Shown: positions 1 to 64,000 of the stretch, piece by piece | Position numbering within the stretch: the stretch's first letter is position 1 | Layout: every line of letters begins with the position of its first letter | Assembly (NCBI GenBank): GCA_937928735.1 | Contig: CALFVF010000003.1 | Coordinates: 16,373-80,372, forward strand | DNA: 64,000 bases | DNA from: an uncultured Verrucomicrobiales bacterium | GTDB lineage: Bacteria > Verrucomicrobiota > Verrucomicrobiia > Verrucomicrobiales > Akkermansiaceae | Reading direction: 5' to 3' | The notes under the pieces: model-generated | The model's input: the letters and a program-made list of their open reading frames with translations, nothing else | Databases searched by the model: none | What the model was told of the DNA's origin: nothing | Position numbers and translations under genes: made by a program

Positions 1-1084
1 ACAACCTTCTAACAAAGGGTTAAGTGCTGCGCGTAATCTAGGAGCTAAGCATGCCAAAGGAGAGGTGTTTGTCTATACAGATGATGATTGTCAAGTGGAT
101 CGAGAATGGCTCTTTTGGTTGGCTCGAGGATTGAGTGAATTAGACTGTGATGCTTGTGGTGGACCAAACTTACCACCTACACCTATAGATGGCGATGAAG
201 CGATTGTAAGTGCAGCACCGGGTGCTCCCAGTCATGTTCTCATAGCTGATAGAGAGGCAGAGCATTTGCCGGGTTGTCATATCGCTGTTCGGCGTGAAGC
301 GTTTGAGGCGATTGGAGGATTTAACACAGATTATTGGATTGCTGGTGATGATGTGGATTTTTGTTGGCGACTTGAGCAGGCAGGATTTCAAATGGGATTT
401 CAGGCAGCGAGTTTTGTCTGGCATCGCCGTCGCACGACATTATGGAATTATGCAAGACAGCAGTGGAATTACGGTAAGGCAGAGGCACGGCTCATGCGCG
501 ATCATCCAGAGAGGTTTCACCGTGGTCAAGGTGCACGCTGGAAAGGTGTCGTTTATCAAGGTGCCGCTATAAAAGCACAAAATCATTCAGTGATCTACCA
601 AGGGAAGATGGGAGCTGCCCCCTACGCTCAGATATGCACAGAGATACAGCCGAGGCGCCCGCTGCACAGGGACTTTAGCTCGCTCAAGCACAGGCTCATG
701 CTAGCGCTCTGCGAACTCGTTCAGCCGCATTTACGCCATTGGGCGCGCAGTCTCTACAGTTTACCCTGGCGCTGGAAAGTGCCTGTTCACCAAGTTCTTA
801 AAGAAGAGAAAAATCGGGTGAATCCAGGTGGTGTTATTTATGAAATCTGTCTCGCTGAGAGTCAGAGAAACCTTCGTGCCCAAGGGCTTGAAGCGCTCAT
901 TCAGCTAGGGTTTCAGCCCTGTTCAAGCACCGATAAGTGGGATGTTCAAAAAGAAGGACAAAAGGCACTAGTAACTTGTGAAGAGCTAGGGGATCAATCA
1001 TGGCAGTTGCGAATTCGCTATTGCGGATTACCCTCAGAGTGGGCTAAGATAAAAAAAGCATTGAATGAGCATCATGAAATATAA
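1..1084 (+). CDS. Family 2 glycosyltransferase, 5' end outside window
   Basis: Partial gene: the frame is open to the first base of the window. The first in-frame start-like codon (GTG at 65) lies inside a conserved motif, so it is not the real start. Upstream of it the frame reads GLSAARNLGAKHAKGEV and then YTDDD, the nucleotide-sugar and metal-binding (DXD) segment of GT-A family 2 enzymes. Further on, LPGCHIAVRREAFEAIGGF and then AGDDVDFCWRLEQ are the acceptor-site and ED-like catalytic motifs. The C-terminal 150 residues are not recognised and may be a separate accessory domain. The enzyme would transfer a sugar to a cell-surface or secreted acceptor; the substrate cannot be read. It overlaps the next gene by 11-20 bases, suggesting translational coupling. 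Confidence 0.85.
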   Translation, partial: QPSNKGLSAARNLGAKHAKGEVFVYTDDDCQVDREWLFWLARGLSELDCDACGGPNLPPTPIDGDEAIVSAAPGAPSHVLIADREAEHLPGCHIAVRREAFEAIGGFNTDYWIAGDDVDFCWRLEQAGFQMGFQAASFVWHRRRTTLWNYARQQWNYGKAEARLMRDHPERFHRGQGARWKGVVYQGAAIKAQNHSVIYQGKMGAAPYAQICTEIQPRRPLHRDFSSLKHRLMLALCELVQPHLRHWARSLYSLPWRWKVPVHQVLKEEKNRVNPGGVIYEICLAESQRNLRAQGLEALIQLGFQPCSSTDKWDVQKEGQKALVTCEELGDQSWQLRIRYCGLPSEWAKIKKALNEHHEI

Positions 1085-1994
1085 ACACGGTACGAAACAG
1101 AGGTGGTTGACGATTCTTGGATTAGCCATGTCTTGCGCGCGTCTCGTGGCAGAGCCTAATGCACCACTAGAAATTCTCGTTGCAGAGAAGAGAGACCCAG
1201 TGGTAGAGAGAACTGATTTTATTCGCGTGGATGAAGATGCCCACGCTGCGAGACTACAGACGGGAATCACTCGATATCAGAAAGGAGACGTCGTCTTGGA
1301 TTTGATCGGAGCTGTGCATGTTGCCGATAAAGAGTATTTTGTACAACTGAATGAGGAATTTACAAAATACGAATCCGTCTTATTTGAAATGGTAGGAGGA
1401 GAGAACCTCGTCAATGGCCAAGTACCAGCACCAGCTCCCGGGCAGAAAGTCGATACCATGACGCTACTCTTAGGAAAAGCCTACACAGCGATGGAGAAAT
1501 TCTTAGCGCTCTCCGGGCAGAAAGATCATGTGGACTACTCTGTAGAGAACTTCGTCCATGCTGATCTGACACTGGGTGAATTTAAGCGACTGCAGAAAGA
1601 AAAGGGCGAGAGTATCATAGGGTTTGCGCTAAAACAAAATAAGCTGGAAACAAAACCTAAAAAAGAGCCAAACGCAATGAAGCTCATTGCCGCACTCTTA
1701 ACAAAGAACTCTGATAAGGCGAAGTTGGAACTTGTGCACACGCTGGGAGCCGGTGATGATCAAATCGCACAGTTCGCAGGTGATTCTGTCATCATAGGTG
1801 ACCGTAATTTAAAATGCATAGAGGTGCTTGAGGAGCAGATAGAGGCAGGAATCAAGTCACTTAGTATATTCTATGGCGCAGCTCATTTCCCTGATATGGA
1901 ACAGCGTCTTTTGGAATCTGGATTTAAAAAGACATCCCATCGCTGGATCACGGCGTGGAATGTCAAAAAACCTCAGAATAAGAAAGCACCTTAG
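1065..1994 (+). CDS. TraB/GumN-like exported protein
   Basis: Protein of 309 residues, or 306 from a second ATG at 1074. The N-terminus is a plausible signal peptide (basic start, then WLTILGLAMSCARLVA). The body has the TraB/PrgY hallmarks: DLIGAVHVADKEYF near residue 90 (the GxxH motif), VLFEMVGG shortly after, and SIFYGAAHFPDM near the C-terminus (the second GAxH motif). These His/Glu positions are thought to form a metal-dependent protease-like site; a biochemical role in bacteria is not established. The start overlaps the glycosyltransferase end, so both are probably on one transcript. I call the family with fair confidence and the function not at all. Confidence 0.7.
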   Translation: MSIMKYKHGTKQRWLTILGLAMSCARLVAEPNAPLEILVAEKRDPVVERTDFIRVDEDAHAARLQTGITRYQKGDVVLDLIGAVHVADKEYFVQLNEEFTKYESVLFEMVGGENLVNGQVPAPAPGQKVDTMTLLLGKAYTAMEKFLALSGQKDHVDYSVENFVHADLTLGEFKRLQKEKGESIIGFALKQNKLETKPKKEPNAMKLIAALLTKNSDKAKLELVHTLGAGDDQIAQFAGDSVIIGDRNLKCIEVLEEQIEAGIKSLSIFYGAAHFPDMEQRLLESGFKKTSHRWITAWNVKKPQNKKAP

Positions 1995-2220
1995 TCTCTA
2001 GCAAATTCAGAGAGAGTGAATAGTTAGCTCGCGAACTGTTTGGTAAATCAGGAAATACATCCCCCAGAGAGGTTCTCAGAGTAAAGCAATAGAGAGCGTG
2101 TGTACAGGGACCAAGGGGTGCAGCGTGAGACTGATTGGTTTAGACTATGAAAAATTTGCAAGTTCTCAGACAGGGATTAATGTTAATGACGCTAAAGGCA
2201 ATAGTAAGGATCAGAAAAAT

Positions 2221-2796
2221 ATGACAGATAGGGCAGAATCAGAGGAACAAAAAAGTAGATGGAGTGACTGGCTCAGCGAGCATGGTGGTCGACTATTACT
2301 CTTTGCTCGTCAGCAGACTCGCTCAGCTCACGATGCAGAAGATGTCTTGCAAGAAGCACTCGTGAAATTAGCAAAAAAAGTCGGTGACGGAACCTTTGAT
2401 GGAGGTCAAGAATCCTGGCTGCCCTATGTGTACACGAGTATTAGACGCTGCTCTATTGACCTGGGTCGCAAGGATGATCGACGGAGGCGCCGAGAAGAAA
2501 AAGTGGAAGGCGATAAAATGATCCATACCGGAGGTCGCACAGATCCGTGGTTTCACACAGTAGGCTCAGAAGATGAATCACGCCTCTTCATAGAAGAAGG
2601 ACTCAAGTCTATACCGGAGAAATTCTCCGAAGTGATCGTCATGAAGATATGGGGAGAGAGAACATTTGCAGAAATTGGGGAAACATTAGGCATATCACAG
2701 AATACAGTAGCATCGAGATATCGCTACGGACTAGAGGCCTTAAAAAAGGCACTCTCAAAAGCAAAGAAAGACGGAGATATTGCGATACACGTATAA
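2221..2796 (+). CDS. ECF RNA polymerase sigma factor
   Basis: Sigma-70 family ECF factor. Region 2 shows AHDAEDVLQEALVKLAKK; region 4 shows EVIVMKIWGERTFAEIGET followed by LGISQNTVASRYRYGLEAL, the helix-turn-helix that reads the -35 element. The frame is open upstream to a GTG at 2098, but the ATG at 2221 has an AAGGA ten bases before it and gives a normal 191-residue ECF factor, so I chose it. The next gene starts 18 bases downstream and encodes a membrane protein with a cytoplasmic-looking N-terminus, the usual arrangement of sigma and anti-sigma. The 226 bases between the TraB-like gene and this start show no other feature. Confidence 0.88.
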   Translation: MTDRAESEEQKSRWSDWLSEHGGRLLLFARQQTRSAHDAEDVLQEALVKLAKKVGDGTFDGGQESWLPYVYTSIRRCSIDLGRKDDRRRRREEKVEGDKMIHTGGRTDPWFHTVGSEDESRLFIEEGLKSIPEKFSEVIVMKIWGERTFAEIGETLGISQNTVASRYRYGLEALKKALSKAKKDGDIAIHV

Positions 2797-2814
2797 GAAG
2801 GTGAGGAGGAAAGG

Positions 2815-3567
2815 ATGAAAGAAGAGATGAAAAATCTAGAAGGTGAATTAATAAAGTTAGAGCCAGAGCCTCTTAGCGAAGCTCTCTACCTGCGCCTGAA
2901 TCAAGCCATGCAGCGAGCCCATCAAGAGGCCACTACTTCGCAAGAGCTTAGCTTAGAGGAGCTGGAACAGACACTAGAAAAACTCGCCCCGAGTGGGCTG
3001 AGTCATGGCTTTTTGAGTCGCATGGATACAGCCATGCAGGAATGGCAAGAAGAGGGCGAGAAAGAAGCAAAAATTGTACCATTTAGTGGGGAGCAAACAT
3101 CCTCCATTACCGAGCCCGTTGTGACGTGGCGAAGCCAACCACAGGGGCAGCAGGCTGGAAGATTCTGGAACTACGCCTCAGTGGCTGCGGTCGCTCTATT
3201 TGGTGGACTACTAGCACTTACATTGCCGGAGCAGAGCCAAAATTCCCCGAGTAGTGCGCCCCAATTATCCAGAGTAGATCAATCAGATCGTATCGTCTCA
3301 TCCACGGCATTAGCCAAAGGCAGAGAAGAGCGCCAGGTGACAAAGTCTTCACAGCTACACCCAGTTCAACTGACGCGATCCAGTGCGGATCGCAACATCA
3401 TTGGCATCTCTAGTGAAGGGGTTAGGAAGAACCACCACGACCAGCCATGTCGCTGCCTAAAGGTAGAATATGTCGACGTGATTGAGATGCGAAATAGTGA
3501 TGGTAAGCAGATAAAAATTGAAGAACCCAAAATAGAGTATTTATACATACCTATAGAAGAAAATTAG
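2815..3567 (+). CDS. Probable membrane anti-sigma factor
   Basis: Protein of 250 residues, no recognised catalytic domain. Acidic, helical N-terminal half with two similar segments (EPLSEALYLRLNQAMQ near residue 20 and PSGLSHGFLSRMDTAMQ near 62), then one transmembrane helix around residues 122-140 (NYASVAAVALFGGLLALTL). The outer part is Ser/Gln-rich and ends in a conserved-looking segment with CRCLKVEYVDVIEM. GGTGAGGAGGA just before the ATG is a strong ribosome binding site. Position directly after an ECF sigma gene, plus the single helix, suggest that the N-terminal part binds the sigma factor and the periplasmic part senses envelope state. That is inference from context; no zinc-binding anti-sigma motif (HxxxCxxC) is visible. 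Confidence 0.6.
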   Translation: MKEEMKNLEGELIKLEPEPLSEALYLRLNQAMQRAHQEATTSQELSLEELEQTLEKLAPSGLSHGFLSRMDTAMQEWQEEGEKEAKIVPFSGEQTSSITEPVVTWRSQPQGQQAGRFWNYASVAAVALFGGLLALTLPEQSQNSPSSAPQLSRVDQSDRIVSSTALAKGREERQVTKSSQLHPVQLTRSSADRNIIGISSEGVRKNHHDQPCRCLKVEYVDVIEMRNSDGKQIKIEEPKIEYLYIPIEEN

Positions 3568-3594
3568 AAAAATAATAGTGATGAGAACGCTCTA

Positions 3595-4647
3595 ATGTTG
3601 AAAGAAAAATTTAGAGTAAACTTAAAAATCGCTATGAAAACATCACTAAAATTACCCCAGAGTTTTGTGGTCGTTACACGTCCAGTTGTTGCCACAGCTC
3701 TCAGTGCAGGATTCGCTATATTGCCTAACATATCTAAAGGGATAGAGCGTCCAGTGCCAGTGAATGAGAAAGAGAACCAGAAACTAAATTCTGAGGAGCA
3801 CGCCACACAGAAAAGTGAAGCCCTCCCGTGGTTAGGTGTCTCAGGTGACCCGCTCCCCGAAGTTTTGCAATCACACCTAGGGATTACAAAAGGATTGCTG
3901 ATTCATTTCGTTAGTCCAGAAAGCCCCGCTGAAGAAATTGGACTAAAATCACATGATGTTCTAACAAAGATAAATGATCGCGCTATAGGTAGCCAACTCA
4001 CCATGAAGGAGGCGATATTAGACACTCAAGTTGGTGATAGAGTGAATCTTGAATACATGCGAGCAGGTGAGAAAAAGCAAGTGGAAGTCACCCTCAGTGC
4101 TCGCCCTGCTCATATAGCAGAGTCTAAGCCTCTAGCAGAAAGGCAGTGGATAGAGCCTCGCGACGGGGCTCAAAATCGAAATCATGATAGAGGGAATTCA
4201 CTATTTCCCAGAGGTCGAGGCTCCCTAAGTGGCATGCTGGGTCAAATTGATGCCAAGCATCAGCAAATGATCGAGGACTTGCTCAATGACAAGCAGCGAG
4301 GGTTTGATCTCCACCAGCAATTAGATCAGCAATTTGAGCAAATGCGCCAGCAGATGGGTCACTCAGGCATACAACTTAATTTTAATAACCTGATGGGAGA
4401 TGTTCAGTCTAGCCAGACCAGTGTGATGACAATGTCAGACGAGCAAGGCTCCGTGACAATGCAGCGCAATGACGAAGGGACACAGGTGACCGTAAAGGAT
4501 CACAAAGGTGTGGTTTTGTTTGAAGGCCCTTATCATACGAAAGAAGATAAAGCTGCAGTCGACCCCGAAATACGGAAACGTATCGAATCCCAGAACTTCT
4601 CAATAGGAAGTGATATACAGGGGCTGGGTGGTCTATTTGGTCGCTAA
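3595..4647 (+). CDS. Exported PDZ-domain protein
   Basis: One PDZ domain near residues 75-170: LPWLGVSGDPLPEVLQSHLG, then GLLIHFVSPESPAEEIGLK and DVLTKINDRAIGSQ, the carboxylate-binding loop and core strands of HtrA-type PDZ domains. There is no protease domain. After the PDZ comes a Gln-rich helical stretch (about residues 215-265), then a small C-terminal region. The start at 3595 is the first ATG; the ATG at 3634 gives a cleaner signal-like N-terminus (MKTSLKLPQSF, then VVVTRPVVATALSAG) and may be the real one. It is the third gene of the sigma / anti-sigma-like operon and could be the sensor or target that links envelope damage to the sigma switch. Confidence 0.7.
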   Translation: MLKEKFRVNLKIAMKTSLKLPQSFVVVTRPVVATALSAGFAILPNISKGIERPVPVNEKENQKLNSEEHATQKSEALPWLGVSGDPLPEVLQSHLGITKGLLIHFVSPESPAEEIGLKSHDVLTKINDRAIGSQLTMKEAILDTQVGDRVNLEYMRAGEKKQVEVTLSARPAHIAESKPLAERQWIEPRDGAQNRNHDRGNSLFPRGRGSLSGMLGQIDAKHQQMIEDLLNDKQRGFDLHQQLDQQFEQMRQQMGHSGIQLNFNNLMGDVQSSQTSVMTMSDEQGSVTMQRNDEGTQVTVKDHKGVVLFEGPYHTKEDKAAVDPEIRKRIESQNFSIGSDIQGLGGLFGR

Positions 4648-4685
4648 GTCACAACCATAGTAAAAAGTTTATAAAAACTTGGTCT

Positions 4686-4718
4686 ATAGCTTGGGTGGAT
4701 CTTATTCACCCAAGCTAT
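4686..4718. terminator. Bidirectional terminator hairpin
   Basis: Perfect 12-bp stem ATAGCTTGGGTG / CACCCAAGCTAT around a 9-base loop, sitting between the convergent PDZ and ferritin genes. On the minus strand it is followed by a T-rich run, so it would end ferritin transcription; on the plus strand the downstream T content is weaker. Confidence 0.75.
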
Positions 4719-4740
4719 GAAATAGAAATTTTCTCTGATG

Positions 4741-5247
4741 CTACTCCGCGCCAGAGTCTGAAGGGCGCTTACCTAACTTGTCGTTTAGGAAGAGCAGGCC
4801 AGTGACATCATCCCCGATTCTTTCGAGTAAAGCGATGACATCTTCGACACTCTTTTCCTCCTCGACCTGTTCGTCCAAGAACCATTGAAGGTGGCTCTTA
4901 GTGGCATGGTCGTTTAGTTTAAGAGCGAGTTCATAGAGGCGGTTAATAGAAGCTGTGTTTTCTTGTTCTTGAGCTAGAGAAACTTGAAACGCCTCAATTG
5001 GAGCATTAAACTCAGAGCGAGGCACAGGAATTTGGCTTAGTTTCACTCTACCACCTCTGTCTTGGAGGTAGCCGACGAGCTTCAAGGCGTGCTGGCGCTC
5101 TTCATCATGCTGAAGAAGCATCCACTGAGCGAAACCATTGAGATTTTCGGAATCAAAGTGGTTCGACATAGCGAGATAGTTGTGGGAAGCGGCGAGTTCT
5201 TGGTTAATTTGGGAATTAATAGCGTCTTCGAGTTCTGGATGGATCAT
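4741..5247 (-). CDS. ftnA: Ferritin, bacterial non-haem type
   Basis: Iron-storage protein of the FtnA type, 168 residues from this start. Ferroxidase ligands are recognisable: NQELAASHNYLAMSNHF in helix A, LLQHDEERQHALKL (E..H) in helix B, LAQEQENTASINRLYELA in helix C. Family members usually start exactly at the Met of MIHPELEDAINSQ, so I placed the start at 5247; the frame continues to another ATG at 5286 with 13 unusual extra residues, and neither ATG has a clear ribosome binding site. It is monocistronic: a Fur-box-like sequence lies about 126 bases upstream and a hairpin terminator just downstream. It should store iron in the cytoplasm and limit Fenton chemistry. Confidence 0.93.
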   Translation of the reverse strand: MIHPELEDAINSQINQELAASHNYLAMSNHFDSENLNGFAQWMLLQHDEERQHALKLVGYLQDRGGRVKLSQIPVPRSEFNAPIEAFQVSLAQEQENTASINRLYELALKLNDHATKSHLQWFLDEQVEEEKSVEDVIALLERIGDDVTGLLFLNDKLGKRPSDSGAE

Positions 5248-5372
5248 AATATTTAAGTTATCGTTACTCGCATTGTTCGCGCACATAGAGGCCTAGGTCA
5301 ACGACTATTTGTGTGAGAATCTGTCTCAATAGTGATCCAAGTTGCTTTATTTTACAAGTGTTCCCAGTTTTC

Positions 5373-5391
5373 GTTATTGAGAATCATTATC
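5373..5391. promoter_or_regulatory. Fur-box-like site upstream of ferritin
   Basis: GTTATTGAGAATCATTATC matches the classical 19-bp Fur consensus at 16 of 19 positions; the last ten bases are identical. It lies 126 bases before the ferritin start. Ferritin is often induced by iron, so Fur here could repress, activate or act through an RNA; the sequence does not say which. Confidence 0.55.
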
Positions 5392-5772
5392 TAGAAGTGG
5401 TGTTCCTTAGTGAGCAGAGACTTTGAGTTCTTTCACTGTAAAAGAGGGAAGAGTCGAAGCTTTAAAATGAAGCAATGAAGAAGAACGGCGAATTTCTAGA
5501 AAAGAGTTCTGAGTGATTGAGGACGCTTCTAGTGACCTCATTCCTAACCATGCCATTGGATTTTCCATTTCTGCGTTACCCATGATTCCTATGAATGGAT
5601 GCAGAAGAGGTTGTGTTTACCTTGATCGGAAATAGTCTGAAGGCATTTCTTCATCGAAAGCAGGGGAACTGAGGAGCTCTTGCTGTGAATTTTTGTAAGA
5701 ATGGGAGAAAAAAACAAAAACATCTTGCATCCCTGCGAACTTTAGCTAAAACACCGCCCACCGATTGGCAAA
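5392..5772. other. Intergenic stretch before tRNA-Gly, no gene seen
   Basis: Short open frames here on both strands have no family resemblance, and those on the right merely run through the tRNA. I see no further hairpin or repeat. Confidence 0.5.
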
Positions 5773-5847
5773 GCGGGTGTAGCTCAGTGGTAGAGCGCGA
5801 CCTTGCCAAGGTCGATGTCGAGAGTTCGAATCTCTTCACCCGCTCCA
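5773..5847 (+). tRNA. tRNA-Gly (GCC), copy 1
   Basis: Complete cloverleaf: acceptor GCGGGTG / CACCCGC, D arm GCTC..GAGC, anticodon stem CGACC / GGTCG around TTGCCAA (anticodon GCC), T arm GAGAG TTCGAAT CTCTT, and encoded CCA. Reads GGC and GGT glycine codons. Identical to copy 2. Confidence 0.97.
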
Positions 5848-5988
5848 GCCAATCTCGTTTTATTCAGAATCAGAAGTTTTAAGATCTTATTTTTGTATAA
5901 GATCAAAAATTTTCTCTTCTGCTAGAAAACAAATTTGCCAGATAGCTAGATCTGCGAGTATTTGCACATATGGTCTATCTTAGGTAAA

Positions 5989-6063
5989 GCGGGTGTAGCT
6001 CAGTGGTAGAGCGCGACCTTGCCAAGGTCGATGTCGAGAGTTCGAATCTCTTCACCCGCTCCA
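5989..6063 (+). tRNA. tRNA-Gly (GCC), copy 2
   Basis: Base-for-base identical to the tRNA at 5773, including the encoded CCA; the 141-base spacer is unrelated to the rest of the window. The seven bases before each copy are also similar (GGCAAA and GGTAAA), so this is a recent tandem duplication or is kept identical by gene conversion. Confidence 0.97.
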
Positions 6064-6069
6064 TTTTAG

Positions 6070-6187
6070 GGGTCTCCACCAAAGATTGGGGAATGAGGTA
6101 TGTTGTTTCTTTTCTAATGAGTAGTTATCCGCATTGAGTGATGACTTGGGTCTCCACCAAAGAGTGTTTTTCACCACAGATTGGTGG
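6070..6187. repeat. Short direct repeat with a hairpin downstream of apbE
   Basis: GGGTCTCCACCAAAGA occurs at 6070-6085 and again at 6148-6163. The second copy can pair through CCACCAA (6154-6160) with TTGGTGG (6181-6187), which might end the leftward apbE transcript or the rightward tRNA transcript. No good T-run follows, so a terminator role is only possible. Confidence 0.4.
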
Positions 6188-6225
6188 GTCTTTACTGAAG
6201 TTTGCCATCGCGAATAGAGGATGGC

Positions 6226-7164
6226 TTATGTGATCCAGTGCTCGTCACAGAGTTTCACAATAGATGAGAAGTCTGGCGTGCCGTAAGCGGCATGGGCGGC
6301 TGTGGAGAGGGTGTCTGCTAGGGTTGCATTCTGTGCTTTTACTGTGATGCTGAGCTTTTCTCTCAGTCCGTCAGCAAAGCTGTGACTGAGTACGTGACTG
6401 CGATGGATGCCTTCTTTCTGAATGGACTGATAGAGATCACCCGAGGTGGAAAAGGCACCATGAGTCACAGCAATCGGCTCACCATAAGGTTTCCCATTTT
6501 GATCGAGTAGAACAAGAGAGCGATCTCTATTTCCGAAAGCAAAAATCTCACCCCCTAAGTCGATGAGTGCCTCGGAAAGCTGGTGTTGTTTTAGTAAGGT
6601 GGCGACTTGGTCGACCGCATAGCCTTTGGCAATTCCTCCGTAATCTAGCAGAAGGGAATCAGCGTGGGGGTGGAAGGAGATGGCCTTGCCTGCTGCGAGG
6701 TGGTGGAATTGTAGTTGGTCTGAGCCAACACGTTTTTTGAGCAGTTTGACTCTTTGTGGGGCGGGGACTTGGCCAGCGGCATGACAATATCGCCAGTAAT
6801 TTGTGAGTGAGCCAAAGGTGATGTCAAAGTGCCCATGCGTGAGGCGAGTGTATTTGGCAGCGAGTTTGCTGAGCTCATAGAGCTCGTCACTGACAGGTAT
6901 GGGATTGCTGGGCTGGGCGTTGGCTTTTCGGCAGAGACTGAGTGCTTCACTGTCTGGGCGGTGCACCGAGAAGGTGAGTTCGAGGTGTTTGAGGAGGGTT
7001 TTGACTTTTTGTTCTAAAAGGGCGGGCGGCTTTTCGTGGAAGAAGCACCTGAAGTGGCTACCCATACAGGGCCATTTCCAGACTGTTTCACGCGTGTTGT
7101 TAGAGACTGCGCTAACAAGTGGAGTGCCCAGACAGAGAGAGAGAAATGAGCGCCGCTTCATCAT
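6226..7164 (-). CDS. apbE: FAD:protein FMN transferase (ApbE)
   Basis: ApbE attaches FMN covalently to Ser/Thr of extracytoplasmic flavoproteins, using FAD and magnesium. The protein (312 residues) begins MMKRRSFLSLC, an RR-type export signal. The body carries the family signature LLDYGGIAKGYAVDQVA near residue 170, an upstream HGHFDITFG segment that precedes the flavin site, and AFSTSGDLYQS (the TSGD motif) near residue 230. It starts two bases after the cytochrome/SUMF1 gene, so it is the last gene of the leftward three-gene operon. No Nqr or Rnf subunit, the usual ApbE clients, is nearby; the partner flavoprotein is unknown. Confidence 0.88.
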   Translation of the reverse strand: MMKRRSFLSLCLGTPLVSAVSNNTRETVWKWPCMGSHFRCFFHEKPPALLEQKVKTLLKHLELTFSVHRPDSEALSLCRKANAQPSNPIPVSDELYELSKLAAKYTRLTHGHFDITFGSLTNYWRYCHAAGQVPAPQRVKLLKKRVGSDQLQFHHLAAGKAISFHPHADSLLLDYGGIAKGYAVDQVATLLKQHQLSEALIDLGGEIFAFGNRDRSLVLLDQNGKPYGEPIAVTHGAFSTSGDLYQSIQKEGIHRSHVLSHSFADGLREKLSITVKAQNATLADTLSTAAHAAYGTPDFSSIVKLCDEHWIT

Positions 7165-7166
7165 TT

Positions 7167-8585
7167 CTAATCGTAGGCGACTCCAGAATTCCAGTATCGA
7201 TACATGTCCTCGGCACTCGGCACTTCAGTGGGACGCACAGGGCGAAAGCCGATCCACATGATACTGGTATGATACCAAATGCTCTTGGGAGACTGCGGAT
7301 CAGAGATCTTCCACTGTGGAGAGGAAGGCGTGCGGCCACTATAGGTGAGTTCAGAAAGATCGGCATTCCAGTGTCCACCCTTACACACGTGAGGGTAGGG
7401 GCCAGTCGCTCTGATCCATGGATTAGAGACTTCATCCATACCACCGAGGGCATGTTTACGATGTCTAACAAATCCGTCGAGTGTCCACTCCATGACATTG
7501 CCTAACATGTCGTAGAGTCCCCAGGCATTGGGCTGTTTTTTTCCCAGGCGCTGGTAGGAGCCATTACTATTGTCATTATACCACGCTGATGCTTCGACAT
7601 TCTCGGGAGCGGAAGTGGTCATGCCTGCACGAGCGGCGTATTCCCACTCAGCTTCTGTCGGGAGTCGGTAGAAATGGCCTGTCTGCCAGCTCAGCCACTG
7701 GCAGTATTTATTGGCAGCGTGCTGAGTCATGGCGATGGCTGGGTGACGCCTCACTCCCATGCCAAAACTCATGGCGTGATAGGGCTCAGAAGGCTGGGCT
7801 AAGATGATATCTCCTTTCTCAACTTCTGAGTCGTCCTGTGGGTAGCCGTCTTTATTGCGGACAATCTTTGGCTCCATGAAGGGCTGATAGAGATCCCATG
7901 AGATTTCTTTCTCAGCCATCCAGAAGCTATTGAGATGAGCGGTGAAGACATCGTCAGGCTCTGTGCCTTTGAGCTGCACACTGCCTTTAGGGATCGGAAT
8001 CATCTTGAGAGTCGCTCGGACATTCTCGATTCGATCGGTATAGCTCTCAGAATGTTTACTCTCCGAGTCTTGAATGTTACTGGCTTGGCTGAGAATTTTT
8101 TCTCGGATCTTCAGGACGAGTTCCATCTCAGCGGGGTCAATGCTGTCGCCACTGGGAGTGCTTTTGTGGGCATGGATAGTTTCTCCTTCTGGCCAGACTG
8201 CTCCTTGTGCGATCCATTGTTTGATCGTCTCAATCTCAGCTTTTGGGACTCGCTTGAAGCGCCCTGCGGGTGGCATCGCGAGTCGCTCTGACTCAGGTAG
8301 AGTGAGAGCTGTGTAGAGAAGACTTTGAGCAGGATGCTTCGGTGTGAGGGATGACCCGCTGTTTCCTCCTTTAAGAATGTCTGCGTAAGTCTCTAGCGAA
8401 AGGTTGCCACCATTGAGCTGCTTTGAGTCAGTGTTATGACAGCTGAGGCAGCGCTCAGAGAGGATCTCTTTGACTTGCGAGAATAAATCCGGAGCAAGTT
8501 CTGGAGTAATTTCTGGGGCACTAGCGGCGACTCCTTGAGCAAGGAGGGAGCACACCACGGTGTAAACAAGAGAAAGAGTTTTCAA
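7167..8585 (-). CDS. Exported cytochrome c (PSCyt1-like) / SUMF1-domain fusion
   Basis: After a signal peptide (to about residue 22) comes one c-type haem site, CLSCH at 46-50, in a planctomycete-type cytochrome domain (SLLYTALTLPESERLAMPPAG, IKQWIAQGAVWPEG). From about residue 195 a SUMF1/formylglycine-enzyme-like domain follows: FWMAEKEISWDLYQ, YRLPTEAEWEYAARAG, LYDMLGNVMEWTLDG and CKGGHW. The two cysteines of aerobic formylglycine-generating enzyme, expected just after GGSF, read Ala and Leu here, so it is unlikely to be a working sulfatase maturase. The likely role is binding or electron transfer at the cell surface. Same operon as the Gfo/Idh protein (6 bases upstream) and apbE (2 bases downstream). 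Confidence 0.82.
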   Translation of the reverse strand: MKTLSLVYTVVCSLLAQGVAASAPEITPELAPDLFSQVKEILSERCLSCHNTDSKQLNGGNLSLETYADILKGGNSGSSLTPKHPAQSLLYTALTLPESERLAMPPAGRFKRVPKAEIETIKQWIAQGAVWPEGETIHAHKSTPSGDSIDPAEMELVLKIREKILSQASNIQDSESKHSESYTDRIENVRATLKMIPIPKGSVQLKGTEPDDVFTAHLNSFWMAEKEISWDLYQPFMEPKIVRNKDGYPQDDSEVEKGDIILAQPSEPYHAMSFGMGVRRHPAIAMTQHAANKYCQWLSWQTGHFYRLPTEAEWEYAARAGMTTSAPENVEASAWYNDNSNGSYQRLGKKQPNAWGLYDMLGNVMEWTLDGFVRHRKHALGGMDEVSNPWIRATGPYPHVCKGGHWNADLSELTYSGRTPSSPQWKISDPQSPKSIWYHTSIMWIGFRPVRPTEVPSAEDMYRYWNSGVAYD

Positions 8586-8591
8586 ATCTCG

Positions 8592-9875
8592 TTAGAATTT
8601 ATAATTGGCGGGTGTGGCAAATGGTCGCGCCTTGAAGGGTGTGTCGTAATCCCACTTTTTCTCACTATCAAAGAAGACCTCTTCAGACTCTAGGATATCT
8701 TCAGGGTAAATTTCCTGACCAGAGTAGGAAGCGAGACGACCCATGAGCGCGAGCAGATGGGTATTGTAGGATGACTTCAGGTCAGTGTAGACCTTGCCCT
8801 TGCGGATTTCACTCAGGAAGGCCTTGTGCTCCTCGACGTAGCCGAGTGGTGTGTTATCGATGCTTTCGATGATTTTTCCCTCTTTCTTGATAAGAGAGCG
8901 GCCATTACTGAGATGAGTCATCCCTTTGGTGGTAAATATTTCATCATGAATCGTGGAGTAGCGGTTAAGGTGGCTGCCGTTAAGGCCTGCGCGGCGGCCA
9001 TCTTCGAATTCGTAGTTGATATGGATATGTCGAGTGACATTGCGCAGCGGGTAATCATAAGGGCGCCCACCCACGCCATAGCAGCGGAGAGGCTTGTCAT
9101 CTCGCATGGCCCAGCTGAGCTTATCGACGGTGTGAATGAATTGTTCCAAAATAAAGTCCCCACTGAGATCAGCGAAGCTAAACCACTTCGACCAAGAATT
9201 ATGGTCGTCAATAGTAGTGTATTTCTCTGGATCTAGGTTCTTGCGTCTCTCTTTGGCTTGCCAAGTGTAGTAGTATCCATGGGTATTTAGGATATCTCCG
9301 AGATCTCCCGAGAGGGCTGTTTCATAGAGTTTTTTAGCCCCTTCGGTGTGACGCCAGACGAGGCCTGTGAGAAAAGAGAGGCCTTTTTTATTGGCGGCTT
9401 CTACAGCGTCTTTGACAATTTGCAGTCCCGGGCTATCGACACACCAGGGCTTTTCGGCAAACACATGTAAGCCTTTTTCAAAGGATCGCTTCACCTGTGC
9501 AGGTCGAAATGCTGGTGAAGTGGCCAGCAAGATAATATCAATGCCTGAAGAAGCGACTTTTTCAAAACTATCATACCCGTAGTAAACACGATTTGCACAA
9601 TCAATGCGCTCGCCTCGCTCACTCTTGAGAAGTTCTAGGGACTCGCTCGCTTTTTTCTGATTCACATCCCCAACTGCCCAGAGAATGGTGTTGGGATCTG
9701 CCTCTAAAATATCTCGCACCGCACCACTGCCGCGTCTCCCAAGTCCCACGATGCCGACCTTTAATTTCTTGGTCTTCAGATCACCTTCTGTCTGGGCAGA
9801 TAGCTGACTGAGGCAGCTCGTCAAAGCAGCTGCTCCTGTGGTTGTCAAAAATTGTCTCCGATTAGGCTGTTTCAT
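8592..9875 (-). CDS. Tat-exported Gfo/Idh/MocA-family oxidoreductase
   Basis: NAD(P)-dependent sugar or polyol dehydrogenase-like protein of 427 residues. The start at 9875 gives MKQPNRRQFLTTTGAAALTS, a classical Tat signal; the frame is open upstream to 10010, but those 45 residues precede the signal and are not credible. The Rossmann motif is KVGIVGLGRRGSGAVRD, and LHVFAEKPWCVD carries the EKP motif of the family. Tat export of this family is common in Planctomycetota and Verrucomicrobiota, where members occur beside sulfatases in polysaccharide-degradation loci. It opens a three-gene operon and is divergent from a sulfatase. The substrate is not evident. Confidence 0.85.
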   Translation of the reverse strand: MKQPNRRQFLTTTGAAALTSCLSQLSAQTEGDLKTKKLKVGIVGLGRRGSGAVRDILEADPNTILWAVGDVNQKKASESLELLKSERGERIDCANRVYYGYDSFEKVASSGIDIILLATSPAFRPAQVKRSFEKGLHVFAEKPWCVDSPGLQIVKDAVEAANKKGLSFLTGLVWRHTEGAKKLYETALSGDLGDILNTHGYYYTWQAKERRKNLDPEKYTTIDDHNSWSKWFSFADLSGDFILEQFIHTVDKLSWAMRDDKPLRCYGVGGRPYDYPLRNVTRHIHINYEFEDGRRAGLNGSHLNRYSTIHDEIFTTKGMTHLSNGRSLIKKEGKIIESIDNTPLGYVEEHKAFLSEIRKGKVYTDLKSSYNTHLLALMGRLASYSGQEIYPEDILESEEVFFDSEKKWDYDTPFKARPFATPANYKF

Positions 9876-10196
9876 AGATGATCTCGATGTGAATAGATGC
9901 GAATGACACGCGAGTGTGATTCTATATGTTGATTGTAAAAAGAGGGTGAGTGGCCCCAATACTGAACAGAAACTAGATCGACTGTGTATGCAGAACAGTT
10001 TCTTATTCAACTACGTGTGCGTTATTTTTGCCTCAGCCACTGGTGGACTTCAAGCTTCTTTACGTTTGCTCAATCCAACTCATTTCAGAGAAATTCTGAG
10101 TGAGTGATGAACCGTGTGAGGAAGAGAAAATGAAATAGGACTAGTCGTCGAAACTGAGTACTTGGCAGCTTGGGTGATTCCTCCTAGCGTTTTGCT
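9876..10196. other. Divergent intergenic region, Gfo/Idh - sulfatase
   Basis: This 321-bp stretch must hold promoters for both directions. I find no convincing -35/-10 pair, operator palindrome or small gene. Confidence 0.4.
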
Positions 10197-11897
10197 ATGT
10201 ATTTGATACCAACGATCTTACGTGTTTTCTCTAGCTTGTCTGGGTGCTTAGCCATCACAGTTTTGGCCAGTACTTTGGGCTCTAGCTGGGCGATGGGTGA
10301 GGAGTCTTCTTCTTATGTGCGTGTTGAAAGACCAAATGTGATCTTTATTCTAACAGATGATCAGAGGCTGGATTCTTTACCCATTTATGGAAATACCTTT
10401 GTGGAGACACCTCATCTTGATGCTCTGGCAAAGGAGTCCATTGTTTTTGATAAGGCCTCGGTGACGAGTGCGATTTGCACACCTTCGCGGGCTTGTTATT
10501 TCCTCGGACAGTATGAGCGCCGGCATGCGGTTAATTTTAATTCTGGAAACTCTATGTCTAGGGAGGCGTGGGAGCAGAGCTATCCGATGCTCATGAAGCA
10601 GGCGGGCTATTTCACGGGCTATGTGGGCAAGAACCATGTTCCGATAGGGGAGAAAGGTTATGAGACTGGCCTCATGGATGAGAGTTTTGACTTTTGGTAT
10701 GCTGGCCACGGGCACATTAAATTTTATTCCAAACGCCATCATGAGATTTTTAAGAGTGCGAAGGCAGACACCCAAGTCGAGATAGTCGGAGAGGCGACTC
10801 AGTCATTTCTACGCGGTAATACCTTTATTGCAGGAGCAAAGACGTTTCTTGAAGAGCGCCCCGAGGGCCAGCCTTTCTGCCTGAGTATTTGTCTGAATGT
10901 ACCCCATAATGCAGGGACTTTGGAGATGGCGATGCTCCCGACAGATCCAGAACTCTATCGAACACGCTACCGTGATCGTATCGAGGAGATAGAATTCCCG
11001 AGCACCTATGTCGCGAAGAAGGACATTCAGTCACCGAAGCTACCAAGCAAAGTTCTGCATACAGAATCTCGCCAGAGTATATACAACTATGTTGATACGC
11101 CAAAGACTCTGCGGGAGCAAATGGTCAGGCAGTATCAGACAATCACAGGAATTGATCTGATGTTAGGTGAAATTCGCGAGCAACTAGAGAATCATGCCCT
11201 CGCTGAGAATACAGTGATTATATTCACCTCAGATCATGGACTTCTCCTTGGTGATCATGGATTAGGCGGGAAGTCTCTTAATTACGAATCTTGTCTCGCA
11301 GTACCTCTCATCATTCATGATCCCAGGCTTCCTGCGGAGCGTAAGGGGGCTCGTAGTCAGGCTCTAGCTCAGTCCATTGATATTGCACCGACTATTCTTG
11401 AGCTCGCTAAGGCATCATTACCAGAGACAGTTCAAGGGCGATCTCTTGTGCCTGTGTTAGAGGGGAGAACAGACTTCATCCGATCATATGCATGGGCAGA
11501 AAACTTGTGGTCCAATATGTTTGGTAATCCACGCTGTGAGAGTGTTCGCACTCAGCGCTTCAAGTACATCCGATATTTTGCGAACTCTAGAGAACTCTGG
11601 CTAGAAAAACTAAAGCCAGAAAATAAGGCAAAACTCTACGAGGTGACTCCTCAGATGGTGAGTCTCTACAAGGACTGGGCGATGGCCTCGATAAGTGGAG
11701 AGCAGCCAGTGTATGAGGAACTATTTGATTTAGAGAATGATCCTACGGAGTCACATAACTTAGCAGAAGACCCTGCCTATGCCGAGCAGCTTCGCTTACT
11801 CAGAGCTCGCTGCCAAGCAGGTGTCATCGAGGCGCGGGGAGATTTTACCCAGCCTCTTGCTGTTCTGCCTCTGAATTTAAAGGCGAAAAGTCGCTAG
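10197..11897 (+). CDS. Secreted Cys-type sulfatase
   Basis: Type I sulfatase of 566 residues that hydrolyses sulfate esters, probably on algal or host glycans. A signal peptide spans about residues 1-34. ILTDDQR at 51-57 provides the calcium-binding Asp pair; CTPSR at 94-98 is the C-x-P-S-R site whose Cys must become formylglycine; TSDHGLLLGDHG and GGKSLNYE are later metal and substrate motifs. The C-terminus has the usual LFDLENDPTESHNLAED signature. It is divergent from the Gfo/Idh operon. The SUMF1-domain neighbour lacks the catalytic cysteines, so a true maturase must be encoded elsewhere. The acceptor sugar cannot be inferred. Confidence 0.93.
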   Translation: MYLIPTILRVFSSLSGCLAITVLASTLGSSWAMGEESSSYVRVERPNVIFILTDDQRLDSLPIYGNTFVETPHLDALAKESIVFDKASVTSAICTPSRACYFLGQYERRHAVNFNSGNSMSREAWEQSYPMLMKQAGYFTGYVGKNHVPIGEKGYETGLMDESFDFWYAGHGHIKFYSKRHHEIFKSAKADTQVEIVGEATQSFLRGNTFIAGAKTFLEERPEGQPFCLSICLNVPHNAGTLEMAMLPTDPELYRTRYRDRIEEIEFPSTYVAKKDIQSPKLPSKVLHTESRQSIYNYVDTPKTLREQMVRQYQTITGIDLMLGEIREQLENHALAENTVIIFTSDHGLLLGDHGLGGKSLNYESCLAVPLIIHDPRLPAERKGARSQALAQSIDIAPTILELAKASLPETVQGRSLVPVLEGRTDFIRSYAWAENLWSNMFGNPRCESVRTQRFKYIRYFANSRELWLEKLKPENKAKLYEVTPQMVSLYKDWAMASISGEQPVYEELFDLENDPTESHNLAEDPAYAEQLRLLRARCQAGVIEARGDFTQPLAVLPLNLKAKSR

Positions 11898-11936
11898 TAC
11901 TGACGAGAGTGTTTGGATATTCTTTAAATACTTGCG

Positions 11937-11967
11937 CACACGCTCGGGCTTCGTGCTAGAGCGTGTG
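11937..11967. terminator. Hairpin between sulfatase and rpe
   Basis: Stem CACACGCTC / GAGCGTGTG with a 13-base loop between two convergent genes. The T-tract is poor on both sides, so termination efficiency is uncertain. Confidence 0.55.
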
Positions 11968-11983
11968 TCTAATCTATGGACTA

Positions 11984-12646
11984 TTACCGAAGTGACTCAA
12001 TAGCGGCTGCCATATCGGGTGCGCAGAATGTGGAGGAACCTGCCACGAGGACATTAGCTCCAGCCTGGCGCGCGACTGCGGCCGTTTCTGTACCGATACC
12101 GCCATCGACTTCGATATGGTAGCTCAGGCCACGCTCTTCACGCAGGCTGGCTGCAGTACTGACTTTATCCATGATCTCAGGCATGAAGGACTGCCCGCCG
12201 AATCCTGGGACTACAGTCATACAGAGGAGAAGATCAATTTGGTCTAAGAAAGGTTCGACCTCACTGAAGGGTGTAGCAGGGTTAAGCGCTAGCCCCGCCT
12301 TAACACCAGCTTTTCTGATGCGCTCGAGTGTTTCACCTACATTGTGCTCAGCCTCGACATGAACAGTGATGAGGTCAGAGCCTGACTCAATAAAGCGCTC
12401 AAGATAGTGATCCGGACGCTGGATCATGAGGTGAACATCCAGGAAGGTGTCATTACTCTCGTGGACAGCTTGGATAATGGCTGGGCCAAAGGAGATATTA
12501 TCGACAAAATTACCATCCATGACATCGAGGTGAATCCAGTCTCCGCCACTGTGGATAGAGCGGGTGACTTCTTCGGTGATTTTACCGAAATCAGCGGCGA
12601 GGAGTGAGGGGGCAATGATAATATCAGAGTGAGTCCATGTCTTCAT
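11984..12646 (-). CDS. rpe: Ribulose-phosphate 3-epimerase
   Basis: Interconverts ribulose 5-phosphate and xylulose 5-phosphate in the pentose phosphate pathway. The TIM-barrel landmarks are complete in 220 residues: IIAPSLLAADFGKI at the start, HLDVMDGNFVDNISFGP with the metal/catalytic Asp, DVHLMI, ALNPATP, VVPGFGGQSFMPE for phosphate binding, VDGGIG with the second catalytic Asp, and NVLVAGSS. Full length for the family. It stands alone, convergent with the sulfatase gene. Confidence 0.96.
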   Translation of the reverse strand: MKTWTHSDIIIAPSLLAADFGKITEEVTRSIHSGGDWIHLDVMDGNFVDNISFGPAIIQAVHESNDTFLDVHLMIQRPDHYLERFIESGSDLITVHVEAEHNVGETLERIRKAGVKAGLALNPATPFSEVEPFLDQIDLLLCMTVVPGFGGQSFMPEIMDKVSTAASLREERGLSYHIEVDGGIGTETAAVARQAGANVLVAGSSTFCAPDMAAAIESLR

Positions 12647-12990
12647 GGGCGAAACTATGGAGAGTTGTCGTTCACTTGTCGGTAAAAAAGGCTCTAAAAA
12701 TGAGAGGATAAATGAGATGTTTTAAAGAAATAATCTCTGAGAAAATCCTGAGAAAAAGGGTGAATTTCAGAGATTTATTGTGACATGAGAGCTATCTAAG
12801 GGACTAAAGGACGTGAAATAGAAAGAAAATGGCATGAATTTTATTAAAAATAATTGTGACAATTTTGATGGAAACTATTGATTATAGAATGATTTAGAAG
12901 GAGTGAACAAAAATTTGAGGTGTTTGTTGGCGGAGCAGAAGCCCTTTTTACCTTTACGGAAATATTAAAATGGCGTTAAGCTCTTTTGTA
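12647..12990. other. AT-rich intergenic stretch upstream of rpe and the hairpin
   Basis: No credible gene. The sequence is visibly more AT-rich than its neighbours between about 12660 and 12960 and leads into the long hairpin that follows. It should hold the rpe promoter (leftward) and perhaps a rightward promoter for a small RNA. Confidence 0.4.
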
Positions 12991-13059
12991 GACAGCCCGA
13001 CAGATTGGCTTTTCTTGCAGGTTATGGGGGTTTCCTGCAGAAGGCTCTGTCGGGTTGTC
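12991..13059 (+). ncRNA. Long structured hairpin, possible small RNA or leader element
   Basis: The ends GACAGCCCGACAGA and TCTGTCGGGTTGTC pair over 14 bases with one G-U. Inside, TTTCTTGCAGG pairs with CCTGCAGAAGG across one bulge, closing a loop TTATGGGGGTTT. The whole is an almost continuous 69-base hairpin followed by TCGTTTTAG and a T-rich stretch. It lies 185 bases before the protease gene. It may be a terminator, the structured end of a small RNA, or a leader; strand is a guess from the T-rich right flank. Confidence 0.45.
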
Positions 13060-13243
13060 TCGTTTTAGTCCTTTCTTTTAGAGGTACCTCTTTGAAAGGT
13101 TATGAGAGTGTTGTCCAAGAGTACAGATTCTTGTGAGGGCAAGAAGAAGCCTCTTTGTTTTTTCTAGAATCTTTGTTTTCTCTAATTCGTAGTTTGCCTG
13201 TTTGCTATATTCTACGTGCTTTGCTAGGTTGACACGAAATTAT

Positions 13244-14245
13244 ATGTTTAGAAGAAGTCAAAGTAACATCACAGCCAATGGCTGGCTACTGGTCGGCCTG
13301 CTTATTTGGGCACCACAGCTAGTGGCGCGCCCAGCACTGAATGATCTAGAAGTGCCGAGTACCAAGGCAGATTTACTGGATATTCAAACATCCATGCAAG
13401 AGCATCTTGAGCGTGTAAGGGCGGCGACAGTGTGTGTTGTCCTCGGGGATAATGAAGGCTCTGGTAGTGCTGTGATCATATCTGAGACGGGTCTGGTGAT
13501 GACTGCCGCTCACGTGTCTACTGGTGTGGGCAGAGAGCTCAAAGTCCTTATGGAAGACGGTAGTGAGCATAAAGCTGTCAGTCTGGGGTTAGACTCCACG
13601 TCTGACGCCGCTTTGATACAAATCACCTCGGAAGGGGATTTTCCCTATGTGGAGTGGGACAGGGAGGGAACCACAGAGTTAGGAGACTGGGTATTTGCAC
13701 TGGGGCATTCTGGTGGGTTTGACAAGGAGAGAGGCTCGGTGGTTCGCTTGGGAAGAGTGATTCGTATTGAGGAGACGACAATGCAGAGTGATTGTAAGCT
13801 CATTGGAGGGGACTCTGGAGGGCCTTTATTTAACTTAGATGGCGTGTTAGTGGGAATTCACAGCCGAGTTGCGGCAGAGCTAGAGGGGAATCTGCATGTG
13901 CCAATGGGAGAATTCATCACGCACTGGGATGAGATGGAAGCTGGTGAATTTCTTGGAGAGGGGCCATATGCAGAAAAACCTCAGAAAGGAACTGCATTTC
14001 TGGGAGCCGGATTTGATGAGAAGCCAGAAGGTCTACGGATTAGAGAGTTTTCTGACGACTCGACACTTAGTGAGGGTGGTGCGCAGGTAGGTGATGTTTT
14101 ATTGAGCCTCAATGGAGAAATGATGACTTTAGTGCAAGAAGTGATTGATTTTATGAAGGAAAAGACTGCCGGGGAGAAAGTGACTGTGCAACTCATGCGT
14201 GAGGGAGAAACCATGGAAATCGTCATCGTGCTCGGGAAACGTTAG
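13244..14245 (+). CDS. HtrA-like serine protease with one PDZ domain
   Basis: Exported trypsin-fold protease, 333 residues. The ATG at 13244 gives a signal-like N-terminus (MFRRSQSN, hydrophobic to about residue 28); the frame also runs to a TTG at 13202, which I do not favour. The catalytic triad is intact: His90 in VMTAAHVSTG, Asp121 in TSDAALIQI, Ser191 in IGGDSGGPLF. A PDZ domain follows (LREFSDD region, GGAQVGDVLLSLNGE, MREGETMEIVIVL). Likely periplasmic quality control. The next gene, 11-32 bases downstream, is a degenerate relative, so the two may work as a pair. Confidence 0.88.
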   Translation: MFRRSQSNITANGWLLVGLLIWAPQLVARPALNDLEVPSTKADLLDIQTSMQEHLERVRAATVCVVLGDNEGSGSAVIISETGLVMTAAHVSTGVGRELKVLMEDGSEHKAVSLGLDSTSDAALIQITSEGDFPYVEWDREGTTELGDWVFALGHSGGFDKERGSVVRLGRVIRIEETTMQSDCKLIGGDSGGPLFNLDGVLVGIHSRVAAELEGNLHVPMGEFITHWDEMEAGEFLGEGPYAEKPQKGTAFLGAGFDEKPEGLRIREFSDDSTLSEGGAQVGDVLLSLNGEMMTLVQEVIDFMKEKTAGEKVTVQLMREGETMEIVIVLGKR

Positions 14246-14277
14246 TTCGGGGGAATATGCTGAATTTTAGGAAAATT

Positions 14278-15291
14278 ATGAAACGGCCAGTAGAGCTCAT
14301 TTGGTTCACTCTGTTTGGTTTTGTTAGTGCACAAGGTGTTGTCCTTGAGAGTGATTTGCGGATCAATGGAGCTAAGGTGGAACAAGTCTTTGAGCCTCAT
14401 CGTGAGCTCTTGCAAGAGAGTAGTGCGGTGATCTATGGAGGGTCTAGAAGCATTGGCTATGCCGTGATCCTTAGTGCAGATGGTTACCTATTGACAAAAG
14501 CCAGCGAGATAGACGGGGTGGAGGATCTTTCTGTTAGAATAGGGCGTAAAAAATACGTCCCTGAAGTGATTTCCCAAGACACGGAGTGGGACGTGTGTTT
14601 GCTGAAAATAGAGGCCAGTGATTTAGTCATGTTGGAGTGGGGAGAGGAGCAATCTGTGTCTCAGGGAAGCTGGGTGGTGTGTAATGGCTCGACGAGTCGT
14701 TCTCGCAGAAGAATTAGCGTGGGCATTATTAGTGCTCACTCTAGGCATCTACCAGGGGCAGTTCCTGTGGTGATTGGTGTTGGGCTCGCTGAAGAAGAGG
14801 GAGAACTTAAAGTCACCTCTGTCACAGAAGACTCAGGCGCGGATGAGGCTGGGCTAGAAAAAGGTGACATTCTGTTAGAGTGTAATGGAGTGGTTGTGGA
14901 ATCCCATGAGTTTCTCCAAGATTTACTTAGAACTATGCAGGCGGGTGACATTATGAAGCTTCGCTACCAGCGCGGTGATGAAGAACACGACACAGAGGTG
15001 AAGCTACGAGGGCGGCATTTTTTTGATCAAGGGCCGGTGGATCGTAATGATCAGATGAGTGGACGCTACTCGATCCGTCGAGACAGTTTTCCGATGATAC
15101 TGCAGCATGACATCCCTCTGAGTCGCCGTAGCTGTGGAGGGCCACTGCTGGATCTCGACGGGCGCTGTATCGGGATGAATATCGCCCGGGCGAACAGAGC
15201 CGAGACCTTTGCGATTCCTGTCAATGAGCTGCGAGCTCTCGGTGAGAAAATGATCTCAGAGGCTACTGGGGAGACACAGTCACCACAGTAG
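14278..15291 (+). CDS. Degenerate HtrA-like protein with PDZ inserted in the protease fold
   Basis: Resembles the preceding protease but the catalytic site is lost. The His position reads LLTKASE where TAAHV is expected; the Asp is kept (EWDVCLLKI); the Ser motif is RSCGGPLLDLDG, with Cys in place of Ser. A PDZ domain (VGLAEEEGELKVTSV, GADEAGLEKGDILLECNG) sits between the GIIS strand and the segment that carries the Ser motif, not at the C-terminus. I chose the ATG at 14278 because AGGA stands six bases before it and it opens a clean signal peptide (MKRPVELIWFTLFGFVSAQG); 14257 is an alternative. The last 29 bases overlap the convergent M16 gene. Probably a regulatory or binding partner. Confidence 0.78.
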   Translation: MKRPVELIWFTLFGFVSAQGVVLESDLRINGAKVEQVFEPHRELLQESSAVIYGGSRSIGYAVILSADGYLLTKASEIDGVEDLSVRIGRKKYVPEVISQDTEWDVCLLKIEASDLVMLEWGEEQSVSQGSWVVCNGSTSRSRRRISVGIISAHSRHLPGAVPVVIGVGLAEEEGELKVTSVTEDSGADEAGLEKGDILLECNGVVVESHEFLQDLLRTMQAGDIMKLRYQRGDEEHDTEVKLRGRHFFDQGPVDRNDQMSGRYSIRRDSFPMILQHDIPLSRRSCGGPLLDLDGRCIGMNIARANRAETFAIPVNELRALGEKMISEATGETQSPQ

Positions 15292-17797
15292 GAGTCTGCT
15301 CGGCAAGATAGTGTCTAGCAGCAGCGAGAATATCTTGGGTGGTGACCTTCTCAATAGCCTTCGCTGTCTGCTTGTAGTTTTCTGGTTCAAAACCAAAGAG
15401 ATAGTCAATACTACAAAGACGAGCCATTGCTGCGTGGCTTTGATTAGTGAGTGCTTGTTTGGCTAGCCAAGACGTTTTTACACTGGCGAGTATGCTCTCA
15501 GGCATCCCTTGTTGGCAGATAGTGTGGATGGTTTCTTGGAGTGCCGTTCTGGCTTGCTTAAGCTGTTCTGGTGATGTGCCTAAATAGAATCCAAAGAAGC
15601 CACTGCTGAGACCACGGAACTGGGTGGAAGACACATAGTAGGCGAGTCCGAGTTCTTCTCGAATTTTTGAGAAAAGAGGCCCTGCCATATCAGAGAACCA
15701 GTCCTGGAGGAGGTCAAGGGCAAAGCGGTGTTCGCTATTTAAGTCCGCCCCTGGATAACCGAGAGTCAGAACAGCCTGCTGCTTGGGCAAGTGAAGTGCG
15801 TGCTCACTGGGAGGGGTTATTGTCTGCTGGAATGCAGAGAGAGGTGCTCCCGCAGGAGTGGCAGCGAGTGTCTTTTCTGCGAGATCAATGACCTCACTAG
15901 GATCTATGGAGCCAAAGATAGCACTAACAGAATGAGAAGCTCCCATGCAGCATTGGTGGTGCTCTAGGAGAGTGTTTTGGTCGATGGATTGAAGAGATAG
16001 CTCAGTTCCTAGTCTAGGAATACCATAGCCTTCTTTCGCATAGAGTTCGGACTTGAGCTTACGAAATGCGAGGGATAGAGGGTCTTGCTCTTCTTCTTTG
16101 AGAGCGGTGAGCTGGACTTCCTTTTCGTAGTCAATAATGGCTTGTTCAAAGGCCGGCTGGGCAAGTGTCTCACCATGAATTTGGAGCACCTCTGCAAGAT
16201 CAGGGCTGAGGCAGGAGGAGCCCAGCATCACGGTATTATTGCCAGCAGAGGCACCGATGCTCGCACCGAGAGATTCTAGGGTGTCAGCGATTTCCTGACC
16301 ACTTCTGCGCTGAGTGCCTTTGGTGAGAAGGGTGCTGTGCAGTGTCGAGATGCCTGCGACTTCAGGTGTCTCGGCAATGAGACCACCTTGAGACACTGTC
16401 TGGATAGAGACAGTAGGGATCTTATGATCTTGGCAGAGGAGCAGCCTCATACCATTGGAGAGGGTGTGCTCGATGAGCTCACGAGAGCGCTTGGGTGTAT
16501 GACGCTGCGTTTTGGTTTCTTCGTGGTCTTCGGGGTTAAGGGTGATAAGAGTGAGGTTGTTTTTTCCCATGAGGTGACTCTGGAGCACTCTCAAGATGTC
16601 AGCAGGCTCCACGGACTGGATGGTCTTTAGGTAGTTTTTTGTGAAATTCAGATCTCTGGCCTCATGCCAGTTAGAGGCGAGATCCGTGGCTCTGCCAGAG
16701 GCCGAACTGAGTGTGCGAAACTGCGAGCTCAAGCACATGCGTTTGGCTTTATTGAGCTCTGACTGGATGCTGCTGAGGTCTGTTTCTAACTCTTTTTTGA
16801 GAGAGGAGAGTTCATGGAGAATCGCCTCGTGGAGTGTTTGTTTCTCATCGGGTTCGACTTCCGCACTAATAGCGAAGAGTCCCGTGGGAGCAGTACTTAG
16901 CCAGCTCCAGGCGCCGATGTGGAGGCAGAGGTTCTGCTTTTCTCGAAGGTTCTGATAGAGTCTTGAGGAGTGACCTCCGCCGAGAATGGTGCTGAGTAGA
17001 TCCAGCGGAGCAGAGTCCTTGTGGTGTATGCCTGGAGTAGTCCAGCAGAGATTAAACTTAGAGGCAGCGACAGCGTAGGAAGCGGCTCTCTCTCTGAGGC
17101 CGAGTTGCTTCGGCTGATGCTGGATGTCGGCCTGCTTGGTGAATGCTCTGGGAATATCCTTGGTGAGTTCTTCAAGCTCTTTGAGAATCTCTTCTTTTTG
17201 AAAATCACCCGAAATGGAGAGAAAGACGGTGTCTGGTGTGTAGCGCCCAGTGTGGTAGTCTAACATGTCTTGATAGGTGACTTGATTAAAGAGCTCTAAG
17301 TGACCTATCACTGGGTGCTTGCGACTGTCTTCAGAAAAGACGGTGGAGAACATCAGGCGGCTAGCGCGGTTATCAGGATCATCAAGCCCCATGTCGATTT
17401 CGCGGCGGATGACGTCTTTTTCTTTCTCAAATTCTTCTTTGGGGAAACTAGGGAAAAAGACCATCTCAGTCACCGCCTTGAGGAAGAGTTCGCGGCTGGT
17501 GGCAGGCCCATCAATGTAGTACACGGTTCGCTCAAAGGTGGTGTAGGCATTCCACTGGCCACCTGCTGCCTGCACACTCAGTGAGAGCTCTTCTGAACTA
17601 AAAGACTTGGTGCCCTTAAAGACCATGTGTTCTAACAAATGCGAGACACCTGCTCCCTGGAGTGCACCCTCATGAATACTCCCAGTTTCGACCCAAGCCT
17701 GTGTGCTGATGACAGGGGCTGAGCTATCGGCATCCAATATCACATGGAGTCCATTCTCGAGAATGTGAAGGGTGGCTGAGGTGTCAGGAAATTCCAT
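15263..17797 (-). CDS. M16 zinc peptidase, two-domain
   Basis: Pitrilysin-type metalloprotease of 844 residues with fused N and C halves, as in PqqL-like and processing-peptidase-like proteins. The zinc site is HLLEH near residue 53, followed by the downstream Glu region IRREIDMGLDDP. The C half (from about residue 440) repeats the fold but lacks HxxEH and is structural. I placed the start at the ATG at 17797; a TTG at 17821 would add eight residues. No signal peptide is evident, so it may be cytoplasmic, or exported by another route. Substrate unknown. Confidence 0.9.
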   Translation of the reverse strand: MEFPDTSATLHILENGLHVILDADSSAPVISTQAWVETGSIHEGALQGAGVSHLLEHMVFKGTKSFSSEELSLSVQAAGGQWNAYTTFERTVYYIDGPATSRELFLKAVTEMVFFPSFPKEEFEKEKDVIRREIDMGLDDPDNRASRLMFSTVFSEDSRKHPVIGHLELFNQVTYQDMLDYHTGRYTPDTVFLSISGDFQKEEILKELEELTKDIPRAFTKQADIQHQPKQLGLRERAASYAVAASKFNLCWTTPGIHHKDSAPLDLLSTILGGGHSSRLYQNLREKQNLCLHIGAWSWLSTAPTGLFAISAEVEPDEKQTLHEAILHELSSLKKELETDLSSIQSELNKAKRMCLSSQFRTLSSASGRATDLASNWHEARDLNFTKNYLKTIQSVEPADILRVLQSHLMGKNNLTLITLNPEDHEETKTQRHTPKRSRELIEHTLSNGMRLLLCQDHKIPTVSIQTVSQGGLIAETPEVAGISTLHSTLLTKGTQRRSGQEIADTLESLGASIGASAGNNTVMLGSSCLSPDLAEVLQIHGETLAQPAFEQAIIDYEKEVQLTALKEEEQDPLSLAFRKLKSELYAKEGYGIPRLGTELSLQSIDQNTLLEHHQCCMGASHSVSAIFGSIDPSEVIDLAEKTLAATPAGAPLSAFQQTITPPSEHALHLPKQQAVLTLGYPGADLNSEHRFALDLLQDWFSDMAGPLFSKIREELGLAYYVSSTQFRGLSSGFFGFYLGTSPEQLKQARTALQETIHTICQQGMPESILASVKTSWLAKQALTNQSHAAMARLCSIDYLFGFEPENYKQTAKAIEKVTTQDILAAARHYLAEQTPTVVTVSPQ

Positions 17798-17863
17798 GCG
17801 CCTTTTTTGGCGTAAAGCCAAGAGTGCAACAAGGCGAATCTATGTGCTTAGGAGACAAAAAAA

Positions 17864-17885
17864 CCTCAGGCGAAACCACCTGAGG
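17864..17885 (-). terminator. Rho-independent terminator of argG
   Basis: CCTCAGG / CCTGAGG stem with an 8-base loop, followed on the minus strand by a run of seven T. It lies 59 bases beyond the argG stop. The right flank also has TTTT, so it could work in both directions. Confidence 0.85.
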
Positions 17886-17944
17886 CTTTTAAAATGGGTC
17901 ATGGTGGAAGTGTGATCAGCACATTTTCACCATTAATTCTTATG

Positions 17945-19243
<1,299 letters not shown>

Positions 19244-19298
19244 AGATGTGTGTACTTGTTAAAAGAGTTAGAATAAATAAGGAGAAAATAAAATAAGA

Positions 19299-20150
19299 TC
19301 AGAACATCATGTCGATGAAGTCGTCTTTGATGAAGGGTTTGAATTCGTGGGCTTCTTCCCCATAGCCGACAAATTTGGGCGCGATGCCGAGTTCTTGCTG
19401 TACAGTCACGGCAATTCCACCTTTCCCAGAACCATCGAGCTTGGTGATAATGAGGCCATCCAGTGAGCAGGCTTTGTTGAATTCTTTGGCCTGCTGGAGG
19501 GCATTTCCTCCGGTGGTGGCATCGACCACAATCAAGCGAGTGTGAGGTGCTGAGTCGTCTTGTTTGGCAATGGTGCGGTTGATTTTTGCTAATTCCTCCA
19601 TGAGGTTATGGCGAGTGTGTAGACGCCCCGCTGTGTCGATGATGAGGAAGTCGGCTTTTTCTGAAATGGCTTGTTGGTGAGCGCGGAAGCACACAGATGC
19701 TGGGTCAGCATTGGGCTCGCCCTTCACCATGGGAATCTGGAGTCTCTGTGACCAGATTTCGAGCTGCTCGACAGCGGCAGCGCGGAAGGTGTCCGCAGCA
19801 GCTAAGATCACAGAGTGGCCTTGTTGATTGAGCTGATTGGCGAGTTTCGCGGATGAAGTTGTTTTCCCTGTGCCATTGACCCCGATCACGAGTATCACAT
19901 GGGGCAGGCCATCTACCCGTGGCGTGAGAGGGGTGGCGTCTTCGGGGAGAATGCTTGCGATATGTTGCTTGGTTGTCTGGATGATGTCATCGGCATTGAC
20001 CTTGCGCCCTAGAGCTTTGAGATCATCGACGATGGTCATAGAGAGCTTTGCTCCCAGATCCGCGGAAATGAGATCAGCTTCGAGCTCGTCCCAGTCGACC
20101 TCTGCCTTGTTCGCAATTTTATTATAGAGTTGTTTGAAAAATCCAGCCAT
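19299..20150 (-). CDS. ftsY: Signal recognition particle receptor FtsY
   Basis: SRP GTPase that docks ribosome-nascent-chain complexes at the inner membrane. The NG domain is complete: a short N domain, G1 GVNGTGKTTSSAKLA, ADTFRAAAVEQLE, G3 DTAGRLHTRHNLMEEL, G4 TKLDGSGKGG, and the closing GYGEEAHEFKPF. At 283 residues it lacks the long acidic A domain of E. coli FtsY, as in many bacteria; the N-terminus (MAGFFKQLYNKI) can form the amphipathic membrane helix. Located upstream of argG by about 55 bases on the same strand. Confidence 0.96.
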   Translation of the reverse strand: MAGFFKQLYNKIANKAEVDWDELEADLISADLGAKLSMTIVDDLKALGRKVNADDIIQTTKQHIASILPEDATPLTPRVDGLPHVILVIGVNGTGKTTSSAKLANQLNQQGHSVILAAADTFRAAAVEQLEIWSQRLQIPMVKGEPNADPASVCFRAHQQAISEKADFLIIDTAGRLHTRHNLMEELAKINRTIAKQDDSAPHTRLIVVDATTGGNALQQAKEFNKACSLDGLIITKLDGSGKGGIAVTVQQELGIAPKFVGYGEEAHEFKPFIKDDFIDMMF

Positions 20151-20323
20151 AGATACCTGTTATGAATAAGCGGGATTAGCGCCTTCTTAGTAAAAAGGCA
20201 ACAGCAAAGCCACTCGCTCTCCATTAAGGTGATGTGAGAAAGATATCCTATAGGCTGTGACAAGAGGACAGTGGCAAAGACCAGTGAAGGAGAGGTGCTA
20301 TAGAGGCAGGGTCATTGACTGGA

Positions 20324-21682
20324 TCACCCTTGAGGGGTTAAAGGTGCCGTTTTAGAGATAGGGTTGGCTTTTGGTTCAGCGTTTAAATGAGTTTTTGGGT
20401 CGATCTTGGTGCTGGCTTTTGTCTCATGGGGGGCTCTAGAGGGGAGGTTACCTGGGGGCTTGAGTTTGGTGTCTGCTTGGGCCTTTATTTCGGTCTGTGT
20501 TTCATTCTCTATTTGAGGTGCTCGCTCTATGATTTTCACTTTGGAGCCCTCAGCGACAAATCCTAGCTTTGAGGAGGCGATCTGGACATTGTGTAGCTCG
20601 GGAGCACGTGTGATGATGGCATCTGGTGTAGCCCAGAGTATATCAATGTCGCGGCGGTGGGCTATTTGATCCATAACTGTGATGATACTTGAGCTTCCGT
20701 GGATAATATCGCGAGGGATGACGAGAACATCTTTGAGAGTTTGACCCTGAATCTGGGCGTTTACTACTTGGTTAAATCTCAGAGGTGGTTGGTCGGATTT
20801 GAGACCAAAAGGGTCCTGGATCTCAGCAATGACAAAGAGCTCTCTTGAGGAATTATCGAGCTCTCCCTCTGTACGCACAATCTGAGCCTGCCATCGATAG
20901 GGTTGCTGTGAGAGCGGATCTTTTAGTTCCACAGGGATGGGGCGGTCTTGTTTATGAATTTGGCCGAGGTCAATGAAGTTGAGCTGGCGACTGGAGAGCG
21001 GGAGGCGAATGTGAGCTGTTTCTGTACTATAGATTTCTCCCAGAGTCGTATTTACAGAGATGGTTTGGCCTGGTCCGACCAGCAGGCTGCGGACTCTACC
21101 GTCATAGGGAGCACGTATGTGAGTGCGCTCTAGGTTACGGTGTGCTCTCGTGAGATCTGCTTGGGCGGCTTTGAGATTCGCCTCGGCCTCCTTGAGTTGT
21201 GGGATACGAAGGACTAAATCATTGGGCTCATGATCAAAGCCGATGTCCTCCCAATTACGGCGCGCTTGCTGGGCTCTCGCATTCTCCTGCGCGAGGCTAG
21301 CCTCTGCTCGTGCTAGGTCTGCCTCAGCGGAAATGATTTGTGCTAAGAAATCCTCTGTATCAAGGCTGGCAAGAATATCACCTTTTTTGAAAAAAGCACC
21401 ATTTTGGAAAGAATCGTGAATTTCAATGATTTTACCAGGGACAGAAGAGCTGATGGGGGTGGTGACACTAGTCTGGACAATACCCTGGGTGAGAATATGG
21501 ATCTGATAGTCTATGGGAGCTAGGGAGGTGACAGCTGTCTCGATGACTCGGCGTTTCCCTGAAGAGGGCGCCCTTCGGGAGGGGGCACGTTCCTTGAGCT
21601 CATAGACAGCAAAATGTTCCCATCCTAAGTAGCCGAGGCCAAGAATGATCAATGCCGGTAAGATTCGGAGGAGATATTGCAT
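20324..21682 (-). CDS. HlyD/RND-type membrane fusion protein
   Basis: Periplasmic adaptor of an efflux or secretion system. One N-terminal membrane helix (LLRILPALIILGLGYLGWEHF), a biotinyl-lipoyl-like half (SSVPGKIIEIHDSFQNGAFF, KKGDILASLDTEDF), a long coiled coil of about 80 residues (AEADLARAEASLAQENARAQ onward), then THIRAPYDGRVRSLLVGPGQ, the second lipoyl half, and a beta-barrel. The C-terminal 60 residues are Lys/Thr/Pro-rich and low-complexity. I chose the ATG at 21682; the frame is open to a TTG at 21913, which would add 77 residues with another hydrophobic segment. No RND or ABC transporter is adjacent, so the partner is elsewhere. Confidence 0.82.
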   Translation of the reverse strand: MQYLLRILPALIILGLGYLGWEHFAVYELKERAPSRRAPSSGKRRVIETAVTSLAPIDYQIHILTQGIVQTSVTTPISSSVPGKIIEIHDSFQNGAFFKKGDILASLDTEDFLAQIISAEADLARAEASLAQENARAQQARRNWEDIGFDHEPNDLVLRIPQLKEAEANLKAAQADLTRAHRNLERTHIRAPYDGRVRSLLVGPGQTISVNTTLGEIYSTETAHIRLPLSSRQLNFIDLGQIHKQDRPIPVELKDPLSQQPYRWQAQIVRTEGELDNSSRELFVIAEIQDPFGLKSDQPPLRFNQVVNAQIQGQTLKDVLVIPRDIIHGSSSIITVMDQIAHRRDIDILWATPDAIITRAPELHNVQIASSKLGFVAEGSKVKIIERAPQIENETQTEIKAQADTKLKPPGNLPSRAPHETKASTKIDPKTHLNAEPKANPISKTAPLTPQG

Positions 21683-22028
21683 GGGATGGGTGAAAGGCCG
21701 TGTGATGAGGTAGCGAAAGCACAGAGAGACTGACCAGATAGCTACGTCTAGGAATAACAGAATCTTACGAAATGCCACTGAAAGTTTTTTTAAAAACAGG
21801 CCTTCAAATGAGCATGTCTGCAATGAGGTACTTCGAGTATAGAGATTAGCAGAGATGCCCTCTAGAGCAAAAGGGTCGAAAATGAGTTTGGAGTCATCAC
21901 GGTGGCGAGACAAAATGAGCTGAAATTGCTAGAGGTGACGAGAAGAGACAAAACCATTGATATTTTAGAGAATAGCCAGTAGATCTTGCCCTTGTAGGCA
22001 TAGATAACCATGCACTACATTTGACATT

Positions 22029-24674
22029 ATGAATGAAGAACAGCGTCGTTTAGCCTCCCCACTTGGTTCGAGAAGATCATGGAAAGAATGGGGTCCCTAC
22101 CTCAGTGAACGCCAATGGGGAACGGTTCGAGAAGATTACACACGCAGTGGAGATGCCTGGAATGCGATTAACCACGACATGTCACGCTTCTATGCTTATC
22201 GCTGGGGAGAGGATGGCATCGGGGGCTTTAGTGATCATAATTCAAGGATTTGCTTCTCACTCGCTCTCTGGAATGGGAAAGACACAATACTGAAAGAACG
22301 CCTTTTTGGGCTGAGTAATCCAGAAGGAAACCACGGAGAAGACGTCAAAGAGCTCTACTACTATCTAGATGCCACACCGACACATTCCTATGGTAAAATG
22401 CTCTACAAGTACCCACAGAGTGAGTTTCCCTACTCTAAAATCGTCAATGAGAACCGTAAGCGGGGGAAATTAGACCCTGAGTATGAGATCGAAGACACCG
22501 GTGCCTTTGAAAAGAATCGCTACTTTGACGTGGTGATTGAACACGCCAAAGATTCTCCGCTGGACTGCCACATGCGAATCACCGTGACGAACCGTAGTGC
22601 GGAAGAAGCGCCGATCTGGCTCATTCCTCAAGCATGGTTTAGAAATACTTGGTCTTCAGGAACAATAGACATGGAGGACAAGCCAACCTTACAAAAGGTG
22701 GATGAGCAAACCACAGTTCTTGACCACAAAGACCTCGATTCCTACCTGCTGGACTGCCCAGATGCAGACGAACTTATTTATTGCGAGAATGAGACCAATC
22801 GCAAAATTCTCCAAATTGGTAAAAACAAATCCCAATACCCCAAGGACAGCTTTCACAGGTACCTCTGCGATGGTGACAAGACCGCAGTGAATCCTGAGCA
22901 CAAAGGCACCAAAGTAGGCGCTGTTCACAAACTCGTCATCCCTGCTGGAGAGAGTCGAACCATCCGCATGAGACTACACCCCGTGCAGCTCGCCCAAGAA
23001 GTGGACACGGATGAAGTCTTTGAGAAGCGCATCAAAGAAGCTGACCGCTTCTATAAAGATGTCCAACAAGGTGTACCCGAGGGTGAGCCCCAGAACGTAC
23101 AGCGCCAAGCCCTCGCGGGTCTACTCTGGTCAAAGCAATATTATTATTACAATGTCGCCGAGTGGCTAGATGGTGATTGTAAGAACCCAGCCCCGCCCGA
23201 GGAGCGCAGAAAAGGCCGCAATCACCACTGGCGCCACCTCATTAATGATGAAATTATTTCCATGCCTGATAAGTGGGAATACCCGTGGTATGCCGCGTGG
23301 GATCTAGCCTTCCACTGCATCCCGCTCGCTCTCGTCGATCCAGCTTTTGCGAAGCGCCAGCTCAGAATGATGCTCAAAGAATGGTACATGCACCCCAATG
23401 GTCAGATACCAGCCTATGAGTGGCAACTAGATGATGTGAATCCACCCGTACACGCCTGGGGAGTGCGCCGAGTCTACCAGATGGAGCAGAGGCGCAATAA
23501 AGGGCGCGGAGATCTAGAATTTCTCGAAGAATGCTTCCACAAATTGATGATTAACTTCACATGGTGGATTAACCGCAAGGATGAAAAAGGCAACAACATC
23601 TTCCAAGGAGGCTTCTTAGGCCTCGATAACATCGGAGTCTTTGACAGAAGCTCTGAGCTCCCTACTGGTGGGCACCTCAGTCAGGCAGACGGCACTGCCT
23701 GGATGGCCTTCTACAGCCTACAGATGATGCAGATCGCCCTCGAACTCGCCCTGCATAATCCTGTGTATGAGAAAATTGCGAACAAATTCTTTGAGCACTT
23801 CCTCAGTATCGCAGGAGCGATCACAAGTATCGGGGATGACGGCCAAGGACTCTGGGATGACGAAGAAGGCTTCTTCTATGACATGCTTAATACCCCAGAC
23901 GGCCGTGAAGTCCCCCTCAAGGTGCGCTCTATGGTTGGACTGATCCCACTCTATGCCGTGGAGGTCATCTCCCAGGAGACACTCGTGCGCTTACCTAGAT
24001 TCCACAAGCACGTGCTCTGGGTCTTAGAGAATAAGCCAGAACTCGCTAAACTCGTGCCGTCCGTTGAAGTACCAGGGGAAGGCCGCCGTCGCCTTCTCTC
24101 ACTAGTCGGGCCAAATCGCCTCAGAAGGATTCTAACAAGAGTACTCGATGAAAAAGAATTCCTCTCACCATATGGAATCCGTGGACTCTCCAAAGCCCAT
24201 GAGAAAGACCCCTACGTCTTTGATACGGATGGCATGCACCTCACAGTCAACTACATGCCAGCAGAGTCGAATTCTGACATGTTTGGTGGTAACTCAAACT
24301 GGCGTGGCCCAGTGTGGTTCCCAGTGAACTACTTACTCTTTGAGTCCTTACAAAAATTCCATCACTATCTGGGAGATGACTTCCAAGTCGAACACCCCAC
24401 GGGATCAGGCAATACCTCTAACCTAGCGGAAGTCTCCAAAGACCTAGCCACTCGCCTGACCAATATCTTTATGCCAGGAGAAAATGGAGACCGCCCAGTC
24501 AACGGCCACCAACCACTCTACAATACAGACGGCTTCCATGATAAAATCCTCTTTTATGAGTACTTCGATGGAGATAACGGCCGAGGTATCGGCGCCTCCC
24601 ACCAAACAGGTTGGACAGGCCTCGTCGCTAAACTCGTGCAATCGGTCTATGCGAGTGTTGATATGACGAAGTAG
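22029..24674 (+). CDS. GH63-like glucosidase
   Basis: Large cytoplasmic-looking glycoside hydrolase of 881 residues, with no signal peptide. It resembles the (alpha/alpha)6-barrel enzymes of the GH63/MGH1 group that remove glucose or mannose from short glucosides. Family-like segments are WNAINHDMSRFYAYRWGEDG near residue 40, WYAAWDLAFHCIPLALVDPA near 430 with the catalytic-acid region, QIPAYEWQLDDVNPPVHAWG, GHLSQADGTAWMAFYSLQMM near 550, and NWRGPVWFPVNYLLFESL near 760. A strong hairpin terminator follows. The substrate could be a compatible-solute glucoside or storage glucan; the sequence does not decide. Confidence 0.85.
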   Translation: MNEEQRRLASPLGSRRSWKEWGPYLSERQWGTVREDYTRSGDAWNAINHDMSRFYAYRWGEDGIGGFSDHNSRICFSLALWNGKDTILKERLFGLSNPEGNHGEDVKELYYYLDATPTHSYGKMLYKYPQSEFPYSKIVNENRKRGKLDPEYEIEDTGAFEKNRYFDVVIEHAKDSPLDCHMRITVTNRSAEEAPIWLIPQAWFRNTWSSGTIDMEDKPTLQKVDEQTTVLDHKDLDSYLLDCPDADELIYCENETNRKILQIGKNKSQYPKDSFHRYLCDGDKTAVNPEHKGTKVGAVHKLVIPAGESRTIRMRLHPVQLAQEVDTDEVFEKRIKEADRFYKDVQQGVPEGEPQNVQRQALAGLLWSKQYYYYNVAEWLDGDCKNPAPPEERRKGRNHHWRHLINDEIISMPDKWEYPWYAAWDLAFHCIPLALVDPAFAKRQLRMMLKEWYMHPNGQIPAYEWQLDDVNPPVHAWGVRRVYQMEQRRNKGRGDLEFLEECFHKLMINFTWWINRKDEKGNNIFQGGFLGLDNIGVFDRSSELPTGGHLSQADGTAWMAFYSLQMMQIALELALHNPVYEKIANKFFEHFLSIAGAITSIGDDGQGLWDDEEGFFYDMLNTPDGREVPLKVRSMVGLIPLYAVEVISQETLVRLPRFHKHVLWVLENKPELAKLVPSVEVPGEGRRRLLSLVGPNRLRRILTRVLDEKEFLSPYGIRGLSKAHEKDPYVFDTDGMHLTVNYMPAESNSDMFGGNSNWRGPVWFPVNYLLFESLQKFHHYLGDDFQVEHPTGSGNTSNLAEVSKDLATRLTNIFMPGENGDRPVNGHQPLYNTDGFHDKILFYEYFDGDNGRGIGASHQTGWTGLVAKLVQSVYASVDMTK

Positions 24675-24707
24675 GGTATTATAAGTAGTATCACCTCTCC
24701 TTATTTG

Positions 24708-24739
24708 AACTACCCCCGTTACTTGTAGCGGGGGTAGTT
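24708..24739 (+). terminator. Terminator of the GH63-like gene
   Basis: Perfect 11-bp GC-rich stem AACTACCCCCG / CGGGGGTAGTT with a 10-base loop, 33 bases past the stop codon, followed by ATTTG. Confidence 0.8.
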
Positions 24740-24771
24740 ATTTGTGGGCTAAACACAAAAAAGCTATTTTA

Positions 24772-24798
24772 TACCAACTTAAAAAAACTAACCGGTGT
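24772..24798. repeat. Single-end remnant of the TACCAA...TTGGTA element
   Basis: TACCAACTTAAAAAAACTAA then CCGGTGTTA matches the left end of the 156-bp elements seen at 35741 and 57313, with two or three changes, but there is no core or right end. It lies just after a terminator. Confidence 0.5.
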
Positions 24799-25178
24799 TA
24801 TAAAAGCATCATATTGAAGTGTTATCATCTTTCTATTGTAATGACTCTCAGAACTAACTCACTTTGAGCAATAAGGAATTATTGATATTCTAGGCTTGTG
24901 TCCTATGTCTGATCTAATCGACATTGTCTGCGTGAACTTAGCGATTAAGAGGCGAAATTGCAGTTTTCTTCACTGACCTCATTCAAAGAATAGATTCTAC
25001 AGAGGGCACTAAATCACAGAGGTTGATTGAGCGTGTCTGAAATGAGAGTCTCACGAGATATTCCTAGTTTCTGCTTCTAGAAGAAACGAACCTAATTTCT
25101 TGCAAGATTCTCAATGAGTTGTATGTATTAGTGCGATACGTTTATTCTATAATACAAAAAAATCACGATCTAATCATT
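24799..25178. other. Intergenic leader of the Cys/His repeat protein
   Basis: No gene. TATAAT at 25148-25153 is a good -10 element 26 bases before the ATG; the -35 region (GTATTA at 25125) is poor, so an activator may be needed. No clear ribosome binding site precedes the ATG. Confidence 0.45.
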
Positions 25179-25943
25179 ATGAAACTATTATCATTACTCG
25201 CTTCTAGCGCGTTTCTTACTTCTGTAGCCTTTGCTGGACCTAATGCTGATTGCCCTGATGGACATTGCCCGACTAAGGTAGCCCAGTCAGCTGAAGGCGT
25301 CATTCTTGCTAGCGCAGAAGCAGGAATCGAGTGTGAGAAAGGACATTGCCCGACTAAGTCAGCTCAGTCAGCTGAAGGCGTCATTCTTGCTGGCACAAAA
25401 GCAGGCATTGAGTGCGAAAAAGGCCATTGCCCAACTAAAGCAGGTAAGGACATGGGAGACGCTGCCGTGCTTGCTAGCACAAAAGCAGGAATCGAGTGTG
25501 AAAAGGGACATTGCCCAACTAAAGCTGGTAAGGACATGGGAGAAGCCGCCGTGCTTGCTAGCACAAAGGCAGGAATCGAGTGTGAGAAGGGACATTGCCC
25601 AACTAAAGCAGGTAAGGACATGGGAGAAGCAGCCGTGCTTGCTAGCACAAAAGCGGGAATCGAGTGTGAAAAGGGCCATTGCCCAACTAAAGCTGGTAAG
25701 GACATGGGAGACGCTGCCGTGCTTGCTAGCACAAAAGCAGGCATCGAGTGTGAAAAGGGACATTGCCCGACTAAAGCTGGTAAGGACATGGGAGAAGCTG
25801 CCGTGCTTGCTAGCACAAAAGCGGGAATCGAGTGTGAAAAGGGACATTGCCCGACTAAAGCAGGTAAGGACATGGGAGAAGCTGCAGTACTAGCTAGTAC
25901 GGAAAGCCAAGCTAGCCAGCAGGCTGCTTCCGCTGCGAAGTAA
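25179..25943 (+). CDS. Secreted Cys/His tandem-repeat protein, unknown family
   Basis: Not a family I recognise. A signal peptide (MKLLSLLASSAFLTSVAFAG, residues 1-20) precedes eight repeats that fill residues 24-241. Units 1-2 have 27 residues and units 3-8 have 28. Each holds C-x4-C with an internal GH: CEKGHCPTK, then AGKDMG(E/D)AAVLAST. The tail is Gln/Ala/Ser-rich and there is no other domain. Two Cys and one His per repeat, 16 Cys in all, could bind a metal or form disulfides outside the cytoplasm; this is inference. I chose the ATG at 25179 because it opens the signal peptide; the upstream in-frame start at 25119 does not. Repeats 3-8 are nearly identical in DNA, so copy number may vary between strains. 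Confidence 0.88.
   Translation: MKLLSLLASSAFLTSVAFAGPNADCPDGHCPTKVAQSAEGVILASAEAGIECEKGHCPTKSAQSAEGVILAGTKAGIECEKGHCPTKAGKDMGDAAVLASTKAGIECEKGHCPTKAGKDMGEAAVLASTKAGIECEKGHCPTKAGKDMGEAAVLASTKAGIECEKGHCPTKAGKDMGDAAVLASTKAGIECEKGHCPTKAGKDMGEAAVLASTKAGIECEKGHCPTKAGKDMGEAAVLASTESQASQQAASAAK
25248..25904 (+). repeat. Coding tandem repeats, 81/84-bp units, 8 copies
   Basis: Two 81-bp units followed by six 84-bp units; the last six differ by only a few, mostly silent, changes. Because 84 is a multiple of three, other frames stay open across the array on both strands. Recent unit duplication or recombination is the natural explanation. Confidence 0.95.
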
Positions 25944-25974
25944 TTTCTAGCGCTTACTCGTACAAAAATTTAGC

Positions 25975-26007
25975 AACCACTGGAGCTCAGCTCCCGTGGT
26001 TTTTTTG
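25975..26007 (+). terminator. Terminator of the repeat-protein gene
   Basis: AACCACTGGAG pairs with CTCCCGTGGTT (one mismatch) around CTCAG, followed by a run of T. Typical rho-independent terminator 32 bases past the stop codon. Confidence 0.88.
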
Positions 26008-26073
26008 TACCTTATAGGCGGATGAATGTCATTCGAGAGTTTGATCTCTAGTGTTCTTTTGCTAAGAAGGGGT

Positions 26074-26373
26074 ATGGTACATCATATTGTTTTACTGCAG
26101 TTTAAAGAGGGGGTGGAGAATGACCAAATCATGAGCACGATGGAGAAGCTAACAAACTTAGTGGAAGTGATACCGGGACTTCTAGAGATGAAGCACGGGA
26201 AAAACCATTCTCCAGAGAATAGGCATCAAGGCTATGCGTATGGATTTACGATGCTCTTTGAGAATGAGCATGCGCGTGATCAGTATCTCCCACACCCTGC
26301 GCACCAGGCCTGTGTCGAGGTGCTTGTGCCCCTTATCGAGAATGTGCTCGTTTTTGACTTTACGGCTGCCTAG
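26074..26373 (+). CDS. Stress-responsive Dabb-domain protein
   Basis: Small dimeric alpha/beta-barrel protein of 99 residues. The start MVHHIVLLQFKEGVEND is characteristic of the family, and AYGFTMLFENEHARDQYLPH is the second conserved strand-helix with the shared His. AAGAAGGGG stands right before the ATG at 26074, so I prefer it to the ATG at 26026, whose 16 extra residues are unlike the family. The biochemical role is mostly unknown; some relatives cyclise polyketides. No operon partner. Confidence 0.85.
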   Translation: MVHHIVLLQFKEGVENDQIMSTMEKLTNLVEVIPGLLEMKHGKNHSPENRHQGYAYGFTMLFENEHARDQYLPHPAHQACVEVLVPLIENVLVFDFTAA

Positions 26374-26480
26374 AGAGGGCGATCGTTAATTACTTGCCCA
26401 ACAGGATGACAGCAGTGGCGAAACCTTAGATTCAGGACAAGTAAGTCTAAAAAAAAGTATTAGGAACCACTATGAAGAAG

Positions 26481-26556
26481 TGGTGCCCCGAGCCGGGATC
26501 GAACCAGCGACACAAGGATTTTCAATCCTCTGCTCTACCAACTGAGCTATCAGGGC
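26481..26556 (-). tRNA. tRNA-Phe (GAA)
   Basis: Minus-strand cloverleaf: acceptor GCCCTGA / TCGGGGC, D arm GCTC..GAGC, anticodon loop TTGAAAA with anticodon GAA, T arm GCTGG TTCGATC CCGGC, and encoded CCA. Confidence 0.97.
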
Positions 26557-26708
26557 TAATAAATGTGAGACCGTCAAGACGGTGGAGGATATGTATGAGG
26601 TCTTAGGGGCTTTGACAATAGAAAAATGATAGAAAAATCAAAATTTTTACCACTTGGCTCCATTGAGAGTTTTGCAGGGATAAGGACAGAGTTAATTTGG
26701 CCAAAGGA

Positions 26709-27701
26709 CTAGGGACTGTGACTCTCCAGTTGGAGTTTGATTAGCTCAAGCGTGAGAAGGATATTTTGGCTGAGGCTATCCTTTGAAATGATGTCTAGGG
26801 TGTCTTCTGGGGTGTGCCACCAGCTCTTTTTTGTGAAGTCTCCTAGGATGTCGATGGTGGGAATCCCTGCTATGGAATTAAGAGGTTCGTGATCATCGAG
26901 TACGGGGCCACTGCGCTTGTAGTCTTCAGCGATTCCGAGTTCCTTGGCGAGCTGGAGTGTTTGTTTCACAAGAGGCTCAGCACTATTGCTGGGTAGTATC
27001 ATGGAGAGGTCTTTGTGGCCGATCATATCGAGAATGATACCAAAGCTCGGCTTAGTCGGATAAGACCGCTGCACGAGTGCGGAGTAATGACGAGAGCCAA
27101 AGAGTGCTGTGCGCAGATCAAAGACATCCCCAAAGGCTTCTTCCCCATCAAAGAAGACGAGTTCGAGCTGCTTGGCCATTTGTGGAGAGGATTTATGAAG
27201 ATATTCTGCTATTTCAAGGATGGCACCCACGGCTGAGGCGGCATCATCAGCTCCAAGAAACACTTGATCAGGATAGTACTTAGAGTCGATATGAGCGCCT
27301 AGGACTCCTTTGGGCTTACGCGCCCAGGTGGTGTGGCTTGGTGTGCCACTGGGCTGGTAGCGGGCGATGAGGTTGGTGAAGGTACGCTGGCCGATGGGGG
27401 TGTTTGCGGTGAAAGTCTGCTCCACAGCCACCCACTGGTGTTTGGCTAATTCCGCTGTGGTGTGCTCTCTAACAAATTTTAGGGCTTCAGACTGTGGTGG
27501 TCTTGGGCCAAATTCGAGAATCTTCTCTGTGTGCGTGTAGGCTCTCTGGCCGTATTCCCACGAGATGGAAGGTGAAGTTTGTGCTAAATGAGACTGGGAA
27601 TCAGAAGCTGTGCCCTTGGGACTGCACTGAGTGAGCAGAAGAAGTAAGAGACTAAGAGTGCCTAGGGTGAAGAGTGAGGAGAGTGGATGAATGCGTTTCA
27701 C
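26709..27701 (-). CDS. Glutaminyl-cyclase-like M28-family lipoprotein
   Basis: Lipoprotein signal with lipobox LTQC (Cys26). The domain is M28-fold and closest in motif pattern to animal-type glutaminyl-peptide cyclotransferase, which turns N-terminal Gln into pyroglutamate. Visible landmarks: GAHIDSKYYPDQVFLGADDA with the zinc Asp, LELVFFDGEEAFGD with the zinc/catalytic Glu, LFGSRHYSAL, DDHEPLNSIAGIPTIDI, and WWHTPEDT with the zinc His. True M28 aminopeptidases bind two zincs through other residues, so cyclase activity is the better guess. It is anchored on the periplasmic side of a membrane. No operon partner is evident: parB lies 155 bases upstream. Confidence 0.82.
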   Translation of the reverse strand: MKRIHPLSSLFTLGTLSLLLLLLTQCSPKGTASDSQSHLAQTSPSISWEYGQRAYTHTEKILEFGPRPPQSEALKFVREHTTAELAKHQWVAVEQTFTANTPIGQRTFTNLIARYQPSGTPSHTTWARKPKGVLGAHIDSKYYPDQVFLGADDAASAVGAILEIAEYLHKSSPQMAKQLELVFFDGEEAFGDVFDLRTALFGSRHYSALVQRSYPTKPSFGIILDMIGHKDLSMILPSNSAEPLVKQTLQLAKELGIAEDYKRSGPVLDDHEPLNSIAGIPTIDILGDFTKKSWWHTPEDTLDIISKDSLSQNILLTLELIKLQLESHSP

Positions 27702-27856
27702 AGTCTAGTGATTGAGAATGGGAGGGGGTAGAGTGGTGAGAACTTAGTCATACTGAGAGTCAGAGAAGATCGATTGCCAGGAATGACGAGCCAGAATAAC
27801 TTGGAACATACCAAGAAAGAATGCTCAGCAAGTCCTGTGGTGTAGGAAGAGCCGTC

Positions 27857-28777
27857 TTAGCCGATGTCTTTGGCGTTAAGGCCGAGGAGTTCAAGGATTC
27901 GGTGGAAGTCATCTTTCCCTGTGAACTCGATTTCTATTTTTCCCTTATTGGCATTGTGTTCGATATTGACCTTTGTGGCGAAGTCGGTTGCGAGCTTTTG
28001 CTGGAGTGCGTGTATCATCGCATTTTGCTCGGCTGAGTTTTGCGAGGGTGGGTTAGTTGACTCGGTTTTTTGTGGTTGGTTGATGGACTGGGCGAGTTTT
28101 TCTGTCGCTCTGACGGTGAGCTTTTTCTTTAGAATCTGCTCAGCAGCGAGAAGTTGAGCGTCTTGCTCACGAATGGCAAGTATGGCCTTTGCGTGTCCTA
28201 CAGTGAGGCGTCCTTGTGCGACGTAGTTCTGCACATCCTCATGCAGGTCAAGTAGGCGCATCGCATTGGCCACTGTGGCTCTAGACTTACCGACTCGCTC
28301 AGCGATCGCCACTTGTTTCATGGTGAATTCTTTCGCGAGGCGGACATAGCCTGCGGCTTCTTCGATAGGGTTAAGGTCTTCACGCTGGAGATTCTCAATG
28401 AGAGCCATTTCCAGGACATCTCGGTCACTGGCTGTGCGAATGATGACGGGTACCTCTGTGAGGCCGAGTTTAGTAGAAGCGCGCCAGCGACGCTCCCCGG
28501 CAATGAGTTCGAGCTTACCCTTCACATCACGCACGATGAGTGGCTGAATGATTCCGTGTTGGCGAATCGACTCGAGGAGTTCATCGATATTGCCTTCTGT
28601 AAAATGCTTTCTGGGCTGAAGCGGGCTAGGAATGACGGTCTCGATCTGTACGCGACGCACTTCGTTTTCAGCCGTGCCTGGGGAGGTATTTGTCGCAGAG
28701 AGAGCGGGTTTATTCAGCGTGTTATCTTGCTGCTTGATCAGGGCGCCTAATCCCTTTCCTAATGCCTTTTTCGCCAT
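27857..28777 (-). CDS. parB: Chromosome-partitioning protein ParB
   Basis: CTP-dependent parS-binding clamp for chromosome segregation. The N-terminus MAKKALGKGLGALIKQQ is the ParA-interaction motif. The ParB/Srx domain has QPRKHFTEGNIDELLESIRQ, then LELIAGERRWRAS (the CTP-binding GERR motif) and ALIENLQREDLNPIEEA. The helix-turn-helix KQVAIAERVGKSRATVANAM recognises parS, and the C-terminal 60 residues form the dimer clasp. 306 residues, normal length. parA is not adjacent, which is unusual, since parAB are commonly an operon. Confidence 0.95.
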   Translation of the reverse strand: MAKKALGKGLGALIKQQDNTLNKPALSATNTSPGTAENEVRRVQIETVIPSPLQPRKHFTEGNIDELLESIRQHGIIQPLIVRDVKGKLELIAGERRWRASTKLGLTEVPVIIRTASDRDVLEMALIENLQREDLNPIEEAAGYVRLAKEFTMKQVAIAERVGKSRATVANAMRLLDLHEDVQNYVAQGRLTVGHAKAILAIREQDAQLLAAEQILKKKLTVRATEKLAQSINQPQKTESTNPPSQNSAEQNAMIHALQQKLATDFATKVNIEHNANKGKIEIEFTGKDDFHRILELLGLNAKDIG

Positions 28778-28954
28778 AGAGTCGGAGATTAGAACGAGAG
28801 GCGAGTATTTGGCAAAGATGTTTTTGATATTTCGCTTCTGTTAAGGGTCTCTATGATAACCCGTTCTGAAGAGAAACCTCTTGCAGAGAGCACAGTGCAT
28901 TCCTTTTCTCGATGAGTGGAAAACTTTGTTAATGATGGTCTGTGTACTTGACGA

Positions 28955-29662
28955 ATGCGTGTAGCTGGGGATCAATCATCTCGTATGGTGAAACAGTTTT
29001 CTCAAATGAGCATGTGGATGACAGGGGTGGTGGGCACAGTGACGGTGTTCTTCGGTGCCAGTGCATCTGCTCAAGATCAGCCGCCAGTTGGTCTGGCAGA
29101 TTCCGCCAGAGATGCCGTTCAGGCACTGGGCAATGAAGTGGTGAAAGGGAACTTAGAGTTCGCCTTTAATCACATGTACCCACGCTGGCAGAGCCGTCTT
29201 GTGAAGCAGAGTGGGAAGAGAGAAGATCTTCTTCAGAAGGTGCGTCAAGCAGGGGAGCAGATGGTGCAGAATGGTATTAGTATCATTGACTTTAAGGCAG
29301 ACTATCCGACTTCTTTTTTCCGTGTCTGGCCAGTGCGTCTAGATGGCACTGATGAGCAGTCGGATGCTCCCGAGAATTTCGTTTACCAGTGGCTGACATT
29401 CGTGCCAACGCAGACGACTCTACGCATTATTGATAGAAATAGTGCCGAGACCCCGATACGCCGATTTGTACAAAATGGATTCCAAGTGGCAATCACTCGT
29501 GAAGACGTCAGAGATTGGTCATTCATTGATGGATCCACACTTTCTGTGGAGAGCCTGAGATCGCTGTTTCCCTCTATCCCCGCTAATATTGACTCACTCA
29601 ATGATCCCTCAACTGGTAAGAAGGTACTGCCAAAGCCGCGTGAGGCGCGCGAGATCAAGTAA
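28955..29662 (+). CDS. Exported protein of unknown function
   Basis: Protein of 235 residues with a signal peptide ending near FGASASAQ (about residue 40). After it comes a mostly alpha/beta region with ALGNEVVKGNLEFAFNHMYP, reminiscent of small periplasmic domains that follow a helix with a Trp/Arg pair, but I cannot name a family. The ATG at 28985 is an alternative start. The SET-domain gene follows after 55 bases on the same strand and may share the transcript. Confidence 0.65.
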   Translation: MRVAGDQSSRMVKQFSQMSMWMTGVVGTVTVFFGASASAQDQPPVGLADSARDAVQALGNEVVKGNLEFAFNHMYPRWQSRLVKQSGKREDLLQKVRQAGEQMVQNGISIIDFKADYPTSFFRVWPVRLDGTDEQSDAPENFVYQWLTFVPTQTTLRIIDRNSAETPIRRFVQNGFQVAITREDVRDWSFIDGSTLSVESLRSLFPSIPANIDSLNDPSTGKKVLPKPREAREIK

Positions 29663-29717
29663 ATGATCCGACAAGAGGTAAACTATCTTTTTAGAAATTC
29701 TACAAGAGGAAGTTGTT

Positions 29718-30323
29718 ATGTCTAAGAATAACAAAGGCAAGAAAGGGAAGAAGAAAAAGAAAGACCCGATAGAGGAAAAAGCGCACATCGCACGCATGGC
29801 AAAAGCCATGTGGGAGCGTGGGCAGAGTGAACTCTGTGAGGTCAGAGGCTCCGTGATCCATGGGAGGGGAGTCTATGCGACTCAAGATATCGAGGAAGAG
29901 ACTCAGGTTATTGAGTACCTGGGAGAGTTTATTGATAAGGAAGAGAGCGAGAGGCGTGCGAACGTGCAGAGTGAACACGCAGAGGCGACAGGAGATGCCG
30001 CCGTTTATATCTTCACTCTCAATGATGACTGGGATATCGATGGTGATGTCCCTTGGAATCCGGCGCGCCTCATTAACCACTCCTGTGATCCGAACTGTGA
30101 AGCATGGATCGATGAAGATCAGATTTTCATCTACGCGATCAAAGATATATGGGAAGGGGAGGAACTCACCTTTGACTACGGTTTTGATATCGAATGCTAT
30201 GAGGATCATCCTTGTCTCTGTGGCTCAGAGAACTGTGTGGGCTACATTGTTAGCCGCGAGCAGTGGGATCAACTTGAGGAGCTAAAAGTACAGAAAGCCC
30301 AAGAAGAAGCTTCCACAGCGTAG
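29718..30323 (+). CDS. SET-domain protein lysine methyltransferase-like
   Basis: A very basic N-terminus (MSKNNKGKKGKKKKK, up to residue 16) leads into a SET domain at about residues 40-170. Motifs: GRGVYATQDIEEET, VIEYLGEFID, RLINHSCDPNCEAW (the NHS motif that binds S-adenosylmethionine), GEELTFDYG with the catalytic Tyr, and a post-SET CLCGSENCVG that could bind zinc with the upstream Cys. This arrangement is that of eukaryotic-type histone methyltransferases; bacterial members occur in Chlamydiae and Verrucomicrobiota. AGAGGAAG six bases before the ATG fixes the start. Targets could be histone-like or ribosomal proteins. Confidence 0.9.
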   Translation: MSKNNKGKKGKKKKKDPIEEKAHIARMAKAMWERGQSELCEVRGSVIHGRGVYATQDIEEETQVIEYLGEFIDKEESERRANVQSEHAEATGDAAVYIFTLNDDWDIDGDVPWNPARLINHSCDPNCEAWIDEDQIFIYAIKDIWEGEELTFDYGFDIECYEDHPCLCGSENCVGYIVSREQWDQLEELKVQKAQEEASTA

Positions 30324-30451
30324 CGTGGTCTCATGCAGCGGGGTGCACCTCTGAAACCCTCATTTTTTACCCAAAGCAGGTTTCCAGAAGTGCCCTAAGG
30401 TGAACATAGAAAAAGCTGGCTCATTGAGTGCGAATGCGGCAGTTTTCTTGC

Positions 30452-31300
30452 ATGGAAACTTACGATGTTGTTGGAAATTACCGCTCGCAGTGGGGTGAAG
30501 GCCCGATTTGGTTTAATGGAGCTCTCACTTATGTCGATATCGAGAAGCATAATGTCGTGCGCTACAGTGCCTGTGGACAGGAAGAGCAGGTCTGGAATGT
30601 CGCTGAGCGTGTAGGTACTGTCGTCCCTAGAGCGGGAGGAGGCATGGTGATTGCCGGGGATAAAGGCTTTTCATTCTTAGAGGAAAATGGCGACGTCAGA
30701 GCGATTGCTGACCCCGAGCCAGAGAAGACAAATAACCGCTTTAATGACGGCAAGTGCTCACCAGATGGCTATTTCTTTGCCGGCACCATTTCACTGGTCA
30801 AAGAAACAGGAGATGCCCGCCTCTATAGACTCTCTAAAGACCTAGAGGTCAAAGAAATGTTTGAACCAGTGACGAACTCCAATGGACTCGCCTGGACTCA
30901 GAGTGGTGACACCATGTACTACATCGACACCCCTCGTGGTGAAGTACTCGCCTTTGACTATGCCAATGGGGAGCTCAGTGGCGCAAGAAGCGTGATAGAC
31001 ACCAAGCACATCCAAGCCTCCCCAGATGGCATGACCATTGATGAGCGTGGAAACTTATGGGTAGCCTTCTGCCACGGAGCCTGTGTGGCCGCCTTTGATC
31101 CAGCCACTGGGAAAGAAATCCACAGAGTCGAACTCCCATGCTTAGAAACAACCGCCTGCGCCTTTGGTGGAGAGAATCTCTCTGACCTTTACGTGACCAC
31201 AGGCGTGCATAAGTCTGAGGTCGAAGAACACGCAGGTAGACTCTTTAAGGTCTCAGGATTAGGTGTGAGTGGCGTGCCTTCGTTAGACTTTGCTGGGTAG
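30452..31300 (+). CDS. SMP-30/gluconolactonase-family lactonase
   Basis: Six-bladed beta-propeller that opens sugar lactones with a divalent metal. Metal-site motifs are in order: QWGEGPIW (Glu), NNRFNDGKCSPDGYFFAG (Asn region), NSNGLAWTQSGDTMYYIDT (Asn), and SPDGMTIDERGNLWVA (Asp). The start at 30452 gives the family-typical METYDVVGNYRSQWGEGP; in-frame GTG 30428 and ATG 30434 are possible but add unlike residues. 282 residues, full length and without a signal peptide, so it probably acts on cytoplasmic sugar lactones. Confidence 0.92.
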   Translation: METYDVVGNYRSQWGEGPIWFNGALTYVDIEKHNVVRYSACGQEEQVWNVAERVGTVVPRAGGGMVIAGDKGFSFLEENGDVRAIADPEPEKTNNRFNDGKCSPDGYFFAGTISLVKETGDARLYRLSKDLEVKEMFEPVTNSNGLAWTQSGDTMYYIDTPRGEVLAFDYANGELSGARSVIDTKHIQASPDGMTIDERGNLWVAFCHGACVAAFDPATGKEIHRVELPCLETTACAFGGENLSDLYVTTGVHKSEVEEHAGRLFKVSGLGVSGVPSLDFAG

Positions 31301-31333
31301 ACAGTATTCTAAAGATCAATGAGAAGATAGTGC

Positions 31334-31777
31334 ATGAAAGTGCTGAAAATATTTGTTTGTTCATTACTTTCACTGCCTTTGATAGCATGTGTTGTTATAA
31401 TCTTTGATTATCTCATTCAAATTTCACACTGTAGTAGCAGAAATGGGTTTACAGAGATAACGACAATTGAATTGCCTGATTCGATTCATATTGTGGACTA
31501 TAAAATGGAATCTTTTTTCAGCATGGTAGATCGACCTAACCACTGGTGGTTATTAGAGTCTGATGTTGGATTTGCTGAAGTTGAACTGAAGACGTCAGGC
31601 TTTGTTCTTGGCGGCGCTAAATATATACAAACTTTTGGAGATGCTTGGCCGAGCCTAGAGAACCGTTTTAGGGGTATAAAAGTTAAAGACGTGACGATGG
31701 GTATTGGTACAGGTCAGGAAACTATTTTTATATCTATGGATAGCCGGTTTGCTCTGGTTAATGCATTTCGACATTGA
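31334..31777 (+). CDS. Hypothetical membrane-anchored protein
   Basis: 147 residues; one N-terminal hydrophobic segment (LKIFVCSLLSLPLIACVVII) that could be an anchor. The rest is a compact beta-rich domain I do not recognise. The stretch 31.3-32.2 kb reads as more AT-rich than its neighbours, so this and the next gene may be recent arrivals. Confidence 0.5.
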   Translation: MKVLKIFVCSLLSLPLIACVVIIFDYLIQISHCSSRNGFTEITTIELPDSIHIVDYKMESFFSMVDRPNHWWLLESDVGFAEVELKTSGFVLGGAKYIQTFGDAWPSLENRFRGIKVKDVTMGIGTGQETIFISMDSRFALVNAFRH

Positions 31778-31848
31778 ATGTTATGAATTAGATTAGATAA
31801 AGCTTACTCGAAGATTGTAGATGATGAAATTAAACTGTTCGTTTCAAA

Positions 31849-32205
31849 ATGTCTGAAGTAGCAAGAGGTGTTGAGGTCGAAAATCTGATAAATTCTGATG
31901 CCTGTCTGAAAGGCTTCATTTGGTCGGATGACGGCGTAGACTTAAATTTGGCTTTCGATACTATAGCGATTGGAAACTGTAAGTTGAAGTGCACTTGGGC
32001 TAGTGGTGTAAATATTATGCTAGATTCGAAGCAAAATGTTTTAGGGATGCCTTTGACCAGAGAAGTTTATTACAAAAGGCTCTCAAATGGCAGATTTAAA
32101 GTGAAATTTGATTTTGCAGATAGAGGGTGTGTTGATATTGAATGTGAAGATTTAATCCTCAGGAAAATTGATAATAGCGAAGAAGGTGTTGCGCCCAATT
32201 CGTGA
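31849..32205 (+). CDS. Hypothetical protein, immunity-protein-like size
   Basis: 118 residues, acidic, no signal peptide, no recognised domain. Beta-rich pattern (ENLINSDACLKGFIWSDDGV, KLKCTWASGVNIMLDS, REVYYKRLSNGRFKVKFDFA). A single small AT-rich gene like this is often an orphan immunity gene, but no toxin is beside it. Ends 72 bases before the convergent phosphatase gene. Confidence 0.45.
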   Translation: MSEVARGVEVENLINSDACLKGFIWSDDGVDLNLAFDTIAIGNCKLKCTWASGVNIMLDSKQNVLGMPLTREVYYKRLSNGRFKVKFDFADRGCVDIECEDLILRKIDNSEEGVAPNS

Positions 32206-32277
32206 CTCAAATTATGGATTGATAATTAAAGCGTGGTATTGGTCACAGTTTATTTTCTTTCGTGTACAGGACTAATC

Positions 32278-32763
32278 TCACTCACCCACCGACATCTCCT
32301 GCTCAATAAACTCTAGCAGACCCTCGGCGCCATCTTCGATGAGGTTGGCGACATGCTCGAAGCCTTCTTGCCCACCGTAGTAGGGGTCTGGGATGTAGCT
32401 GTCTTCGTAGTTTTTGGAAAAATCTGTGAAGCGCCTGACCTTAGTGTGGTGTTTGCCACTGGGGTCTAGCGCGATAGTGTCTCGATAGTTTTCGTCATCC
32501 ATGGTGAGGATGAGGTCGAATTCCTCGAGGTCTTCTGCTGTGAGTGGGCGGGAAGTTCCTGTCACGGGAATCAATCGTGAGCGCAGTGTTTTGGTCATCC
32601 GTGCATCGGGTTGTTTGCCCTTATGGAAGCCAATGGTGCCTGCGGAGTCGATGAAGAGGCGGTCTTTCCATTCTGTGCGCTGGATGCGGTGGCGAAAGAT
32701 GTTTTCACCAGCAGGGGAGCGGCAGATATTGCCGAGGCAGACAAAGAGAATGCGATAGTTCAT
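32278..32763 (-). CDS. Low-molecular-weight protein-tyrosine phosphatase
   Basis: Catalytic P-loop CLGNICRSPAGE at residues 9-20 (Cys9, Arg15), the LMW-PTP signature, and the general-acid loop IPDPYYGGQEGFEHV near residue 128. 161 residues, full length. In bacteria such enzymes reverse tyrosine autophosphorylation of exopolysaccharide kinases (Wzb type), or act as general phosphatases. nadK starts on the same strand 33 bases upstream. Confidence 0.92.
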   Translation of the reverse strand: MNYRILFVCLGNICRSPAGENIFRHRIQRTEWKDRLFIDSAGTIGFHKGKQPDARMTKTLRSRLIPVTGTSRPLTAEDLEEFDLILTMDDENYRDTIALDPSGKHHTKVRRFTDFSKNYEDSYIPDPYYGGQEGFEHVANLIEDGAEGLLEFIEQEMSVGE

Positions 32764-32796
32764 GATGAAGGTTTTTTTTAGGTTCTCTCTCTCGCT

Positions 32797-33648
32797 TTAT
32801 TGTCCCCAGTGGAGCTTGCTGCGTAGGGTGGAGTAGAAGGAGCGTGCCTCTAGGCGGACAAGTTGGAGTGTGCGCTCTGAGCGCTCCACGAGAATCTTAG
32901 CATTCGCGGGGAGCTCGATGAGTTCGCGCCCATCCACTGTGAAGACTGTGGAGTCTTCTGTGAAATCTGTCTGCCGCAGCTCCACCACGCAGCTGTCTGA
33001 GAGTACGAGAGATCGGTTTGTTAGGCTGTGTGGGCAAATTGGAGTGATGACGAAGTTCTGAGCTTTGGGTGAAAGTAGTGGGCCTCCAGCGGCTAGAGAG
33101 TAGGCTGTGGATCCCGTGGGTGTGGCAACTATAAGGCCGTCTGCTCTGTAGTGGTTGAGCAGATCACCATTGATGTAGGCGTCGATAGAAACGAGGCGGC
33201 CAGTTTGACCTCGATTAATGGTAATCTCATTGAGCGCGTGATGCTCAGAACTTGTTCCATCTGCTAGAGTGAGTGTGGCTTTGAGCAGGGTGCGGGGCAC
33301 TACTCTCACACTGCCTGCAATGAGAGAGTCTATAATGACTTCCATTTCGTCATCTTTACAGCTTGTTAGGAAGCCTAGTGTGCCGATATTGATCCCGACC
33401 ACTGGTGTTGTGGTCTGACCAATGCGACTCACCGCATTGAGCATCGTGCCATCTCCGCCGAGGACGGCGATATAGTCACACTGTTTGGCGAGTTCACCAG
33501 CGGTGATGCCGCTCTCTGCGAGTAAGGTGCGCGCGCTGTCTTCTTCAATGATGTACTCGATGCTGTTTTTCTTAAGCAGTTCAAGTAGTGTGTTGAGTGT
33601 CGACTGAGCCCCAGATTTATGAGGATTAACTATGATTCCTATTTTCAT
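32797..33648 (-). CDS. nadK: NAD kinase
   Basis: Makes NADP from NAD and ATP or polyphosphate. The GGDGTMLNAV motif near residue 64 holds the catalytic Asp, NIGTLGFLTS follows, and ADGLIVATPTGSTAYSLAAG is the second nucleotide-binding motif. 283 residues, full length. ispH lies 23 bases upstream on the same strand, so ispH-nadK-phosphatase probably form one transcript. Confidence 0.95.
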   Translation of the reverse strand: MKIGIIVNPHKSGAQSTLNTLLELLKKNSIEYIIEEDSARTLLAESGITAGELAKQCDYIAVLGGDGTMLNAVSRIGQTTTPVVGINIGTLGFLTSCKDDEMEVIIDSLIAGSVRVVPRTLLKATLTLADGTSSEHHALNEITINRGQTGRLVSIDAYINGDLLNHYRADGLIVATPTGSTAYSLAAGGPLLSPKAQNFVITPICPHSLTNRSLVLSDSCVVELRQTDFTEDSTVFTVDGRELIELPANAKILVERSERTLQLVRLEARSFYSTLRSKLHWGQ

Positions 33649-33671
33649 GGATGCAGATAGCTAGGGAAGTT

Positions 33672-34898
33672 CTAGATCGCTTCTACCTTTTCGCGAGAAT
33701 AACCTCTGAGTTCAAAGATGCGAATCACGGTGGCCTCTATGAGGTTATTGGGGCAAGAAGCGCCTGCTGTGATACCGATGGTCACTTCTTTATCGAGATC
33801 GATGATGGAGGAGTACTCGGTCTGGATTTCTCTTTTTTGCTCCAGGTCGTAGTGGGTGATGGTCTTTAGAGATTCGATACAATCTGCTGTTCTCACAAAG
33901 AATGTCGGTAGATTCTCTTGGCCGATCTCAACAAGGTGCTGAGTGTTTGAGCTATTGTAACCTCCGACGACAATGAGAGCATCCATGTGACCTTCTAACA
34001 TACCAAATAAGGCGTCTTGGCGTTCCTGAGTCGCACCACAGATGGTGTCAAAGATCACGCAATTTTCATCTGAGCCGTCACGCTCAAATATCGCCTGGCG
34101 GACGCGGTTCTGAATTTCTTCCGTCTCACCTTTAAGCATAGTGGTTTGATTCGCTACGCCGACTTTGGATAAATGCAAATCAGGATCAAAGCCCTCTGAG
34201 AGACCTCCCTGGAAGCGGGCTAGGAACTCCTCTTTGTCACCGCCGTTTTTAATATAATCACAAATATAGTCTGTGTCATCGAGGGTGAGAATGATGAGGT
34301 AGTTTCCGTTTTTAGAGTCTCCCATAGCGCGTGAGGCCGTTGCCCGGGTTTCTTCGTGACCAGATTTGCCGTGAATTATGGAAGTGACACCCGCCTTCGC
34401 GTAGCCGCGCACACGGCGCCAGACCTTCATGACATCACCACAGGTCGTATCGACGACAATAGCCCCGCGCTCCTCAATTTTATCCATGAAGGTGGTGGGA
34501 GCGCCGAATGCTGGGACAATGACGACATCATCGGAAGTCAGGCTATCGTACTGCTCATTCATCTGCTGCCAGGGTAGGGAGACAATGCCCATGTCTGAGA
34601 GCTGGCGATTCACCTCTGGGTTATGAATGATCTCACCAATCAGAAAGATACGACTGTCAGGAAAGACCTTGCGCGAGGCATAGGCGAGATCAATGGCTCG
34701 CTCCACTCCGTAGCAGAAGCCAAACTGCTTGGCTAATCTCACAGTCGTGTGCCCGAGTGTGATGGAGCCTCCTGCGGCTTTGATCTTATCGACAATACCG
34801 GAGCGGTAGTGATGATTTACCTCCGCTTGCACCTTCTCCATGACGTCAGGCCGGCGGACATTGACGCGCTTCTTTTTCTTTGGTTTTGCTTCGCTCAT
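33672..34898 (-). CDS. ispH: 4-hydroxy-3-methylbut-2-enyl diphosphate reductase, long form
   Basis: Last step of the MEP pathway: reduces HMBPP to IPP and DMAPP with a 4Fe-4S cluster. The three cluster Cys lie in KQFGFCYGVERAID, VDTTCGDVMKV and FDTICGATQERQ. At 408 residues it is the longer plant/cyanobacterial-like form, with a central insertion (KNGGDKEEFLARFQGGLSEG) absent from the 310-residue E. coli enzyme. I moved the start to the ATG at 34898, which has AAGGG three bases before it, over the TTG-like upstream frame to 34946. It supplies isoprenoid units, relevant to the carotenoid cluster downstream. Confidence 0.94.
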   Translation of the reverse strand: MSEAKPKKKKRVNVRRPDVMEKVQAEVNHHYRSGIVDKIKAAGGSITLGHTTVRLAKQFGFCYGVERAIDLAYASRKVFPDSRIFLIGEIIHNPEVNRQLSDMGIVSLPWQQMNEQYDSLTSDDVVIVPAFGAPTTFMDKIEERGAIVVDTTCGDVMKVWRRVRGYAKAGVTSIIHGKSGHEETRATASRAMGDSKNGNYLIILTLDDTDYICDYIKNGGDKEEFLARFQGGLSEGFDPDLHLSKVGVANQTTMLKGETEEIQNRVRQAIFERDGSDENCVIFDTICGATQERQDALFGMLEGHMDALIVVGGYNSSNTQHLVEIGQENLPTFFVRTADCIESLKTITHYDLEQKREIQTEYSSIIDLDKEVTIGITAGASCPNNLIEATVIRIFELRGYSREKVEAI

Positions 34899-35128
34899 AC
34901 CCTTGGCTAGTAGGAAAGCGCTGAAACTAGAGAAATGCACGCGCAAAGTGTGGATGAGGGGTTTCTTTCTCGCTCACTTCTTTGCATTGCGGTGTTCCGT
35001 GAGAATGAGGACGAGTATGAGCTCGCAGAAAGAAGGGTGGAAGCGTTAGAAATCTGAATTAGAGTTTGACTTTAAGTAGTGATATAGAATTCATACTACT
35101 GTTACTTTCTTTTTCTAAGGCCGTGGTG

Positions 35129-35740
35129 ATGAGATCAAACACAAATCAATGGATATTTCCCTTAGTGTGCTTACTGAGCGCTCTAGTGAATTTGACCTCT
35201 GTATGGGGGATAGGAACTGTGGTGATTGATGCTGGGCATGGTGGGAAAGATCACGGTGGGTGCTATGGGAAGATCTATGAAAAACACCTCGCTCTAGATA
35301 CAGCGATGCGTGTGGAGTATTTGTTGAAGCAAAAAGGTTATAAAACCCGAATGACACGTGATAGTGACCGCTTCCTTAGTCTTGCGAAGCGCTCTTCTAT
35401 TGGAAATCGCTATTCGCGCTCAGTCTTCGTGTCGATCCACTACAATCACGCTGCCCGCAAGGGAGCGAGTGGGTTAGAGACATTCTACTACAGCTCAAAG
35501 TCGAGAGCTCTAGCCTCTCTGATCCAAGATGGGATGCTGGATAAAGTCCGCGCAGAGAACCGAGGCGTGAAGCACGGTAGATTCTACGTACTTAGGCACA
35601 CAAGAAACCCTTCTGTACTCGTGGAGTGCGGCTTTGTGAGTAACTACGGGGATCGTTCAAAGTCGAAGAAAGGCTGGTACCGCCAAGCACTGGCAGAAGG
35701 TATCGTGAATGGCATCGTGCGTTATGATCAGAGGCATTAA
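35129..35740 (+). CDS. N-acetylmuramoyl-L-alanine amidase (Amidase_3)
   Basis: Zinc amidase that cleaves peptide stems from peptidoglycan. A signal peptide spans residues 1-25 of the form starting at the ATG at 35129 (AAGG lies upstream); the earlier frame start at 35066 is a TTG and is not credible. Zinc ligands: VIDAGHGGKDHGG (His), YEKHLALDTAMR (Glu), FVSIHYNHAA (His). The catalytic Glu is in VLVECGFVSN. 203 residues with no SH3 or LysM part, so it is a short exported amidase. A 156-bp repeat element begins immediately after the stop codon. Confidence 0.92.
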   Translation: MRSNTNQWIFPLVCLLSALVNLTSVWGIGTVVIDAGHGGKDHGGCYGKIYEKHLALDTAMRVEYLLKQKGYKTRMTRDSDRFLSLAKRSSIGNRYSRSVFVSIHYNHAARKGASGLETFYYSSKSRALASLIQDGMLDKVRAENRGVKHGRFYVLRHTRNPSVLVECGFVSNYGDRSKSKKGWYRQALAEGIVNGIVRYDQRH

Positions 35741-35896
35741 TACCAACTCAAAAAACTAACTGGTCGAATTCGCTAGATCTTTGACGAGATGCCATCGTTG
35801 TCACTCATCGGAGATGCTCGCATCACCGATGGATTCCGCCTTGATCTCCCACCAAATCTCTTTTCGCTTTCTACCAGGTAGTTTTCCTCATTGGTA
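35741..35896. repeat. TACCAA...TTGGTA inverted-repeat element, copy 1 (156 bp)
   Basis: Ends are inverted: the left 25 bases start TACCAACTCAAAAAACTAAC and the right end reads AGGTAGTTTTCCTCATTGGTA. Inside, left and right arms still pair loosely, and GGAGATGCTCGCATCACCGATG forms the tip, so the whole makes one long hairpin. The flanks are T-A rich (TAA | TACCAA ... TTGGTA | TAA), compatible with a TA target. No open frame. The first base follows directly on the amidase stop codon. Confidence 0.8.
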
Positions 35897-35946
35897 TAAT
35901 ACCTCTAGGAGTCCGATCAAGGCACTGTACTTCTAAAAATAAAAAA

Positions 35947-36318
35947 ATGCCTATTGGTGAGTTCATAGGAGAAGTTTTACTTCGTGGAGTCTTTGAGGTT
36001 ATCTTCTACACTTTTTTCTATTACACAGGAGCGTTAGCGTTGTGGATTTTGACATTGGGGCAAATTCGACTTGCTGCTTTGGGTTCCATAGAGTCAACGA
36101 ATCGAAACAAGAATAGATGGACGGACTGGAGTGTTTGGTTACACAAAGGAGATGGCAGGAAGGTTCTTAAAGCTGAGTGTACTTGCCTCGTGGGCGTCTT
36201 TGTTTGGATAGCTATTGGATTTAGCGCCTACTTCGCTACCAGAGAAGATAATCAATCATTGGACAAGGCAACTCATGATCATTTACCACTCCCTCGAGAA
36301 TCGAATCCTGGGGAGTGA
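35947..36318 (+). CDS. Hypothetical two-helix membrane protein
   Basis: 123 residues with two transmembrane stretches (VIFYTFFYYTGALALWILTL near residue 20-38 and LVGVFVWIAIGFSAYFA near 90) and a charged, short middle. No recognised family. ATG at 35947 with only a weak Shine-Dalgarno. Lies between the repeat element and the SanA-like gene. Confidence 0.45.
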   Translation: MPIGEFIGEVLLRGVFEVIFYTFFYYTGALALWILTLGQIRLAALGSIESTNRNKNRWTDWSVWLHKGDGRKVLKAECTCLVGVFVWIAIGFSAYFATREDNQSLDKATHDHLPLPRESNPGE

Positions 36319-36364
36319 TTAGAATGATGAAGCCTAGTTTGAAAGATTGAAATACTACGAGTGC

Positions 36365-37030
36365 TCAAACTCCTGAGAGGTAGTGCATGTGGAGAAAGAA
36401 GTACTCGCGTAGGAGAAAGGAGTACTGAGCGCTTCTTGACTGGTAGCGTGAGTTTGTGGTTGCAGAGGGTTTGGCTTTGAGGCCTCGGCGCTTGGCGAGA
36501 GAGAGCGCGCGCTTGAGGTGCCAAGGGTCACTGACAATGAGAGCTGAGGAGAGTTTTTGCTGTCGCATGAGCTTCTTTGCTTCTGCGAAGTTTTGAGAGG
36601 TTGTGTTGGATTGGGTCTCGATGATGAGGTTCTCCAGTGGGATACCTTGTGCGTGGCAGTAGGTCTGGGCGACTTCGGATTCTGCATATTCAGCACCTTT
36701 GCCGTGACCTCCTGTGAGGATGAGTTTACTCACGCGCCCTTGCTTGTAGAGCTCAATGGCATGGTCGATACGGGCTTCAAATACCGGAGAGGGCTTGTCA
36801 TGCCAAGCAGCAGCGCCAAGGACTATAGCACAGTCAGCACTTGAGCCGTCGTCACGGTGGCCAAAGGCGTGAATACTCCAGAGCTGCCAGCTACTGTAGA
36901 GTAAGAAGCTAAGGATGAGACATGCAGAGACCTTCATGCGCTTGTACTGCCACCAGTGTCGCTGGGGACTCTGTGTATCGCGCGCGGTTTCTTCAAGAGG
37001 CTCTTGCATACGTAATGATGAGTTCTGCAA
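36365..37030 (-). CDS. SanA/YdcF-like DUF218 membrane protein
   Basis: One N-terminal helix (MKVSACLILSFLLYSSWQLW) followed by the DUF218 domain: SADCAIVLGAAAWHDKPSP, FEARIDHAIELYKQGRVSK, LILTGGHGKGAEYAESEVA, and SALIVSDPWHLKRALSLAKR with the conserved D-x-x-H. The domain has a Rossmann-like nucleotide-binding fold; in E. coli SanA it affects envelope barrier function, but the reaction is not known. 221 residues. Confidence 0.85.
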   Translation of the reverse strand: MQNSSLRMQEPLEETARDTQSPQRHWWQYKRMKVSACLILSFLLYSSWQLWSIHAFGHRDDGSSADCAIVLGAAAWHDKPSPVFEARIDHAIELYKQGRVSKLILTGGHGKGAEYAESEVAQTYCHAQGIPLENLIIETQSNTTSQNFAEAKKLMRQQKLSSALIVSDPWHLKRALSLAKRRGLKAKPSATTNSRYQSRSAQYSFLLREYFFLHMHYLSGV

Positions 37031-37134
37031 CTAGGTGGGAAATGAGCAAATCGTAGTGATGGCTTTATTTCCTATGGTAGCAAATACTACAAAATCTATA
37101 AATGATTCGCCAGATTTGCCCACTATTTTTCCAT

Positions 37135-37165
37135 AAAAAAAGCACCTCGCGAAGAGATGCTTTTT
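37135..37165 (-). terminator. Terminator of rpmE2
   Basis: AAAAAAGCACCTC / GAGATGCTTTTT hairpin with one mismatch and GCGAA loop; on the minus strand it ends in a T run, 53 bases after the L31 stop codon. It could also work in the other direction. Confidence 0.75.
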
Positions 37166-37217
37166 GTCAAAAAAATGGGCGCAGGAAGAATGATCTTTTG
37201 CACTAGAAGTGCCAGGC

Positions 37218-37487
37218 TTAGCTTAAGCTTGGCTTTTTGGCGCGGCGTACAGCACCAAAACGCTTCTGGAACTTGTCGATACGTCCTTCTGTATCCACAA
37301 ATGTGGACTTACCTGTGAAGAATGGGTGTGTGTCAGAGGTGACACCCATAGAGATGACGAAGTATTCGACACCGTCTACGGTTTCTTTCTTATCAGAAGT
37401 GGCAGTGCTCTTCGTGAAGAAGCGCTTACCGCTGGTCATGTCCTGGAAAATAACAGGATGGTAATTTGGATGAATGTCTGCTTTCAT
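37218..37487 (-). CDS. rpmE2: Ribosomal protein L31, type B
   Basis: 89 residues beginning MKADIHPNYHPVIFQDMTSG; the family-typical HPFFTGKSTFVDTEGRIDKF follows. It lacks the four zinc-binding Cys of type A, which marks the zinc-independent form. Type B usually replaces the zinc form when zinc is scarce and is often under Zur control; no Zur site is obvious upstream. Whether a type A gene exists elsewhere cannot be seen. Confidence 0.96.
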   Translation of the reverse strand: MKADIHPNYHPVIFQDMTSGKRFFTKSTATSDKKETVDGVEYFVISMGVTSDTHPFFTGKSTFVDTEGRIDKFQKRFGAVRRAKKPSLS

Positions 37488-37627
37488 TAGATCAAGTCAG
37501 TGTGTGTTTATCGCGTTTCCGACGCGCTACGGCGGACGTTTGGCAGATGCTTCGGGGGATGTCAAGGATTTAGAGACTGAGGAGTTGCAATCTGGAGAAA
37601 ATATTTCTAGTGTCTGCGCATTCCAAT

Positions 37628-38509
37628 ATGAGTGACGCACAGAAAATTTGGCTAGATGGGGAGATAGTGAATAAGGCTGATGCCAAGGTATCGGTCTTTG
37701 ACCATGGTTTACTCTATGGTGATGGTATTTTTGAGGGGATTCGTTTCTACAATGGTCGCGTGTTCCGCCTAGAGGAGCATATCCAAAGGCTCTTTCTCTC
37801 AGCCAAAGCAATTTTACTCAATCTCCCATGGACTGTAGAAGAGGTCTGTCAGTATACGGTAGATACGATCAAAGCGAATGGTCTGAGAGATGGCTACGTG
37901 CGCCTCGTGGTCACTCGTGGAGAAGGTGGACTAGGGCTGAATCCATACTTATGTGAAACACCTTCGATGTTTATTATAGCATCCACCATTCAGCTCTATC
38001 CTACCGAACATTATGAGAATGGGCTCAAGCTCATCACATGTGCGACGAGGCGTCCCACTCCAGGCTCACTGAGTCCACAAGTGAAGTCGCTAAACTATCT
38101 CAATAACGTGATGGCCAAAGTCGAGTGCATCCAAGCTGGCGCGCTAGAGGGCATCATGCTCAATGAGCAAGGCTATGTCGCGGAGTGCACGGGTGATAAT
38201 GTCTTTATTCTCAAAGACGGGGTGGTTTACACGCCCTTTGTCGCTGATGGCGCGCTTGATGGTATCACTCGCCAAGTGATCTTTGATCTCTGTGAGTCGT
38301 TAGGAGTGAAGATTGTAGAGAAGACCTTAGCTCGCTATGATCTATTCACAGCAGATGAGGCCTTCTTAACGGGGACTGCAGCGGAGGTGATTCCCTTTGT
38401 CGCTCTCGATAGCCGTGAGATCGGAGATGGAACACCGGGGGCTGTGACTAAGCGCTTGCTCGTGGCATTCCGCGAGATGGTGCAGAGCCAGGGTACCCCC
38501 TGTGTTTGA
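37628..38509 (+). CDS. ilvE: Branched-chain amino acid aminotransferase
   Basis: PLP fold-type IV transaminase for Leu, Ile and Val. The start MSDAQKIWLDGEIVNKADAK is family-typical; the frame runs to a GTG at 37610, which I reject. VFDHGLLYGDGIFEGIRF is the N-terminal signature, SPQVKSLNYLNNVMAK carries the PLP Lys, and GYVAECTGDNVFILKDG the Glu/Thr region that binds PLP phosphate. 293 residues. Confidence 0.95.
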   Translation: MSDAQKIWLDGEIVNKADAKVSVFDHGLLYGDGIFEGIRFYNGRVFRLEEHIQRLFLSAKAILLNLPWTVEEVCQYTVDTIKANGLRDGYVRLVVTRGEGGLGLNPYLCETPSMFIIASTIQLYPTEHYENGLKLITCATRRPTPGSLSPQVKSLNYLNNVMAKVECIQAGALEGIMLNEQGYVAECTGDNVFILKDGVVYTPFVADGALDGITRQVIFDLCESLGVKIVEKTLARYDLFTADEAFLTGTAAEVIPFVALDSREIGDGTPGAVTKRLLVAFREMVQSQGTPCV

Positions 38510-38544
38510 TGGTTTGATGCGACTTATCGAGACGGGGAAATTGA

Positions 38545-39345
38545 TCAGAGGGCTGGATGGCGAGACTCCAAGCAGTCTTGCCAGAGTGAGTATATCACCT
38601 TTCCTTTGACATTGATCGTGTAGATGGCCTCTGCAAATGAATTGTAGATACTCAGAGAGCTATAGTGGCTACCATCGAGTACCCTATAGCTAAGCTGGAT
38701 GCCATGGATAGAGGCTATATCGAGATAAAATGGCTGAGGGGCGTTGATCCAGGCGATTCCGTTGTCAAACTCGAGTTGTTGGATACAGACTTCTGTGGAG
38801 CAATTCGTATTCTGGTGCAGGGCTTCGATATGGAGAGGCTGCTCCAACTCATGCGCCATATGTAGAATCCTTGTTAGAGGGTGATTATGACAGCTTTTTC
38901 GTAGTCGTATCTCACGCTCAGTGCAGCATGGGCAAGTTGGACGCGAGGCTGGCTGGAAATCAAGAGCCTCTGTAGCAGGTTCTTTTTTGAGGTAGTTAAG
39001 AATAGATTCTACGTTGGCTTCTTGGTGAGTGTGGAGCTTTATTTGGCAGATTGCCTGATCGATACGCAGTGTGAGGGTACGCAGTGTGAGACAGCACTGA
39101 TCATGATGCGTTGTGAGCTGTAGTTCAGAAATCGAGTTTAAGTCAAAAATGAGTGAACCATTCGAGGTGATGACATTGTCTTCTAGAAGAAGGAATTGCT
39201 GATTCTCTGCGATATGTTGGAAGCCACAGTCGACCCAAGACATCGAGATGGATCGAATGGAGAGAGATTCGAGGAGTGGTGTGAGTAGGGAGTGATTTCC
39301 TTTATCTATGAGAGTGTTGTAATAGCTCATGTTAGGCGACTTCAA
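38545..39345 (-). CDS. HemS-like haem-utilisation protein, second half-size unit
   Basis: 266 residues, no signal peptide. Weak resemblance to one repeat of HemS/ChuS haem-handling proteins: LFLLEDN-like N-terminal strands, and SSLSIYNSFAEAIYTINVKG near the C-terminus in the place of the SLQFFD..G..HK segment. The middle has CPCCTEREIRLRKSCHNH, a Cys/His-rich stretch that could hold a metal. Starts within the last 14 bases of the upstream gene, so they are translationally coupled. The function assignment rests on the partner gene and the AraC neighbour. Confidence 0.5.
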   Translation of the reverse strand: MKSPNMSYYNTLIDKGNHSLLTPLLESLSIRSISMSWVDCGFQHIAENQQFLLLEDNVITSNGSLIFDLNSISELQLTTHHDQCCLTLRTLTLRIDQAICQIKLHTHQEANVESILNYLKKEPATEALDFQPASRPTCPCCTEREIRLRKSCHNHPLTRILHMAHELEQPLHIEALHQNTNCSTEVCIQQLEFDNGIAWINAPQPFYLDIASIHGIQLSYRVLDGSHYSSLSIYNSFAEAIYTINVKGKVIYSLWQDCLESRHPAL

Positions 39346-40036
39346 GAATGAGTTGAAGGGCTCCTCGGGTATTATAGATGAAACTTAGTCTGTGGTCGTT
39401 CTTGTCACAGAAATCGATGTGTTGGATACGCGTAGTATCAAGAGTGAGCTTGGAAGTTGGGGAGAGAAACGTGCTTTGTTTCCCGAAATGGGCTGAATGG
39501 TGGATGGTCTGCTTTGTACGAAAGACACCACCAGACATAGGGAGGGTGTACTGGATCATCTGCCCTAGCGGTATGAAATCGCGCAGTGATTGCTCAAAGG
39601 GCTTCTTAGGTGAGACCCGTGAGTGAGTATCTGCTGTATTGAAAAGGAGAGTGGATTTGTTAGAAGATTGTTTGCCACTACTAAAGAGCCTAAGAATACA
39701 CTCGAAACAATCCCAGCTACTTGAGCCAAGAATATCAATCTTATGAAACACATCTCCTTTTGCAGACGTGAAGATGAGAGATGCTTTCGCATCCCACTCG
39801 TCCACAATTGCCCAGCCTCGTTTCCACTGAGTTGTGTTCCATTTTTGACACCCATCTAAGCTAGAAGAATCAGATTCATTGTGAGAAGGGTATTGTGCCG
39901 GGTAGATACAATGTTCGGTCAGTGCTGCTATATCATTATTGTAGTGCTGAATAGTGAGTCCTAGGCCTACGATACGGTGCATGATTCTGGGCCAGCATGG
40001 TTTGAGCTGATAGATTTCTGAACGGTTCGTTTTCAT
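39332..40036 (-). CDS. HemS-like haem-utilisation protein, first half-size unit
   Basis: 234 residues. PRIMHRIVGLGLTIQHYNND is close in pattern to the start of the HemS/ChuS fold (long helix, then Leu-Gly-x-Val strand), and SLIFTSAKGDVFHKIDILGS matches its conserved segment (SLQFFD..G..VHK). HemS has two such units in one 345-residue chain; here two genes each encode one. HemS-type proteins store or break down haem in the cytoplasm. The genes lie downstream of a PchR-like AraC gene with a Fur-box-like site. Moderate confidence. Confidence 0.52.
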   Translation of the reverse strand: MKTNRSEIYQLKPCWPRIMHRIVGLGLTIQHYNNDIAALTEHCIYPAQYPSHNESDSSSLDGCQKWNTTQWKRGWAIVDEWDAKASLIFTSAKGDVFHKIDILGSSSWDCFECILRLFSSGKQSSNKSTLLFNTADTHSRVSPKKPFEQSLRDFIPLGQMIQYTLPMSGGVFRTKQTIHHSAHFGKQSTFLSPTSKLTLDTTRIQHIDFCDKNDHRLSFIYNTRGALQLILEVA

Positions 40037-40467
40037 AATCTCTCGATATCGGGTTTTGTGCTATTGAATGAGGCTGTGCGATGGTGATTGATAGGGAGAA
40101 AGGTAGGTGGATTTGTGATTTCTAGCTAGCGCTCTGGTGTCGGGTTGCTAGTGACTGATTGCTAGTGGCTGTTTACTTGTGGCTCTGACAAGGGAGATCA
40201 AAGCTCCGCTAGGATAAAACACGGGCGGAGTAGTCAGTTCTTACAGGTAGGGGTATGCTTGCGCTATGAATCAATCCCAAAGCCCCTCTATGTATGTCTC
40301 TGGCGTCGGCAGGCTGAATCATAAAGTCTCAGAGCGCCTAAGAGTGATCAAAGAGCCTTTTGCAGGAGCGCGCTCTGCAGAAGAAAAGAGAGAATGCGCC
40401 TTCCTTGTTAGTCAAAAGCTAAAATGCAGAGGAGATGTACTAAAAAATAAAAAGCTGTAGTTAACTT
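40037..40467. other. Gap between the AraC gene and the HemS-like pair, one doubtful small ORF
   Basis: 431 bp. The only candidate is a 64-codon plus-strand ORF at 40266-40460, with ATGAATCAATCC preceded by AGGTAGGGG 12-16 bases away. It is basic (SERLRVIKEPFAG) with no recognised domain. The TTGCTAGTGACTGATTGCTAGTGGCTG stretch at about 40145 has two 8-base direct repeats. No Fur site is visible in the gap. Confidence 0.35.
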
Positions 40468-41385
40468 CTAACAAACATTTTTGATGTATTGTGAAGGCTT
40501 TACGCCTATTTCTGCTAGGAATGCTTTTGAGAAATGACTCAGGCTGCTATAGCCGACCTCCATAGCGGCTTCTGTGACATTATAGTCTCCAGCACGTAAA
40601 TACTCTGCGGCCTTATCCACTCTGAGTTTACGCAGCTGCTGGGAAATCGTGTGTCCTTTATGCTCGGAGAATATACGACTTAGGTAGTGTGGTGAACAGC
40701 CAGCTTCTGCGGCTATTCTTTGAAGATCTAACTTTTCATCGAGGTGAGCATGCAGCCAGTGCATGACTTTTCTAATACGCTGCTGAGCGAGGAACTCACG
40801 CTGTGAGCAAAAACCAGATGCCGCAGGTGCAAATAAATAGATGCTGAGAAGCTCAAGGACTTTCGCCGAATACCAAAAGACCATGGCTTGCTGCTGGACC
40901 GGAGGTGTTAGGAGCTCCTCGCTGAGTTCTTGCTCCTGTAAGCTCATCCTTCTTGCTTTCCCGATCTGAATGGAATGAGACGCCTGATTGGAGGAGAGTA
41001 GTTTCTGAAGATCAGGATGGAGAGAGCAGCATTTGTTTCCAAAGCTGCGTTCAATCCAGCCGCGCGAAATACTCAGAACAATCACCTGATGGTTTTGACC
41101 GACACGCGACATAAGCATTTCATCTTGAGCAGAGTGGTGAATGAGACCAAGCATACCAGAGGAAAGAGACATTCTGACCTTATCTCCTAGGAATACACCT
41201 TGGCCATTGAGGTTGAGAATGAGGTGCAAACAGTCTACGTCATACTGTGGTGACCATTGAAATACAGTTTCTTGGTCGATAAACTGCAGTAAAATACCGT
41301 TTTTCTCTAAATTCCCATAGAGTTGGTGGAGTGAGTTGAGCTGTTTCATAGAACTTAAGGGAATGCTATTGTTAATGAGATTCAT
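40468..41385 (-). CDS. AraC-family regulator, PchR-like
   Basis: 305 residues. The N-terminal 200 form an effector-binding region; the C-terminal 100 are the double helix-turn-helix: LDLQRIAAEAGCSPHYLSRI, then VTEAAMEVGYSSLSHFSKAF. The pattern resembles PchR-type regulators that sense iron-siderophore complexes, fitting the downstream HemS-like genes. I placed the start at the ATG at 41385; the frame runs to a TTG at 41394, and an ATG at 41349 would also work. The Fur-box-like site covers this start region, so iron probably represses the gene. Confidence 0.85.
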   Translation of the reverse strand: MNLINNSIPLSSMKQLNSLHQLYGNLEKNGILLQFIDQETVFQWSPQYDVDCLHLILNLNGQGVFLGDKVRMSLSSGMLGLIHHSAQDEMLMSRVGQNHQVIVLSISRGWIERSFGNKCCSLHPDLQKLLSSNQASHSIQIGKARRMSLQEQELSEELLTPPVQQQAMVFWYSAKVLELLSIYLFAPAASGFCSQREFLAQQRIRKVMHWLHAHLDEKLDLQRIAAEAGCSPHYLSRIFSEHKGHTISQQLRKLRVDKAAEYLRAGDYNVTEAAMEVGYSSLSHFSKAFLAEIGVKPSQYIKNVC

Positions 41386-41389
41386 TATC
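41371..41389. promoter_or_regulatory. Fur-box-like site at the AraC gene start
   Basis: GTTAATGAGATTCATTATC matches the 19-bp Fur consensus at 16 of 19 positions. It overlaps the 41385 start codon and lies 22-40 bases before the alternative ATG at 41349. If Fur is present it should repress this gene when iron is plentiful. Confidence 0.55.
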
Positions 41390-41621
41390 AACAATTAATT
41401 AAAAAAAGGTTGAATCTTGAAAGGATTAAAAAAATAGGCACTCAGAGGGGGGTCGCTCTGAATGCCTATTCGTAGCGCATGAACACGCCAACTCACTTAC
41501 AATTCCACTTGTGGATATTAGAACCACGGAATAGAGAATACGAAATTTCTCGTGAATGGCTATCGCCAGAATGCTCTAGAATAGCGACTCATTCTAGACA
41601 ACCCTTATTGACCCAGTATTA
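41390..41621. other. Intergenic, no gene seen
   Basis: AT-rich start region for the AraC gene; no further structure recognised before the repeat element at 41622. Confidence 0.4.
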
Positions 41622-41732
41622 TACCAACTCAAAAACTATCTGGTAAAATTCGCTAGATCTTTGACGAGATAGCATCGTTGTCACCCACCAAATCTCTTCG
41701 CCCTTTCTACCAGTTAGTTTTCCTCGTTGGTA
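41622..41732. repeat. TACCAA...TTGGTA element, copy 2 (111 bp, internal deletion)
   Basis: Same two ends as copy 1, but the central hairpin tip is missing: sequence jumps from CATCGTTGTCACC directly to CACCAAATCTCTTCGCC, a loss of about 45 bases. Flanked by TTA and TTA, compatible with TA targeting. Confidence 0.8.
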
Positions 41733-41771
41733 TTAGGAGCGATATAAAATTGAGCAATAGGCAGACACAAA

Positions 41772-41803
41772 AAACGAGATCCGAATTTCTTCAGATCTCG
41801 TTT
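41772..41803 (-). terminator. Terminator of the RRM gene
   Basis: Perfect 10-bp stem AAACGAGATC / GATCTCGTTT with a 12-base loop; on the minus strand it ends in a T run. Lies 31 bases past the RNA-binding protein stop. Likely bidirectional. Confidence 0.85.
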
Positions 41804-41833
41804 CGAAAAAATCAGCTATGCTGATGGGGTGAA

Positions 41834-42166
41834 CTAGCGACGGTATCCGCCGTCTCCACCACCGTAGCCGCCACGATCGCGATCACGTCCACCGCGACCA
41901 CCACCTCCACGGTTGCCGCCTTCTTCACGAGGGCGAGCTTCGTTGACGCGTAGTGAGCGTCCGTCAAAATCTTGACCGTCGAGTTGTTTAATAGCCTCGA
42001 TCATTGCTTCTTTTGAGTCCATTGTCACAAACCCAAAACCACGTGGTCGACCAGACTCACGATCCATCGGAAGGTGTATATCAGCCACTTCTCCATATTG
42101 AGAAAATAGCCCCCTGATGTCATCCTCAGTTGATCCGAATGACAGATTACCTACATACATTTTCAT
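41834..42166 (-). CDS. Glycine-rich RRM RNA-binding protein
   Basis: One RNA-recognition motif: RNP2 [19 protein letters not shown] and RNP1 [11 protein letters not shown], then an RGG-like tail of Gly, Arg and Asp (about 30 residues). 111 residues from the ATG at 42166 ([10 protein letters not shown]); the upstream frame to 42190 adds unlike residues. These proteins are common in cyanobacteria and Verrucomicrobiota, bind RNA at low temperature and often rise after cold shock. The long 5' region could be a cold-responsive leader, but I see no defined element. Confidence 0.92.
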
Positions 42167-42465
42167 AATTATCTTATCAACACACTTCAAATAGCTCTGT
42201 TTACTAGTTGTTTCCGTGAATCGGATTTCAGTTCAGCACCGCCCCTGTAGACCGCATGCTGACACTCCATACCTTAATCAGAGTTACTCGTGTGTGCTTA
42301 CTGAGAGCTCTGACATAGAAACAGATAAGTAGCGATAAGAATCGAAAAAAATTTGAAAATTGAGAAGGAAAGACCATTTTTTAGCCGAAATAGTGACAAT
42401 TAAGTACAGGGTACCTCCGGTCATTTATTTCCGATGAAGAAACACCTTCAGGTTTTCAGATCAAG
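42167..42465. other. Leader of the RRM gene, no gene seen
   Basis: About 300 bp, A-rich in part. No credible open frame or clear promoter pair. Confidence 0.4.
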
Positions 42466-42505
42466 GCCCACGATTCTCCCGCATAAATTCAGGAGAATCG
42501 TGGGC
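42466..42505. other. Perfect 14-bp stem-loop without T-tract
   Basis: GCCCACGATTCTCC and GGAGAATCGTGGGC are perfect complements around CGCATAAATTCA. No T run follows on either strand. It is 138 bases beyond the stop of the pseudopilin-like gene; it may be a weak terminator, an RNA-stabilising 3' hairpin, or a protein-binding site. Confidence 0.6.
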
Positions 42506-42618
42506 AGTAGAGAGGTGGAGAAATCGGATGGTATTTGTAGAAATGGAATATCTGGGAGTTCTCTAAAGAGTTGATCCAGTAATGCGAAATTGTGATTTCT
42601 TTAGTTTTTAAAGAGTTA

Positions 42619-42643
42619 TACCAACTCAAAAAACTAACTGGTA
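42619..42643. repeat. Single-end element unit (25 bp) at a stop codon
   Basis: TACCAACTCAAAAAACTAAC then TGGTA. It equals the left 25 bases of the full copies and ends one base before the stop codon of the downstream-oriented gene at 42644. Confidence 0.7.
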
Positions 42644-43216
42644 TTAGGAGTTAGTCTCCCGCACAATATCATCTTCTGTATACAGCTCTCTATCTGGGCC
42701 TGCTGAGCGTACGGAGAATTCTTTACTGGAAATGGAATGAAAGAAGTAAGGGCTTTCCCACTGGTCAATAAAGCGGCCGTGTTTATCGATGCTTGGATGA
42801 GATTTCTTGATAAGGCGTACTCGTTGTGAGTTTTTACCTGTTAGAGCATCCACGAAGTCTTCATTCATTCCTGTGGGTATTGTTCCTTCCTTTAGATAAT
42901 GATCGTAGAAGAAAATAAGTGACATGATGTGTTCAATATCCTCGGCTGGGCTATTACCTGCGGCTCCTAGTTGTTGAGCAGGTTCTATGTCTAACTCAAT
43001 ATACTGGTCGTTATTTTGTGCTGCTGTGCTGGATTGTGAACTTGTTGATTGTTTCGATTTAGCGCGTGTTCTGGATAGAGAAATCGAATGCGCTGAGTCT
43101 TTGCCTTTCAGCGCATTGTTTTCTTCTGGAGAAGAAGCTACTTGCTCTTTTCCTCTGTTGAGAAAAAGAGCAAGCAGTGTTAGCGCTAGTATACTAATGG
43201 ATACAGTTCGCTTCAT
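42644..43216 (-). CDS. Exported pseudopilin-like protein
   Basis: 190 residues with an N-terminal hydrophobic segment (VSISILALTLLALFL). The Ser/Gln-rich middle is low-complexity. The C-terminal 60 residues look like a major-pseudopilin (GspG-type) head: QWESPYFFHSIS, then RSAGPDRELYTEDDIV, the usual S-a-G-p-D...T-e-D-D-I calcium-binding ending. No prepilin cleavage motif of type G-F-T-x-x-E is visible, so it is not a canonical pseudopilin. It is the third gene after DUF1800 and DUF1501. Confidence 0.6.
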   Translation of the reverse strand: MKRTVSISILALTLLALFLNRGKEQVASSPEENNALKGKDSAHSISLSRTRAKSKQSTSSQSSTAAQNNDQYIELDIEPAQQLGAAGNSPAEDIEHIMSLIFFYDHYLKEGTIPTGMNEDFVDALTGKNSQRVRLIKKSHPSIDKHGRFIDQWESPYFFHSISSKEFSVRSAGPDRELYTEDDIVRETNS

Positions 43217-43225
43217 TGGTGTCTG

Positions 43226-44716
43226 TTATGTTGTTGCTCCACCACCTCGCAGGAAGCCAATGGGCATGGGAGCATTCACGCCTCTTGCGTGGAATCCTCT
43301 GATATTTGGCAATATAGCCTCTAGGGAGTTATCATTAGGTACTCCATACCATCTGGCTAGTTCTGCGTGTAATTCATCCACTGAGGTGGTTGGGAGCACA
43401 CGGCCTCGGCCAACATCTAGAGCGCGCCCGTCTCGAGAGGTTAGGTTAGTGAGGTCAGTGGGGTAATCACCAAAGATACGACCACCACGTACAGCGCCTC
43501 CCATGACTATGGAGTTACCGCCCCAAGCGTGGTCTGAGCCTCGACCATTCGGTGAGAGTGTGCGGCCGAAGTCAGATGCTGTGTATGTTGTGACCTGGTC
43601 ACTGAGGCCGAGGTTTTCTATTTCATTGTTGAAGGCCGCGAGATTCTCACTGAGGTTAGCCAGTAGACCTGGTTGGACAGAGTTGATGCTATTGTGCGTG
43701 TCATAGCCGTCTTGGAAGACAAAGAATGTCTGGCGTGATGAGCCGAAGGAGTCTCTGGCTTGTATATTTCTGGCTACGAGTTCTAACTGCTCTCCTAGGC
43801 GCCCTCTAAACCTTGGCTCACCATCGTCTGGGTCGTTTACATTGACTCCTGAAATGAGGTTATTGTATTCTGCGGCAGAGTTAATGGCGTCTTGTCTGAT
43901 GTCTCTGTGGTGTCTCCTAAGGACATTCTGATAGCGACTGCTCAGTAAGCGCTCTGTAGCGGTTCTGTATTGACCTCCAAATCTTGAGAGTTCTACGGCA
44001 CCGTCTCGAGAGACTACATAAGGGTTCACTTGGAGTCCTGTCTGAATAATATTTGTGCGCTCCACAGAGATGTTCATGGAGATGTTTGCATTCGTATTGA
44101 CATCATCAGTGATCATGTCAGCGATGCGCCCCATCCAGCCTGAGCGTGATGCTCTATCTGCAAGAGATGTTTGCCATGTCTCTTGCTGATCATTATGAGA
44201 AAATAACCCTCTTGGTCTGCGGCTACTGGATATATTTTCAAATTCATTCGCGTCGGCAATGGGGCGCGCGAGTGTTCCAATATTCGCTATGAAGGAAAGG
44301 GCTCCTGAGTTGTAGAGGTCTCTCACATGCGGCATGTTAGGGTTCACCGCGAAGCGTCTCGTGTTTTGACCACTACCTGGACCATCAATAATGGTGTCAT
44401 CCAAAGAGTCTCTATCTAGCGCGAGGCTGCCTCTAGCTCGACTGTAGTTTGTGAACTCTGTGTCACTGGAGTCTCCTCGAAGCCCTATGGGTAGAAGCAT
44501 ATTAAAGGAGTCATTACCACCATAGAGGAAAACACAAACGAGCGCTTTGTAGCGATTGGGCCGGCGGAAGTTGGGGATTGCCGCTAGTGCGGAGTTTGTG
44601 ACTTTAAGCTGCATGATGGATGACAGCAGTGAGGTGCCTGCGAGGCCTGCACAGCCGCCTAGGAATTCACGGCGGTGGAGGAATTTTCTGATTTCTTCTT
44701 CTTTATCTAAATTCAT
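43226..44716 (-). CDS. Tat-exported DUF1501 protein
   Basis: 496 residues of the DUF1501 family (related to sulfatases/alkaline phosphatases). The start has RREFLGGCAGLAGTSL, a Tat-type signal. Landmarks are KALVCVFLYGGNDSFNMLLP near residue 60 and TTYTASDFGRTLSPNGRGSD, DHAWGGNSIVMGGAVRGG near 390. Nearly always next to a DUF1800 gene, as here; the pair is typical of Planctomycetota, Verrucomicrobiota and Proteobacteria and its substrate is unknown. Starts 17 bases after the DUF1800 stop. Confidence 0.92.
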   Translation of the reverse strand: MNLDKEEEIRKFLHRREFLGGCAGLAGTSLLSSIMQLKVTNSALAAIPNFRRPNRYKALVCVFLYGGNDSFNMLLPIGLRGDSSDTEFTNYSRARGSLALDRDSLDDTIIDGPGSGQNTRRFAVNPNMPHVRDLYNSGALSFIANIGTLARPIADANEFENISSSRRPRGLFSHNDQQETWQTSLADRASRSGWMGRIADMITDDVNTNANISMNISVERTNIIQTGLQVNPYVVSRDGAVELSRFGGQYRTATERLLSSRYQNVLRRHHRDIRQDAINSAAEYNNLISGVNVNDPDDGEPRFRGRLGEQLELVARNIQARDSFGSSRQTFFVFQDGYDTHNSINSVQPGLLANLSENLAAFNNEIENLGLSDQVTTYTASDFGRTLSPNGRGSDHAWGGNSIVMGGAVRGGRIFGDYPTDLTNLTSRDGRALDVGRGRVLPTTSVDELHAELARWYGVPNDNSLEAILPNIRGFHARGVNAPMPIGFLRGGGATT

Positions 44717-44733
44717 AATTAAAAATGTTAATG

Positions 44734-46653
44734 TTAGTTGCTCACCGCGAATGATGGTGAAGATAGTATAGTGCTCACAAGGATCGATGCTTTCTCAGCA
44801 TCACTGATTGAGCTATTGAGTACATCTCTGTAGCCTGCGAGTGCATTTTCGCTAATCGTGCCTTGGCAGAATAGAATATTAAGGTAGTTCAATACGCTAT
44901 CTGCATTTGATATCCTGTTGAGAACAGAGGCGACCCGTATATCAGCCGCTCCTGCACGGCCAAAGGGATGCGTGAATACTCTCCTGTTCGCATTGACGCC
45001 TTCATTGTTCATGGTATTGCGAATGATGTTGGCAAGACTATGAATTCTAGTAGGCGTGAAGATCTCAAACTCAGGGCCGACAATATTATTTCTCTGTAGG
45101 CGTCCCACAGGCTGGTGATCTGGTAGGTAGAAGTTAAATACACTATCTGCATCTAGTGGGAACTGGCCAAGTTCTCCTGTAGAGTTTCTAAATCTAAAGG
45201 AACCTGGCACATTTGTATCACGGCTACGCACTTCAAATGCTCTTAGCATAGAGGTTAGCTGAATAAATGGCTCCCGTAACTTACCGTGGAGACGATCATT
45301 GATGCTCACATTGATACGCCAGCGTCCTCCTCCTTCTGGAGTTGAGGTAATTTCTAGTGAGTCACGCGCTTCGGGGTGCATGAGAATGGTGCGTAGTACG
45401 CGTCTCAGGTTCCCTCGAGCTGTGGTGCCTGGGCCTCGGAATATTCTGACTACTTCACTGACGTAATCTGTAGAAGGATTAGAAGTCGTGAAGCGCTGAA
45501 TCAATAAGCGGCTGATGAATGGTGGGCAGTTGCTGTGGTTAAACGCATTGTCGATAGCTAAATCAATATCTCTTTCTCCATTGGCAGCACCACCTGGTGT
45601 GCGAAATCCATCTAGCAGAGTCTTGCGGCCAGGCTCATGAAAACGGTTATCCATTACCATGGGTTCTAAGAAGTAGAAGAATCGATTTTCAAATGAGGTG
45701 TTGCCACCAGGGAAGTTACTATAATTTAGCCCTGTGAATACACGTGCAAATTCTTGAATGGTTTCATTCGTGTAGAGTTCAGCTGGGGTGTCTCTGGCTC
45801 CACTAATTGGCGTACCAGAGTTGTTGAGTACTTGGCCTGCATCATTGAGGCGAAATACACCCACAGTGAAGAGCTGGAGGAACTCTCTTGCGAAGTTCTC
45901 GTCAGGAAACCTTGTCAGCTGTGTTGCTTGGTTCACAGAAGTTCTCTGATTGCCAGCAGAGTCTAACCACTCTCCCATAGCTGGGCTGTATACGATGCCT
46001 TCAAGAAGATTTCGGTAGTTACCGAAAGCATTATTTAATAATAAATCATTGTAGATTGAAGTGCCTCTCCAGCCGTTTCTGTTACGCAAAACATTAGAGT
46101 CTCCAACCACTAAGATCTGTGAAAGCGCATAGCTCATTCGCTGTCTTAGTTGATCAGGCGCGGTTAGTTTTCTGTCCCAGACAGCGTAATCGCGGTAGGG
46201 TGCGGGCCCCTGGAATCCTTGCGTATTGACGTCAAGGTCAGATTGTATATCACGACCTGTGTCCTCAACTAAACGCACTAATTCGTCATTTATTAGAGTG
46301 GGAGCAATGTTAAATTGCTCAGTGATCCAGTTGTTGAGGGCTCGTGTTTCGCCAACGCTTTCTATCTCGTCTGCCAAGTCATTGATCTGGCTCCAAGTCG
46401 GACCAAATGTCGCTTGGCTTAAGAAATGAGATGCTTTAATTTGGTTGATTGTGCGATCTCTTTCAGCAGCAGATTCAACGATCAAGTCGGCACTGGCTTT
46501 ATTAGAAAATACACTGAAGGCAGCTGTTAGGGTGACTGCGTAGTACACGAAGTGTCGCTTAATGGAGTGCTTGTGGCTTTTAGGTAATAATCGGGTTTTC
46601 TGGGGCCGGTACGGTAGTGCAGTTCCGTGCAATTGGTTTTTACTTATACTCAT
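44734..46653 (-). CDS. DUF1800 protein
   Basis: 639 residues; a signal peptide or anchor lies at about residues 30-55 (HFVYYAVTLTAAFSVFSNKA). The DUF1800 motifs are present: FLSQATFGPTWSQINDLAD, APYRDYAVWDRKLTAPDQLR, FAREFLQLFTVGVFRLND, RFHEPGRKTLL, CPPFISRLLIQRFTTSNPS. GAGGAAATAGAAA before the ATG is a strong ribosome binding site. First gene of the three-gene operon. The role of the DUF1800-DUF1501 pair is unknown. Confidence 0.93.
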   Translation of the reverse strand: MSISKNQLHGTALPYRPQKTRLLPKSHKHSIKRHFVYYAVTLTAAFSVFSNKASADLIVESAAERDRTINQIKASHFLSQATFGPTWSQINDLADEIESVGETRALNNWITEQFNIAPTLINDELVRLVEDTGRDIQSDLDVNTQGFQGPAPYRDYAVWDRKLTAPDQLRQRMSYALSQILVVGDSNVLRNRNGWRGTSIYNDLLLNNAFGNYRNLLEGIVYSPAMGEWLDSAGNQRTSVNQATQLTRFPDENFAREFLQLFTVGVFRLNDAGQVLNNSGTPISGARDTPAELYTNETIQEFARVFTGLNYSNFPGGNTSFENRFFYFLEPMVMDNRFHEPGRKTLLDGFRTPGGAANGERDIDLAIDNAFNHSNCPPFISRLLIQRFTTSNPSTDYVSEVVRIFRGPGTTARGNLRRVLRTILMHPEARDSLEITSTPEGGGRWRINVSINDRLHGKLREPFIQLTSMLRAFEVRSRDTNVPGSFRFRNSTGELGQFPLDADSVFNFYLPDHQPVGRLQRNNIVGPEFEIFTPTRIHSLANIIRNTMNNEGVNANRRVFTHPFGRAGAADIRVASVLNRISNADSVLNYLNILFCQGTISENALAGYRDVLNSSISDAEKASILVSTILSSPSFAVSN

Positions 46654-47000
46654 TTTCTATTTCCTCTTTATTTTGGATTAAGGGGGAAACATTTGAGGGG
46701 AGGGATAATCTACGAATTATGAGGTGTCATAGCTGTAGATGCATAAGATAAATTCATTTGAATGATGAAAATTTCTTATAATTTAGGATTCTTGTAACTA
46801 TCCTTTTATTCTAAATTTTGACAAGAAAAAACATTATATTTAATTTGTCTTATAGAAATGGAATAACGTGTAGCAGAACTATCTCATAGCATTTTTCAAT
46901 ATGCTGGCTTTTGCAATATGGATGTACACTCACGATGAAGAGGGTGGTGTCAGTATATGATCTGTATTGGGAAACCTATCTTGTGGGGTATATCATGCTA
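46654..47000. other. AT-rich intergenic region, DUF1800 promoter
   Basis: Very AT-rich. TTGACA at about 46818 on the plus strand has TAATTT 17 bases on, but no gene follows in that direction. On the minus strand TTGTCA followed at 18 bases by TAGTTA is a possible but weak promoter for DUF1800. No gene seen. Confidence 0.35.
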
Positions 47001-47155
47001 TATTCCCCAAACTATCTGGTAGGATTTACTAGATAGTTGAGGAGATTTAATGGTTGTCACTCCCTCATAGAGGTAGATATTAGCGGATAAACTGCGCCTT
47101 GGCTTCTCGTCAATTTTCTACACGATTTTTACCAGATTGTGTTTCCTGGTGATAT
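47001..47155. repeat. Degenerate TACCAA...TTGGTA element
   Basis: Fragments of the element remain in order: AAACTATCTGGTAG, CTAGAT, GTTGTCAC, TTTTACCAGA and GTTTCCT, but the outer TACCAA/TTGGTA ends have decayed. An old copy. Confidence 0.5.
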
Positions 47156-47232
47156 CAGCTCAGCGACCTGTGTTTAAGGTTCACCTTGTAAGTGAAGGAA
47201 ATAGCTAAATTATTTGCGCTATTTCTTCCGCG

Positions 47233-47823
47233 CTATTTCGTTTGCTTGCCGTAGTAAGATTGGGGATTTATCTCGTGGCAGAGGCGTTTGAGCGAGTGAG
47301 AGCCCGCCTGATTTTCTTCTAGAAAGATTTTGTGGGCGTAATAGAGAATCGCTTGGCGTTCGTTGCTTTTGAGCGCGCTACTTTTCTGCGTAGTTTTCTC
47401 AGTGGCGTAGGGGAGGAGGAATTGGAAGTCAGATAAGGATGTCGCTCTTGTCTGGAAGAACTTAGGGACTTTATAATAGCCAATGGCTCGGACCATTCTG
47501 ACTCTTGGGTCACGGGGGGCTGAGGCGACTGCCTGATCGAGATGTTTTTGACCAAGCCTTAAGTGCTTGAGTTTTGTAGGGCCCCAGAAGCTGGCTTTGG
47601 CTCGCAGAGCGTGGGCACTGCCTAGATAGGCTTTCGCAAGGTAGTCTTTTGGGTTTGATTTGAGTCTGGATGAGAATTTGTCAATTTGCTCATCAATGAC
47701 CTCAAGATCTAGACTAAGGCATTGCTTGTGCCACTGTAAGTAGAGGGCATGAGGGATTTCTTCTGCGGCTAGTGCAGCTACGTTATAAACGAAGAAGAAT
47801 AAGAGAGTGATAATGAGTCTCAT
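47233..47823 (-). CDS. Exported TPR-like protein in the carotenoid operon
   Basis: 196 residues with a signal peptide (MRLIITLLFFFVYNVAALAA). DYLAKAYLGSAHALRAKASF and LGQKHLDQAVASAPRDPRVR are tetratricopeptide-like. It starts inside the last four bases of the crtN gene, so it is translationally coupled to the carotenoid operon. It could organise or export the pathway product; this is an inference from position. No named family. Confidence 0.65.
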   Translation of the reverse strand: MRLIITLLFFFVYNVAALAAEEIPHALYLQWHKQCLSLDLEVIDEQIDKFSSRLKSNPKDYLAKAYLGSAHALRAKASFWGPTKLKHLRLGQKHLDQAVASAPRDPRVRMVRAIGYYKVPKFFQTRATSLSDFQFLLPYATEKTTQKSSALKSNERQAILYYAHKIFLEENQAGSHSLKRLCHEINPQSYYGKQTK

Positions 47824-49349
47824 GAAGCCGCAGTAGAGAGAATCTCTGTGGCGAGGTCAATAGGTTGGTAGTGCTCTCCGTGGGATTCTGTAATGAGGTT
47901 GGAGGAGATACGCGCACTTTCATAGATAGTGGGTAGGCCACTTCCTGGGTGAGTGCCCCCGCCGACGAGATAGATATTCTCAAATGCTGAGAGTCTATTC
48001 CTTGGGCGTAGGTAGAGCATCTGATCCATAGTGTGCGCGAGATTGAATGTCGCGCCCATGAAGATATTGTTTGTCTCCCAGCCCTTCGGGGTGATGCACC
48101 GCTCCTCGACTATGTGGTCTTTGAGATCTTTCATGCCAGTTTGAGCAATCATTCGATCAAGTATCTTATTTCTGTAGCTTTCTGGATCTTCTTCCCATGG
48201 GGATATGTGTCTCGTGTTAATGGTTGGTACGAGTATATAGAGCTGCGAATGACCTTCGGGTGCTACTGTGGGATCTGTGACACTGGAGTTTCTCACATAA
48301 ATAGACATGTCTTTAGAGACCGTCTTCTCACCTTGGATGTCCTTGAGGTTTTGGTGATAGTCTTCTGCGAAGATGACGTGGTGATGTGGCTGCTCTTGGT
48401 AGATGGTGTCGAGTCCAAGGTAGAGCATGTAGGTGGAGCAGGAGTATTTTTTCTTTTTGAGAAAACTCTCTGAGTGATTCTTTTCTCCAAATATCGTTCT
48501 GCGAGCATGCGCGTAATCAGCGTTCACGATAAGATCATCACATTCTAGCGTGTTTCCATTTTGTAAACGTACACTTGTGGCTTTTGTGCCAGATGCATTG
48601 TATTGGATCTCTTCGACCTCGTGATTGAGCAATATCTTGCCTCCGTCTTCTTCTATGGCTTTTGCCATGCCGGCAGATATGTTAGATAGTCCACCTTGGA
48701 CATGATAGATGCCGTGGGCGTACTCGATGTAGGCTAATATGCTAAAGAGAGCGGGGCAGTTCCACGGGGACATGCCGAGGTATTTTGCCTGGAATGTGAA
48801 AGCGAGTTTGAGGCGCTCGTCTGTGAAATACTCTCCGAGTACATCCATCACAGATTTAGTTGTAGCGACATAAGGGAGAGCTTTGAGCATGTGGGGCTTA
48901 AAGTAGCTCTTGAGGGAATTATAATCACTCTGGAGGCAGGGGAAAATGGTGCGCAGCTTCTTGGCGTGGTCACTCATGAAGCGTGCATAATTCTTTGATT
49001 CACCGGGGAATGCCTTTTCGATGTTTTGCATCATCGTTTGATGGTGAAAGCTTGTTTCTAGAGAAACATCTCCCCAGCTCAGTGTGGTCATGGGGTCGAG
49101 CTTCACAAAGTCCATGTAGTCGGAGGATTGGCGACCGGCTTCTTTGAAGACTTCATCGAGAGTGAACTTTTGGTGGAGGAAGGTGGGGCCTGTATCAAAT
49201 GTGTAGTCGCCTGCTTGAATTGGCGCATTTCTACCGCCGATAGCAGAGCTTTTCTCAAGGATGGTGACATCGTAGCCTCGGTGAGCTAACAGCATGCCGC
49301 TAGTCAGACCTCCTGGGCCGGCTCCGATGATAATAATTTTTTTCTTCAT
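47820..49349 (-). CDS. crtN: CrtI-family C30 carotenoid desaturase, CrtN-like
   Basis: FAD-dependent desaturase of 509 residues. The dinucleotide motif is KIIIIGAGPGGLTSGMLLAH, and the C-terminal FAD signature YLVGGGTHPGSGLPTIYESA. LGMSPWNCPALFSILAYIEY and HGIYHVQGGLSNI are typical of the CrtN/CrtI family. I assign it to the CrtN role (4,4'-diapophytoene to diaponeurosporene or diapolycopene) because the other CrtI-type protein in the operon matches CrtP; the true specificity must be tested. Fourth of five genes on the minus strand. Confidence 0.78.
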   Translation of the reverse strand: MKKKIIIIGAGPGGLTSGMLLAHRGYDVTILEKSSAIGGRNAPIQAGDYTFDTGPTFLHQKFTLDEVFKEAGRQSSDYMDFVKLDPMTTLSWGDVSLETSFHHQTMMQNIEKAFPGESKNYARFMSDHAKKLRTIFPCLQSDYNSLKSYFKPHMLKALPYVATTKSVMDVLGEYFTDERLKLAFTFQAKYLGMSPWNCPALFSILAYIEYAHGIYHVQGGLSNISAGMAKAIEEDGGKILLNHEVEEIQYNASGTKATSVRLQNGNTLECDDLIVNADYAHARRTIFGEKNHSESFLKKKKYSCSTYMLYLGLDTIYQEQPHHHVIFAEDYHQNLKDIQGEKTVSKDMSIYVRNSSVTDPTVAPEGHSQLYILVPTINTRHISPWEEDPESYRNKILDRMIAQTGMKDLKDHIVEERCITPKGWETNNIFMGATFNLAHTMDQMLYLRPRNRLSAFENIYLVGGGTHPGSGLPTIYESARISSNLITESHGEHYQPIDLATEILSTAAS

Positions 49350-49451
49350 GTCAGCGAATCATCTAAGATGTGTGGTGTTCCTAGATTTGGATAATGATGG
49401 CACAGCTATGGGCAGTCTCAACTAGAAACCTAGGATTTTCAATGGTACTGG

Positions 49452-49946
49452 TTATGATTGTTTATGGCGCCTGCTCTCTCGAGTGTGGAGCACGCGCAGC
49501 ATCCGTTTTCTGGTGTAGCGTTGGTTAAGAATGCAGGGGAGATTAGCGAGGATAGCGTAGATGAGAATGATGGTGGATCCAGGCTGTGGCGTCCAGAGAA
49601 GGCAGACGAGAATGAGGAGAGCCTGGAGGTAGTGGGAGAATTCTCCACGGCGTGTTTCTTGGATGAATTCTCTCAGATAGCTGCTGGAGCGCGCTGAGAG
49701 TTTTGCTTTTGAGAAGCCACTGACCCATGGGCCACCATCTGGAAGCGAGTCTTTCCATATACGGATTAAAAAAAACCTTTCATAAACCCAGTCACTGGAG
49801 TGGAGAGTCTGAGGTGATGGAGGGCTTTGTTTTTTAAAGAGAGAAAGAGGCAGGGATGTTGTTAGTCTGGCAACTAGGATGTGAATGAGAGGGATGCAGA
49901 CAATATTGGCCACAACAATGAGAAGATTAGAGAGTTCGACGAGCAT
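49452..49946 (-). CDS. crtO: CrtO-like carotenoid glycoside acyltransferase
   Basis: 164 residues, integral membrane. The pattern of GPWVSGFSKAKLSARSSSYL, FIQETRRGEFSHYLQALLI, and NLPCILNQRYTRKRMLRVL equals that of S. aureus CrtO, which acylates the sugar of glycosyl-4,4'-diaponeurosporenoate. Starts 15 bases after the crtQ stop on the same strand. Expected job: add the fatty acid to the C6 of the glycosyl ester. Confidence 0.82.
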   Translation of the reverse strand: MLVELSNLLIVVANIVCIPLIHILVARLTTSLPLSLFKKQSPPSPQTLHSSDWVYERFFLIRIWKDSLPDGGPWVSGFSKAKLSARSSSYLREFIQETRRGEFSHYLQALLILVCLLWTPQPGSTIILIYAILANLPCILNQRYTRKRMLRVLHTRESRRHKQS

Positions 49947-49961
49947 AGCCAGTGGGTACTA

Positions 49962-51119
49962 CTAGTGAACAGAGCGGCCCTTCCAGTCAGTGGACTTATT
50001 GCGCTTTTTCTGGAGGATAGAATGAAAGAATATCACTTGGTAAAATAGCAAGCTGATGGGGAAGAGCAGGGCATTAAGGTAAGAGAATGCACCGGTGCTT
50101 CGGAACACAGAGAAGCACTGTATGGTATAGAGCGTGTAGAGAACCAACCAGCAGGCTGTAAGCTGTGGTATAGGTAGAGAGGAACTTTTCTGAAAGACAA
50201 TGGCAACGAGAAGAATAATGGTGGCGACACAGAAGAACATGGCTCCACTGATCCATAGAGAGGAGAATAGGAGCGCGCTTTTATTCGTCTTCTTAGCACC
50301 TAGGTGAAAGCCTTTTTGCCAGCTTTTGCAGAGCTGACTATAACCTTCGGGAAACATACGCATAGAGATTGTGCCTTTGCCGAGATAACATTGTCGTGGG
50401 ATATTCTGCTCTCGAAGAGTTTGGGAGAGTTGGAAGTTTTCAAGTACTTCATGTTTGACGGAGTTATGACCACCGACTTGCTGGTAGTGTGCACAGGAGA
50501 TCAGTAGACACTGACCAAAGAGCGAGGGATCTGGCTTAGCACCAAAGGCATTGACCCCTGCCACCATGAGAGTGTTAAAGAAAGCAGAAAGCTCTTCATA
50601 GGGTTTTTGAATGGCATGGTAAGGTGAGACGGAAATGACGGTATCCTGCTCACCGTGCTTAGCGTACTTACCGTGTTGTCCCTGCTCGGTGGCTGCTTGG
50701 AGCTGACGGAGTGCGTGAGGCTCTAGCCAAGTGTCCGCATCGAGAAATAAATACCACTCACCCTGTGCGGCCTCCGCTCCCTGAGTGCAGGCCCAGGGTT
50801 TCCCCAGCCATCCTTCTGGAAGGGTCTTGCTCTGGATGACACGAGCATGGTGAGTGCGTGCTACATCAGCAGTCGCATCTGTGGAATCATCATCGACCAC
50901 GAGAACCTCATGGGGTGGGTGCGTCTGCTCGTTGAGAGACTCGAGGAGTCTGGGTAAATTATGCGCCTCGTTTCTGGCAGGAATGATGACAGAAATTCGG
51001 AGGTGGTTCTTTGTGGAGGGAAGGTGGTGGAGAAATCGGAGCTTTCCTAACACGATCCAGTAGGCTGGCCAGCAGAGCAGAGAGATAGCCAAGAAGAGAA
51101 TGAATGCGAAACTGATCAT
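49962..51119 (-). CDS. crtQ: CrtQ-like carotenoid glycosyltransferase
   Basis: GT2 enzyme of 385 residues with an N-terminal membrane helix and two or three C-terminal ones. RISVIIPARNEAHNLPRLLE and LVVDDDSTDATADVAR give the sugar-nucleotide site; EWYLFLDADTWLEPHAL the DXD motif. S. aureus CrtQ esterifies the C1 of glucose to diaponeurosporenoic acid. Sugar identity here could be xylose or glucose. A 106-base gap separates it from crtP. Confidence 0.82.
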   Translation of the reverse strand: MISFAFILFLAISLLCWPAYWIVLGKLRFLHHLPSTKNHLRISVIIPARNEAHNLPRLLESLNEQTHPPHEVLVVDDDSTDATADVARTHHARVIQSKTLPEGWLGKPWACTQGAEAAQGEWYLFLDADTWLEPHALRQLQAATEQGQHGKYAKHGEQDTVISVSPYHAIQKPYEELSAFFNTLMVAGVNAFGAKPDPSLFGQCLLISCAHYQQVGGHNSVKHEVLENFQLSQTLREQNIPRQCYLGKGTISMRMFPEGYSQLCKSWQKGFHLGAKKTNKSALLFSSLWISGAMFFCVATIILLVAIVFQKSSSLPIPQLTACWLVLYTLYTIQCFSVFRSTGAFSYLNALLFPISLLFYQVIFFHSILQKKRNKSTDWKGRSVH

Positions 51120-51225
51120 ACGAATCGGTGCGAGTAACTAGTAAGGATCAGAGGATATGTTAGAATAAAATAGGGGAGAAGTAAACAGTGAGAAAGGAAG
51201 CTATGCTGGTCATGTGCGAACATGC

Positions 51226-52716
51226 TTAAGAATGTCGCTGGATGATACGCTCAGCACATTTCTGCCCAGAGAGCACGACCATGGGCATGCCTCCACCAGG
51301 ATTGACACTACCTCCTACAAAATAGAGATTGTTGTACTTGCTACTGGTTTTAGGAGCCTTGAAGCCATAGTTCTTTTTCCAGTCTGTCACGACACCGTAG
51401 ATAGAGCCTCTGTTAGATCGGTACATTCTCTCGATGTCGATAGGCGTGAGCAAGTCTTCGGTGATGATGCTCTCTCTGAGTCCCTGGATACCACAGTGCT
51501 CCATTTTATCAATGCAGCGATCTTTGAGTGCTTCATAGTCTGCGTGTGAAATAGGTGCCTCTGGATCAAGTGGCGGGATGTGGGGGAGGATCTTAATATT
51601 GTCGCAGCCTTCTGGTGCCTTCGTCGGATCAGTACGAGTCGGTGCGACCACATAGAGTGTCGGATCATCTGGGAGCTGACCTTGGTGAAAGACTGTCTTG
51701 AAGTGCTTGTGCTGATTTTTGGAATAAAAGAAATTATGATGTGCTAGCTGTGGGAAGACCTTGTTTGTCCCTATGTGGAGAACGATCCCTGAGCATGCAG
51801 GCTCGAATTTTTCTAACTTCTTTGTGAAACTTTGGTTTTCTTTCAGAAGGTATTTGTAGGTGGGGATGACTTCCATGTTACTGACAACTATATCAGCGTG
51901 GTGCTGGCTACCATCCTTGAGTTCGATCCCTTTGACTGTCTTTGCTTCTTTTAAAATCGCATTCACTTCGGCATTCAGGTGGACGGGAATTTCCATTTCC
52001 TCCATGAGCTTGCCGAGTCCACGAGCGAGCTCATACATACCGCCTCGAACATACCATAGACCGTAATCAAACTGAATTATGGGCATGAGGTTCATGTAAC
52101 CAGGAGCGTCGAGAGCTGAGGAGCCGACGTATTTGATGAAATACTCAAGAATGAGCCGAAGCTTAGGGTGACTAATGCGCTGCTGGATCGACTCAGCCAT
52201 GGACTGAGAGTAATCAATCTTGCCGCCTAGGAGCTGGAACTTATAGTGCTTGATGAATTCCCACAGCGTGTCGAGGCCTTGCTCGAAGTACCCTTCATTG
52301 ACAATACCGTATTGCTCTCTCGCGTATTGGAGAAAGCCTTGGAATTCCTTCCATAGAGCGTCAGGTTCTCCGCCGAGCTGGTTGAGCTCTTTGCGCATCA
52401 AGTCATCTTCTTGATAGAGGTCAATGGGGGGTGCCTCTTCAAAGAAATTTCGCCAGTGCGGAGTGACCGCATCGAGCTGCACATAGTCCTCCATCTTGCG
52501 GTCAGCGCGCTGGAATAAGGACTCAAACATCTGTGGAAGGGTGAAAATGGACGGTCCTAGATCAAAGGTGAAGCCGTCTTTTTCCATGAGGTTTAATTTA
52601 CCCCCTATCTGGGCATTTTTCTCGTAGATAGAAACGTCATAACCCGCGGCCTTGAGGGAGATAGCAGCAGAAATTCCTCCTAGGCCTGAGCCGATGACGA
52701 TGACAGATGAGTGCAT
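51226..52716 (-). CDS. crtP: CrtP-like 4,4'-diaponeurosporene oxidase
   Basis: CrtI-family FAD enzyme of 496 residues. It agrees with S. aureus CrtP over long segments as I recall them: VIGSGLGGISAAISLKAAGY, DGFTFDLGPSIFTLPQMFE, FIKYVGSSALDAPGYMNL, SNMEVIPTYKYL, LAHHNFFYSKN, YRSNRGSIYGVV and FVGGSVNPGGGMPMV. CrtP oxidises the terminal methyl of the C30 chain to the aldehyde. First gene of the leftward operon, divergent from aldH across 80 bases. Confidence 0.85.
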   Translation of the reverse strand: MHSSVIVIGSGLGGISAAISLKAAGYDVSIYEKNAQIGGKLNLMEKDGFTFDLGPSIFTLPQMFESLFQRADRKMEDYVQLDAVTPHWRNFFEEAPPIDLYQEDDLMRKELNQLGGEPDALWKEFQGFLQYAREQYGIVNEGYFEQGLDTLWEFIKHYKFQLLGGKIDYSQSMAESIQQRISHPKLRLILEYFIKYVGSSALDAPGYMNLMPIIQFDYGLWYVRGGMYELARGLGKLMEEMEIPVHLNAEVNAILKEAKTVKGIELKDGSQHHADIVVSNMEVIPTYKYLLKENQSFTKKLEKFEPACSGIVLHIGTNKVFPQLAHHNFFYSKNQHKHFKTVFHQGQLPDDPTLYVVAPTRTDPTKAPEGCDNIKILPHIPPLDPEAPISHADYEALKDRCIDKMEHCGIQGLRESIITEDLLTPIDIERMYRSNRGSIYGVVTDWKKNYGFKAPKTSSKYNNLYFVGGSVNPGGGMPMVVLSGQKCAERIIQRHS

Positions 52717-52725
52717 GATAGCCGT

Positions 52726-52757
52726 ATCATTGACCAGAATACTCTCTTGTCAATGAT
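52726..52757. promoter_or_regulatory. Inverted repeat in the crtP-aldH divergent region
   Basis: ATCATTGAC and GTCAATGAT, 9 bp each and perfect, with a 14-base spacer (centre-to-centre 23 bp, about two helical turns). The left-reading strand contains TTGACA, a full -35 box, with AATGAT 16 bases later; this would give an almost leaderless crtP mRNA. Good candidate operator for the nearby GbsR/MarR-type regulator, by inference only. Confidence 0.55.
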
Positions 52758-52796
52758 GTGGAGAGGGTTACTTTCTGTAAGGATCAAGGAAACACT

Positions 52797-54200
52797 ATGA
52801 AACCCACTTTTGAGCGAACATCTGCGACTTCTAGAGAGTACGTGGAAGCTACTGTGAGCCAGCAGCGCACTTACTTCCAAACAGGAAACTTGCGTACACT
52901 CTCGGTGCGGCTAGAGGCATTAGCTCGATTAGAAAGATACATAAGAGAGGAGCGGGAAACTCTACTGGAAGCTCTCAGAGAAGACCTCGGAAAGCCGCCT
53001 CTGGAGGCATTCTTGGCGGAATATCACTTTTTGTTAGAAGAGTTAAAGCTCATACGCCGCTCACTAAAGTCGTGGTGGAAGCCCAGGAAGGTATCAAGTC
53101 CAGCCTACTTCTGGCCATGTAGTGCGCAGGTGCAGCGTGAGGCCTTTGGTGTAGTCCTTGTCGTGGCACCTTGGAATTACCCAATTCAGCTTTCACTAAG
53201 CCCGCTGATTGCCGCAATTGCTGCGGGGAATACCGTGATGCTGAAGCCCTCAGAGATGGCACCAGCCAGTGAGGCGTGGCTAGTGAAGGCAATTCGTGAG
53301 TGTTTTTCCCCGGAGCATGTGGATGTGGTCACTGGTGGGTGTGATATGTCTGAAATTTTGTTCGATCAGAAATTTGATTTCATCTTTTTTACAGGGAGTA
53401 CGCGAGTAGGGAGAATAGTCGCCAAGAAGGCAGCGCAGTATCTGACACCCTGTGCCCTTGAGTTAGGGGGGAAGTGCCCCTGCATTGTGGATGCCTCAGC
53501 TGATCTGAAAGTTGCTGCTCGGCGCATACTCTTGGGGAAGTTCTTTAATGCTGGGCAGACGTGTTTTGCGCCAGATTTTGTCGCAGTGGATGCGAGGGTA
53601 AAAGAAAATTTTGTTAGAGAATGTGTGGAGCTGTTACACACAGTACCTTGGGCTGATGAAATGGCGAACTGTATTCATGAAGCTCAGTATGAGAGGTTAC
53701 TTGGTTTACTAAGAGGTGTTGCAGAAAGTGAGGTGATCACGGGTGGAGGGGATCGGCTAGAGAGTTATTTTCTGGCACCTAGGTTATTGCCAAATGCTAA
53801 ATGGTCTGATGCTATTATGCAAGAAGAGGTGTTTGGTGCCATTTTACCGGTGGTGACATTTAGCGATGAGGATGAGCTGATTGAGGCACTGCGCCAGTAT
53901 GGATCACCTCTGGCGTGTTATGTGTTCTCACAGCGTCAGGAATTCATTGAGCAGATGATGCGCTCTGTGGTGTCTGGAGCGGTTTGTGTGAACGACACGA
54001 TGAAACAATCCAGCCACCTAGGGCTCCCATTTGGCGGTGTCGGAGAGAGTGGTCACGGGCGCTATCGTGGGCGAGCGGGAGTAGAAACAATGAGTTATGA
54101 GCGCTCAGTGCTCAGGCGCCCAACTTGGGCACCGAAGGCTATGGATCTACTCCCTCCCTATCAAAAGAGCTATGAGTACCTTAAGAAATGGATGAGATGA
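52797..54200 (+). CDS. aldH: Carotenoid aldehyde dehydrogenase (AldH-like)
   Basis: ALDH3-type dehydrogenase of 467 residues. VLVVAPWNYPIQLSLSPLIA is the NAD-binding entry, FTGSTRVGRIVAKKA the cofactor loop, ALELGGKCP the catalytic-Glu region, and FNAGQTCFAPDFV holds the catalytic Cys. The S. aureus AldH oxidises 4,4'-diaponeurosporenal to the acid. AAGGA lies five bases before the ATG at 52797; the ORF start at 52758 is not credible. A 42-codon ORF overlaps its stop codon as ATGA. Confidence 0.88.
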   Translation: MKPTFERTSATSREYVEATVSQQRTYFQTGNLRTLSVRLEALARLERYIREERETLLEALREDLGKPPLEAFLAEYHFLLEELKLIRRSLKSWWKPRKVSSPAYFWPCSAQVQREAFGVVLVVAPWNYPIQLSLSPLIAAIAAGNTVMLKPSEMAPASEAWLVKAIRECFSPEHVDVVTGGCDMSEILFDQKFDFIFFTGSTRVGRIVAKKAAQYLTPCALELGGKCPCIVDASADLKVAARRILLGKFFNAGQTCFAPDFVAVDARVKENFVRECVELLHTVPWADEMANCIHEAQYERLLGLLRGVAESEVITGGGDRLESYFLAPRLLPNAKWSDAIMQEEVFGAILPVVTFSDEDELIEALRQYGSPLACYVFSQRQEFIEQMMRSVVSGAVCVNDTMKQSSHLGLPFGGVGESGHGRYRGRAGVETMSYERSVLRRPTWAPKAMDLLPPYQKSYEYLKKWMR

Positions 54201-54325
54201 GAGAACGTCTCTGCCGCCACTGGGGTGCTGAGATCGAATTAGTATCAGAATCATTGGCAGTAGAATCATTGGCAGTAGAATCATTAGTAGTAGAATCATT
54301 AGTAGTACTAGGAGATTCTAGTTGA
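54197..54325 (+). CDS. Candidate 42-residue ORF with ESLAV pentapeptide repeats
   Basis: Opens with ATG overlapping the aldH stop (ATGA). The sequence begins MRERLCRHWGAEIELVS, then ESLAV, ESLAV, ESLVV, ESLVV and LGDSS. The 15-bp repeats stay in frame, and the ATGA overlap is typical of coupled translation. But the segment is short, has no homologue I recognise and may be chance. Low confidence. Confidence 0.35.
   Translation: MRERLCRHWGAEIELVSESLAVESLAVESLVVESLVVLGDSS
54247..54306 (+). repeat. Four 15-bp tandem repeats
   Basis: AGAATCATTGGCAGT twice, then AGAATCATTAGTAGT twice, without gaps. Lies between aldH and the GbsR-type regulator; encodes the pentapeptides of the small ORF. Copy number may vary by slippage. 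Confidence 0.9.
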
Positions 54326-54375
54326 ATGTCAGAGAGCTTCTCCTTAAGACAAGTGGAGAGAAATGACCATTTCCC

Positions 54376-54849
54376 ATGGAGTCCTTAACAAGTATACAGA
54401 AAAGCATGGTAACACTCTTCGCAGATGGAGCGAAGCTGCTTGGTATCCCGAAGTCTGTGGGAGAAGTCTATGGAATACTATACGCCTCAAAACATGCTCT
54501 CGCGCTCGATGGTATTGTCGATCTACTAGGGATGAGCAAGGGCTCAGTCAGTCAGGCACTAAAGATGCTGCGCGTGCTCGGAGCGATCACCGAGGCTAAT
54601 GATAGAGATAATATTGGTCGTAAGACTTATTATCAAGCTGATATAGAGCTGAAGAGTCTAGTGGGTGGATTTATCCAGCATCAAGTGCGCCCTCACTTAG
54701 AAAATGCGGAGAACCATCTAGCAGATATGAGAAATCTAGAGGGCTCGGAGAGTCAATTTTACACGGAGCGTATCGATAAGTTAGAATCATGGCGCAAGAA
54801 GGCAGGGTTTCTCTTGCCCTTGATCCAGCGCTACCTCGGGTCGAAATGA
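54376..54849 (+). CDS. GbsR/MarR-type transcriptional regulator
   Basis: 157 residues. The winged helix-turn-helix is PKSVGEVYGILYASKHALAL, then LLGMSKGSVSQALKMLRVLG and a wing with GRKTYYQAD. The C-terminal half is helical, as in GbsR-family regulators that control choline/betaine or membrane-stress genes. Its location between aldH and a NusG paralogue suggests control of the carotenoid cluster. The stop overlaps the next start (ATGA). Confidence 0.85.
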   Translation: MESLTSIQKSMVTLFADGAKLLGIPKSVGEVYGILYASKHALALDGIVDLLGMSKGSVSQALKMLRVLGAITEANDRDNIGRKTYYQADIELKSLVGGFIQHQVRPHLENAENHLADMRNLEGSESQFYTERIDKLESWRKKAGFLLPLIQRYLGSK

Positions 54850-55364
54850 GTGAAGAGCGTCAGTGGTATTGTGTCAGAACACAAACAAAACGTGAGCGCA
54901 TCGCGAGTGAGAATCTGCGCCTGCTAGAAGGAGTAGAAGTCCTTAGTCCACGAATAAAATATAAAAAGGCGACCAAGCGCGGGAAGGTCTGGTGGTCGGA
55001 GGCGATGTTTCCTGGCTACATTTTTGCGAAGTTCTCGCGCTCTGAGAGTGAGAGAGCTGTCACCTATGCGCATGGAGTCATGTGTCTGGTGAAGTTTGGC
55101 ACGGAGGTGCCAGTGATCCAGGAATCCTTCATTACTGAGCTCAGAGAGAGTCTTGAGGACTTAGAGAATGAAGAATTGATCATTTCCCCAAGCATGCAAG
55201 TTGGAGATCATGTGGAAGTGGCGTATGGCGCCTTTGAGGGGGAAACAGGTCAGATCCTAGAGGTCTTGCCAGCTCTCGATCGAGTGAAAATGCTCATTGA
55301 GCTGATGGGGCAGGATCAGGTCGTGGATGTTGATATGTTCTCGCTGCTGCTAGTGAAGCCTTAG
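54846..55364 (+). CDS. NusG-family antiterminator paralogue (RfaH/UpxY/LoaP-like)
   Basis: 172 residues. The NGN domain starts WYCVRTQTKRERIASENL and has WWSEAMFPGYIFAKF; the KOW motif follows near residue 130 (DHVEVAYGAFEGETGQILEV). Specialised NusG paralogues usually prevent early termination of long operons such as polysaccharide or secondary-metabolite clusters. It starts at ATG 54846 overlapping the regulator stop; an ATG at 54789 lies inside the regulator gene and adds 19 unlike residues. Candidate targets in reach are the crt operon and the polysaccharide genes at 58-64 kb. Confidence 0.88.
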   Translation: MSEERQWYCVRTQTKRERIASENLRLLEGVEVLSPRIKYKKATKRGKVWWSEAMFPGYIFAKFSRSESERAVTYAHGVMCLVKFGTEVPVIQESFITELRESLEDLENEELIISPSMQVGDHVEVAYGAFEGETGQILEVLPALDRVKMLIELMGQDQVVDVDMFSLLLVKP

Positions 55365-55368
55365 AGTC

Positions 55369-56703
55369 TTAGAGACTCTCTGGTACATTTTTTTCGAGAA
55401 GCATCACACATTCAAGGTGTTTAGTCTGTGGAAATAGGTCAAAAGGCTGCACAACTCTGAGAGCGTAGCCTTCTTTGATGAGATAGCGGAGATCTCGCAT
55501 CTGGGTGGCTGGATGGCAGGAGATATAGACGATTTTTTTTGGCTGAAAGGCACAGAGTTGGTGAAGGAAGGCCTCATCAGAGCCTTTTCTGGGAGGATCA
55601 ATCACCACACTAGTCTGATCAGGTGGGAAGGAGACTTTGGAGAAAATCGACTCGGCAGAGCCCAGAGAGAACTTCGCGTGTTCGATGCCATTGGTTTTGG
55701 CATTCTGCCGAGCCCATTGTACCGCACTCTCGACAATTTCGACTCCATGGACGGATTGAAAATACTGAGCCAGCGTGAGAGCAAATAGCCCAGATCCACA
55801 GTAGGCGTCCACGAGGTAGGGAATGTCTGATCCTTTGGCGAGCTCCCCCACATATTGGACGAACTCTGGTAAAATAGAGGGGTTCGTTTGGAAAAAATCG
55901 CCAGCCCGGAATGCAAACTGCACATCTCTAACTCGCTCTTGTAGCAGAGCAGATGGATCAGTCTGAGTGCCGTTGACACCAGTCCGGATCAATAGGGACT
56001 CTTCCTTTGAGGGGCGTCTAGAGTGTCTGGTGCGTGTGTGGCGAGTGGGTTGTTTGTGGACTTGGTGTTGTTTTTGGCTAAGGAGTGTCTTGCGGAGTTT
56101 AGTGAGGGTGGTATTCACCTCATCTTTGGCAATGGGGCAGTGTGGCACGTCGACAACTTGCCGCTGAAAGCCACCAGAGAGAAAGCCAATACGAGAAGTT
56201 GTCCCAGTCTGTTGGCAGGATTGTTTGCTAGACTGACCGCTTGCTAGATGCGGTGTGATCTTTGAGCGGTAAGCCCACTGAGAGGGTGAGGGGGCACAAG
56301 GATTCACCTCATGCTTAATTCCCGCTAGACGAGCGAGCAGCTCTTGGGTCTGGCGAGTCTTCCATTCTAGCTGTAGCTCATAGTCCATATGCTGGTACTG
56401 ACAGCCACCACAGTCAGTGAAGAGAGGGCATTTTGGTGAGACTCTCTGAGGACTAGGCTCGAGAATTTCAATGATTTCTGCGTGAGAGCAGTTCTTATCG
56501 TTTCTTAAGATTCGGCAGCGAATTCTCTCTCCTGGAATACTAAAAGGCACAAAGACGACCCACCGCCGAGTCTCTCCCTCAGCTGTCTGAATCTCCACTC
56601 TGGCCACACCAGCACCTTGATTGGCAAGAGACTCGATCTCTAGCGTGAGTTCTTCGAATTGGGAGAAGGGAAATGAGTTAAATTGGCGAATTGGTCGAGG
56701 CAT
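55369..56703 (-). CDS. RlmD/RumA-type 23S rRNA (uracil-C5) methyltransferase
   Basis: 444 residues from the ATG at 56703. An N-terminal TRAM domain (LTLEIESLANQGAGVARVEI) precedes a 4Fe-4S site: CPLFTDCGGC (Cys-x5-Cys-x2-Cys) and the fourth Cys in VDVPHCPIAK. SAM motif DAYCGSGLFALTLAQ, then VVIDPPRKGSDEAFLH and the catalytic Cys in YISCHPATQMRDL. All residues for a folate-independent m5U methyltransferase are present. The exact target base (U1939, U747 or a tRNA) cannot be read. Confidence 0.94.
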   Translation of the reverse strand: MPRPIRQFNSFPFSQFEELTLEIESLANQGAGVARVEIQTAEGETRRWVVFVPFSIPGERIRCRILRNDKNCSHAEIIEILEPSPQRVSPKCPLFTDCGGCQYQHMDYELQLEWKTRQTQELLARLAGIKHEVNPCAPSPSQWAYRSKITPHLASGQSSKQSCQQTGTTSRIGFLSGGFQRQVVDVPHCPIAKDEVNTTLTKLRKTLLSQKQHQVHKQPTRHTRTRHSRRPSKEESLLIRTGVNGTQTDPSALLQERVRDVQFAFRAGDFFQTNPSILPEFVQYVGELAKGSDIPYLVDAYCGSGLFALTLAQYFQSVHGVEIVESAVQWARQNAKTNGIEHAKFSLGSAESIFSKVSFPPDQTSVVIDPPRKGSDEAFLHQLCAFQPKKIVYISCHPATQMRDLRYLIKEGYALRVVQPFDLFPQTKHLECVMLLEKNVPESL

Positions 56704-56771
56704 GGAATGAATGCGTGCTTGTGAGACTCCTATGATGTGATAGCTTAGTAAAAGACTAATTTGTAAAACCA

Positions 56772-57218
56772 ATGAGAAAAACGACCCATAGCCTCTGGCT
56801 CATCATGAGCTTCGCCCTGTCTCTGACTCAAGTACAGGCTCAAAAGCAGGCAGAAGTCTGGTATAATTCACAGGGAGAAGCCATGTTAGTCACCTGGGAA
56901 GCCTTGAATCGAGAAAGCCCCAGTACAGTCGAGCTCAGCGGATCGCCCGAACTTGTGCGAAGCCAGCCATTTGTCAGCACTCGTAAGCAAACCCGTGCGA
57001 GAATCTATCCTAGCCGCTTTAGCCCGAGTCAAGGCAGAGTCCTCACTAAGAAATCGAGTCAGTATTACCGCCCAGTCTATCGTTCTTACCGTTCTAAGAG
57101 CATTTATAGAAGCTCAGCCTATCGAGGGCAGTATGGGCGCTTTAGAAGCTACGGAAGAAAGACACATGGACATCGAGCAGGTAGCCTCTCGGGATTTTCC
57201 TTCCATCGCGCACGCTAA
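56772..57218 (+). CDS. Exported basic protein of unknown function
   Basis: 148 residues with a signal peptide (MRKTTHSLWLIMSFALSLTQVQAQ region). The C-terminal part is rich in Arg, Tyr and Ser (YYRPVYRSYRSKSIYRSSAY). No family. The end of the gene runs into three short AACTAAGGAAAGG-type repeats at about 57217-57260. A repeat element follows 94 bases on. Confidence 0.5.
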   Translation: MRKTTHSLWLIMSFALSLTQVQAQKQAEVWYNSQGEAMLVTWEALNRESPSTVELSGSPELVRSQPFVSTRKQTRARIYPSRFSPSQGRVLTKKSSQYYRPVYRSYRSKSIYRSSAYRGQYGRFRSYGRKTHGHRAGSLSGFSFHRAR

Positions 57219-57312
57219 GGAAAGGTTGACTAAGGAATGGCTAACTAAGGAAAGGTTGAAATGCCAACAACGCGCCAAGTCGGAGCGCGATTATTCGGCT
57301 GACGGCACCTGA

Positions 57313-57468
57313 TACCAACTCAAAAAACTATCTGGTAGAATTCGCTAGATCTTTGGCGAGATACCATCGTTGTCACCCATCGGAGATGCTCGCATCACCG
57401 GTGGGTTCCGCCTTGATCTCCCACCAAATCTCTTCGCCCTTTCTACCAGTTAGTTTTCCTCATTGGTA
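57313..57468. repeat. TACCAA...TTGGTA element, copy 3 (156 bp)
   Basis: Same length and ends as copy 1 and about as well conserved. Its right part supplies the last codons and the stop codon of the lipoprotein gene at 57450. Long hairpin with a tip at GGAGATGCTCGCATCACCGG. Confidence 0.85.
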
Positions 57469-57797
57469 TGAGATGGGGGCGAGATACTGTCGCTGGCAGC
57501 TTCCTCTGTAGGGTTAGGCACGGATTGGCTATTTCTAAGCTGCTTACTATCAGGTAGAGACGTTAATCCTGGAGGTAGAGCATACGCAGAATTTCGATTC
57601 ACTTTCTGAGGAGCTAGAGGCGCGCTGGCATCAGATAAAGGCGTTTCTAGTGGAAGTGGTGGATCTAAGAGGAGAGGAGCCGAATCCACAGGAGTAAGAT
57701 TTTCCGCCACATTCTCATCTGTAAGCGGCGTATTCTGGCATGAACTTACAGAGAAGAGAGCTAGTGCAGTAAATACAAATAGAGAGAACATCTTCAT
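57450..57797 (-). CDS. Small lipoprotein, Pro-rich, 3' end from repeat element
   Basis: 115 residues from the ATG at 57797. MKMFSLFVFTALALFSVSSC gives a lipobox VSSC with the Cys at residue 20. After it the chain is Pro/Ala/Leu-rich and flexible. The last six residues (HTNEEN) and the stop codon come from the repeat element. No family. The upstream ATG at 57833 adds residues that disturb the signal. Confidence 0.6.
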   Translation of the reverse strand: MKMFSLFVFTALALFSVSSCQNTPLTDENVAENLTPVDSAPLLLDPPLPLETPLSDASAPLAPQKVNRNSAYALPPGLTSLPDSKQLRNSQSVPNPTEEAASDSISPPSHTNEEN

Positions 57798-57996
57798 CTC
57801 GGATAAAATGAACAGCCCCAGCCCATTTAGCAACTCATCATTTCACCCCTTGAGTTCTGAATGAAACACACCATAATCTGGCATTGATACGCTGGGAGAA
57901 TCTTGCCCAAACTCAGCCAATCGTTTAATCAATAAGAGTGCAGTCAAGAATACTGCGAAAGTGATGAACTCTACCCATTAAGAAAATAGAAGAAAC

Positions 57997-59007
57997 GTGA
58001 GAATACTAGTCACAGGCGGAGCAGGCTTCATAGGCAGTGCGCTTATTAGACATTTGATTAAGGAAACAGAGGCGGTCGTTTGTAATTACGACTACCTCAC
58101 CTATGCGGCTAATCCAGATGCACTCCAAGGAGTCTCAGAGTCACCACGCTACTCGATGCAAGAGCATTCGATCTGTGATAGCGAGGCTCTCCATAAGGTC
58201 TTTCGAGAATTTCGCCCCACAGCCGTCATGCACTTAGCCGCTGAATCTCACGTAGATCGCTCCATTGACTCGGCGGAACCCTTCATCATGACAAACATCG
58301 TAGGCACCTATCATTTGCTGGAAGCCACACGACTCTACTGGAACCGTCTAGAGGGAGAAAAGAAAGACAACTTCCGCCTCCTCCACGTCTCAACAGATGA
58401 AGTCTATGGAGATGTCACTGATATGGAGCAAATTCCAACAGAAACCAGCCCCTACGCGCCAAGCTCGCCCTACTCAGCATCAAAGGCCTCAGCAGATCAT
58501 CTAGTCAGAGCATGGCACAGAACCTATGGGCTACCTGTCATGATCACTTTAGGGTCAAATAACTTTGGCCCCTACCAACACGCAGAGAAGCTTATTCCCT
58601 CAATGATCCAGAAAGCCATACGTGGCGAAAATCTCCCGATATATGGCAATGGAGAACAGACACGAGACTGGCTCTATGTGAGCGATCATGTCCTAGCCCT
58701 TATGGCGGTGCTAAAGGAAGGTGAAATCGGAGAAAGTTACAACATAGCCACGGGGCATCACAAAACAAACATCGCTGTTGTCAGAGAAATTTGCGAACTA
58801 CTCGAAGAATTAGCACCGAAAGCAAAACCACACGGAATATCGCATTTCAAAGAATTGATACGTTTTGTCAAAGACCGCCCAGGCCACGATAGAGAATACG
58901 CAGTGGATACTTCAAAAATTCACAGTACATTGGACTGGAGTCCCAAAGAGTCTTTCCAGACAGGCCTTCGTAAGACAGTAATGTGGTATCTATCTAACAA
59001 TTTTTGA
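57997..59007 (+). CDS. rfbB: dTDP-glucose 4,6-dehydratase
   Basis: Converts dTDP-glucose to dTDP-4-keto-6-deoxyglucose for deoxysugar surface glycans. Starts at a [23 protein letters not shown] is the NAD-binding Rossmann motif. STDEVYGD holds the catalytic Thr-Asp-Glu, and [20 protein letters not shown] the Tyr-x-x-x-Lys pair. 336 residues. rfbA, rfbC and rfbD are not adjacent. Confidence 0.95.
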
Positions 59008-59057
59008 CATGTTTAGTTGTTGTCTGTAGATGTTGTTCTATTGAGCTAGAAATTTCG

Positions 59058-59687
59058 TTAGACTAACCAATCTGGGATTTTTTTAAGCAATTCTTTTTCA
59101 AAGAAATCCCAGTGCTCTTTGGATAAAACACCTTGATCTGTTTTCAGTTTGACGCGCTGGATACGTGACCAGAAGCGTTTTTTCACGAAGCGTTTAGACT
59201 CTTTAATTTCTGGATCAATCCACCAGAGCTCGCCAGCACTATCCACGAGTACATTACAGAAGTGAAAATCCACAAAGAGTATGTGGTGTCTCGCCATGAG
59301 AGCGAGATCAGTGGCTAGTTTAGCGAGCAGCGTGTGCGAGGGAGCGGAAGAGAGTATATCGCGTAGATCCTTCACATCTTCTTTGTAGGTGTAGAGGTAA
59401 GCGGCCTCGAATGTTATGGGAGGAAAAGTGAAGACACCTTGAGGGGGTGGCGTATTGATTCCGATACTCTGTAATGCTCTAGCAGATTGCATTTGCTTAT
59501 CCGCCTTGGTGGTATGGAGTACTTGTCTGAGCTTAGAGAGGAACTTACCTTTGCTAGGGAAGCATTTCACAGCCACGCCATCGGGCTGGAGTAAAAGCAG
59601 ACCTCCATTGACTGGATTATCTTGAATGATCTGACTCTCAGACCGAAGCTTCTCCAGATCGGTGAGTGATTTTCTTCTCGGGTTCAT
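59058..59687 (-). CDS. Lipopolysaccharide-kinase-like protein
   Basis: 209 residues; kinase-fold pattern of the Kdo/WaaP type: VAVKCFPSKGKFLSKLRQVL holds the ATP Lys, ILFVDFHFCNVLVDSAGEL the catalytic D-x-x-x-x-N loop, and WWIDPEIKESKRF the metal-binding D. Acts on lipid A core or another glycan, by inference. Its start overlaps the upstream gene's stop by four bases. Confidence 0.75.
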   Translation of the reverse strand: MNPRRKSLTDLEKLRSESQIIQDNPVNGGLLLLQPDGVAVKCFPSKGKFLSKLRQVLHTTKADKQMQSARALQSIGINTPPPQGVFTFPPITFEAAYLYTYKEDVKDLRDILSSAPSHTLLAKLATDLALMARHHILFVDFHFCNVLVDSAGELWWIDPEIKESKRFVKKRFWSRIQRVKLKTDQGVLSKEHWDFFEKELLKKIPDWLV

Positions 59688-60748
59688 TTTGTTAGAGAAT
59701 CTTTTAAGGTTCGATAAGGGAGGATGTCTCTTGGAAGTCGACTGTTTTCTGATAGATTATAGATCTCGTAGTTCTCTTTTTTTGCAGAGAGTTTTAGAAG
59801 CTCAAATGATGGTAAGATCATGGGGTGGTAGTCTTTGTCTAAGGTGGTCGGTTGAATGCTATCCCCTTCGTCGTAGGCACGGCCTTGACCACCTAGGTCT
59901 AATCCTAGAAAATTGAATTCCCTATGGCCGAGAGAATAGGCCACTTGAGCGGCGATATAGGCGACAGTACAACCACTAAAGATACCTTTCGATATATCGT
60001 GGCTCCAGCCTATTCGGAGGTTATGCCGAGAGGAAGTGTTAGGTAGTAGAGCCCAGTTTGGCTGGAAATGTTGTATCTGTTCCGGAGGAGCTTGGGCTAA
60101 TCCGTAATAGCGGTTTACTGTTTCGAGCAGGTAAATTTTCCCTGTTTTTAGTAAATCAGGAGCACGCTCGCAGAGTAGAGCTATACCATTGAGAGAGAAA
60201 AAGCAGCGAGCACCAGACTCTACAGCAACCCGCACGAGGTCCATTCTGTTAAGAAAAAAATCTCGATCTGTAATGACATATTCGCTAGCAGATAGACCTA
60301 TATCATGGAGCAGACTCACGGCTCCATTGCAACCGATAGTGGGACTGTCTGTTAGTAGGGATAGATTCTCTTTTTTTACTGAGGGGCCAGTGGCTAGAAT
60401 AAATACTTTACCCGTGAGACTCTGCATAATGGGCTCTAGTGGAGCTAGAGTTGTGAGGAATTTCTTTTTCCAGCTCACTCGCCAGCCACCGTCATCATCC
60501 TGTTCTAGTTGGAGGTGTTGAGCGAAGTGTTTATGATGCTTGAGGTCTTTCCCCAGCCACATTCGGTTACAACGGGTGGAAAATGCTCCACGGCCTAGTC
60601 TTGCAGCGAAGAGAGCCATATTATGGGTTCTGCGTTTACTTTCTAGGAAATTCGTGTTCCTCGGGGGGAGAAGAAGATTGTCATCTTGCCACCAATCTGG
60701 AGCAGAATGTATAGGGAAAGGCATATTCGTTGTTTTTTTCGTTGTCAC
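59684..60748 (-). CDS. MptE/DUF115-like protein, possible sugar transferase
   Basis: 354 residues. GKVFILATGPSVKKENLSLL and PTIGCNGAVSLLHDIGLSAS, VITDRDFFLNRMDLV match the DUF115 / 6-hydroxymethylpterin-kinase-like fold used in some glycan-modifying enzymes. REFNFLGLDLGGQGRAYDEG is the later conserved motif. Four-base overlap with the kinase-like gene shows an operon. A sialic-acid-like or phosphosugar acceptor is possible; not determined. Confidence 0.72.
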   Translation of the reverse strand: MTTKKTTNMPFPIHSAPDWWQDDNLLLPPRNTNFLESKRRTHNMALFAARLGRGAFSTRCNRMWLGKDLKHHKHFAQHLQLEQDDDGGWRVSWKKKFLTTLAPLEPIMQSLTGKVFILATGPSVKKENLSLLTDSPTIGCNGAVSLLHDIGLSASEYVITDRDFFLNRMDLVRVAVESGARCFFSLNGIALLCERAPDLLKTGKIYLLETVNRYYGLAQAPPEQIQHFQPNWALLPNTSSRHNLRIGWSHDISKGIFSGCTVAYIAAQVAYSLGHREFNFLGLDLGGQGRAYDEGDSIQPTTLDKDYHPMILPSFELLKLSAKKENYEIYNLSENSRLPRDILPYRTLKDSLTK

Positions 60749-60816
60749 AGGCTCCTAGGATTTGCACTAGTGCTTACGCGCATTGTATTCCCCATTCAGG
60801 ACATAAGGCTTACTTC

Positions 60817-61752
60817 ATGAAACATATTAATGTCATCTACCGATCTACGGGAGTAGGTTTAGACCGAGATGCTCTCCTACTCAAGGACGCTCTCCAAAAA
60901 GCCGGCCATCAGTGCTCACTTTCCCGCTATAAAGACCCAAAGTGGTTGGTACACTGGTTGGGATTTAAGGCGAAATATGACGCTAATATTTTTCTAGAAC
61001 GAGTTCATTCCAAGTGGATTAGTGCTGCCAAGAAGAATTATTTGATTCCGAATCAAGAACGCTTCCCAAAGCGCCACCTTAAAAAACTCAAAAAAATAAC
61101 CACGATTCTCTGTAAAACAAAGCATGCAGAAGAGATTTTCTCTCAACTGGGCTTCCCCACTGAGTACATAGGGTTTAGCTCGCTCAATCGAAACCTAGAG
61201 AGCGAGAGCGGCGATCCCATGAAATTCTTACACCTTGCTGGTAAGAGCACTCTGAAAGGGACCGATGATATTCTCAAACTGTGGGCAAACCATCCAGAGT
61301 GGCCAGAGCTGACACTCGTCCAGCATCAGAGTAACGCTCCGAAAGAAGTACCAAGGAATGTGAAATTAATCTCGAAATTCTTAGCGGATAAAGAACTCCA
61401 GACCTTACAAAATAGCCATGGTGTTCACCTCTGTCTATCTCGCTCAGAGGGTTGGGGGCACTATATCGTTGAGGCGATTTCTTGCGGAGCCACCGTCGTA
61501 GCGACCGATGCCCCCCCGATGAATGAGCTAGTGACTGGAGAGATAGGCGTATTAGTCCCTTATGATAGATCAGAGCCAAGGCACTTAGGTACGAACTTTT
61601 TCTTTTCTGAGACAGCTTTAGAAACTCAGATCAATTTAATGGTTCAGGGCGGGCAGAAAAAACAATCAGAAGAAGAGCGGAGACAAAAACAGGAGCATTA
61701 TGAAAAAATACACCAATTATTTTATGAGAATATTGGGCGTATAGATTTCTAG
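60817..61752 (+). CDS. Family 4 glycosyltransferase
   Basis: 311 residues from ATG 60817, which has AAGG nine bases before it; the start at 60730 lies inside the divergent gene. GT-B fold: the C-terminal half has LHLAGKSTLKGTDDILKLW and LCLSRSEGWGHYIVEAISCG with the E-x7-E pattern that binds the nucleotide sugar. Divergent from the DUF115-like gene. Donor and acceptor unknown. Confidence 0.85.
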   Translation: MKHINVIYRSTGVGLDRDALLLKDALQKAGHQCSLSRYKDPKWLVHWLGFKAKYDANIFLERVHSKWISAAKKNYLIPNQERFPKRHLKKLKKITTILCKTKHAEEIFSQLGFPTEYIGFSSLNRNLESESGDPMKFLHLAGKSTLKGTDDILKLWANHPEWPELTLVQHQSNAPKEVPRNVKLISKFLADKELQTLQNSHGVHLCLSRSEGWGHYIVEAISCGATVVATDAPPMNELVTGEIGVLVPYDRSEPRHLGTNFFFSETALETQINLMVQGGQKKQSEEERRQKQEHYEKIHQLFYENIGRIDF

Positions 61753-61795
61753 TTCGTAGGGTAATTTAATTTTGTTAGATGAGAGAGTGCTAAGA

Positions 61796-62638
61796 CTAGG
61801 TGTTCTCATGCGCTATACGCGCTATATTGTCGAACATAGCGTGAATACGTTGTTGAGCCTGGTTTGAAAACTGTTTGATTTTGGGATCAAAATTCGTGGG
61901 GGTGTTTTCTTTCGCTTCGGAGAATGTTTTATAATAACAAGATGTCATACCCATGTCTTGGAGAAGGCCATTTATTTTCCAGGTGTTAGATTCCCATGCG
62001 CAAAATGGAATTTCTAGTACGGAGGCGGCAACTAGCGCGTGAAACCTGCCGATGCACAACCTCTTATAACTGCTTAACTCTTGCAGGTACTGAGCGGGAG
62101 TTTTTTTATCAGGTCTAAATCCATAAGAGCGCTTTATTCTCAGAGGGCCAATGCCGATTCTTTGCCTTTTGACGCTATCTGTATAACCTAAGTCAAATGA
62201 AGGCTCTTTCTTTACAAAAGACCTCAAAAAAGTCGATGCATATAGTAAATCTGGAACAGTATCACACTGGTAACCCTCGGCCTTAATAGCACCTGCGCTG
62301 AGTGACTCTCTAGCAGATCGATATAGAAATTTCCCTAAATTGTCATTGGTTGGGTTTTGCTGGTAGACACAGTTGACTAACACGGAAGGGAATCTAGAGG
62401 ATATATCTAGCAGTTTTTGTCTTTTGCCGTGGTGTATGGAGCCTTCACCGTTGACGACAACTAGGTCAACACCTTCTATAATATGAGAAAGCTGGTCTAG
62501 ATCCCAGTCGCGTCCAAGTGCGTAACGTAGCTCTATGCCTGTGCGCGCGAATTGCTCGCGAAAAGTTTGGCCAACTAACTCACAACCAAAGTGAGATTCA
62601 TATAAGCTGGTGTCATTAATTAGAGCTACTGATGGCAT
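61796..62638 (-). CDS. Polysaccharide pyruvyl transferase family protein
   Basis: 280 residues. LINDTSLYESHFGCELVGQT near the start, LVVVNGEGSIHHGKRQKLLD in the middle and YKRLCIGRFHALVAASVLEI near residue 190 are typical of the CsaB-like pyruvyl transferase fold. It would add pyruvate from PEP to a sugar of a surface polymer. Alone on the minus strand. Confidence 0.8.
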   Translation of the reverse strand: MPSVALINDTSLYESHFGCELVGQTFREQFARTGIELRYALGRDWDLDQLSHIIEGVDLVVVNGEGSIHHGKRQKLLDISSRFPSVLVNCVYQQNPTNDNLGKFLYRSARESLSAGAIKAEGYQCDTVPDLLYASTFLRSFVKKEPSFDLGYTDSVKRQRIGIGPLRIKRSYGFRPDKKTPAQYLQELSSYKRLCIGRFHALVAASVLEIPFCAWESNTWKINGLLQDMGMTSCYYKTFSEAKENTPTNFDPKIKQFSNQAQQRIHAMFDNIARIAHENT

Positions 62639-62783
62639 ACGATGAAAATTTAAATGGAAGTAGGGCAGCTATTTGTTCACGTAGCAATCAACTTGCTAAC
62701 GGTATGCTCATTGAATCTAGGATCTATGAGCGATGCAATACCTGCGTGTCATTATTTTTCAGAGAGTGCTGATGGTTTGGGGC

Positions 62784-63917
62784 TTAGGATGGCTTCTTCC
62801 CGTGGGCGCACATGGCTTCGATCATGCGCTGTGCGCTATCGAACTTAGCTTGATTGTCATAGAAGGCTACAGCGCGCTCCTTCATGGAGTTGTGTTGTGA
62901 GTCTTCGAGGGCTAGTTGTATTTTTTTATGGAGTGAGCGCTCGGCTTCTCTTTGAGAGAATGTGAAGCCTGATCCACTGTTTTTAATGTGTTCTGCGTAG
63001 CCACAAGCTGAGCTACAGAGCACTGGTAAGCCATGGCTGAGGGCTTCTAGTAGCACCATGCCTGCGGTCTCTTGGCGTGCTGGGTGAATGAGGAGCTTGG
63101 CGACACTCATCCACTCGGGGATTTCATCAGAGGCTCCAAGTAGGTGGACTCGGTCGATGCAGTTTAGTTCACTAGCGAGTCGCTGCATGGCTTCAGGTTT
63201 ATCCTGTCCGCAGACTATGAGGTGCGTGTTTTTATCGAGTCGGGAAATGGCTTTGATCGCTCGATCTAGACCTTTGCGGTGGTAGTCTGATCCGACAAAA
63301 AGTAAAATATGCTCACAATTCGGGATGTTATATTTTGCTAGTAAGGTAGCTTTGAGCTGCTGCGTGCTTTCTTTGAATCTCTTTGGTAGTTTGATCCAGG
63401 GGGGGAGGAGGGTGTAGCGATTCTCTGAGAGTTGGTAGTGCTTGAGATAGGGGGGGATTTCTTGTTTGGCTAAGAAAAAAATGTGAGTACTGGAGGTCGG
63501 ACTAAACAATGAGCGTTCTGTATTTAATAAACTAGCATAGCGGGGTAGAAAGCGTGCTAGTGTGGGTTTGGTGAGGGTGAATTTCTCTAGGTAGCAGGGG
63601 TCGCCAGCGAAGTAGAAATTGGCACCAGGTACTCGGCTAAATGCGATAGTGGCATCGTAGTGGTTCTCTTGGCACCACTGGGTGGCTGCCTGTGCAAATC
63701 GCTTTGCCTTGGTGTGGTTACTATGGCCGCCAGCATTGAGTTTGATCGTGGTGATGCTTTGGCCACACTCACTGTGCTCACTGGGTTCATTGGTGCAGGT
63801 GGAGATGATGAGATGGGCTTCATGCCCCTGCTGGTGGCACGCTTCGGCAAGGCGTAGAGCATCACGCTGGAGTCCACCATAGGGGAAGTAGTGCTGTAGA
63901 AAGATGGCGAACTTCAT
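62784..63917 (-). CDS. Family 4 glycosyltransferase, WaaG-like
   Basis: 377 residues. MKFAIFLQHYFPYGGLQRDA is the WaaG-type acceptor-side start; HILLFVGSDYHRKGLDRAIK and LLIHPARQETAGMVLLEALS the nucleotide-sugar binding motifs, with E-x7-E. WaaG adds the first glucose to the LPS inner core; the specific sugar here is not proven. 83 bases of sequence remain to the window end with no further start. Confidence 0.88.
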   Translation of the reverse strand: MKFAIFLQHYFPYGGLQRDALRLAEACHQQGHEAHLIISTCTNEPSEHSECGQSITTIKLNAGGHSNHTKAKRFAQAATQWCQENHYDATIAFSRVPGANFYFAGDPCYLEKFTLTKPTLARFLPRYASLLNTERSLFSPTSSTHIFFLAKQEIPPYLKHYQLSENRYTLLPPWIKLPKRFKESTQQLKATLLAKYNIPNCEHILLFVGSDYHRKGLDRAIKAISRLDKNTHLIVCGQDKPEAMQRLASELNCIDRVHLLGASDEIPEWMSVAKLLIHPARQETAGMVLLEALSHGLPVLCSSACGYAEHIKNSGSGFTFSQREAERSLHKKIQLALEDSQHNSMKERAVAFYDNQAKFDSAQRMIEAMCAHGKKPS

Positions 63918-64000
63918 ACTGGAAGAATAGGAGTATGTTTTTTTGGTGGAGGCGAGTAATAAATTGATCTTTTCTCTAGAATAGACAATGAACTATTTCA

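Follow-up and report, generated by a model that had tools for sequence, protein, structure and literature searches.

Precursors that combine a signal peptide with a CxxxxC motif, as well as precursors that carry repeated EGKCG, are putative MNIO substrates, and exported precursors with Cys motifs are linked to copper or to other metal or redox functions (PMC12452194). The 64,000-nt stretch of DNA analysed here (the window) contains a gene for a predicted exported protein in which a C-x4-C pair recurs in eight tandem units. The initial annotation had described this open reading frame, its signal peptide (recognized by eye), the eight units of 27–28 residues with C-x4-C and Gly-His, and the totals of 16 Cys and 8 His, all of which are borne out (Table 1).

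The motif C-x-x-G-H-C-P-T-K is present in all eight units, starting at residues 25, 52, 79, 107, 135, 163, 191 and 219, so that the C-to-C spacing between successive units is 27, 27 and then five times 28 residues, and a Cys-free tail follows the last motif. Unit 1 carries the variant CPDGHC and units 2–8 carry CEKGHC. Every one of the 16 Cys residues falls in a C-x-x-G-H-C frame with one His per frame, and the C, G, H and C positions are invariant across the eight units, which gives two thiols and one imidazole per unit. Shuffled versions of the mature sequence contained the motif 0.0035 times on average and once at most (2000 shuffles), compared with the eight copies observed. At the DNA level, Tandem Repeats Finder detects an 84-base period repeated 7.1 times, with 89% matches.

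Residues 1–19 resemble a Sec signal peptide that ends in AFA, as judged by eye and by a crude rule. The mature chain of 235 aa (calculated mass 23.2 kDa, pI of roughly 6.1) lacks Phe, Tyr, Trp and Arg, and the protein sequence contains neither CXXCH nor EGKCG. Lack of aromatic residues is a trait of metallothioneins. Cys makes up 16 of 235 residues of the mature protein (6.8%) versus 34 of 4860 (0.70%) in 19 other exported-like open reading frames of the window, a set picked by a crude rule that also admitted some cytoplasmic enzymes; the 41 remaining frames of the window contain 200 Cys in 13138 residues (1.5%). Structure prediction with AlphaFold2 was uninformative, with pLDDT values of 42.6 for the single sequence and 34.0 for a pseudo-alignment built from the units of the array.

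Table 1 Features of the repeat gene and its flanks, in window coordinates
Feature	Position	Strand	Basis or remark
Leader, 504 nt from the stop of the GH63-like gene	24675..25178	+	
Terminator-like hairpin of the GH63-like gene, inside the leader	24708-24739	+	z -4.59
TATAAT, possible -10 box without recognizable -35	25148..25153	+	may be due to chance
Whole coding sequence, 254 aa, ATG to TAA	25179..25943	+	ORF list, sequence reading, third-position variation among units
Predicted Sec signal peptide MKLLSLLASSAFLTSVAFA, probable cleavage after AFA	25179..25235	+	by eye and crude rule
Unit 1, 27 aa, CPDGHCPTK	25251..25331	+	
Unit 2, 27 aa, CEKGHCPTK	25332..25412	+	
Unit 3, 28 aa, D type	25413..25496	+	
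Unit 4, 28 aa	25497..25580	+	
Unit 5, 28 aa	25581..25664	+	
Unit 6, 28 aa, D type	25665..25748	+	
Unit 7, 28 aa	25749..25832	+	
Unit 8, 24 aa, last cysteine pair	25833..25904	+	
C-terminal tail SQASQQAASAAK, Cys-free	25905..25940	+	
Intrinsic terminator-like hairpin with T run	25960..26010	+	
Alternative frame over the array: second + frame, 195 aa		+	
Alternative frames over the array: two antisense frames, 169 and 159 aa		-	

The near-identity of the last six units that had been noted earlier is confirmed, as units 3–8 differ pairwise by 3–12 of 84 bases (15 pairs). Over 24 codons these units show 15 variable columns, 14 of which lie at codon position 3, and in a shifted register of 28 codons 15 of 16 variable columns do so. 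The ratio pN/pS among them is 0.046 (Nei-Gojobori-type, 15 pairs), and the amino acid is identical in all six units at the codons of 12 of the 15 variable columns (expected fraction 0.24, binomial P 9e-6), although neither the columns nor the pairs behind these two figures are fully independent. Silent sites have thus drifted while amino acids stayed constant, which indicates that the protein sequence of each unit is kept. The repeat gene behaves as a selected gene, with selection visible on the unit sequence; the initial annotation had suggested that copy number may be selected or may vary by recombination. Growth by duplication of three-unit blocks is unsupported, as mean differences at offsets of 1, 2 and 3 units are 6.2, 6.75 and 6.0.

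Since the 84-base period is divisible by three, any frame that is stop-free in one unit remains open through the array, and this accounts for the alternative frames in Table 1. Across five full units, 10 of 11 variable columns are silent in frame +1, none of 11 in four other frames and 9 of 11 in one antisense frame, presumably because the third positions of that frame face those of frame +1. The sole terminator-like site found near the array serves the + strand.

This site, a 51-nt hairpin after the stop codon, has a predicted stability of -22 kcal/mol (z -5.51) that none of 200 shuffled sequences reached, in agreement with the strong terminator described earlier. The long leader also stands, and the upstream GH63-like gene has a terminator-like hairpin of its own, which makes it probable that the repeat gene is a stand-alone gene, as had been proposed. 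The promoter-like -10 box fared less well. An exact TATAAT does sit 25 bases upstream of the ATG, but a consensus scan of the + strand from 24660 to 26100 found no sigma-70-type site and TATAAT occurs 13 times per strand in the window, leaving the promoter unproven. A Shine-Dalgarno-like string is absent upstream of the gene; such strings precede 5 of 26 hand-picked open reading frames of the window, whose start codons are unverified. The only Rfam match over gathering score between 24600 and 26700 is a tRNA-Phe, with nothing in the leader.

Three inverted repeats, all imperfect and 16, 10 and 9 nt long, lie in the leader. A short string around TTTTATACCAACTTAAAAAAACT (24763-24806) recurs at many places in the gene's own genome: 35 of the 42 genome matches to the leader (E <= 10, many of them weak) fall within query positions 94-137, and the same positions have four further weak matches inside the window. 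These copies resemble a small family of dispersed repeats.

The upstream neighbour encodes a GH63/MGH1-like glycoside hydrolase, and a Dabb-domain protein, a tRNA-Phe (-), an M28 peptidase (-) and ParB (-) follow downstream. A Pfam scan of 23 neighbours returned ordinary genes or no family: no metal-resistance gene was recognized among them save a generic HlyD-type adaptor (20324-21913, -), none matched MNIO, DUF2063 or DoxX, and no reductase or heme gene was recognized. Of 12 genomes of the genus, 11 carry the GH63-like gene; the repeat gene is found in one, its own. Genomes G005, G007 and G010 have GH63-like and Dabb genes on one contig, and the closest pairs are separated by about 71, 93 and 42 kb. 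In G003, the GH63-like gene is followed by a gene read as a peptidase.

Several other features were observed. The last part of the GH63-like gene and the hairpin behind it recur as a decayed, partial copy (L055 2131-2446, G000:C8:102630-102945; 81% over 316 bases), flanked by one frame read as ribosylglycohydrolase-like and another whose product seems to have a PEP-CTERM-like tail. Elsewhere in the window, a 15-base tandem repeat of 4.7 copies separates two open reading frames (54238-54307), and a SET-domain protein is encoded at 29718-30323 (+; PF00856, E 2.4e-25).

The initial annotation had recognized no family in the protein, and model-based searches concur: no Pfam or NCBIfam model scored over its cut-off, and the PDB sequences gave no match. 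The matches below curated cut-offs, all rejected, were to DUF4512 (E 0.011), DUF4789 (E 0.25), TILa (E 8.6) and an adenylate kinase model (E 5e-4, but 19.8 of 195 bits). Among 5.8 billion proteins, the full protein had no match at E <= 1 (7996 candidates scored), its first 106 residues had none at E <= 10 (37 candidates scored) and the unit profile had none at E <= 10 (7982 candidates scored); this search required shared five-residue words, left the window's own protein unlisted as well and may have scored repetitive composition low, so its silence on relatives is weaker than it looks. The repeat gene was found only in its own genome both among 58 related genomes and, with a five-row unit profile, among 386 genomes of the order. 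Plasmid and phage sequences, searched in translation, gave nothing similar, and the string CEKGHC was not found in a literature search.

The DNA pattern for CxxGHCP occurs eight times in the gene's own genome, always within the repeat gene. An 87-residue query (E <= 10) matched 69 places in 45 of 116 other genomes of the family, with a best E value of 0.0037; these matches are at noise level. CxxGHC is present in none of the 16 places that were read. Outside the repeat gene, a motif scan of 65 loci, among them 19 of the 69 places, turned up just two cases: CTKGHC in a frame of 54 aa (L035/L061, which are the same place) and CPLNHC in the viral locus L002. This single viral locus (21 residues, 62% identity) was rejected because the frame is not part of an open reading frame of at least 40 aa.

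Peptide patterns matched seven stretches in GTDB contigs, none of which was confirmed as a relative. Two motifs 28 codons apart, a scan that excludes units 27 codons apart, were present in 46 stretches of these contigs and in no viral contig. No relative was recognized in the 26 of the 46 that were looked at, one of which (L105) is an intergenic repeat, and the 25 with at least two motifs per open frame, judged by reading the printed sequence rather than by a homology score, are other multi-Cys proteins or seemingly non-coding or low-complexity frames. By these sequence comparisons, the repeat gene is so far an orphan, with no relative in the collections searched. Lineage-specific repeat proteins are common.

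In the gene's own genome, PF01323 (DsbA) and PF07884 (VKOR) have no match (8 and 3 of 14 controls, respectively, do), and PF02600 (DsbB) matches none of 12 genomes of the genus, its own included (6 of 14 controls); the genome is 93.9% complete, so that about 6% may be missing, and the search covered these three families, leaving aside other thioredoxin-fold oxidases such as PF13462. With none of the three found, exported thiols may stay reduced.

The MNIO family (PF05114) likewise has no match in the gene's own genome, two matches among the 12 genomes of the genus, one of them partial, and two among the 14 controls. The loci of 3.6-3.8 kb around the two genus MNIOs (L018 and L019) contain no CxxGHC frame. 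In L019 the partial match follows a 108-aa frame, read as EF-hand-like, that ends in NCPGCGLG, and in L018 the match lies between a 258-aa Cys-containing frame and a 209-aa possible partner.

We tentatively favour a reading in which the repeat protein, unmodified and extracytoplasmic, traps soft metals at multiple sites through its thiols and imidazoles. The protein with its eight tandem CxxGHC units would be exported through Sec, the exported thiols would stay reduced, and in each unit the two Cys thiols and the His imidazole, held in a short Gly-containing loop, could bind copper(I), zinc or a similar thiol-loving metal. One chain would bind several ions, more units would give more capacity, and the cell may benefit from the trapping. 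Three considerations lead us to prefer this reading, namely the invariant motif, the usual oxidases not being found, and analogues that are linked to metals but depend on MNIO, which has no match here. A point against it is that, the generic HlyD-type adaptor aside, the 23 scanned neighbours include no recognized metal-resistance gene.

The initial annotation had offered metal capture, a disulfide-rich fibre and redox buffering, of which we infer that metal capture fits best; the fibre is less likely because DsbA, VKOR and DsbB were not found. Nevertheless, a disulfide-clamped structural repeat is the main rival of the metal trap, and we regard it as somewhat unlikely. In this reading each CxxGHC would close on itself as a short loop, and stacking of the units would produce a rod or a fibre of the envelope, possibly with cross-links from one chain to another. 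The C-x4-C pairs at fixed spacing in each unit, the near-constant unit length and the even number of Cys residues suit disulfides too, as does the predicted export of the protein. However, a disulfide loop needs no conserved Gly-His, and AlphaFold2 gave no confident fold. Conservation of the Gly-His context beyond the need of a bulk thiol similarly weakens the case for a protein whose thiols buffer redox state or absorb oxidants outside the cytoplasm. This role would suit 16 Cys per chain where DsbA, DsbB and VKOR are undetected, but no reductase was recognized among the 23 neighbours, and we consider it improbable. CP motifs serve as heme ligands, and GHCPTK provides eight Cys-Pro dipeptides with a neighbouring His; heme binding by these residues nevertheless seems very improbable given that the CXXCH attachment motif is absent and that the scanned neighbours include no recognized heme gene.

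It is also improbable that the protein is an MNIO-type RiPP precursor, like those of bufferins and oxazolins, whose Cys residues are modified by an enzyme before export to bind copper. Its Sec-like signal, CxxxxC motifs and tandem units do fit the MNIO precursor families as far as these are described, stand-alone precursor genes are on record (PMC12452194), and MNIO is matched in two of the 12 genus genomes, in one of these only partially. Against this, PF05114 is unmatched in the gene's own genome, the scanned neighbours lack MNIO, DUF2063 and DoxX, and the CxxGHC frame is absent from the loci of both genus MNIOs. Finally, a young lineage-specific repeat gene without a settled role would agree with the lack of relatives in the searches made and with units 3-8 that are still nearly identical DNA. 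We hold this to be quite improbable because, although recent expansion or gene conversion could reduce divergence, neither alone would favour third positions as the pN/pS value of 0.046 reflects.

In a genome that shows none of the usual oxidases, the predicted export of 16 Cys is unusual and can be put to the test. Exported-like proteins of the window, as picked by the crude rule, are poor in Cys and the classical disulfide enzymes were not found, yet one gene is predicted to send out 16 Cys residues within a repeat under selection. Should the protein bind metal unmodified, the MNIO chemistry on which bufferins and oxazolins depend would prove dispensable for an exported metal buffer, and repeat number could set its capacity; should it instead be a disulfide rod, the question of its oxidant arises. 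A bolder proposal, which we put forward as doubtful, is that an exported polythiol, genetically encoded and made without a modifying enzyme, would constitute a new answer to extracytoplasmic metal buffering: a metallothionein-like array that can expand and that stays reduced since the lineage lacks Dsb/VKOR machinery.

Metallothioneins of the bacterial SmtA type are small, cytosolic proteins without a signal peptide. The repeat protein is Cys-rich as they are, and SmtA also has few or no aromatic residues; it differs in its predicted signal peptide, and no metallothionein model of Pfam or NCBIfam reached its cut-off. HMA metal-binding domains carry GMTCxxC, and some members contain a Gly-His-Cys string. 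The repeat protein shares this string with those members but has CxxxxC rather than CxxC and no Pfam match. The CXXCH motif of c-type cytochromes is likewise not among its sequence features.

Closer likenesses lie with exported proteins. The periplasmic copper storage proteins Csp1/NGO1701 are extracytoplasmic, have many metal sites per chain and buffer copper, much as is proposed for the repeat protein, although Csp is a predicted four-helix bundle rather than a tandem repeat (PMC12510493), and Pfam lists no Csp family match to the repeat protein at E up to 10. With the MNIO-associated CxxxxC and Buf_EGKCG/oxazolin precursors, as described in PMC12452194, it shares fixed short Cys motifs and, by prediction, a signal peptide, and the variable number of tandem units in EGKCG-type precursors can be likened to its eight units; stand-alone genes also occur among the MNIO-associated precursors, as here. 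The same source gives EGKCG repeats of 17 residues, whereas the unit here has 27-28 residues with CxxGHC in place of EGKCG. The conserved CxxxxC motif of MNIO precursors is present in eight copies, a likeness judged from the description (PMC12452194) rather than from a published profile, but the gene's own genome has no detectable MNIO, and the protein is therefore not counted as a member. The earlier statement that the gene belongs to no known system accordingly holds as regards the missing MNIO and is tempered by the resemblance to putative MNIO precursors (PMC12452194). Although the repeat protein is a member of no family tested, its look, as far as sequence reveals it, fits the exported Cys-motif metal binders.
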